This document shows, one piece after another, positions 1-38,474 of a DNA stretch of 38,474 nt (its first letter is position 1; every line of letters starts with the position of its first letter). This stretch comes from Gemmatimonadota bacterium. GTDB taxonomy: Bacteria; Gemmatimonadota; Gemmatimonadetes; Gemmatimonadales; Gemmatimonadaceae. The stretch lies in the NCBI GenBank assembly GCA_003221805.1, contig QHUA01000143.1, positions 10,455-48,928 on the forward strand, read 5' to 3'. A model generated the notes under the pieces. It made no database searches, was not told the DNA's origin, and saw only the letters and a list, made by a program, of their open reading frames with translations. The position numbers and the translations under genes are program-made.

Positions 1-1489
1 ATATAGTTGGCGCCACACCGCACAGCGCTCCGCCCGAGCGCAGCCGCTGCTCCTGATCCCAATCGATCACGATGAACGGAACCGGGTTCGTGGTGTGTGC
101 CGTGTGCGGACCGCCGGTCTCCGGATCGATCAACATCTCCGCGTTGCCATGATCCGCCGTCACGATCAGGCGCATGCCGGCTGTTTCTGCCGCCTTCAGA
201 ACTCTCGCCAGCGATTGGTCGACCGTCTCCACTGCCTTGATCGTCGCTGGAATAGAGCCGCTGTGCCCGACCATGTCCGCATTCGCGTAGTTACAGAGAA
301 TGAAATCGTGTTCGCCTGAAGAAATACCCTTCACCAGCGCGTCCGTTACTCCTTCGGCACTCATCTCCGGCTTTAGGTCGTACGTCGCCACTTTGGGACT
401 GGGGACCAGTACGCGATGCTCGCACGGAAAAGGAGCCTCGACGCCGCCGTTGAAGAAGTAAGTCACGTGCGGATACTTCTCGGTTTCCGCCGTCTTCAGC
501 ATGTCCAGCCCATGCGACGACAGCACCTCGGCCAGAATTTGCACCATCGATGTCGGCTCGAACGCCACCGGGACGTCGAACGTCTTGTCATAATTGGTGA
601 GGGTCGTGACAGTCACATTCGGGCCAGAAGTGGTGTCGAAGCCCTCGACGTTCCGCTCGATCAGCGAGCGCACGATCTGCCGCATCCTGTCGGAGCGATA
701 GTTGAAGCAGATGACTGCGTCACCGTCCCTCATCGGCGCCACCGGTTTCCCGTTCTCGACGATCACGACCGGCAGCATGAACTCGTCGGTCTTGCCCGCT
801 TCATAGGATTTGCGGATTGCTTCAAGCGGATCGGTCTCGCGGGCACCCTCGCCGAGGACGACCGCGCGATACGCCAGCTGGGTGCGATCCCAGCGACGAT
901 CACGATCCATCGCGTAATAGCGTCCCGAGACGCTCGCGATTTTCGTTGGAGAGCCGATCTTCCGGATGTAGTCCAGCAGTTCCTGCATGTAGCCGAGCGC
1001 CGACTTCGGCAGAGTATCGCGCCCGTCGAGGAAGGCGTGAATTGCCACCTTATCGATACCTTCTCGCTTCGCGAGATCGAGCAGCGCAAAGGAGTGCTTG
1101 TCGATGGCGTGCACGCCGCCCGTGCCGATCAGCCCCACCAAATGCAAGGTGCCACCGTTGCCCTTGACCTGACGGCATGCGCCCACCAGCGCGGGATTGG
1201 TGTAGAAGCTCCCCTCGGCGATGGCCGAAGAGATGCGTACCAGATCCTGCATCACGACGCGGCCCGCGCCGAGATTGAGGTGTCCGACTTCGCTGTTCCC
1301 CATCTGCCCCTCGGGCAGACCGACGCGCAGCCCGGATGCTTCGAGCAGCGTGCGCGACCCGCGAGCCCAGAGAGAATCCCACGTCGGGGTGTCTGCTAGA
1401 GCGATAGCGTTTCCGATAGTTTCGGCGCGGTAGCCCCAGCCATCGAGTACAATTAGCGCGACTGGCCGCGCCCGCTGTGTGCTTGCCAT
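1..1489 (-). CDS. gpmI: 2,3-bisphosphoglycerate-independent phosphoglycerate mutase (3' end runs off the window)
   Basis: Reverse-strand reading from the ATG at 1489 gives MASTQRARPVALIVLDGWGYRAETIGNAIALADTPTWDSL...GLPEGQMGNSEVGHLNLGAGRVVMQDL, and near the window edge ...WDQEQRLRSGGALCGVAPTI. These match GpmI LDGWG, GQMGNSEVGH and LCDVAPT motifs. Absent from the ORF track because it has no stop inside the window. Confidence 0.93.
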   Translation of the reverse strand, partial: MASTQRARPVALIVLDGWGYRAETIGNAIALADTPTWDSLWARGSRTLLEASGLRVGLPEGQMGNSEVGHLNLGAGRVVMQDLVRISSAIAEGSFYTNPALVGACRQVKGNGGTLHLVGLIGTGGVHAIDKHSFALLDLAKREGIDKVAIHAFLDGRDTLPKSALGYMQELLDYIRKIGSPTKIASVSGRYYAMDRDRRWDRTQLAYRAVVLGEGARETDPLEAIRKSYEAGKTDEFMLPVVIVENGKPVAPMRDGDAVICFNYRSDRMRQIVRSLIERNVEGFDTTSGPNVTVTTLTNYDKTFDVPVAFEPTSMVQILAEVLSSHGLDMLKTAETEKYPHVTYFFNGGVEAPFPCEHRVLVPSPKVATYDLKPEMSAEGVTDALVKGISSGEHDFILCNYANADMVGHSGSIPATIKAVETVDQSLARVLKAAETAGMRLIVTADHGNAEMLIDPETGGPHTAHTTNPVPFIVIDWDQEQRLRSGGALCGVAPTI

Positions 1490-1536
1490 TATATCAGTAA
1501 TGTAATCCTACCCGACGAGAGGGCGCGAAGACCAAA

Positions 1537-2208
1537 ATGGAAATCTTCAGACCCAGGCAGGAATCCGGCTTGGAAACGCGTCGTCGCCCGGAACGCGCGG
1601 GCGAAGGCGATCGTAGGCGCGGATCTTGGCGCGATTTTCGGCGCGCGTATCCGAGCTTCGTTTTCGTGCTGGGGCTCGGCCTGATCGCGATGGTCGCCGT
1701 CGACGCGTGGCTCATCGCCAAGAGAGTCACATACAATCACGACGTGAAGGTGCTCCGTGAGCACATGACGGACGCCGAGCGCGAGCGGACCGATGCCATC
1801 GTGCAGTCGGAGCAAAACAAGCTTCAGATCGCGATCGAGTTGGCGAAGCGTCAGGCAAAGTTTGACAAGAAACTTCACCTCAACGTTTCCGTCGACAGTG
1901 CGCGGATGTATCTGACGAGAGAAGGAGCGCTGCTCCGCGAGATGCCGGTTCAGTTCGGGCCCGAGCGAGTCCCTGCCGAATCATCGAGCGCTCCACCGGC
2001 GGCGCTGCCCCGGGGGGAGCGAACCGTCGCCGATATTTCGGATACCAGGATCACGCTCGATGGAGGAACGCAGATTCTGACTTCGTCCAGTGCTAACCTG
2101 GCCAATGACTCGACGCCTGTTCCGCCCGGGGCGCTACGGATCAGAAAGGAAGACATGGACGCGATCATGCCGAACCTTAGTGCCGGTATGAAGGTATACT
2201 TTTACTGA
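1537..2208 (+). CDS. Membrane-anchored degenerate L,D-transpeptidase (YkuD-like) paralogue, predicted non-catalytic
   Basis: N-terminal TM (FVFVLGLGLIAMVAVDAWLIA). Its C-terminus GALRIRKEDMDAIMPNLSAGMKVYFY aligns with the next gene's GCVRMRNEDIERLYPMVSIGTPVYIY. Confidence 0.7.
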   Translation: MEIFRPRQESGLETRRRPERAGEGDRRRGSWRDFRRAYPSFVFVLGLGLIAMVAVDAWLIAKRVTYNHDVKVLREHMTDAERERTDAIVQSEQNKLQIAIELAKRQAKFDKKLHLNVSVDSARMYLTREGALLREMPVQFGPERVPAESSSAPPAALPRGERTVADISDTRITLDGGTQILTSSSANLANDSTPVPPGALRIRKEDMDAIMPNLSAGMKVYFY

Positions 2209-2273
2209 CTTCACATGTTTTGGTCGATGGCTCACGCCGCCGATCGATGGCGAACGCAGCACCGAGGTAGCTA

Positions 2274-3131
2274 ATGGGAGTGAGCAAGATCTTTTCGTAC
2301 GGCGGCAAGACCGTCTGGATGCTGATCACGGGATTCGTGATTGCAGCGATCCTCAGTGTCATGCTGCTCACGAGAACCGCGGAGCTTCGTTACCAGCGCG
2401 ATGTCAATCGCATGGTCTATAACGACAACCTCGGCGTTCTCAACGAGGTGAAGTCGAAGCTCGGCATGTCGGGGGACAGTCTCAAGGCACTGCTCAACGA
2501 GAGCCCGGCCGAAGCGGCCAACCTACCGTACATCGTCGTCAGCATGGCGGACCACCGACTGTGGTACAAGCAGGGCAAGGAAATCCTGTTCGAGGCACGT
2601 GTTGCGACGGGCAGTGGCAAGGAGCTGGTCGGCGGCGCGAGCGGGCAGTGGCGATTCGAGACACCGCGCGGCCGACTGACGGTGAAGGCCAAGGATGAGG
2701 ATCCCGCGTGGGTTCCGCCCGATTGGCATTACGTCGAGCAGGCTCACAAGAAGGGACTCGGCATCATCCACCTCGATGCCGGTGAGGCGATCCCAACCGG
2801 CGACGGCGGGGTCGTCACGACCAAGAACGGCGAGGTCGTTCGACGTTACGGTAACGGCTCCACGGTGTCTTTAGGTGGAGGGGTCGAAGGAAAGGAGATC
2901 GTAGTGAATGGAAACATTGTTGTGCCGCCTTACGGCACCACTGCACGCAGATACATGGGCGTCCTCGGAACGCGCCGCCTCGAACTCGGGGACGGCTATG
3001 GCATTCATGGTACTGACCATCCCGAAACCATCGGGCAGTCGGTGAGCCACGGTTGCGTGCGCATGCGCAACGAAGACATTGAACGCCTCTACCCAATGGT
3101 GTCGATTGGCACTCCCGTATACATCTATTAG
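2274..3131 (+). CDS. L,D-transpeptidase (YkuD domain), membrane anchored
   Basis: N-terminal TM; catalytic signature GYGIHGTDHPETIGQSVSHGCVRMRNEDIERLY. Confidence 0.92.
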   Translation: MGVSKIFSYGGKTVWMLITGFVIAAILSVMLLTRTAELRYQRDVNRMVYNDNLGVLNEVKSKLGMSGDSLKALLNESPAEAANLPYIVVSMADHRLWYKQGKEILFEARVATGSGKELVGGASGQWRFETPRGRLTVKAKDEDPAWVPPDWHYVEQAHKKGLGIIHLDAGEAIPTGDGGVVTTKNGEVVRRYGNGSTVSLGGGVEGKEIVVNGNIVVPPYGTTARRYMGVLGTRRLELGDGYGIHGTDHPETIGQSVSHGCVRMRNEDIERLYPMVSIGTPVYIY

Positions 3132-4227
3132 TCCAGAAAAGCCCTTGGCGTCGGCGGTCGTAGGAGAGAGAAGGGAGCACCCAACGGGCGAAGAGCTCGA
3201 GCTGCCCGATGATCTCCCGGTCCGCAAGCGCCACACGGCACGCATGGTCTGGTTTGCCATGGGGGCTGTCGCCGCTGTTGGCGCGTTCCAGTTTCTCCAG
3301 GCAGCCGACGACGCTACCGACCGGCCGATCGGAACGTATATCGCGCGCTCGATGGTTCCGATCGCCGAGCCCTCTATCAGCGCGTTCGGCGCCAGCGGTG
3401 AGGTGAAGCTCGCGTTCGCGCTGCCGGCGCAGGAATTCTCCTATCCTCTCGACGTCCACGGCGACCCCACCGCCCTGCAGTACGCGTGGATCCGAGTCGG
3501 TGATTCGGCGTTGGCGACTGCCGCCCAGCCGCTGACCGGCGACAAAGTCTCCGCCCCGCCACAGGCGGGCTTCTATCGGCTCACCCTTCTGAAGAGCGGC
3601 CAACGGCGCTCGGTGGAAGGCCTGACGCTGGCCGTTCTCGTTCCGTTCACGGAGAAAGAGAAGGGAATGCTGCGGGGATATCGCATCGGGACGTATCTCG
3701 GTGAACGGATGCGAGGCAGGACGCCGCCGCCCGAAGGATTCCTCGAGATCAGCCCTGCCGACGTCGATCTGCCCATCACCAAGCACCTCAAGGTCGGCGA
3801 TTTCCTGAACCACGATCAGCAGGGAAAGTGGCCGAGCTACTCGGCAATCAATCCAAAGCTCCTCGACAAACTGGAGCTGGTGATTCAGGAGATCGCGCGC
3901 TGGCACGGCGACAAGGCGGTGGCCGACATCGACATCGATGTGCATTCCGGATTTCGCGCGCCCGAACACAATCGCCGGGTCCAGCGTGCCGCTAGTGATA
4001 GCCAGCACCAATATGGTGACGCTGCGGACGTGGCGATCGACGCGAATGGGGACGGTAAAATCACCGCTATCGACAGCCGCATGGTAGGTTTGGCGGTGGA
4101 GATCGTCGAGCTCAAACATCCAGACCTGGTTGGAGGGCTCGGCATCTACACGAGTGGTCACTCCAGCACGAATTACGTACATATTGATGTACGGGGCAGG
4201 CGCGCACGGTGGCGGGGCGGCGGGTGA
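3079..4227 (+). CDS. M15-family (DUF882/peptidase M15A-like) murein peptidase with N-terminal TM; true start probably downstream of 3079
   Basis: IDVHSGFRAPEHNRRVQ...SQHQYGDAADVAID...NYVHIDVRG matches the M15 HxxGxAxD and terminal His zinc-ligand pattern. The first ORF codons overlap the preceding CDS, so a later start (e.g. ATG 3244, MVWFAMGAVAAVGAFQF) is likely. Confidence 0.8.
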   Translation: MNASTQWCRLALPYTSISPEKPLASAVVGERREHPTGEELELPDDLPVRKRHTARMVWFAMGAVAAVGAFQFLQAADDATDRPIGTYIARSMVPIAEPSISAFGASGEVKLAFALPAQEFSYPLDVHGDPTALQYAWIRVGDSALATAAQPLTGDKVSAPPQAGFYRLTLLKSGQRRSVEGLTLAVLVPFTEKEKGMLRGYRIGTYLGERMRGRTPPPEGFLEISPADVDLPITKHLKVGDFLNHDQQGKWPSYSAINPKLLDKLELVIQEIARWHGDKAVADIDIDVHSGFRAPEHNRRVQRAASDSQHQYGDAADVAIDANGDGKITAIDSRMVGLAVEIVELKHPDLVGGLGIYTSGHSSTNYVHIDVRGRRARWRGGG

Positions 4228-4362
4228 GCCTGATTGCATGCTGGCGCCGGCAGCCGTAAGCAGGTTGCAAGCAGCCGGCCGCCGGTAGTGTTCTGTTGAT
4301 CTTCGCCGGTCGCACTGAGCCGCACGCAGCCGCACGCACAATGGGAAGGGAGACAAACCGCG

Positions 4363-4785
4363 ATGAACGATATTCTGCGCGAAAGGCTGATTCGGAAGCT
4401 CGACACCCTTCCTGAAGAAAAGATCTACCAGATCCTCGATTACATCGATTTTCTGGAATCGAAGTACGCTCCCAAAGTCTCGACCGCGCCCAACCCCCTG
4501 AGGCGATTTGCCGAGGGCGTCGAAGACACCCTGCGTGCGGGGAAAATGTCCGCGGGCGCGATCGCCGGGACGATGAACGTGATGAACAAGGCGGTTGGCG
4601 TGGTCACCGACGTCGCTAACGCTGGCAAGTCAGTTGCAACGGAGATAGCGGGGGTAGTGACTTCGGTTACATCTTCGAAGCCACAACAGCCGCCTCCGGG
4701 GCCGACTGGTCCCGCCGCGACACCACCGGCGTCAGCCTCGACCCAGACTCCGCCAACCCAGCCACCGGGAGATCAGCGCAAGTGA
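4363..4785 (+). CDS. Conserved hypothetical small protein with Pro/Thr-rich tail
   Basis: MNDILRERLIRKLDTLPEEKIYQILDYIDFLESKYAPK; SD-like AAGGGAG upstream; good frame. Confidence 0.65.
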   Translation: MNDILRERLIRKLDTLPEEKIYQILDYIDFLESKYAPKVSTAPNPLRRFAEGVEDTLRAGKMSAGAIAGTMNVMNKAVGVVTDVANAGKSVATEIAGVVTSVTSSKPQQPPPGPTGPAATPPASASTQTPPTQPPGDQRK

Positions 4786-5306
4786 GAGCTCAATCGACTC
4801 GTTCCAGCGCGGCATCAGCGCGGAAAGCGGCGCGTCGCTCCACACGCGGCAATACGAGCGCGAGCGCATCCCGCGCATACGAGACGCCGCGCGAAACGGA
4901 GTCGACTGACATGCCGACCAGTCGCGCCGGAGCGAAGCGCACCATCATCACCACGATGAAGGAGCTGCCGAATTTCCTTCGCCTTCTCGGCGGCTTGCTG
5001 ACCGATCGACGCGTTTCCAACACCGATAAGCTGCTCGTCGGCGGCGCAATCGGTTACATCTTGCTGCCGATGGATTTCATTCCGGACTACATCCCCTTCC
5101 TCGGCGAAATCGACGACCTGTTCCTGCTGGTGCTGGCGCTCCAGCGATTGATCGCGAACGCGCCCAGGTCGGTGCTCGAGGATCACTGGATGGGCGAGCC
5201 GGGTTCGCTGCGCTCTCTGGATCTCGAGCGCATCCTCGTGGCGGCGGCGTTCTTCCTGCCGCGGCGAGTCAGACGGCGGCTGCGTGCGATTGGCCGGGAG
5301 ATCTAA
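4782..5306 (+). CDS. YkvA/DUF1232 family membrane protein
   Basis: DKLLVGGAIGYILLPMDFIPDYIPFLGEIDDLFLLVLALQRLIANAP is the DUF1232 core. Start may be GTG 4782 or ATG 4911. Confidence 0.85.
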   Translation: MRAQSTRSSAASARKAARRSTRGNTSASASRAYETPRETESTDMPTSRAGAKRTIITTMKELPNFLRLLGGLLTDRRVSNTDKLLVGGAIGYILLPMDFIPDYIPFLGEIDDLFLLVLALQRLIANAPRSVLEDHWMGEPGSLRSLDLERILVAAAFFLPRRVRRRLRAIGREI

Positions 5307-5736
5307 AGCAGTCATACTGCTTGCGGCGCTATTCGAGCTGAGCGCCTGTCACCGGGGTACCCAGGAAGAGATAGGCTTGATGATTGGCCGCTGCTCGAGT
5401 CGCGTCCATTCCAAGGGCGTAGCGGCGCGGTTGCCGGCCGCGCCGTCGTTGAGACCCGGAGTCGGTGGAGTGATCGGCACGCTCGCGGATTCCGGTGGCG
5501 CACTGCCGCACTATTCGATTCTTGCGACTGCTCCCGGCGACAGCCCCGACGCACCACATGCTACCACCACCGCTGACAGCGTCGGAGGATTCGTATTCGA
5601 TGCGCTCCAACCTGGACGATACAGGCTCTTCGTGCGTGCGTTCGCGCACAAGCCCGATTCGACGGATGTCGACGTCGCCAGGGGTCACGTCGACACGGTT
5701 CGACTGCGGCCACAGTTTTTCGAGTGCGTGGGCTGA
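5284..5736 (+). CDS. Putative lipoprotein with carboxypeptidase-regulatory-like (Ig-like) fold
   Basis: Signal peptide with lipobox-like LSAC; GGFVFDALQPGRYRLFVRAFAH...DVDVARGHVDTVRL. Confidence 0.65.
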   Translation: MRLAGRSKAVILLAALFELSACHRGTQEEIGLMIGRCSSRVHSKGVAARLPAAPSLRPGVGGVIGTLADSGGALPHYSILATAPGDSPDAPHATTTADSVGGFVFDALQPGRYRLFVRAFAHKPDSTDVDVARGHVDTVRLRPQFFECVG

Positions 5737-5798
5737 AGCGGGAAGCGGGAAGCGGGAAGCGGGAAGCGGGTTACGGGTTACGGGTTACGGGTAACGGA
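5736..5798 (+). repeat. Tandem heptamer array: 5x AAGCGGG, then 3x TTACGGG, then 1 degenerate unit (TAACGGA)
   Basis: Direct reading: aagcggg x5 (5736-5770), ttacggg x3 (5771-5791), taacgga (5792-5798). Eight GGG runs separated by 4-nt loops. Confidence 0.95.
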
Positions 5799-5807
5799 TA
5801 ATCAACT

Positions 5808-5836
5808 TTGACAACCCATAAACCTCCGCCCATAGT
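5808..5836 (+). promoter_or_regulatory. Candidate sigma70-type promoter (TTGACA-N17-CATAGT) upstream of the DUF2277 gene
   Basis: Exact -35 consensus at 5808-5813 and a 4/6 match -10 at 5831-5836. Confidence 0.5.
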
Positions 5837-5909
5837 ACGAACATTGCGCGTGCCCGAGCCGTAATCGATTTTGAAACCCAGTCTAGCCGATCGACGAGGA
5901 ACAGTAATT

Positions 5910-6176
5910 ATGTGCAGGAACATCAAGACGCTCGCCAACTTCGAGCCGCCAGCCACCGACGACGAAATCCGCGCCTCAGCGCTCCAATTCGTCCGCAAGT
6001 TGAGTGGCACCGCCAAACCATCGCACGTCAACGAAGCGGCGTTCAATCAGGCCGTGGACGAGGTTACCGCAGCGGCACACAAGCTCGTCCACTCGCTCAC
6101 AATCAACGCGCCACCCCGCAACCGCGAGGTCGAGATGCGCAAGGCGCATGAACGCGCGGTCAAACGGTTCGCGTGA
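5910..6176 (+). CDS. DUF2277 family protein
   Basis: MCRNIKTLANFEPPATDDEIRASALQFVRKLSGTAKPSHVNEAAFNQAVDEVT; SD GAGGAA precedes the ATG at 5910. Confidence 0.85.
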   Translation: MCRNIKTLANFEPPATDDEIRASALQFVRKLSGTAKPSHVNEAAFNQAVDEVTAAAHKLVHSLTINAPPRNREVEMRKAHERAVKRFA

Positions 6177-6177
6177 G

Positions 6178-6426
6178 GTGAACGGATTGGTGCTGCTCGT
6201 TGCCGGCGCCGGCGTGCTCGCGGGTTGCGCGCGCCCGCCGTACGTCGAGCCGGCACCCAACGGCGCGGTGATAAAGTCCGCCCGCCTCGGTCTCTACACC
6301 AAGGAAGTGATGACGAAGAAGGAACCGGATACGCTCGTCGCTAATGACGCGACGATTTGCCGGGTGCCTCCCGATCGCTATAAATCCACGGCGGTTCACA
6401 CACTGGTGTACTGCAACTGGCAATAA
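6178..6426 (+). CDS. Small putative lipoprotein
   Basis: MNGLVLLVAGAGVLAGCARPPYVEPAPNGAVIK with lipobox LAGC; GTG 6178 start (ATG 6148 also possible). Confidence 0.6.
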   Translation: MNGLVLLVAGAGVLAGCARPPYVEPAPNGAVIKSARLGLYTKEVMTKKEPDTLVANDATICRVPPDRYKSTAVHTLVYCNWQ

Positions 6427-6463
6427 AGACCCCGCCCAACCTCTTGCGTGCCGAGATCCCGAA

Positions 6464-7171
6464 ATGAAAACTCTCTGCCTCGCAGTTCTCCTGAGCGTGC
6501 TCGCTGCAGCTAACACCGACGCGCAACCGACCGAGCAGCAGCTCCGCACCGACTGGGCGAATCTCGCCAGGTTCCGCGACGCCAACGCCAAACTTCCGCC
6601 ACCGGTGAAAAAAGAGAATCGCGTCGTGTTCCTCGGGAACTCGATCACCGAGGGCTGGCAGAAGTACTTCGACGTAATGTTCCCGGGCAAGCCGTACATC
6701 AATCGCGGCATTGGTGGTCAAACCACGCCCCAGATGCTGGTTCGCTTTCACCCGGACGTCGTCGCGCTGAAGCCAAAGGTCGTCGTGATTCTGGCCGGCA
6801 CCAACGACATCGCCGGCAATACTGGTCCCTCCACCCTCGAGATGATCGAAGACAACCTCGCGTCGATGGCCGAGATCGCGAAATCGAATGGAATTAAGGT
6901 TGTCCTCTCCTCGGTGCTGCCGGTCTTTGACTACCCGTGGAAGCCGGGGCTCGAACCGGCCCCAAAAATCATCGCCCTCAACAAGTGGATGAAAGACTAC
7001 GCCCGACAGCACGGAGCGATCTATCTCGACTACCATTCGGCGATGGCTGACGCGCGCGGCGGAATGAGAGAGGGGCTTGCCTCGGACGGGGTACACCCTA
7101 ACGAGGCGGGCTATCGCATAATGGCTCCCCTCGCTGAACAAGCGATCGAAAAGGCACTGCGAGCAAAGTGA
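6464..7171 (+). CDS. Secreted SGNH/GDSL-type esterase
   Basis: Signal peptide MKTLCLAVLLSVLAAANTDAQ; VVFLGNSITEGW, GTNDIAGN, DGVHPNEAGY blocks. Confidence 0.9.
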   Translation: MKTLCLAVLLSVLAAANTDAQPTEQQLRTDWANLARFRDANAKLPPPVKKENRVVFLGNSITEGWQKYFDVMFPGKPYINRGIGGQTTPQMLVRFHPDVVALKPKVVVILAGTNDIAGNTGPSTLEMIEDNLASMAEIAKSNGIKVVLSSVLPVFDYPWKPGLEPAPKIIALNKWMKDYARQHGAIYLDYHSAMADARGGMREGLASDGVHPNEAGYRIMAPLAEQAIEKALRAK

Positions 7172-7213
7172 GCTCGGGCTGTGGGAGAAGTCCCGCCGGC
7201 GCGGCGCCAAGCG

Positions 7214-8527
7214 TTAGTTGAACTTCGTCGTCCTCCAGAGGGAAATTGCGGCGGTCATCAGCATGCCAAGCGTCGCCACGATCAGCGCCGCTACCCAGCC
7301 GCCTCGCACCGCTATCTGAGGCGATTGCGCGTTGACCGCGAAACCGACGATGATGACCGTGGCAATCGTTACGACCAGCCAATCGATCCACGTTCGTCTC
7401 CGTTTTCCGCCGGCGTCCTCGCCCGCGATGCGTGCCCGCGTGTATCGCGAGTCGACCCCATAACGTTGCGCCTCATTGAGCGCCGCTTCTTCCCAGCGCT
7501 GGTGCTCGCTCCGACTGACAGACGATAGCGCGATGATACCCGCGCCGAGTGCCATGACGACGGATCCACCGATTACCTGCGACAGCACCGATTGCGACGC
7601 ACCTCGCAGCTCGCCGAACACCAGGATTCCCCAGGCGAGTCCCCATAGCTGATTGGTATTCGAGAGCGGAATGCCGCGGGTGATGCCTGCGTATTTGACC
7701 GCGTACTGCTGGAACAGGTCGCCGACGACCCAAACGAAGCCACCGGCGAGCAGCCAGAACAGCACGTGCCGCGCACCCGACAATTCGCTCCACAGCTGCG
7801 TCGCCCCGCCGGAGTAAGTGAGGGCAAGAGCCGTCATCATCCCCAGCTCGCCAACCGTGAAGAATGTGATGAACGACAGCGGGCTCATTCCGGTCAGGTA
7901 GGCTTTGCGATACGGGATGTACATCGTTCCCCACAACGCCCCGGCGGCGAGCGCCGCTGCCACGCCGCGCATCGCGTCTTTCGCCGGCACCTGCGCTGCG
8001 GACGCGGCAGCGAGCGCTGTTCCCCCCGCAAACATCAACAGTGCGCCACCGAGTACTCCGAGCCAACGCCGCCAGTCTGCTCCGCGCAGCTCCCGAAAGA
8101 AAACGATACCCCAGAGAATTCCGAGCAGGCTGTTGCTGTTCCACAGCGGGAACGCGATGCTGAGGCCGACGTCGCGGACTGCGAAAATTGTCAGCGTGTT
8201 GGCGACGGCCCACAGGCAGCCGGCGAGCACCGCCCACACGATGAGATGCGGGGCTTGCCGCAGATCTGCCGCGACGTACGACGTCCCCTGGATCAAAGCT
8301 GGTAGTGTCCACCGCGCCAGAAAAACGCCGATCACCATGCCGAGCGAGATCACCACCGGTGATAGCCCGAGCGTCACCAGCTTCGTCGGCGCCTCGGCGG
8401 CCCCCAGCCACGCGCCCGCAGTGACTCCGCACAGCATGCCGACACCCTGCAGAGTGCGAAGGCGATGCGGATCGATCGCAACTCGCTCGGCGCTGTTACG
8501 GCTGATTTCTTCCGCTGTCGCGCTCAA
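7214..8527 (-). CDS. DMT-superfamily/GRP-type sugar transporter
   Basis: Multiple TM segments: GVGMLCGVTAGAWLGAAEAPTKLV, IVWAVLAGCLWAVANTLTIFAVRDVGLSIAFPLWNSNSLLGILWGIVFFREL, GITRGIPLSNTNQLWGLAWGILVFGEL. TTG start at 8527 is inferred from its TTGA overlap with the upstream small ORF. Confidence 0.75.
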   Translation of the reverse strand: MSATAEEISRNSAERVAIDPHRLRTLQGVGMLCGVTAGAWLGAAEAPTKLVTLGLSPVVISLGMVIGVFLARWTLPALIQGTSYVAADLRQAPHLIVWAVLAGCLWAVANTLTIFAVRDVGLSIAFPLWNSNSLLGILWGIVFFRELRGADWRRWLGVLGGALLMFAGGTALAAASAAQVPAKDAMRGVAAALAAGALWGTMYIPYRKAYLTGMSPLSFITFFTVGELGMMTALALTYSGGATQLWSELSGARHVLFWLLAGGFVWVVGDLFQQYAVKYAGITRGIPLSNTNQLWGLAWGILVFGELRGASQSVLSQVIGGSVVMALGAGIIALSSVSRSEHQRWEEAALNEAQRYGVDSRYTRARIAGEDAGGKRRRTWIDWLVVTIATVIIVGFAVNAQSPQIAVRGGWVAALIVATLGMLMTAAISLWRTTKFN

Positions 8528-8646
8528 GAAATCCAGCGCAGTATTAGGAGACCGGCGATGAGTACTGCAACGGGGACCCAGAACTGCACGTCGCGGACGA
8601 CGAGGCTCAACCAGCTGCGGGAAGATTGCTCGCGATCGTCGGTCAT
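8524..8646 (-). CDS. 40-aa single-TM small protein, translationally coupled to the transporter
   Basis: MTDDREQSSRSWLSLVVRDVQFWVPVAVLIAGLLILRWIS*; stop TGA overlaps the transporter's candidate TTG start (TTGA). Confidence 0.55.
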   Translation of the reverse strand: MTDDREQSSRSWLSLVVRDVQFWVPVAVLIAGLLILRWIS

Positions 8647-8741
8647 TCGTCTCTCGGCGAGGGGGCGGGCAATACTGGGAGGACTGGCGGCCCCGCGCAA
8701 GAGCGGCATCATTCAAGTCTCACCTTCGGACGGAGACTTCC

Positions 8742-9236
8742 ATGAGCAAGAAGGAAGAATGGCGAACGATTGTCGCTTCTTCCCTCGACTGGGAGCAGGC
8801 ACACGCCTCGTTGGAGCACGCCTTGCGCGGACTCGCTCCCGAGCTGCGCGGTAAGCGTCCGACCGGATCTCCGCATTCCGTGTGGGAGCTGCTCGAGCAC
8901 ATTCGCATCACGCAGCGTGATTTGCTCGACTTCGTGCAGAATCCGAGCTACGAGGAGAAGCTCCAATGGCCCAAGGATTACTGGCCGCCGACTCCCGCGC
9001 CCGCCAGCGAAAAAGCGTGGAATGAAACCATTGCCGCCTGGCGAAAGGATCGAATGGCGCTAGAGCGATTTACGGTGGAGAGCGATGTCGATCTCACTTC
9101 GAAGATCCCGCGTGGCAGCGGTCAGACATATCTGCGAACGATTCTCGTCGCCGTCGATCACGCTTCCTATCACGTTGCGCAGATTGTTGGTGTGAGGCAG
9201 TCGATTGGCGCCTGGCCGCCGCCCAAATCGAAGTAG
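8742..9236 (+). CDS. DinB-family protein
   Basis: SLEHALRGLAPELRGKRPTGSPHSVWELLEHIRITQRDLLDF...LVAVDHASYHVAQIVGVRQSIGAWP. Confidence 0.85.
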   Translation: MSKKEEWRTIVASSLDWEQAHASLEHALRGLAPELRGKRPTGSPHSVWELLEHIRITQRDLLDFVQNPSYEEKLQWPKDYWPPTPAPASEKAWNETIAAWRKDRMALERFTVESDVDLTSKIPRGSGQTYLRTILVAVDHASYHVAQIVGVRQSIGAWPPPKSK

Positions 9237-9244
9237 CGGTGAGA

Positions 9245-9276
9245 GGGAAGCGGGAAGCGGGACGGGGGAAGCGGGG
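9245..9276 (+). repeat. GGGAAGC-type repeat cluster (GGGAAGCGGGAAGCGGGACGGGGGAAGCGGGG)
   Basis: Same heptamer unit as at 5736-5770; four or more G-runs spaced 2-4 nt apart. Confidence 0.85.
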
Positions 9277-9295
9277 CGCCGAATCGCGGGATAAT

Positions 9296-9733
9296 GTGCT
9301 GCCAAGTCGGGCGCCGGACCTGGTGGTGCTCTCGCGCGAGGACGCGGAGGCGTACGAGCCGCGGGGTCGCGAGGTCTGCATTTCGATTTCCGATCCCGAG
9401 GCCGATCCAGCTCGCATCTCACCGGGCTTCGCCGCCATTCTCAGACTTTCGTTTAATGACATCACCGAGATGGGGGAGCCGACTGACATCCTGTTCGCGC
9501 GTGAGCACGCGGCGGCGATCACGAAATTCATCGACAGTTGGCCCAGCGCCGAGCGCGTGGTTCTGCACTGCAATATGGGTGTGAGCAGGTCTCCCGGCGT
9601 AGCCCTTGGCTTGTGCGATCTACGAGGCTGGGCAACGGCGGCGCTGGAACGATCGCATCCGGGATGGAACCGTCTCGTGCGCTCGGTGATGAACGACTTG
9701 AAACCCATCACACGCGCATCGCGTAGAGCGTGA
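9296..9733 (+). CDS. Protein-tyrosine-phosphatase-like protein (HCX5R motif)
   Basis: VVLHCNMGVSRSPGVALGL matches HCX5R. ORF opens at GTG 9239, but GTG 9296 (MLPSRAPDLVVLSREDAEAY) is a likelier start that leaves the repeat outside the gene. Confidence 0.75.
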   Translation: MLPSRAPDLVVLSREDAEAYEPRGREVCISISDPEADPARISPGFAAILRLSFNDITEMGEPTDILFAREHAAAITKFIDSWPSAERVVLHCNMGVSRSPGVALGLCDLRGWATAALERSHPGWNRLVRSVMNDLKPITRASRRA

Positions 9734-9768
9734 AACTTCCCTTGCGTTGATTACACTCTGTCCGTAGC

Positions 9769-10206
9769 GTGAGCATCCAGCTTTCACCTCGATTGGAGGT
9801 GCGCATCGTGACTCGCGCAGTCGGACCCTTCGAAGTGTCCCTCAAGCCGCTACCGATGGATGACGAGCCGGGCAGCGATATGCTTGGCCGTATGTCGATC
9901 GACAAGCAGTTCCACGGCGATCTCGAGGGAACCAGCAAAGGTCAGATGCTGACGGGCGGTACGGCGATCAGGAATTCCGCCGGCTATGTGGCAATCGAGC
10001 GGGTCACCGGCTCTTTGAAGGGGAGGAAGGGGTCGTTCATCCTCCAGCACACGGGGATCATGAACCGGGGCGCGCCGTCCCTGGTGATTACGATCGTCCC
10101 CGACTCGGGTACGGGGCAGCTGGATGGAATCCGGGGCACGATGGCGATCAAGATCGAGGGCGGGAAACATTCGTACGAGCTCAACTATACGCTCGGCATG
10201 CCCTGA
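9769..10206 (+). CDS. DUF3224 family protein
   Basis: FEVSLKPLP...MSIDKQFHGDLEGTSKGQML...GYVAIERVTGSLKGRKGSFILQHTG...VPDSGTGQLDGIRGTMAI. Confidence 0.85.
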   Translation: MSIQLSPRLEVRIVTRAVGPFEVSLKPLPMDDEPGSDMLGRMSIDKQFHGDLEGTSKGQMLTGGTAIRNSAGYVAIERVTGSLKGRKGSFILQHTGIMNRGAPSLVITIVPDSGTGQLDGIRGTMAIKIEGGKHSYELNYTLGMP

Positions 10207-10228
10207 CTGGAAAAGCGCTCCACAATGA

Positions 10229-10262
10229 TTTTGAAAGTGGAGCCAACCTTTTGAAACCGGAG
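10229..10262 (+). promoter_or_regulatory. Direct repeat TTTTGAAANNGGAG at exact 20-bp period upstream of the TonB receptor gene
   Basis: TTTTGAAAGTGGAG (10229-10242) and TTTTGAAACCGGAG (10249-10262). The first overlaps inverted repeat GCTCCAC(10217-10223)/GTGGAGC(10237-10243). Confidence 0.55.
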
Positions 10263-10350
10263 AGCGTCAAAACCGTAGTGCGGGGATGAAGTTCGGGGTT
10301 TTTCCCCACCTTCTGACCCTCGTCTCCACTTCTCCATGAGAGCTGGCCCT

Positions 10351-12831
10351 ATGAAGCGCATCCTGTTCGCATTACTCGCTCTCGTCCTCAATCTCGCCGC
10401 GGTCTCACTCCCTGCACAGAATCCGGGTGGTCAACCGGGTGCGCAGCAGCAAGCGCCAGGCGGTGAAGTTTGTGGCAGCATCGTCGCCGCGGATAGCGGG
10501 GGCGCCGCCGTGCCGCGACCAGCGATCGCCGTTCGAAGCAAGGCGGACGGCAAGCTCGTTACGGGCGTCTACGGTGCGGAAGACGGAACGTTCCGCATCC
10601 AGGGACTTCGTCCAGGAACCTATTACTTGAGAGTCGGTGGAATCGGCTTTACTCCACTGAACACTCCGGAGTTCACGATCGCTCCGACCTCACCGGTCGC
10701 GGATGTCGGCAGCATCAAGCTTTCCCGCGTCTCGGTGCAGTTGCAGAGCGTGCAGATCACCGGCGAGAAGCCGACGGTCATCATCGAGCCCGATCGCAAT
10801 ACCTATAAGGCAAAGGACGTCGCGCCGGCAGCTGCCAACGCCAGCGACGTGTTGCAGGCTACCCCGTCGGTTGAAGTCGATGCCGATGGCAAGGTCAGCC
10901 TGCGCGGCAACGAGAACGTCGCGATCCAGATCAACGGCCGGCCGACTCCGATCAAGGGTCCACAGCTGGCCGCGTACCTGAAGCAGATTCCGGCGAACAT
11001 CGTCGAGCGCATCGAGGTCGTTCCGAATCCTTCCGCCAAGTACGATCCGGAAGGAATGGCCGGCATCATCAACATAGTGTTGAAGGCCAACACCGATCTC
11101 GGACTTAGTGGCGGTCTGAACACCGGCTTCGCCACAGCCAGCCGATTCAACACCGGCACTAACCTTGGCTATCAGCAGGGGGCGGTTACGCTTTTCGGTA
11201 CCTACGGCTTCAATTCCGACGATCGTGGAATCGTGGGAATCAACGATCGCCAGCGTTTCAGTCCGAGTGGATCGACACTCGACTTCCAGAACCAGGACAT
11301 TGATGGATCTACCAAAAACGGCGGACACAACTTTACGGGCAATATCGACTACAAGCTCACCGACAAGGACGTCGTCTCGAACTCGATGACCGTGAATCGT
11401 CGTCACGGCAACGATGCGGCACTCGCCGGCTACGAGGACCTCGATGCGAATCAGGCATTCGTCGACCGGTACGTGATGGATCGCAACACCAAATCACGCG
11501 GTCTGGTTTGGGATAATTCTCTCTCGTGGAAGCACACGATCCAGCCTCGCGTCCATGAGCTCTCCACCGAAGTGCGCTACAACCGTTCGCGGGATGAAAA
11601 CAACATGCTGCTGTGGCGTGAGCCGCAGAATCCCGACGGATCGAGCGCTGGCTCTCCTTTTCAGGGCGAGACTGACGCCACCAATGGGCTGACGCGGCAG
11701 TTGACAGCGCAGGCGGACTACACTCGTCCGCTATGGGCGAAATCGAAGCTGGAGTCGGGCGTGAAGGAAACCGACCGCTGGCTCGACCAGGATTTCATCG
11801 TTTACAAGGACGCGCTCGGCGATGGCAATTGGGCGTTGAGCAATCTGAGCAACACTTTCACCTTCAACGACCGCGTGCATGCCGGCTACGGCGTGTTGAG
11901 CCAGAGCGTTGGAAAGTTCGATCTGCAAGCCGGCCTGCGCGCCGAGTGGGCGAGCCGCGATTTCAACCTGGTAAACGCGCAAAGCTATCCGTACAGCTAT
12001 CACAGCCTGTTTCCGAGCGGCGTCATCATGTACAAGCCGAGTGAGCAGACTCAGCTCAAGGTCAGTTACTCTCGGCGCATTCGTAGACCCGGGACACAGG
12101 AGCTGAATCCATTCCCGGTGTTCTTCGATCAGCAGAACGTTTTCATTGGCAATCCGCGCCTGAATCCGGAGTACACTGATGCGATCGAGCTCGGCATGAG
12201 TAAGACAGGCCAGCTCGGCTCGATCCAGCTGTCGCCGTTCTACCGCCGCACTACCGATGTGATTCGTGTCAACATCAACACTGCTGACACGGTGGATGGT
12301 CGCGAGGTTACTTCGGTAAGCTTCCAGAATCTGGACAAGAGCAACTCCTGGGGCACCGATCTGAACGGGTCGCTGCGGCTCGGTCCCAAGCTCAATGCCT
12401 TCGGCGGATTCAACATCTTCAAGATGGTTACGGACGGCGGCTCGCAATCGGCGCTGTCATCGAATGCCGTCACCTGGTCGTATCGTGTCAACGCAACGAC
12501 GCAAATAAATCCAACTGTGATTCTGCAGGCGAACTACTGGTACCGGGCGCCAATGACCATTGAGAAGGGGCGCTTCTCGCGCATGCAGATGGCGAACATC
12601 ACCCTGCGCAAGAAGCTCGATGGATACAACATGAGCGTCGCCGTTCGCTTCCAGGATCCGTTCGACACCATGAAATTCAGGATCAAAGCGGGCGACGACA
12701 ACCTCGAACAGATCACTGCCCGCAAGTTCGGGGTAAGAGCGACGTACCTGACGTTCCAGTGGAATTACGGACAGGCGCCGAAGGTTCGTCTGCCACAGGA
12801 TCAACCGCCGCCGCAGCCCGTATTCCCATAA
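10351..12831 (+). CDS. TonB-dependent receptor with N-terminal carboxypeptidase-regulatory-like domain
   Basis: Signal peptide; CGSIVAADSGGAAVPRPAIAV...TFRIQGLRPGTYYLRVGGIGF; plug domain VSLRGNENVAIQINGRPTP...ANIVERIEVVPNPSAKYDPEGMAGIINIVLK; beta-barrel C-terminus. Confidence 0.93.
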   Translation: MKRILFALLALVLNLAAVSLPAQNPGGQPGAQQQAPGGEVCGSIVAADSGGAAVPRPAIAVRSKADGKLVTGVYGAEDGTFRIQGLRPGTYYLRVGGIGFTPLNTPEFTIAPTSPVADVGSIKLSRVSVQLQSVQITGEKPTVIIEPDRNTYKAKDVAPAAANASDVLQATPSVEVDADGKVSLRGNENVAIQINGRPTPIKGPQLAAYLKQIPANIVERIEVVPNPSAKYDPEGMAGIINIVLKANTDLGLSGGLNTGFATASRFNTGTNLGYQQGAVTLFGTYGFNSDDRGIVGINDRQRFSPSGSTLDFQNQDIDGSTKNGGHNFTGNIDYKLTDKDVVSNSMTVNRRHGNDAALAGYEDLDANQAFVDRYVMDRNTKSRGLVWDNSLSWKHTIQPRVHELSTEVRYNRSRDENNMLLWREPQNPDGSSAGSPFQGETDATNGLTRQLTAQADYTRPLWAKSKLESGVKETDRWLDQDFIVYKDALGDGNWALSNLSNTFTFNDRVHAGYGVLSQSVGKFDLQAGLRAEWASRDFNLVNAQSYPYSYHSLFPSGVIMYKPSEQTQLKVSYSRRIRRPGTQELNPFPVFFDQQNVFIGNPRLNPEYTDAIELGMSKTGQLGSIQLSPFYRRTTDVIRVNINTADTVDGREVTSVSFQNLDKSNSWGTDLNGSLRLGPKLNAFGGFNIFKMVTDGGSQSALSSNAVTWSYRVNATTQINPTVILQANYWYRAPMTIEKGRFSRMQMANITLRKKLDGYNMSVAVRFQDPFDTMKFRIKAGDDNLEQITARKFGVRATYLTFQWNYGQAPKVRLPQDQPPPQPVFP

Positions 12832-12853
12832 CGCCCGCGGGCACGGCACATGC

Positions 12854-12892
12854 GCCATCCCGTCTTCGGTCCTAAAAGGGAGACGGGATGGC
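12854..12892 (+). promoter_or_regulatory. Perfect 12-bp inverted repeat enclosing the ATG of the 12888 ORF
   Basis: GCCATCCCGTCT (12854-12865) ... 15-nt loop with AAAAGGG ... AGACGGGATGGC (12881-12892); start ATG 12888-12890 lies in the right arm. Confidence 0.8.
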
Positions 12893-13130
12893 AGACGAAA
12901 GAGATAAAGAACCGACGATTCCGCGCTCAACCGACGAAGAGAACCAGCCAGTAGACACGACTTCGGCGGAGCCGCTGCGCAAGGCGAAGATAGAAGAGCC
13001 GAAGAAGGAAGACCCGGACGAGGAGGAGCAGAATCCGCCACGCACGACCCGCGGATTTTTCACAGCGCCGAAGTTCGGATCGGCAGGGAGCGGGGGAGCG
13101 GAGTTCGAGCCGGGACCGGAGAGAGACTAG
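12888..13130 (+). CDS. Small highly charged, probably disordered hypothetical protein
   Basis: MADERDKEPTIPRSTDEENQPVDTTSAEPLRKAKIEEPKKEDPDEEEQNPP...; SD AAGGGAG just upstream. Confidence 0.55.
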   Translation: MADERDKEPTIPRSTDEENQPVDTTSAEPLRKAKIEEPKKEDPDEEEQNPPRTTRGFFTAPKFGSAGSGGAEFEPGPERD

Positions 13131-13157
13131 AGGTCTCAGGAGGCAGTTGCAGTAACC

Positions 13158-13197
13158 AAAGTCGCAGACCGATAGCAGATTATCGGCTGCGACTTTT
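13158..13197 (+). terminator. Terminator-like hairpin
   Basis: AAAGTCGCAGACCGATA / GCAGAT / TATCGGCTGCGACTTTT: 16-bp stem with one bulged base, ending in a short T-run, between ORFs 12888-13130 and 13212. Confidence 0.7.
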
Positions 13198-13211
13198 GAG
13201 TAGGGGGACCG

Positions 13212-13655
13212 ATGCCCTCGATGTTCGACGCCGCGACGCGGCTCCGATTCCAGCGACGGATTGAGACGCTGACTCCGCAAAGCGAGCGGCTATGGGGGAC
13301 TTTGTCCCCGGAGAGAATGGTCTGCCATTTATCCGACCAGGTGCGACTCGCACTCGGTGAGCTCCCCACGCGGCGAGGGTCGGGGCCAATGAGTTTCGCC
13401 CCGATACGCTGGCTGCTAATCGACGTGATGCCGTGGCCCCACGGAACGAAAGGACCACCAGAAGCCTTCAAGACTCAGCCAGCGGTATGGAGCCGCGACG
13501 TTGCCTCGCTCGGTGCTCTGCTGGAGCGCTTCGCTACACTGGCTGGCCAGCGCGACTGGCCGGATCATCCGCTATTTGGTCGCATGTCAGGACCGCTGTG
13601 GGGGCGGCTTACGTGTAAGCACTTCGATCATCACCTCCGTCAGTTCGGAGTGTAA
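13212..13655 (+). CDS. DUF1569 (DinB-like) family protein
   Basis: LSPERMVCHLSDQVRLALGE...HPLFGRMSGPLWGRLTCKHFDHHLRQFGV. Confidence 0.75.
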   Translation: MPSMFDAATRLRFQRRIETLTPQSERLWGTLSPERMVCHLSDQVRLALGELPTRRGSGPMSFAPIRWLLIDVMPWPHGTKGPPEAFKTQPAVWSRDVASLGALLERFATLAGQRDWPDHPLFGRMSGPLWGRLTCKHFDHHLRQFGV

Positions 13656-13661
13656 GCGCTC

Positions 13662-15612
<1,951 letters not shown>

Positions 15613-15715
15613 TTTCCTTGACATTGCTTTGCGCGTCATCACAACTTCTGGCTTCCCCGGCTCGAATTTTCATAGTTCCGGCGTCACACTACCCTCGCCT
15701 TATCGGAGTTATCTA

Positions 15716-17221
15716 ATGGGCTTATGGACGAAGAAGAGCATCGCTGTCCTGCAGGCTGAGGCGGCGGGTGAAACGACGGAGCATACACTCCGCCGCGCAC
15801 TCGGCGCGCTGAATCTCACGACGCTGGGCATCGGGGCCATCATCGGCGCCGGAATTTTCGTGCTGACTGGAACTGCCGCCGCGAGATACGCGGGGCCCGC
15901 CATTGTCATCTCGTTTATTGTATCCGGATTGGGATGCCTTTTTGCCGGCCTCTGCTACGCCGAGTTCGCCAGCATGATTCCCGTCGCCGGCAGCGCGTAC
16001 ACATACGGGTACGCGACGCTCGGTGAATTCATCGCCTGGATCATCGGCTGGGACCTGATCCTCGAGTATCTCTTCGGAGCGTCGACTGTCGCGGTAGGTT
16101 GGTCCGGGTACTTCGATGCCTTCATGCAACAGATAGGAGTGCACTTACCAAAGTCATTCACAAGTGCGCCCTATTTCTACGCCGACGCTCCTGAATTGGA
16201 CCCCGTGACCCAGGCCGTCATCCACCCAGCCGGCTTCTCGCACGTACCCGGCGCAGTCATGAATCTTCCGGCGGTCGTTCTTATCGCGCTGATGTCCACG
16301 CTTCTCGTCATTGGTATCAAAGAGTCGGCGCGCTTCAACAACTTCATCGTCATTCTCAAAGTCACGATCGTCCTGCTGGTGATCGGCTTCGGATTTATGT
16401 ACGTGAATCAGGCCAACTGGCATCCGTTCCTCCCCGCGAACACCGGCCAATACGGTCATTATGGCTGGAGCGGCATCGTGCGAGGTGCCGCAGTGGTCTT
16501 CTTCGCCTACATAGGATTCGATGCCGTATCGACCGCGGCCCAGGAGGCGAAGAATCCACAAAAGGACATGCCCATAGGAATTCTTGGCTCTCTTGCGATC
16601 TGCACCGTGCTGTACATCCTGATGGCGCTGGTGATGACGGGACTCGCCAGCTACAGGGACCTCGACGTCCCGCACCCGGTGTTCGTCGCCATCGAGAAGG
16701 CTGGTCCGGCGCTCGCCTGGCTCGCATCGGTCATCAACATCGGTGCGATCGCCGGTCTCGCCTCGGTTGTACTGGTGATGCTCATGGGACAGCCGCGCGT
16801 ATTCTATTCGATGGCTCGCGACGGATTACTGCCGTCGGTTTTCGGCAAAGTCCATCCGAAATTCAAGACTCCCTACGTCACAACGATTCTCACCGGAATC
16901 GTTGCTGCTGTCATGGCGGGACTTTTCCCGATCGGTCTGCTGGGTGAGCTGGTTTCCATCGGGACGCTGCTCGCGTTCGTGATTGTCTGCGCCGGCATCA
17001 TCGCGCTGCGGTACAAGTCGCCGAACCTGGCGCGTCCATTTCGGACTCCGCTGGTGCCCCTTGTTCCGATTCTCGGTATCCTCATCTGCGGTTACATGAT
17101 GTACAGTCTGCCCGCTGCTACCTGGGAGCGACTGATCTACTGGATGATCCTCGGTCTCGTGATCTACTTCACTTACAGCAGACGTCATTCGAAGCTGGCG
17201 CGCGCGGAAGGCAGTGCTTGA
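15716..17221 (+). CDS. APC-family (cationic amino-acid transporter-like) permease
   Basis: LRRALGALNLTTLGIGAIIGAGIFVLTGTAAARYAGPAIVISFIVSGLGCLFAGLCYAEFASMIPVAGSAYTYGYATLGEFIAWIIGWDLILEY. Confidence 0.92.
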   Translation: MGLWTKKSIAVLQAEAAGETTEHTLRRALGALNLTTLGIGAIIGAGIFVLTGTAAARYAGPAIVISFIVSGLGCLFAGLCYAEFASMIPVAGSAYTYGYATLGEFIAWIIGWDLILEYLFGASTVAVGWSGYFDAFMQQIGVHLPKSFTSAPYFYADAPELDPVTQAVIHPAGFSHVPGAVMNLPAVVLIALMSTLLVIGIKESARFNNFIVILKVTIVLLVIGFGFMYVNQANWHPFLPANTGQYGHYGWSGIVRGAAVVFFAYIGFDAVSTAAQEAKNPQKDMPIGILGSLAICTVLYILMALVMTGLASYRDLDVPHPVFVAIEKAGPALAWLASVINIGAIAGLASVVLVMLMGQPRVFYSMARDGLLPSVFGKVHPKFKTPYVTTILTGIVAAVMAGLFPIGLLGELVSIGTLLAFVIVCAGIIALRYKSPNLARPFRTPLVPLVPILGILICGYMMYSLPAATWERLIYWMILGLVIYFTYSRRHSKLARAEGSA

Positions 17222-18248
17222 TCTTCTAAGCGTCCCCCAGCAGCGACGGGAGTCGATCGGGCGTCTCGCGCAGGAGCTTCGCGCGGGGCGCTCTGTCGCT
17301 ATATCGACTCACATCAACGCCGACGGTGATGGCTGCGGATCGGAGACCGCGCTGTCGCGACTGCTAGGTCAGATGGGAATTCGCTCGAAGATCGTGAATC
17401 CCACGCCTTGGCCGGAGATGTACAGGTTCCTCCTCGGAGACGACGTGCGCGACGCGAGTGACGGGGGCGCGAAAGCGCTCAAAGAGGCGGACGTCCTCGT
17501 TGTACTCGACATCTCCGATGTAAAGCGACTGGGCGTGCTCGCTGAGGCGGTGAGGCGGTTGACGATTCCCAAACTGGTGATCGACCATCACCTGCCGAGT
17601 GACGAGCCGCCGAGCAAGCTGATGCTCGCCGACACTACCGCCTGCGCAACCGGTGAGCTGATTTACGACTTCGCTACGTGTATCGGCCTGAAGATCACGC
17701 CGGAGATCGCGCGAGCTCTGTATGTGGCGCTGCTCACCGACACCGGCGGATTCCGTTTCAGCAATACGACGGCGCGGTGCCTGAGCATCGCCGGACAGCT
17801 GATCGCGTCCGGCGTCGAGCCTGAAGAGATGTACGGTCGATTGTACGCGTCCATGCCCGTCGGACGCTTGCACCTTCTCCGTGATGCATTGGCGACTTTG
17901 GAAGTTGACCCTGAGTATGGAATCTCCTGGATCTCGGTCGCCGCCGGCGCCGCCGAGCAATACGGGTTGAGATCGGAAGATCTAGAGGGAATTGCCGAGC
18001 ATCCGCGGTCAATCGGCGGGACACGGCTGGCGATTTTCTTCCGCGACCTCGGTCACGATAAGGTGAAGGTCTCCTTTCGCAGCACCGGCGATGTCGACGT
18101 CAACAAGTTTGCAAAGCAATTTGGTGGCGGCGGCCATGCCCGCGCTGCCGGCGCGCTGATCGAAGGCGATCTGGAAGTTGTGCAGAAGAAGGTGGTTGCG
18201 GCAGCTCGAGAGTTTCTTGCTGCGGAAGACAAGGAAGGCGTGGCTTAG
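17214..18248 (+). CDS. nrnA: DHH-family phosphoesterase (NrnA-like oligoribonuclease/pAp phosphatase)
   Basis: STHINADGDGCGSE..., VVLDISD, VIDHHLPSD, LLTDTGGFRFSNTT, FGGGGHARAAGA (DHH/DHHA1 motifs). Confidence 0.85.
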   Translation: MLDLLSVPQQRRESIGRLAQELRAGRSVAISTHINADGDGCGSETALSRLLGQMGIRSKIVNPTPWPEMYRFLLGDDVRDASDGGAKALKEADVLVVLDISDVKRLGVLAEAVRRLTIPKLVIDHHLPSDEPPSKLMLADTTACATGELIYDFATCIGLKITPEIARALYVALLTDTGGFRFSNTTARCLSIAGQLIASGVEPEEMYGRLYASMPVGRLHLLRDALATLEVDPEYGISWISVAAGAAEQYGLRSEDLEGIAEHPRSIGGTRLAIFFRDLGHDKVKVSFRSTGDVDVNKFAKQFGGGGHARAAGALIEGDLEVVQKKVVAAAREFLAAEDKEGVA

Positions 18249-18296
18249 CGCGTTCCACCCGTAGCCACCGCTGTGCGCTTCCTCTAACTTGACCGC

Positions 18297-18575
18297 ATGA
18301 GCGTCCTCCGCAAACGATCACGTTCACAGGCCGACGTCGAGCATCAGATTCGCCACGAGCTGTCGGAAATCCTGCCGATCCTCAGAATCGAGCATTGCTC
18401 GATCGAGCTCGACGCGTTTGACGCCGCGACGGGGACAGCGGTGCTCCATGTCATGGGCGGTTGCAAGGACTGCGACGCGTCGGCGGTAACGTTCATGCAG
18501 GGGATCGAAGTTCAGCTCAAACGGCGCATCGCTGAGCTGAAGTTCGTCGTCGCCAATGTAGACTCCACGGCATGA
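18297..18575 (+). CDS. NifU C-terminal-domain Fe-S scaffold protein
   Basis: GTAVLHVMGGCKDCDASAVTFMQGIEVQLKRRI with the CxxC of NifU-C. Confidence 0.85.
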   Translation: MSVLRKRSRSQADVEHQIRHELSEILPILRIEHCSIELDAFDAATGTAVLHVMGGCKDCDASAVTFMQGIEVQLKRRIAELKFVVANVDSTA

Positions 18576-19678
18576 GCGCTAATCTTCAGGAACGCGTCAC
18601 GGATGCCCTCTCGCGTATCCGGAACAACCGGGTCGGCGCCAACGTCATCGAAGCGGAAATGGTGCGCGACATTGCGACGACCACTGATGGAAAGGTCAGG
18701 CTCAGCCTGTTGCTCACCGCCGATGATGACGCGACGGTGGTGCGCGAAGTGAGACAGACCCTGCAGCAGGTACCTGGCGTGACCGACGTTCGTGTCGACG
18801 TGAAAGATGCGTCGCAAGTCAAGAGTGCGCCGCCAGCCAGAAAGCCGCCGCGGCCTCTTCCAGTGATGGGGCAGGAGCCGCAATCACAGCGAGCCGCCGT
18901 CCCCGCGCCCACGCCTGTTGCCTATCCACACCTCGGCAACATCATCGCCATCTCCAGCGGCAAGGGCGGCGTCGGGAAGTCGACCGTCGCCGCTAACCTG
19001 GCTGTGGCCCTGGCGAAACAGAGCGCGCGCGTTGGGCTGATGGACGCGGACATCTACGGACCCAACATCCCGCGGATGATGGGCGTCAACGCTCCACCGC
19101 CCGTGGAAAACGAGAAGATCATCCCGCTCCAGGCATACGGCGTCAAAATCATGAGCCTCGGCTTCATGATCGAGCGCGACCAGCCGGCGATCTGGCGCGG
19201 TCCGATAATCATGAAAATCATCACCCAGTTTCTGCGCGACGTGCAGTGGGGCGAGCTCGATTATTTCCTCGTCGACATGCCCCCTGGGACCGGCGACGCA
19301 CAGCTGTCGCTGGTGCAGGCGACGATGGTGCACGGCGCCATCATCGTTACCACGCCCCAGGAAGTAGCATCGGGCGACGCGTTGCGCGGAGCGAAGATGT
19401 TCCAGCGGGTCGCCGTTCCAGTGCTCGGCGTGGTCGAGAACATGAGTTATTTCGTTTGTCCGAACTGCGAGGAGAAGCACTACATCTTCGGCCAGGGCGG
19501 TGGGCGCCGTCTCGCTGAGGAGCTCGACGTGCCGTTGCTTGGGGAGATACCGTTCTTCCCGGGCGTTTTGTCGGGAGGCGACCGTGGGGAGCCGATCGTC
19601 GTCAGCGAGCCAAACACGGCTGCCGCGCAGGCTCTGCTCGATCTTGCTGGACGCCTGAGTGGGGTGCTCGCCAGTTAG
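18572..19678 (+). CDS. mrp: Mrp/ApbC/NBP35-type P-loop Fe-S carrier ATPase
   Basis: IIAISSGKGGVGKSTVAANLAVALAKQSARVGLMDADIYGPNIPRMMG...DMPPGTGDAQLSL; N-terminal DUF59-like region; C-terminal CPNC. Confidence 0.95.
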   Translation: MSANLQERVTDALSRIRNNRVGANVIEAEMVRDIATTTDGKVRLSLLLTADDDATVVREVRQTLQQVPGVTDVRVDVKDASQVKSAPPARKPPRPLPVMGQEPQSQRAAVPAPTPVAYPHLGNIIAISSGKGGVGKSTVAANLAVALAKQSARVGLMDADIYGPNIPRMMGVNAPPPVENEKIIPLQAYGVKIMSLGFMIERDQPAIWRGPIIMKIITQFLRDVQWGELDYFLVDMPPGTGDAQLSLVQATMVHGAIIVTTPQEVASGDALRGAKMFQRVAVPVLGVVENMSYFVCPNCEEKHYIFGQGGGRRLAEELDVPLLGEIPFFPGVLSGGDRGEPIVVSEPNTAAAQALLDLAGRLSGVLAS

Positions 19679-19724
19679 GCTGTTACTGCGTTCTTCTTTG
19701 GTCTGGTGCGCCACCAGGAGAGTA

Positions 19725-20576
19725 TCACGGCGCCGAATCCGATGGCGACGGCGACGAACGTCGGAACCAGGTGAACGCGGCAGCGACGATCCACATCGCG
19801 CTGAACGCGAGGATGCCCGTGTACAGGTACTGCAGCTCCTGACCCGCCGGAGTCTCTGCTTCGCGCTTGCCGGCGATGGCGATCCCCGCCACCTGAGCCA
19901 CGGCGAGAAAACCCAGGATGGCAATGCCGGAGACGGCGACCAGAAACACCGCCACGCCGATCGGAATGAGGAACGCGCCGATGATGGTGATTGCCAGCGC
20001 GACAATCAGCGCAATGAGCACCGGAATCGACGCAATGCTTCCGAGAACGCCCGTGAGGAGTGAGCGCCCCGTTTCATTGGTCACCACTTCCACCGCGCGG
20101 TGGAAGTAGTCGCGCAGGAAGAACAGGACGAAAGTTCCGACGAGGAGCAGAACCACGAGCCAGAGAAATGCCGCCGCGAGCGAGCCGAGCGTCGTGCGCG
20201 GTCGGCCGCCGAAGCTGACGGTGGATCTGTTGTGCGTAGCTCCGACATCCTTGATGACGCCGAGTATCGAGCCGCCTTCGTTGCGAACGTGACCACCTAG
20301 GGCGACCGCCCCGCCGCGCACTCTGCCGCCTTCGTGCACGATGACGTCACCAAGCACGGCAGTCGCGGCCCCATCGACATTGCCGTAAACGTCGAGATTG
20401 CCACGAATCGCCATCACGGACCCCGACGTACTGGTGCCGGCAGGAATGGTGAGGTCTCCGGTCTGGACCCTGGAGTAATTCTTGAGGCCGGAGATTCCGA
20501 CACGTTGGGCGTTCGCATCCTGCGCGGCTGTCGTCGCAATAAAAAGGGTAAGGCCGAGCAGGATTAATTTCATCAA
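19725..20576 (-). CDS. Secreted/membrane bactofilin-like polymer-forming domain protein; 3' end probably frameshifted (full-length gene would end at 19675)
   Basis: SGSVMAIRGNLDVYGNVDGAATAVLGDVIVHEGGRVRGGAVALGGHV plus several TM helices. After AAFT near 19765-19773 the -1 frame continues LVPTFVAVAIGFGAVILSWWRTRPKKNAVTA*. Confidence 0.7.
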   Translation of the reverse strand: MMKLILLGLTLFIATTAAQDANAQRVGISGLKNYSRVQTGDLTIPAGTSTSGSVMAIRGNLDVYGNVDGAATAVLGDVIVHEGGRVRGGAVALGGHVRNEGGSILGVIKDVGATHNRSTVSFGGRPRTTLGSLAAAFLWLVVLLLVGTFVLFFLRDYFHRAVEVVTNETGRSLLTGVLGSIASIPVLIALIVALAITIIGAFLIPIGVAVFLVAVSGIAILGFLAVAQVAGIAIAGKREAETPAGQELQYLYTGILAFSAMWIVAAAFTWFRRSSPSPSDSAP

Positions 20577-21088
20577 GCTGCCCTTCGCCTGGCGATTTGT
20601 GCGGCAGTGCGGATGGCGCCGTACCCGCTGATCAGACCAACCGCCAATACCACGTAGAGGATGACAGCCTGGATGGCGCCCGCCTGCAGGTAAGCAATCG
20701 TCTGCGAGCCGAGCACGAGGGCGCCGATTTGTGTGCCGACTGTGGCGATCGCGAACGCGTACTGGGTGACGGCGGCGCTGAGGATCGCGGTGAGGAGATC
20801 GACCTCGAAGAACATGAATGCCGCGGCGGCGATGAGGGCGACGCCGGCGGTTGCTCTGCCCGTAGCACGGAGGATGCCGATTGGACGGCGCTGAACGACC
20901 GCCTGCTGGCCGCCTCGATGCAGCTCGAGGTGCCGGGCGACGGCAATGGGAGCGACCTTGGCAGGCTGCAGACGGTCGATACCGGCAATTACGCGATCGG
21001 CAAAATCCCGAGATGGCGACAGGTAGGGGAGTCGCTGCAACTCGGCCGCAATGGGGACGAATTCTTCGTCGAAATCGTGCTCGATCAT
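20573..21088 (-). CDS. Membrane protein in the position of an anti-sigma factor
   Basis: N-terminal soluble region MIEHDFDEEFVPIAAELQRLPYLSPSRDFADRVIAGIDRL, then TM helices; downstream of an ECF-type sigma gene. Role inferred from position and architecture only. Confidence 0.5.
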   Translation of the reverse strand: MIEHDFDEEFVPIAAELQRLPYLSPSRDFADRVIAGIDRLQPAKVAPIAVARHLELHRGGQQAVVQRRPIGILRATGRATAGVALIAAAAFMFFEVDLLTAILSAAVTQYAFAIATVGTQIGALVLGSQTIAYLQAGAIQAVILYVVLAVGLISGYGAIRTAAQIARRRAA

Positions 21089-21178
21089 GGGTTCCTCACC
21101 CGATCACTTACGGGTTTGGTACGGGAAAGTTTCAGCATTTTGCAGCCTCTTTTGCTCGCAAAAACAGGGTTCGGGAGG

Positions 21179-21775
21179 TCATCGGAGGTCCCCCAGATAC
21201 TGCCTCAATTCCTGGCGAGCACGGTGGATGTAGGTCTTCACTGTGCCGAGCGGCAGCTTCACGATTTCCGCGATCTCGTCGTACGAGTAATCCTCGACGT
21301 GGCGCAGAATGATGCACGCGCGATACTCGGGTCTGAGTCTGGCGATGGCCTTTTCGATCTCCGCCCCAAGCTCCCGCGACTCGAGCTCCTCCAGTGGTGA
21401 TTCGCCGCCACTCGTCACCGTCACCGCTGTCGCCCGCACGCTCTCGGCGGTGATGGCGGTCGGCGAGCCCTCGATGCTGATGGTGTCGACCTGACGTCGT
21501 CGCAGGTGATCGATGGTGATGTTGTTGGCGATCTTGAACAGCCAGCTCGAGAATTTGAACTCGGGCCGGTACCGATCGATGTTGTTCAGCACCTTGATGA
21601 ACGTTTCCTGCGCCAGGTCCTCGGCGGTCTCTTTGTCGCGAACCATGCGGTAGATGAGCGAAAACACGGGTCGCTCATACCGTTTGATCAGCTCGCGATA
21701 CGCGTCCTCGCGCCCTTCCTGGGCGAAGACGACCACTTGCTGGTCGGATACGTCGGTGTAGGACCTTGCTGGCAT
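21179..21775 (-). CDS. ECF-type RNA polymerase sigma-70 factor
   Basis: YRELIKRYERPVFSLIYRMVRDKETAEDLAQETFIKVLNNIDRYRPEFKFSSWLFKIANNITIDHLRRRQ...RPEYRACIILRHVEDYSYDEIAEIVKLPLGTVKTYIHRARQELRQYL. Confidence 0.95.
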   Translation of the reverse strand: MPARSYTDVSDQQVVVFAQEGREDAYRELIKRYERPVFSLIYRMVRDKETAEDLAQETFIKVLNNIDRYRPEFKFSSWLFKIANNITIDHLRRRQVDTISIEGSPTAITAESVRATAVTVTSGGESPLEELESRELGAEIEKAIARLRPEYRACIILRHVEDYSYDEIAEIVKLPLGTVKTYIHRARQELRQYLGDLR

Positions 21776-21836
21776 CTTTGGAGGAGCGGGAAAGATAGCT
21801 TGCCCCGCGCACCGTCGCCGGGCAACTTTCGAAGCG

Positions 21837-22607
21837 ATGCTGGCAACTGACATCGACAGCGCGACCGCCAGTGCCGCCGCTGCCGGTGGCGCAGAAAAGC
21901 GCGCTTACGTTAAGCAGATCTTCTCGGAGATCGCCCCGCGGTACGATCTCCTCAACCACGTCCTCAGTCTCAACATCGACCGGCGCTGGCGTCGCAAGGC
22001 CATTGCGATGCTCGGCGTCGAGCGCGATAAGGCGGGCCGTTACCTCGACCTTTGCACGGGCACGCTCGATGTCGCGCAGCACATTTCGATGTTCCCCGGC
22101 TTCCGTGGCTTCGTTATAGGCGCCGACTTCGCGGAACCGATGTTGAAAGCAGGTGCGGGAAAGGTGGAAGGGAAGATGGTAGCGCCAGTGGCTGCGGATG
22201 CGTTGCAGCTGCCACTTGCGTCCGGGCAGCTGGCGGGAGCCATCGTAGCGTTTGGGATCAGAAACGTTGCTGGGTTGGAGGCTTCGCTGCGCGAGGTTTT
22301 CCGGGTGCTCGCACCGGGCGGGCGCTTCGTGATTCTGGAGTTCTCAACTCCGCGATGGCCGGTTCTGCGCACGTTGTACAAGGCGTATTTCAATTACGTC
22401 CTTCCCTTGATCGGTCGTTTGGTGAGTGGGCACCGTACCGCATATCAGTATCTTCCTCGCTCCGTGGCGAACTTTCCTGTCGAAGAGGAGCTGGCGAGCA
22501 AGATGAAACAGGCCGGATTCTCTGACGTTGCCTGGTCTTCCTTGTCGCTCGGTGTGGCGGCGATCCACGTCGGCGAGCGCCCCGTCACCGCACTCGGACA
22601 GAAGTGA
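21837..22607 (+). CDS. ubiE: Demethylmenaquinone/ubiquinone C-methyltransferase
   Basis: VKQIFSEIAPRYDLLNHVLSLNIDRRWRRKAI...FGIRNVAGLEASLREVFRVLAPGGRFVILEFSTP. Confidence 0.94.
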   Translation: MLATDIDSATASAAAAGGAEKRAYVKQIFSEIAPRYDLLNHVLSLNIDRRWRRKAIAMLGVERDKAGRYLDLCTGTLDVAQHISMFPGFRGFVIGADFAEPMLKAGAGKVEGKMVAPVAADALQLPLASGQLAGAIVAFGIRNVAGLEASLREVFRVLAPGGRFVILEFSTPRWPVLRTLYKAYFNYVLPLIGRLVSGHRTAYQYLPRSVANFPVEEELASKMKQAGFSDVAWSSLSLGVAAIHVGERPVTALGQK

Positions 22608-24121
22608 GTCTCGATTCCATCCCGCAGTTTCTTTCTGCGATCGATCGCGCCGGTGAGCTGGCGCGGATCAGTGAGCCGGTGCGAGCACGTCTCGAGATAT
22701 GCGAGATCGCCGACCGCGTGATGAAGCAGCCCGGCGGCGGCAAGGCGCTGTACTTCGAGAACGTGATTCTCGATAACGGCGAGCGGTCGCACTATCCGGT
22801 CGTGATAAATCTTTTCGGCTCGATGCGCAGGATCTGCCTGGCACTCGGCGTCGACGATCTCGACGAGATCGGAGGGCGCATAACCGAGATGCTCGACTTG
22901 AAGGTGCCGGAGGGTTTGATAGGAAAGCTGGCGATGCTGCCGCGTCTGCTCGAGATCGGAAAGTTTCCGCCGCGCGTAAAAGGCGGAAAGCCGCCGTCTC
23001 AGGAGATCATTCTGAAGGGCGACGAAGTGGATCTATCGACGCTGCCCATCATTACCTGCTGGCCGGAGGATGGCGGGCCCTACATCACTCTGCCGATGGT
23101 GATCTCGAAGGATCCGAAGAGAGGCATTCGAAATGTCGGAATGTACCGCGTACAAGTATTGGGTCCTCGCTCTCTGGCGATGCACTGGCAGCGCCACAAG
23201 GTCGGCGCGGCGCATTGGCGGGAGATGGCGGAGAAGGGCGAGAAGATGTCGGTAGTGATAGCGATCGGTGCTGATCCAGCCTCGGTTTACTCAGCGTCCG
23301 CGCCGTTGCCGCCAACGATCGACGAGTTCCTGTTTGCCGGGTTTTTGCGAAACACGCCAGTGCACCTGGCGAAGGCGGTGACCAGCGAGCTGGAGGTTCC
23401 CGCCGACGCCGAGTTCGTGATCGAGGGTTACATCGACCCCGCCGAGGACCTGGTGGTGGAAGGGCCGTTTGGCGACCACACCGGATTTTACTCGGAGGCG
23501 GATCTCTACCCGCAAGTCCACGTGACGGCGCTGACGATGCGGCGCAATCCGGTATATGCGACCACCATCGTCGGGCGGCCGCCAATGGAGGATTACTACC
23601 TGGGCCACGCCACCGAGCGAATCTTCCTTCCTCTGCTCAAGCTCACGATCCCCGAGATCGTGGACTACCACATGCCGGCGGAGGGGATTTTTCATAACCT
23701 CGTCTTCGTGTCGATCGACAAGCAGTATCCGGGTCAGGCATACAAGGTGATGAATGCGCTGTGGGGTCAGGGGCTGATGGCGCTGGCCAAGGTCATCGTG
23801 GTCCTGGACAAGGACGTAAACGTGCGCAACGTACAGGAAGCGTGGTGGGTGGCGCTCAACCACATAGATCCCGAGCGCGACGTTAGGTTTTCGATGGGGC
23901 CGATCGACGTGCTCGATCATTCGAGTCGCGGGTTTACCTACGGCTCGAAGATGGGCATCGACGCCACGCGGAAGTGGCCGGAGGAGGGATTCACGCGCAA
24001 CTGGCCGAAGGTGATGGAAATGGACGGGGAAACGAAACAGCGGGTCGACGCGATGTGGTCCCGGCTTGGCCTGGGTCCACTGCAAAGAGCGGAGAGATTC
24101 AAGAGCAATGAGCCTCGATAA
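22604..24121 (+). CDS. ubiD: UbiD-family decarboxylase
   Basis: KALYFENV, PIITCWPEDGGPYITLPMVISKDPKRGIRNVGMYRVQVLGPRSLAMHWQRHKVGAAHWR, EGPFGDHTGFYSEADLYP, IVGRPPMEDYYLGHATERIFLPLLKL. Confidence 0.95.
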   Translation: MSLDSIPQFLSAIDRAGELARISEPVRARLEICEIADRVMKQPGGGKALYFENVILDNGERSHYPVVINLFGSMRRICLALGVDDLDEIGGRITEMLDLKVPEGLIGKLAMLPRLLEIGKFPPRVKGGKPPSQEIILKGDEVDLSTLPIITCWPEDGGPYITLPMVISKDPKRGIRNVGMYRVQVLGPRSLAMHWQRHKVGAAHWREMAEKGEKMSVVIAIGADPASVYSASAPLPPTIDEFLFAGFLRNTPVHLAKAVTSELEVPADAEFVIEGYIDPAEDLVVEGPFGDHTGFYSEADLYPQVHVTALTMRRNPVYATTIVGRPPMEDYYLGHATERIFLPLLKLTIPEIVDYHMPAEGIFHNLVFVSIDKQYPGQAYKVMNALWGQGLMALAKVIVVLDKDVNVRNVQEAWWVALNHIDPERDVRFSMGPIDVLDHSSRGFTYGSKMGIDATRKWPEEGFTRNWPKVMEMDGETKQRVDAMWSRLGLGPLQRAERFKSNEPR

Positions 24122-25028
24122 GGACACGCGGGCTGGTGGGCGCGAGGGGCAGACGTTCCGCGGACAGGGAGCGCTCTTGCGACACGTCAATCTGGTTCGA
24201 TTGCCGCACACCGTGTTCGCGCTGCCGTTTGCTCTCGTCGGCGTAGTGCTGGCGAGCTATGTCGCGCCGATCACGATTAGCGTCGTGTTATGGGTGGTGG
24301 TCGCATTCACGACGGCGCGCTTCGCGGCGATGGGTTTCAATCGCATCGTCGATCGCGAGATAGATGCGCGGAATCCGCGGACGCGCTCGAGGGAGATTCC
24401 ATCGGGTGCGATGACGGTCCGTGAGGCAGGCGTGGCGGTAATCCTGGCGTCGCTTCTCTTCGTGATCGCCGCGTGGCAGCTCAATACACTGTGTTTGCTG
24501 TTGGCGCCGGTCGCCCTGGCGTGGGTTCTCTTCTACAGCTACACCAAGCGCTTTACTCGCTGGTCGCACCTCGTGCTCGGAGTTGGCTTGTCGATCGCGC
24601 CGGTGGGTGGTTATCTCGCGATCACGGGCCGCTGGAGCGATCCGTGGTGGATGTTGATTGCGCTGGCGATCGCAGTCGCGACCTGGGTTGGCGGGTTCGA
24701 CATCCTCTATGCATTGCAGGATGTCTCGTTCGATCGCGAGAACGGACTCTACTCCGTTCCATCGACGTTCGGCGAAGCAAATGCGCTCGGCATCGCGCGC
24801 GCGCTGCACATCACCACCGTCGCCGCGCTGGCAATCGCCGGCCTAGGCGCCGGTGCAGGTGCGCTGTACTTCGTTGGTGTGCTGGTCGCGGCGGTGCTGC
24901 TATTGTACGAGCACTCGCTGGTCAAGGTAGATGATTTCTCGCGACTCGATGCAGCGTTCTTCACCATGAACGGCGTGATCAGCATCGTCTTTCTCGGGTT
25001 CGTCTTTACCGAGAGGTTGCTGCGGTGA
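24108..25028 (+). CDS. ubiA: UbiA-family prenyltransferase (possibly MqnP-type)
   Basis: VRLPHTVFALPFALVGVVLA...MGFNRIVDREIDARNPRTRSREIPSGAMT...WVGGFDILYALQDVSFDRENGLYSVPSTFG. Confidence 0.92.
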   Translation: MSLDKDTRAGGREGQTFRGQGALLRHVNLVRLPHTVFALPFALVGVVLASYVAPITISVVLWVVVAFTTARFAAMGFNRIVDREIDARNPRTRSREIPSGAMTVREAGVAVILASLLFVIAAWQLNTLCLLLAPVALAWVLFYSYTKRFTRWSHLVLGVGLSIAPVGGYLAITGRWSDPWWMLIALAIAVATWVGGFDILYALQDVSFDRENGLYSVPSTFGEANALGIARALHITTVAALAIAGLGAGAGALYFVGVLVAAVLLLYEHSLVKVDDFSRLDAAFFTMNGVISIVFLGFVFTERLLR

Positions 25029-25572
25029 GCACGACTCCGCCGATCGTCGTCGGAATCACCGGAGCGTCGGGCGCGCCGTACGCGGTTCGTCTGCTGCAGG
25101 CGCTGACGGCAGCCCATCGCCCCGTCTCGCTCATCGTGTCGAAGTACGGACTGCGTTTGTTGGCGACCGAAGCCGGAATCGACTCGATGGACGCGCTGCG
25201 CGACACGGTTGGCATCGATGCCTGGGCGTCGTACGTCGAGGTCTTTTCCAACGACGATCGTGGTGCAGCACCAGCATCCGGCTCGTCACGAACCGCGGGA
25301 ATGATAGTTTGTCCGTGCTCGATGGGAACGTTGTCTGCGATCGCCGTGGGCGCGTCCAGGTTCTGCGGGAAACCCCATTAAGCGCGATTCACCTGGGCAA
25401 CATGCTTCGTCTGGCGCGGGCGGGGGCGGTGGTGATGCCGGCCGCACCCGGGTTTTATCATCGGCCGAAGGAAATCCCGGACCTCGTCGACTTCATGGTC
25501 GCGAGAATGCTCGATCAGCTAGGTGTCGAGCAGAATCTCGTTTCGCGCTGGAAGGGAGAGCATCAGGATTAG
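25025..25572 (+). pseudogene. ubiX: UbiX flavin prenyltransferase, split by an internal deletion/frameshift (ORFs 25025-25381 and 25309-25572)
   Basis: ORF1: VVGITGASGAPYAVRLLQAL...IVCPCSMGTLSAIAVGAS then stop. ORF2 in another frame: RETPLSAIHLGNMLRLARAGAVVMPAAPGFYHRPKEIPDLVDFMVARMLDQLGV. The [21 protein letters not shown] block is absent. Confidence 0.85.
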
Positions 25573-26669
25573 CTGACCTGCCTCGTCCTCTTCATCTCGT
25601 TGGGGAATCTCCTGAACCAGGAGGACAAGAGCAGCAGCTCGTCGATCTCGTGAGTCGGCACCTGGGCGGTCACAGAGACTGGTTGAGCGAAAATGTCGTC
25701 AACCAGCTGCTTCATCGTCCGCCGATCCCTGGACGATTTCGGTTTTGATAGCTCCGCGCGCACCACTCCGCGCCGGATGAGATAAACCTTATCCTCCCCT
25801 TCGTGACCCGGGACGGTGTAAACGAAGGAGAGGTTCTCGACGGCGAAACGCAGCCGGCCAAATTGCGCGCGTAGTGCTTCCAGTCGCTCGAGCTTGTCAC
25901 GATAAACAGCCGCGCGCTCAAACTGCAATTCGGCGCTCAATCGCTCCATCTGCGTACGCAGCATGTTGATCGGGCCATCGTCGGATCCGTCTAGAAACGC
26001 CCGCGCCAGCGCGACTCTTTCACTGTACTGCGACTCCGAGCAGCCGCCGACGCAAGGGCCGAGGCACTTTCCGATTTCATGACGAATGCAGCCCGGCGTG
26101 CGCGCCAGCTGGAACAGCTCCGTCTGATCACTGAAAAACATCTTGAGGTCGGCGCGGCAATCGCGAAGCATTAGCGCGTCGTTGAGCTCGCGCAGAGCAC
26201 CATCGACGCGTTGCGCTCCCACGAATGGGCCGTAGTAAATGTCAGCATCCTCGCCCGTCGGTCCGCGGACCACTATCAGTTTGGGCGCGGGCGCTTTCGT
26301 CAGCTTGATAAACGCGTAATTCCGTCCGTCGCGCTTCATCGCCACGTTGTAGCGCGGACGGAAGCGCTTGATCATCCGCAGCTCCTGCAGCAGCGCCGCG
26401 AACTCGCTCGGCGTGTAGTCCCATTCGATCGCTTCCGCCGAGCGTAGAATGCGCGCCCCTTTCTCTTCCGGATACGCGCAGCGGAAGTAGCTCAATAGCC
26501 GCGATCGGACGCGCTTCGACTTGCCGACGTAGACGATTTCGCCGTCGCTCGACAGCATGCGATACACTCCGGGCCGGTCCGCCGCGGTGTCGCGCACGTT
26601 CGATTTCATTATCGACAGTTGGGCGTCGCTCGTCGGCAGGTTCTCGAGGCGTGGAGTGCCGCGTGTCAT
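25569..26669 (-). CDS. UvrC-like protein lacking the C-terminal half (GIY-YIG + Cys cluster + UVR domain)
   Basis: RPGVYRMLSSDGEIVYVGKSKRVRSRLLSYF (GIY-YIG); C...CIRHEIGKCLGPCVGGC; UVR-like LSAELQFERAAVYRDKLERLEALR. Ends at 366 aa without RNase-H-like or HhH domains. Confidence 0.85.
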   Translation of the reverse strand: MTRGTPRLENLPTSDAQLSIMKSNVRDTAADRPGVYRMLSSDGEIVYVGKSKRVRSRLLSYFRCAYPEEKGARILRSAEAIEWDYTPSEFAALLQELRMIKRFRPRYNVAMKRDGRNYAFIKLTKAPAPKLIVVRGPTGEDADIYYGPFVGAQRVDGALRELNDALMLRDCRADLKMFFSDQTELFQLARTPGCIRHEIGKCLGPCVGGCSESQYSERVALARAFLDGSDDGPINMLRTQMERLSAELQFERAAVYRDKLERLEALRAQFGRLRFAVENLSFVYTVPGHEGEDKVYLIRRGVVRAELSKPKSSRDRRTMKQLVDDIFAQPVSVTAQVPTHEIDELLLLSSWFRRFPNEMKRTRQVS

Positions 26670-26670
26670 C

Positions 26671-27498
26671 TCAGTGCTGGCACCTCACGCACATTGTCGT
26701 CGAGCGCCCATCGATAGCGTGTGTCGACACCAGCTTCGATCCGCATCGGCGGCAGGGAAGTCCACCGCGACCATACACGTCCAATTTCTCGACGAACGAA
26801 CCCCGCTCTCCGCGCGCATCTCGGTAATCCCGGAAGCTCGTCCCGCGCGCAGCTATCGCTTCGCGCAAAACGTTGACGATCGATTCGCGAAGCAGCGATG
26901 CCTCTTCGACCGAAATCGACGCTGCCAGACGCGAGGGATCGATGCGTGCGCGCCAAAGCGCCTCGTTTGCGTAAATGTTGCCGATGCCTGCGATCTTTCG
27001 CTGCTCCATTAAGACCTTCTTCACCGGCTGACTGGTAGCCCGGAGAACCGCCGATAGATGCGCGGCCGTAAATGAACGGTCAAGTGGCTCGATGCCGAGT
27101 TTCGCCGAGTACTCTGCGAAACGATCCGCATTCATAAGCGCAACTGTACCGAGACGTCGCACATCGGCGTAATGCAGAGCTCGGCCGTCGTCGAGTTCCA
27201 GCCGCAAAGTCGAATAGTCGAGTTCGGCGCCTCGAAAATTCCCGTCGTCGATGAGGAGAGCCCCTGTGAAGCGCGGCTGTACGACCAGACGATCTCCGGT
27301 GTCGAGGTCGATCACTACCAGCTTCGCGCGCCGCCAGCTGCGGACGATGGTGGCGTCCTGCAATCGCTTCGCGAGAGATCGCGAGCTCACCCCCCGCAGG
27401 ACATCGCGCTTTCTAACCGACACTTTTTTTATTTTGCGCCCGCTAATCGCGCCGTCGAGATCGCGTGCGATCGTCTCCGTCTCAGGTAACTCGGGCAC
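26671..27498 (-). CDS. mutM: Formamidopyrimidine-DNA glycosylase
   Basis: MPELPETETIARDL N-terminus; KIAGIGNIYANEALW; zinc finger YGRGGLPCRRCGSKLVSTHAIDGRSTTMCVRCQ. Confidence 0.95.
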   Translation of the reverse strand: MPELPETETIARDLDGAISGRKIKKVSVRKRDVLRGVSSRSLAKRLQDATIVRSWRRAKLVVIDLDTGDRLVVQPRFTGALLIDDGNFRGAELDYSTLRLELDDGRALHYADVRRLGTVALMNADRFAEYSAKLGIEPLDRSFTAAHLSAVLRATSQPVKKVLMEQRKIAGIGNIYANEALWRARIDPSRLAASISVEEASLLRESIVNVLREAIAARGTSFRDYRDARGERGSFVEKLDVYGRGGLPCRRCGSKLVSTHAIDGRSTTMCVRCQH

Positions 27499-28771
27499 CG
27501 CGCGTCAGCTCACGCCAGCCAATGTCACGCCGCAGCTGCTTCCCCTTGAAAGACACCCGCTCGGCATGGTTGCGAGACACCTCCGCCGCCTCGAGCAGGC
27601 CCGACGCTACCGCTGTGACGGCGAGTACGCGGCCGCCGGCAGTGACGAGCTGATTCGTGGCAGGATCAATGGCGGTTCCGGCGTGAAATACCACCACGCC
27701 TTCCTCGGCGGCCGGCAGCTGGATAACGTCCCCCGTTCTCACCTTGTCGGGATAGCCAGCTGCAGCGACCACCGTCGTCACCGCGGAAAGGTTCTTCCAC
27801 TCCGGATGTCGAGCTCGACTCAGAGATCCGCCACCAGCGACCGCCGCGATCAGCTCGAGCAGCGACGAATCCATCAGCGGCATAATCGCCTGGGTCTCCG
27901 GATCCCCGAAGCGGGAATTGAATTCGACGACCTTTGGCCCGTCATCCGTGATCATGAGCCCGGCGTAGAGCAGACCCTTGAATAGAGATCCGGCGTCGCG
28001 CATTGCCGACAGCGTCGGGCGCACGATCTCCGACATCACACGAGAGATCAGCTCGGGCGTCGCCAGTGAGGTCGGCGCGTAGGCACCCATTCCGCCCGTG
28101 TTGGGGCCAAAATCGCCCTCCAGCAATCGCTTGTGGTCCTGCGCCGCCAGCAGTGGCAGCGCCTGATGCCCATCGGTGATGACGAAAAGCGAAAGTTCCT
28201 CGCCATCCATGTATTCCTCGATCAGGATTTCGCGTCCAGCGTTGCCAAATACCCGATCGCTCAGCAAAGCGTCGATTGCGCGCTCGGCCTGGGCGGTACT
28301 TTGCGCGACAACCACACCTTTTCCGGCGGCGAGCCCTGAAGCCTTGACCACGACCGGGGAAGAAAACTCGGCCAGTGCCGCCTTGGCGGCCCGAGCGTCG
28401 CTGTGTTGCGAAGCCCGTGCGGTCGGGATTCCCGCTCGAACCATCAGGTCCTTCGCAAAGCGCTTCGACGTCTCGATGCGGGCGGCCTCGCGCGTCGGAC
28501 CGAAAATCGGCAGCCCGCGCGACTGAAAGAGGTTGACGATACCGCCCTCGAGCGGCAGCTCGGGTCCGACCAGGGTGATATCGACGAACTCGTCTTCAGC
28601 CAGGTGCGCCAGCTCTTTGTGCTTGTCGACCGCCACCGGAAAGCAGCGCGCCACCGACGCGATCCCGGGGTTCCCTGGAGCGGCTATGAGCTCGAGGGTG
28701 GGATCGTCGCGCGACAACTTCCAGGCGAGAGCGTGCTCCCGTCCGCCACCACCAACGATCAATACTTTCAT
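27482..28771 (-). CDS. purD: Phosphoribosylamine-glycine ligase
   Basis: MKVLIVGGGGREHALAWKLSRD...NTGGMGAYAPTSL...VVEFNSRFGDPETQAIMPLM. Confidence 0.95.
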   Translation of the reverse strand: MKVLIVGGGGREHALAWKLSRDDPTLELIAAPGNPGIASVARCFPVAVDKHKELAHLAEDEFVDITLVGPELPLEGGIVNLFQSRGLPIFGPTREAARIETSKRFAKDLMVRAGIPTARASQHSDARAAKAALAEFSSPVVVKASGLAAGKGVVVAQSTAQAERAIDALLSDRVFGNAGREILIEEYMDGEELSLFVITDGHQALPLLAAQDHKRLLEGDFGPNTGGMGAYAPTSLATPELISRVMSEIVRPTLSAMRDAGSLFKGLLYAGLMITDDGPKVVEFNSRFGDPETQAIMPLMDSSLLELIAAVAGGGSLSRARHPEWKNLSAVTTVVAAAGYPDKVRTGDVIQLPAAEEGVVVFHAGTAIDPATNQLVTAGGRVLAVTAVASGLLEAAEVSRNHAERVSFKGKQLRRDIGWRELTRGARVT

Positions 28772-29931
28772 GAAAACGCTTGCTCTAGGTCTGCGATCAG
28801 GTCCCCGACGTCCTCGACCCCGCACGACAGGCGCAGGAGATCGTCCCTCAAGCCGAGCGCAGCGCGCCGCTCGGCTGGAACCGACGCATGGGTCATGGAC
28901 GCAGGATGGCTGATCAGACTTTCGACTCCGCCGAGTGATTCCGCCAAGGAGAAGACACGCACGCTGCCGAGGACCCTCGCCGCCTTTTCCTTGCTGCCGG
29001 TAAGCACCGATATCATCCCGCCAAACCCTTTCATTTGACGCTTTGCCAGCTCGTGCTGTGGATGCGAGGGCAGCCCCGGATAAATCACGTTCTCATGTCC
29101 CAGTTTGTCGGCGAGCCACGAAGCAATCTTGCGGCCATTCTCGTCGTGACGGGGCATCCGCAAATGCAGCGTCTTCGTCCCGCGGAGCACCAGCCACGCG
29201 TCAAAGGGTCCCGGTACGGCTCCCCCGGTATTCAGAATGAACTGGAGGCGCTCGGCGAGATCATCGTCGCGGACGACCGCGATCCCGCCAACCATGTCGC
29301 TGTGGCCGTTCAGGTATTTGGTGGTGGAGTGGTAGACGATGTCGGCGCCGTGCTCGAACGGGCGCTGGAAATAGGGCGAGGCGAAAGTGTTATCGACGAT
29401 GAACAGAACGTTCTTGCGCTTCGCGATCTCACCGACCGCGCTCAAATCCGTGATGCGCATCAGCGGATTGGTTGGCGTCTCCATCATGATCGCGACGGTG
29501 TTTTTCTCGATCGCGTCCTCGACGTTCTGCGGATCTCGGCTGTCGACATAGCTAAAGCACAAACCGAAGTTTCTCAGGATCTTGTCGAACAACCGGAAGG
29601 TGCCCCCGTAGCTGCTCTCGCCGGCAATGATGTGGTCGCCGGACTTGAACAGCTTCATGATCGAGTCGGTGGCGCCCATCCCGCTGCTGAACGCGAACCC
29701 ATGCGTCCCGCCCTCGAGCGCGGCGACATTTCTCTCCAGCGCCTCGCGCGTCGGGTTCCTTCCGCGCGCGTACTCGTAGCCCTTGTTCTTGCCGAGTCCT
29801 TCCTGGACGTAGGTGGACGTGGTGTAGATCGGCGTCATGATTGCTCCGGAGAGCAGATCGGGACGCTGTCCCGCGTGAATGGCGCGGGTGCCGAACGCTG
29901 TATTCAGATCTTCGTCAAAGATGCGAGTCAT
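28768..29931 (-). CDS. Cystathionine gamma-synthase/beta-lyase family PLP enzyme
   Basis: TRAIHAGQRPDLLSGAIMTPIYTTSTYVQEGLGKNKGYEYARGRNPTREALERNVAALEGG...VYHSTTKYLNGHSDMVGG. Confidence 0.93.
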   Translation of the reverse strand: MTRIFDEDLNTAFGTRAIHAGQRPDLLSGAIMTPIYTTSTYVQEGLGKNKGYEYARGRNPTREALERNVAALEGGTHGFAFSSGMGATDSIMKLFKSGDHIIAGESSYGGTFRLFDKILRNFGLCFSYVDSRDPQNVEDAIEKNTVAIMMETPTNPLMRITDLSAVGEIAKRKNVLFIVDNTFASPYFQRPFEHGADIVYHSTTKYLNGHSDMVGGIAVVRDDDLAERLQFILNTGGAVPGPFDAWLVLRGTKTLHLRMPRHDENGRKIASWLADKLGHENVIYPGLPSHPQHELAKRQMKGFGGMISVLTGSKEKAARVLGSVRVFSLAESLGGVESLISHPASMTHASVPAERRAALGLRDDLLRLSCGVEDVGDLIADLEQAFS

Positions 29932-30066
29932 GCGCCTTTCACGTTGAAGGGATTGTGCACGGAAAGTTAACCAGTCGAGCCACGGTTATGCGTCGTCGCG
30001 TGCTGACCGGCGCGAGTAGATTACCCGCTAATTGCAAGACTGTGAATTCGAGAGGAACGATCACGA

Positions 30067-31440
30067 ATGGCTTATGAAGGTCTGATGGTAAGCGTCTCCG
30101 GCGTGCGTGGTCGCGTCGGGGAAGCTCTTACGCCCGAGATCATCGCGAAATTCGCGGCCGGCTTTGGCGCATGGGCGCTGGCGCGCTCTGGCGGGAAGGC
30201 CCGCGTCGTCGTCGGTCGTGACAGTCGGGTGTCAGGCCCAATGTTTCAGGCGGTGGTGCACAGCGCGCTACAGTCGGTTGGGTGTGACGTGATCGACGTT
30301 GGAATGGTGCCAACGCCAACTATGCAGCTGGCGGTCGAATATCACCACGCAGCAGGTGGACTAGCCATCACTGCCAGCCACAATCCAATCGAATGGAACG
30401 CATTGAAGTTCATCGGCCCATCGGGACTTTTCCTCGATGCGGCAGAAGGCGCGGAAATGCGACAAGTCGTCGAGGGAATGATTCCCCGGGCCACGTGGGA
30501 CAATCTTGGCTCTATAACGCAAGACAAGGACGCCGCGCGAGAGCACATCGAAAAGATTCTGGCGCTGCCGTTCCTCGACGTGGAAGGGATTCGCAGAAAG
30601 GAGTTTCGCGTCGGCCTGGACTGCGTTCGTGGCGCCGGCGGCAGCTTCATGCCGATTCTCCTCGAGCTTCTCGGCTGCAAGCTCGCCACGATCAACATGG
30701 AACCCGATGGGCGCTTCCCTCGTCCGCCTGAGCCGGTCGCTGAAAACCTCGGCGAGCTGCAGAAGCTCGTCCAGGATTCGCACTGCGACATCGGCATGGC
30801 CGTGGATCCCGATGTCGACAGGCTGGCGCTGGTGTCCGACGAGGGCGTCGCCATCGGCGAGGATTACACGCTGGCCCTGGCGGCGAAAGAAGTCCTCCGG
30901 CACCGAAAGGGCGTGGTGGTCACGAACCTTTCCACCAGCAGGATAGTCGATGACGTTGCCGCGGAAGCTGGCAGTCGGGTGATCCGTGCCGCGGTCGGTG
31001 AGGTCAATGTCGCCGTGAAGATGCGGGAGTTAAAAGCACCGATTGGTGGGGAGGGGAACGGCGGCGTAATTCTTTCAGAGCTGCACCTGGGCAGAGACGC
31101 CCCGGTGGGTGCTGCGCTGATGCTTCAGTTGTTGCTCGAGGAAGGCAAACCGCTGTCGAAGATCGTCGCGGCCTATCCCCGCTACATTATCGTTAAAGAC
31201 AAGCTGGATCGCCCGAAAGCTCCTCTCGACGACGTTTACAAGGCCCTGAAGCGGGCTTTCAGCGACGCTGAGGTGGATACGCAGGACGGTCTGCGGCTGA
31301 CGTGGCCTGACCGCTGGGTGCACATCCGTCCTTCGGGAACGGAACCAATCGTGCGAGTAATAGCAGAAGCGCCGAGCGCGGAGGACGCCGAAAGGCTGGT
31401 CCGCGAAAGCCGAAAACCGGTGGAGGCGCTGGCTCAATAG
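30067..31440 (+). CDS. glmM: Phosphoglucosamine mutase (archaeal-type subfamily signatures)
   Basis: SVSGVRGRVGEALTPE, TASHNPIEWNALKFIGPSG, DPDVDRLAL, GEGNGGVILSELHLGRDAPVG, RPSGTEPIVRV. Confidence 0.9.
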   Translation: MAYEGLMVSVSGVRGRVGEALTPEIIAKFAAGFGAWALARSGGKARVVVGRDSRVSGPMFQAVVHSALQSVGCDVIDVGMVPTPTMQLAVEYHHAAGGLAITASHNPIEWNALKFIGPSGLFLDAAEGAEMRQVVEGMIPRATWDNLGSITQDKDAAREHIEKILALPFLDVEGIRRKEFRVGLDCVRGAGGSFMPILLELLGCKLATINMEPDGRFPRPPEPVAENLGELQKLVQDSHCDIGMAVDPDVDRLALVSDEGVAIGEDYTLALAAKEVLRHRKGVVVTNLSTSRIVDDVAAEAGSRVIRAAVGEVNVAVKMRELKAPIGGEGNGGVILSELHLGRDAPVGAALMLQLLLEEGKPLSKIVAAYPRYIIVKDKLDRPKAPLDDVYKALKRAFSDAEVDTQDGLRLTWPDRWVHIRPSGTEPIVRVIAEAPSAEDAERLVRESRKPVEALAQ

Positions 31441-31461
31441 AGACAGTCAACCAACGATCCT

Positions 31462-33261
31462 ATGTGTGGAATCATCGGCTATATCGGAAACCGCCACGTA
31501 ACGCCCCTTCTTCTGGAGGGGCTGAAGCGCATGGAGTACCGCGGTTACGACTCCGCCGGCGTCGCGGTAATGAACGGCTCCGGTGTCGAGACACGCAAAG
31601 CAGCGGGTAAGATCTCTCAGCTCGAACGAGCGCTCGTCACCAGTCCAGTGGATGGCGACATGGGAATCGGTCACACCCGCTGGGCGACGCACGGCGTCCC
31701 CAACGAATGCAACGCGCATCCCCACGTCGACTGCAAGGGCGATATCGCCGTCGTCCACAACGGCATCATCGAGAACTCGGGCACACTGAAGCAGGGACTG
31801 CAGGCGCGGGGGCATCGATTCGTGTACCTCATCGAAGAAGCGTTCGATGGCAATCTCGAGGACGCTGTCATCGAGGCGCTCTGGCAAATCGAGGGCACCT
31901 ACGGCATCGCCGTCGTCTCCAGCAAGGACCGCAACAAGATCGTGGCCGCACGGAAGGGCAGTCCACTGTTGATCGGGCTGGGCGACGGTGAGTACTACGT
32001 TGCCAGCGACGTATCGGCGATCCTCGCCCACACCCGCGAGGTGGTCTACCTCGATGACGGTGACGTGGCGATCCTGACGCGAGAAGGCTACACGGTCCTC
32101 AATCAGCGCGCGCAGGAGCTGGAGCGGCGCGTCAGCAAGATCGACTGGGACCTCGACCAGATCGAGCGCGGTGGTTTCGACCACTTCATGCTCAAGGAGA
32201 TTTTCGAGCAGCCGGCGACCGTCGAGAATTGCATGCGCGGTCGTCTCCTTCCCGATGAGGGCACATCCAAGCTCGGCGGCCTCAACATGACCGACGAGGA
32301 GCTGCTCCGCTTTGACAACATTCTGATCACCGCCTGCGGCACCAGCTGGCATTCTGCGCTGATCGGCGAGCACATGCTGGAGAGCCTGGCTCGTGTGCCT
32401 GTCGAAGTCGAGTACGCATCCGAGCTCCGCTACAGGAATCCGATCGTCACCGACAAGACTCTCTGCATCGTGATCTCACAATCGGGCGAGACCGCCGATA
32501 CACTGGCGGCAATGCGCGAGGCCAAGGCGCGCGGCGCCCGGACCTACGGAATAGTGAACGTCGTCGGCTCGACCATCGCACGCGAGAGCGACGGTGGTAT
32601 TTACGTTCACGCCGGCCCGGAGATCGGCGTCGCGTCGACCAAGGCCTTCACCAGTCAGGTCATCGCGCTGCTGCTCTTTACGCTGAAGCTGGCAAGGCTG
32701 CGCACTCTGTCGATGGTAGACGGCAAGGCGATCATCGAGGAGATGCAGGCCCTGCCGGGGAAGATCCAGAACATTCTCGATCGCGCCGACGAGATCGAAA
32801 AAATCGCCGAGGAATTCAAGAACTCCCAGAACTTCCTGTACCTCGGGCGAGGCTACAGCTTCCCGACTGCCCTGGAAGGGGCGCTGAAGCTCAAAGAGAT
32901 CAGCTACATCCATGCCGAGGGTTATCCGGCCGCGGAGATGAAGCACGGCCCGATCGCGCTGATCGACGAGAAGATGCCCGTCGTCTTCATCACGCCGCAC
33001 GACTCGGTATTCGACAAAGTCGTGTCGAACGTCCAGGAAGTGAAAGCCCGTGGCGGCCGGGTAATCGCCATCACCACTCGCGAAGAAGATGCACTGGAAG
33101 GCAAGCTCGATTACGAGTTCCGCATTCCGGAGACGAAGGACATGCTGACGCCGGTGCTGGCATCCGTCCCGCTGCAGCTGCTGGCGTACTACATGGCGGT
33201 GAAGCGCGGCACCAACGTCGATCAGCCGCGCAATCTCGCCAAGTCCGTCACGGTGGAGTAG
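31462..33261 (+). CDS. glmS: Glutamine-fructose-6-phosphate aminotransferase
   Basis: MCGIIGYIGNRHVTPLLLEGLKRMEYRGYDSAGVAVM...ITACGTSWHSALIGEHMLE...SQSGETADTLAAMREAKARGA...NLAKSVTVE. Confidence 0.97.
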   Translation: MCGIIGYIGNRHVTPLLLEGLKRMEYRGYDSAGVAVMNGSGVETRKAAGKISQLERALVTSPVDGDMGIGHTRWATHGVPNECNAHPHVDCKGDIAVVHNGIIENSGTLKQGLQARGHRFVYLIEEAFDGNLEDAVIEALWQIEGTYGIAVVSSKDRNKIVAARKGSPLLIGLGDGEYYVASDVSAILAHTREVVYLDDGDVAILTREGYTVLNQRAQELERRVSKIDWDLDQIERGGFDHFMLKEIFEQPATVENCMRGRLLPDEGTSKLGGLNMTDEELLRFDNILITACGTSWHSALIGEHMLESLARVPVEVEYASELRYRNPIVTDKTLCIVISQSGETADTLAAMREAKARGARTYGIVNVVGSTIARESDGGIYVHAGPEIGVASTKAFTSQVIALLLFTLKLARLRTLSMVDGKAIIEEMQALPGKIQNILDRADEIEKIAEEFKNSQNFLYLGRGYSFPTALEGALKLKEISYIHAEGYPAAEMKHGPIALIDEKMPVVFITPHDSVFDKVVSNVQEVKARGGRVIAITTREEDALEGKLDYEFRIPETKDMLTPVLASVPLQLLAYYMAVKRGTNVDQPRNLAKSVTVE

Positions 33262-33263
33262 GA

Positions 33264-33701
33264 CTGAGAATCCTGCTCCAGCGGGTATCGCGGGCAGAAG
33301 TCCGCATCGAAGGTCGCAGCGTGGGTAGCATCGGGAAGGGATTTCTCCTTCTCGTTGGCTTCACCCACGGTGACACTGCAGAGAAAGTCGATTGGATGGC
33401 CGAGAAGACCTCCGGACTCCGGCTCTTTGGCGACGCGGAAGGGAAGATGAATCTCGGATTGTCCGAGGTCGGCGGCGCCGTACTGGTCGTCTCCCAGTTC
33501 ACCCTTTATGGCAACGCGGAGAAGGGAAAGCGGCCCAGCTTCATCGACGCCGCCAGGCCCGAGGAAGCAATTCCCCTCTACGAACGATTCCTGTCCGCGC
33601 TGCGACAGAAGGGACTTACGGTCCAAAGCGGGGAATTCGGCGCGATGATGGACGTCGAGCTCGTGAATGATGGTCCCGTCACTCTCTGGCTCGAGCGATG
33701 A
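33264..33701 (+). CDS. dtd: D-aminoacyl-tRNA deacylase, apparent CTG start
   Basis: (M)RILLQRVSRAEVRIEGRSVGSIGKGFLLLVGFTHGD...VSQFTLYGNAEKGKRPSF...NDGPVTLWLE. The ORF track opens at GTG 33321, but the conserved N-terminus extends to CTG 33264. Confidence 0.9.
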   Translation: MRILLQRVSRAEVRIEGRSVGSIGKGFLLLVGFTHGDTAEKVDWMAEKTSGLRLFGDAEGKMNLGLSEVGGAVLVVSQFTLYGNAEKGKRPSFIDAARPEEAIPLYERFLSALRQKGLTVQSGEFGAMMDVELVNDGPVTLWLER

Positions 33702-34300
33702 GCAAGGTTCGTGTCGTCCTGGCGTCTGCGTCGCCGCGCCGCCGTCAACTCCTGAATCTGATCGGCATCGCCCACGACGTTCGCCCGGCGAACATCGATG
33801 AGGCAATGCGCCAGCGCGAGACCCCGCGCCGACACGCGGAACGGCTGGCCCGTGAGAAAGCGACCGCAATCGCGGCGCGCGATCCGGACCTGATCACCAT
33901 TGGTGCTGACACTGTCGTCGTCATCAATCGCAGAGTCCTCGGCAAGCCGCGTGACGAGGCAGAAGCGATTCAGATGCTCACTCAGCTTAACGGTCGCCAG
34001 CACACCGTGATCACGGCAATTGCCGTTGCACGCGGCAGGAAGCTCCGCTCGTCGATCGAAGAAGTACAGGTGAAGTTCCGGCGGCTCCGCGACGAGGAGA
34101 TCGAAGCCTACGTCGCTACCGGAGAGCCGATGGACAAAGCGGGAGCGTACGGGATCCAGGGCTACGGGGCGACGATCGTCGAGCGAATCGAGGGCGATTA
34201 TTTCGCGGTGATGGGTCTGCCGCTCGCGCGATTGACGGCGCTAATGCGCGACCTTGGAGTCAGGTATCGCTTTGGCGAAGAGCTAACGCTGGCCGATTAG
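33698..34300 (+). CDS. maf: Maf-family nucleotide pyrophosphatase
   Basis: VVLASASPRRRQLLNLIGI...ITIGADTVVVINRRVLGKPRDEAEAIQML...GEPMDKAGAYGIQGYGATIVERIEGDYFAVMGLPL. Confidence 0.95.
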   Translation: MSKVRVVLASASPRRRQLLNLIGIAHDVRPANIDEAMRQRETPRRHAERLAREKATAIAARDPDLITIGADTVVVINRRVLGKPRDEAEAIQMLTQLNGRQHTVITAIAVARGRKLRSSIEEVQVKFRRLRDEEIEAYVATGEPMDKAGAYGIQGYGATIVERIEGDYFAVMGLPLARLTALMRDLGVRYRFGEELTLAD

Positions 34301-34771
34301 CTCGCGAGCGCGCTCCATTACGCGTCGCTCATTGTCGAAAGCCAGCTGATTCGCAGCGTCTTCGAGCGGCACCCAGCGGGCCTCGTTCACCTCCCAGTCG
34401 TGGTCCTTCGTGTCGCCGGAGATGTATTTCAAGAGATAGAAATGCACGCGCTTATGAAAGCGCACCCGAATTCCATTCTCGAGTCCGGCGTACCAGTACT
34501 CGATGGTCTCGATATGCTGGACGACTTCGCTGGTCACGCCGCCTTCTTCGCGCGCCTCGCGCACCGCGGTGACCTCGGGATCCTCAGCCTTGTCGACGAG
34601 ACCTTTCGGTAACTGCCACCGATGCTGGCCACCGACTGAGACAATGACGACCTCGGCGCGATCTTTTTCGCCGCGAAACACTACGCCGCCCGCCGAGGTT
34701 TGATCGCGGATGGGCACCTTGATGGCCGGAAACCTCCTTGGGCCGGATCCGCCCGATTTTCGCGGTGTCAT
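34283..34771 (-). CDS. NUDIX hydrolase
   Basis: Nudix box GLVDKAEDPEVTAVREAREEGGV fits GX5EX7REUXEEXGU. Confidence 0.93.
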   Translation of the reverse strand: MTPRKSGGSGPRRFPAIKVPIRDQTSAGGVVFRGEKDRAEVVIVSVGGQHRWQLPKGLVDKAEDPEVTAVREAREEGGVTSEVVQHIETIEYWYAGLENGIRVRFHKRVHFYLLKYISGDTKDHDWEVNEARWVPLEDAANQLAFDNERRVMERARELIGQR

Positions 34772-35820
34772 CGGACCGCGGCTCGGCGATAGCGATCGCT
34801 CCAAACCTGCACCTTCTCCATTACATGGCGCGCCTCGATTCGCATCATTCTGCCGGGGCGGTTTTGCATTGAGATCGGATAGTTCTCGCCCGGATCCCCG
34901 TACGCGTCGACGATCAGATCGTGAAAGCGGCGGTATGGTCCGGTGCGCTTGGGATTGGTGTAACCCATCAGGCTGATCACCGGTCGATTCAACGCCACGC
35001 TCATGTGCAACGGTCCTGTGTCGGGCGAAAGCACCAGCGACGAAGCATCGAGAATAGACACCAACTTCCTCAGTCCACTCCCGAGCATCGATCGAGGCGT
35101 CTGCTTTGCGCGCTCCAGCACGATTCGCTCCGCCGCCAGCTCTCGCTCCGATCGACCACCGACCAGAACGACCTGCATTCCGAAATCACGATCGAGTGAA
35201 TCAGCGACCTCTGCCCACCGCTCCGGCAGCCAGTCCTTGTCCGGCTTGCTCGTCGCGACGACGATTGAAGCAATCGGCCGATCGATCGACGAGACGAAAT
35301 TGCCCCGCCACTCGCGCTCCTGCGGCCAGGGACCGAGATCCCATTCGATTGGATCCGCGGGGACGCCCAGCGCTGCCAGAAACTCGAAGTACTGATCCTG
35401 GACGTGCTGTACCGCGTGCGGCGGGATTTTGCGAGTGGTGAAGAGCCAGTTCATATCACGTGCACGCGCGCGATCGAAGCCGAGCTTCACCGGCGCTCGC
35501 GCCAACCCTGTCACGATCCCCGCCTTGAAGTAGACCTGCAGATTGATCACCAGGTTGAAATGCCGCTGCGCCAGCTCGGCGCGGGCGTCCGCGAATGCCC
35601 TCAAGCCGCGTGCTCGATCGAAGATGATCACGTCGTCGACAGCTCGGTGGCCACGCACGAGTGTAGCGGGTCCGGGCTGCAACACCCAGCTGATCCTCGT
35701 TTTCGGATTCACGCGCTTGAGAGCTGTGATCACCGGCAACACGTGCACCGTGTCCCCGACCGCGCTCATCATCACGATGCAAATGTTGTCCGGAACTACG
35801 CGCAATTCCGGAGGATTCAT
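34768..35820 (-). CDS. Glycosyltransferase family 9 (heptosyltransferase-like)
   Basis: ICIVMMSAVGDTVHVLPVITALKRVNPKTRISWVLQPG...LVLSPDTGPLHMSVALNRPVISLMGYTNPKRTGPY. Confidence 0.92.
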   Translation of the reverse strand: MNPPELRVVPDNICIVMMSAVGDTVHVLPVITALKRVNPKTRISWVLQPGPATLVRGHRAVDDVIIFDRARGLRAFADARAELAQRHFNLVINLQVYFKAGIVTGLARAPVKLGFDRARARDMNWLFTTRKIPPHAVQHVQDQYFEFLAALGVPADPIEWDLGPWPQEREWRGNFVSSIDRPIASIVVATSKPDKDWLPERWAEVADSLDRDFGMQVVLVGGRSERELAAERIVLERAKQTPRSMLGSGLRKLVSILDASSLVLSPDTGPLHMSVALNRPVISLMGYTNPKRTGPYRRFHDLIVDAYGDPGENYPISMQNRPGRMMRIEARHVMEKVQVWSDRYRRAAVR

Positions 35821-36572
35821 TCGGCGCTCCGCAGCCGGAGATACTCTTCGTCTTCGGCGGAGTAGGGAAGCTCGTGCAGGTCACGCCATTTGCGCAGCGA
35901 TCGAATCAGGCGGTCGAGATTCGCCTTGGCCACGAGTGGTGATCCGGGCGAGCTGAAGCCCATTCGATCGATGTCGAGCACGTGCGCATCTAGTCCCGGA
36001 CCTTCCCCCGCCGTGAGCAGAATATTCTTGAGATTGAGATCCTGGTGATGCGCGCCAGCATGGGTGAGCGCCTTCAGCAGCTTTACCACTGCATCGAGGA
36101 CCATCACGCGATGCTGATGGTCGGTGACCTTGGCCAGCGCCACCGACAGGTCGTGGCCATTGGCAATCTCCCGCGTTGCGACGTCGGAGCGTCGCAGAAT
36201 CAAGTTCTTCGGGTAGGAGACGTAGGCAACGACTTCCGGTGTGCTGACACCGTTCGCACGCAGCCTGAGTGAGGCAATCAGCTCGTGAAAGCCGCGCGTC
36301 GGCAGGATGAAGAGATCCTTGCTGATCTTTGCCATCCAGCCACCGCGCATGTTGTGTCGCACGACAACCCTTCCGCAATCACCGGGAAGGGTCACCGCGA
36401 AGACGGGCGCACGTCCAACCAGGGCCACCGCGTCCGGCTGGCGCGCCGCGAACTCGTACAAGCCTTCGTGCTCGAGCACTCCGCGCACGCTGGCTGAACA
36501 AGCAGCGGATGCGATGACACGCGCACCTCCCACCTCGAAGCGCTCGTAGGAAGGAATTCTGAGCCCAATCAT
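35817..36572 (-). CDS. Kdo/WaaP-family lipopolysaccharide kinase-like protein
   Basis: VVRHNMRGGWMAKISKDLFILPTRGFHEL and kinase catalytic motif THAGAHHQDLNLKNILL followed by LDIDRM. Confidence 0.85.
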   Translation of the reverse strand: MIGLRIPSYERFEVGGARVIASAACSASVRGVLEHEGLYEFAARQPDAVALVGRAPVFAVTLPGDCGRVVVRHNMRGGWMAKISKDLFILPTRGFHELIASLRLRANGVSTPEVVAYVSYPKNLILRRSDVATREIANGHDLSVALAKVTDHQHRVMVLDAVVKLLKALTHAGAHHQDLNLKNILLTAGEGPGLDAHVLDIDRMGFSSPGSPLVAKANLDRLIRSLRKWRDLHELPYSAEDEEYLRLRSAE

Positions 36573-38068
36573 CTCCGCTGTTTGCCGTCTCTCACCGAGG
36601 CAATCGCGCTGAGGAGCGCCTGGGCTTTGCTCCGGGTCTCTTCCCACTCTCGTTCGGGAACCGAGTCGGCGACTATTCCCGCGCCGACCTGCACCGATGC
36701 ATTTCCATCGGAGATGACACAGGTGCGAATCGTTATCGCCATGTCCATCCGCATTCCACCAGCGCCGATGTAGCCGATCGCGCCGGCGTACGGTCCGCGC
36801 GCGACCGGCTCCAGCTCGTCGATGATCTCCATCGCCCGGATCTTCGGCGCGCCCGTCATGGTGCCGGCGGGGAAGGTCGCGCGAAACACGTCGAGCGCCG
36901 ACATGCCGTCATTGAGCTCGCCCTCGACCTGACTGACGATGTGCAGGACGTGCGAGTACTTCTCGACCTTCATCAGCTCGGTTACGCGCACCGTTCCGTA
37001 TTTCGCGACGCGGCCAACATCGTTTCTTCCCAGATCGACCAGCATCACGTGCTCGGCGCGCTCCTTCTCGTCAGCGAGGAGCTCGGCAGACAGTTGCTCG
37101 TCCTCCGCGACTGTTTTGCCGCGCCGCCGCGTTCCGGCAATTGGACGGAGTGTTATTCGTCCGTCGGAAACCCTCACCAGCAGCTCCGGTGAGCTGCCAA
37201 CAATTTCGATTCCGTCGAGAACGAGGTGGTACATGTAGGGCGACGGATTGATTGCGCGCAGTGCCCGATAGAGATCCGCTGGGTCAAAATCGAGCGGCAC
37301 GTCGATGCGGCGCGACAGCAGCGCTTGAAAGCAGTCGCCGGCGCGGATGTATTCCTTGATTCGATCGACGTGCGCCATGAAACCCTTCTGGTCGTAGCTC
37401 GAGTCGCCATCAACAGGCGGCGCACCGAAATTCGGCGACATTGGGTTGAGCCGTACGGGTTCCCGCAAACGCGCGAGGATCTCGTCGAGCTCCGCGGTCG
37501 CGTCGTCGTACAGCCTGCGGAGTTGCGCGTCGCCGGTGCCCTTGGGAATGGGCACGGAGATAACCGCCCGAGCGCTCCCGCGCAGATTGTCGAGAATCAC
37601 CAGGGACCGCGTGAAGACAAAACACGCATCAGGCGCCCGAACGCCGTTCGGCGGACGATGCGGAAGCTTCTCGATTAGCCGCACCACGTCGTAGCTGAAG
37701 TACCCCACGACGCCGCCCCAGAATTGTCCGAGCTCCGGAACGTGGGCGGGTTTGGCGGCATCAATCAGCGCGCCAAGGTCCGCGAGTGGATCGATGGGCT
37801 TCCTCTTATTGTGCCATCCCTTCTTGCTGTTCCAGTCTTCGACCGTCCCGTTGCAGAGTCTCCACGCCGATCGCGGCTCTGTGCCGAGGAACGTGTAACG
37901 AGACCACGTCTCGCCACCTGCCGGCGCGGACTCAAGCAGAAACGCGAATGGGCCGCGCTTCAACTTCGCGAAAGCAGAAACCGGTGTGTCCGTGTCGAGC
38001 AGACATTCTTTCCACACCGGGACCAGTGTTGCCGAAGACGCGCGTCGACTGAATTCCTCAAAGCTCAC
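36569..38068 (-). CDS. trpE: Anthranilate synthase component I
   Basis: FAFLLES feedback motif; GDCFQALLSRRIDVPL; PIAGTRRRGKT; DLGRNDVGRVAKYGTVRV; FPAGTMTGAPKIRAMEIIDELE; GTG start at 38068. Confidence 0.95.
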   Translation of the reverse strand: MSFEEFSRRASSATLVPVWKECLLDTDTPVSAFAKLKRGPFAFLLESAPAGGETWSRYTFLGTEPRSAWRLCNGTVEDWNSKKGWHNKRKPIDPLADLGALIDAAKPAHVPELGQFWGGVVGYFSYDVVRLIEKLPHRPPNGVRAPDACFVFTRSLVILDNLRGSARAVISVPIPKGTGDAQLRRLYDDATAELDEILARLREPVRLNPMSPNFGAPPVDGDSSYDQKGFMAHVDRIKEYIRAGDCFQALLSRRIDVPLDFDPADLYRALRAINPSPYMYHLVLDGIEIVGSSPELLVRVSDGRITLRPIAGTRRRGKTVAEDEQLSAELLADEKERAEHVMLVDLGRNDVGRVAKYGTVRVTELMKVEKYSHVLHIVSQVEGELNDGMSALDVFRATFPAGTMTGAPKIRAMEIIDELEPVARGPYAGAIGYIGAGGMRMDMAITIRTCVISDGNASVQVGAGIVADSVPEREWEETRSKAQALLSAIASVRDGKQRR

Positions 38069-38085
38069 GCTGTTAATTTCCCTCC

Positions 38086-38474
38086 ATGAGGCTTCGCTCT
38101 TTTGTCAGAGTGCTGGCGTTGATCGCTGTCGCGAACAAGCTGAGCGCTCAACAAGCGTGGAACGATCAGCGCACCTTGGCTCTCGTCCAGCGCGCCACCG
38201 AGCGTAGGGCGAATCAGCTGGCCGACACCGCGCTCGTCGACTACAAAGCTACGGCGCATGGCTACGTGACGTTCCTCGCACAATTTGGAGAGGGGTTTCC
38301 GGAGCCGCCAAAGATCGTGAAGGCGGACGAGCTGGGTCTGGAAGTCTACTGGCGGGCGCCCGATCTGAGCAAGCAGCGCATCATGGGCCGTCGTGATACG
38401 CTGCTGCTTCCCACCGACATCAACTATCATCGCGATCACCTCGGCATCGTCCAGAACAACTTCAGAAACATCAT
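38086..38474 (+). CDS. Secreted hypothetical protein (3' end runs off the window)
   Basis: ATG 38086 opens MRLRSFVRVLALIAVANKLSAQQAWNDQRTLALVQRATERRANQLADTALVDYKATAHGYVTFLAQFGEG...; signal peptide plus uninterrupted frame to the window end. Confidence 0.7.
   Translation, partial: MRLRSFVRVLALIAVANKLSAQQAWNDQRTLALVQRATERRANQLADTALVDYKATAHGYVTFLAQFGEGFPEPPKIVKADELGLEVYWRAPDLSKQRIMGRRDTLLLPTDINYHRDHLGIVQNNFRNI

Follow-up and report, generated by a model that had tools for sequence, protein, structure and literature searches.

A degenerate YkuD protein as the probable membrane partner of its neighbouring L,D-transpeptidase in Gemmatimonadota

L,D-transpeptidases (LDTs) are carbapenem-sensitive enzymes that make 3-3 crosslinks. 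Regulators of hydrolases are known among the non-catalytic relatives of wall enzymes; to our knowledge, the need for a partner is not generally recognised among LDTs themselves. The window analysed here, a 38,474-nucleotide stretch of contig QHUA01000143.1 from a soil bacterium of the Gemmatimonadota, contains an intact LDT gene directly preceded by a related open reading frame whose product, P, has alanine at the position of the catalytic cysteine. Both reading frames, P at 1537..2208 and the LDT at 2274..3131 on the forward strand, are present as described in a first-pass annotation of the locus, which proposed that P is a non-catalytic partner or regulator of the enzyme. The question raised by this arrangement is whether P is a failing copy, an enzyme of another kind, or a working part of the system encoded beside it. 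P is considered most probably to be an ancient YkuD pseudoenzyme that serves the adjacent LDT as its dedicated, non-catalytic partner in the membrane.

P is a 223 aa YkuD-related membrane protein, assigned as a non-catalytic pseudo-L,D-transpeptidase from its profile match to LDT, its predicted YkuD fold, the lack of a Pfam match and the lack of a motif Cys. An Arg-rich cytoplasmic tail precedes a TM helix at about residues 39-60 (1651..1716), predicted from hydrophobicity and from a model helix spanning 39-75; a periplasmic helical stalk follows at about residues 61-110 (1717..1866; model helices 39-75 and 79-109), reading ..LREHMTDAERERTDAI..LAKRQAKF and containing the conserved residues E81, R82, D86, R105 and A107. 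The degenerate YkuD domain occupies residues 112-223, about 112 residues (1870..2205), as delimited by the profile match, the model, the fold search and the alignment.

Single-sequence searches of Pfam and NCBIfam with P returned no named family, and a sequence search of solved structures gave chance matches only; P falls below the gathering score of PF03734, for which 10 of 27 relatives show a weak match (best E 0.012). The resemblance to the LDT noted in the first pass emerges on direct comparison: the C-termini of the two proteins match in pairwise BLASTP (E 3e-5), and the family profiles align through hhalign across 208 columns, beginning at the TM helix and ending at the last residue (probability 97.6, E 3.4e-12). 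In other families of the class, the P profile also recovers short, catalytic YkuD enzymes, with values between 1e-8 and 1e-15.

The AlphaFold2 model of P is of moderate confidence (mean pLDDT 77, pTM 0.46), with the domain mostly at pLDDT 82-91 and a weaker loop at 141-160; a longer P orthologue was likewise modelled with moderate confidence (mean pLDDT 82, pTM 0.56). Foldseek places the P model closest to PDB entry 4lpq (E 3.8e-7, probability 1.00), and the top 50 listed PDB matches are all L,D-transpeptidases or YkuD; the top matches of the longer orthologue are also L,D-transpeptidases (E 2.8e-7, probability 1.00). TM-scores at the best matches are modest (0.37-0.53) because the stalk was included in the query and the domain is reduced. 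P is thus predicted to adopt the YkuD β-sandwich, and the possibility that its fold would prove unrelated to YkuD finds no support in either model. In predicted fold P resembles the YkuD-type LDTs (PF03734; B. subtilis YkuD, 1y7m; X. cellulosilytica, 4lpq; LdtMt2); it differs from them in lacking the Cys and the motif histidines and in scoring below the Pfam cut-off.

The partner LDT is a 285 aa protein with a TM segment, a stalk and a catalytic YkuD domain (PF03734 E 1.3e-24, with LDT relatives in the PDB). Its catalytic His245 lies in an HGT motif (3006..3008) and Cys261 in a SHGCVR motif (3045..3062), both invariant in the LDT alignment; an LDT-specific insertion at about residues 153-228 (2730..2957) is a probable capping loop, as judged from the alignment and the capping loop described in PMC12729407. 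In P, the aligned nucleophile motif is VPPGALR (2119..2139) where the LDT has VSHGCVR, with PPGALR under SHGCVR, so that codon 2131-2133, Ala199, stands at the catalytic Cys position, as first read. The His-containing segment had been reported missing; it is instead replaced, the LDT segment LGDGYGIHGT aligning with LDGGTQILTS in P (ADIS..LDGGTQILTS under GDGYGIHGT in the profiles). Neither the catalytic Cys of (S/T)XGCphiR nor the catalytic His of phiGphiHG(S/T) is present in P, and no Cys occurs in the last 60 residues of any of 78 distinct P ORFs, a set that includes two halves of one broken metagenome copy. The nucleophile position among these ORFs is Ala, Ser, Asn, Gly, Gln or Thr, with Ser common; Gly198, Arg201 and other structural residues are conserved. 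On the basis of this homology and the conserved loss of the nucleophile, P is classed as a YkuD-derived pseudoenzyme.

The earlier estimate that about 100 residues of core were lost holds in part. A block of about 30 residues (DAWEVPAWVYADRGLP...GALG) is kept by longer orthologues in most genera of the family and has disappeared from the genus of the window and from certain others, which makes the P of the window a shortened form; the remaining 60-75 or so residues are the LDT insertion, which in the alignment is missing from every P and from the short YkuD enzymes of the class. Minimal P versions of 166-167 aa, still directly upstream of LDT, occur in one genus, g2 (L086:1850-2350 and L087:1854-2357, minus strand), and show repeated shortening of the pseudo-domain. 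As P also evolves faster than LDT, its YkuD domain may act as a scaffold under loose constraint.

P is genetically coupled to one clade of LDTs. A first survey of the class found an intact LDT directly downstream of P at 23/23 loci, often with overlaps of 1-4 nt. Across 118 genomes of the window's own family there are 76 P loci and 78 loci of the partner LDT clade; 72 of the 76 are paired with a partner-clade LDT, with P upstream at 3-293 bp. Counted per genome, and uncorrected for phylogeny, both genes occur in 74, LDT only in 4, P only in 2 and neither in 38. Three of the genomes counted as LDT only (G157, G203, G066) do carry a P immediately 5' of the LDT, in a short and diverged form; the unpaired LDT of G260 and the unpaired P of G412 lie at contig ends, P and LDT are on separate contigs in G207 and G404, and G373 has a P fragment only. 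In several P-free genomes of the family, distant LDT paralogues persist, and P is not found next to these. Paralogues of the LDT that share its capping insertion and carry THGC motifs, again with no P adjoining, were observed in G190 (loci L081, L084) and G195 (locus L082).

The pair extends beyond this family. It was found at 9/9 loci examined in a second family of Gemmatimonadota, f8 (8/8 plus G010), and in 5 of 277 searched genomes of Desulfuromonadia, where the genes are adjacent in 5/5; the carriers belong to Geobacteraceae/Desulfuromonadales and include a cultured isolate, Geomesophilobacter sediminis (Geobacteraceae). The P and LDT trees agree at depth, separating f8 from the own family together with Desulfuromonadia, the latter being monophyletic in both; branching within the family is poorly resolved. 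Congruent trees and a patchy presence in Desulfuromonadia fit transfer of the pair as a unit. As the two genes rarely occur apart, in this phylum or in the second, P is most likely a helper subunit rather than a decaying copy. This near-perfect adjacency, together with co-occurrence with a single LDT clade, the intact pair in a second phylum and low dN/dS, supports the role first suggested for P.

Four other explanations, namely decay, residual enzyme activity, inhibition, and an anchor or sensor role without contact, are all ranked below the partner reading. A decaying LDT duplicate without function would account for the lost catalytic residues, the shortened domain and the faster evolution of P, yet it is scarcely credible: P dN/dS is about 0.1-0.2, the frame is open at every locus except one broken metagenome copy, and P is not sister to the neighbouring LDT. 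Values for the closest relatives (76-79% identical) are 0.08-0.14, and for three other close pairs 0.08-0.19, low in both halves of the protein, compared with about 0.045-0.08 for the closest LDT pairs; all are rough, as dS is high, and P values remain well below 1. The broken copy (L113:4001-4682) is interrupted in frame on a metagenome contig with an ambiguous base and an intact LDT downstream, and is probably a sequencing or assembly fault. The first-pass annotation, which argued against simple decay from the clean frame, had allowed that relatives might carry a catalytic orthologue at this position; none does in any relative examined, so P is an old pseudoenzyme under purifying selection, and its catalytic loss predates the split of the two Gemmatimonadota families and the Desulfuromonadia branch. 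Recent decay to a pseudogene is rejected given this absence, the conservation and the dN/dS. An origin of P as a recent tandem copy of its neighbour, implied earlier, appears unlikely as well: in the YkuD-domain tree P forms one clade (100/99) beside the short YkuD enzymes and apart from the partner LDT, and a single clade of P and partner LDT is disfavoured (AU p 0.047), a weak result with long branches that leaves this origin tentative. It is very improbable that P retains enzymatic activity through a different nucleophile or chemistry; the conserved Gly198, Arg201 and other structural residues, and the frequency of Ser at the Cys position, would suit such an enzyme, but this position varies even among close relatives, the histidines of both HGT and SHGC are gone, and the motif region holds no invariant replacement nucleophile.

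As a negative regulator, P would occupy or cap the LDT, keeping it off until a signal or limiting 3-3 crosslinking; the genetic coupling is the same as for a partner, a pseudoenzyme that keeps its fold could compete for substrate or a docking surface, and P, as the first gene, would be made ahead of the enzyme. This is nevertheless rather unlikely, as no LDT inhibitor of such a type appears in the review PMC12729407 and the precedents found (LdtF, DipM) are stimulatory. It is also unlikely, and a little more so, that P acts with no contact to the LDT, as a peptidoglycan-binding anchor or sensor, or as a substrate protein linked to peptidoglycan by the LDT, the two being merely co-expressed. 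LDTs of other bacteria do attach proteins to peptidoglycan (PMC12729407), and binding of stem peptides could survive in a dead YkuD domain; against this, the domain homology itself favours pairing, the association is with one LDT clade and not its paralogues, and the pair recurs in a second phylum with congruent trees.

The preferred reading, P as dedicated partner, envisages a heteromeric complex, as suggested by the architecture the two proteins share, by their adjacency and co-inheritance, and by the restriction of P to a single LDT clade. Both proteins are predicted to cross the inner membrane once and to carry a periplasmic helical stalk and a C-terminal YkuD domain, and would pair through stalk and domain; lacking nucleophile and capping loop, P may dock next to the LDT's active site or cap and render the enzyme competent, whether by positioning, stabilising or gating it, where 3-3 crosslinks arise. 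Contact between P and LDT, which operon membership does not by itself prove, activation over inhibition, and the subunit ratio are inferred. A stronger form of this reading, an obligate two-subunit LDT in which a YkuD enzyme works only with a co-encoded dead YkuD subunit, conserved in Gemmatimonadota and, as an intact gene pair, shared with Desulfuromonadia, is put forward tentatively, as somewhat less probable than not.

The pair is probably part of a three-gene operon. The gene following the LDT encodes an M15/DUF882 peptidase with an N-terminal TM segment and a probable TTG start at 3145 (3145..4227, forward strand; PF08291 E 1e-6, PF05951 7.6e-6), and is MepK-like. MepK (DUF882) of E. coli is an LD-specific endopeptidase needed when LDTs make crosslinks (PMC12729407). 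The protein in the window shares with MepK/YcbK the M15_3/DUF882 match; it is longer and has the TM segment, and with an NCBIfam MepK match of 8.9e-4 and 19.2 bits against a cut-off of 185 it is too diverged for the name. It may open 3-3 crosslinks, and P, LDT and peptidase would then form a small operon that makes and opens them. Of 27 distinct own-family loci whose flanks are long enough, 26 have an M15/DUF882 gene 3' of the LDT, in some cases as two tandem copies; the count covers the own family, flanks in f8 being too short to judge. A DUF882 gene also follows the pair at L131, and no M15/DUF882 gene was seen after the pair at L133. Two tandem M15/DUF882 genes after P-LDT were observed in several genera (L101:5827-7796, L124:5720-7812, L125:5882-7866 and, on the minus strand, L104:1-2225). 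No consensus terminator was found on the forward strand between the P, LDT and M15 genes, and a promoter scan, which is uninformative for Gemmatimonadota, gave no consensus site. On the other side, a divergent gpmI-like phosphoglycerate mutase gene (1..1489, minus strand, running off the window start) lies 47 nt from P; where the flank is long enough, almost every own-family locus keeps this position, and the gene is probably a bystander.

The closest known parallel is LdtF of E. coli, a YkuD paralogue whose co-expression with LdtD or LdtE increases 3-3 crosslinking and which is reportedly no LD-transpeptidase itself (PMC6428754); the same protein, DpaA (LdtF/YafK), is a hydrolase later described as an Lpp-peptidoglycan amidase (PMC8263019, PMC10653827). 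The likeness lies in a YkuD paralogue that raises the 3-3 crosslinking of other LDTs, and orthology with P is not claimed; P differs in lacking Cys and His, in being membrane-anchored and in being encoded beside its LDT. EnvC, NlpD, ActS and DipM are degenerate wall-enzyme relatives that regulate active wall enzymes (PMC10336132, PMC8360153, PMC8416486), as with the inactive LytM protein DipM, which stimulates autolysins (PMC10336132). These regulators have a LytM fold, target hydrolases and are usually not encoded beside their targets, whereas P is a YkuD pseudoenzyme adjoining a YkuD synthase, with no Pfam match to LytM (peptidase M23) and a predicted YkuD fold. By analogy with LdtF and with the inactive LytM proteins, which activate hydrolases (PMC10336132), the effect of P is more likely to be stimulation. 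A literature search, which left most subscription journals outside its reach, returned no YkuD pseudoenzyme or dedicated LDT partner beyond LdtF, and nothing relevant on Gemmatimonadota peptidoglycan. What is new here is that pseudoenzyme regulation of wall enzymes, a known principle, would extend to a synthase family; a function is suggested for a protein family that neither Pfam nor NCBIfam names, in a phylum that has received little study, and the presence of the pair in a cultured Geobacteraceae isolate makes the switching and placing of LDTs directly testable.

A different arrangement was observed in other families of the class (L061:1692-3112; L072:1174-2813, minus strand; L069:1554-2996), where downstream of a THGC YkuD LDT, or fused to it, lies a second ORF or region that lacks a catalytic motif. 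The first strand of this ORF or region resembles P (e.g. LVLKSHGAILREYPL); homology to P is not significant and the arrangement is rare. These loci are possibly a second, independent combination of LDT and pseudo-LDT; a third YkuD enzyme (TDGC/TNGC) lies ahead of the LDT and the second ORF at L061 and L072.
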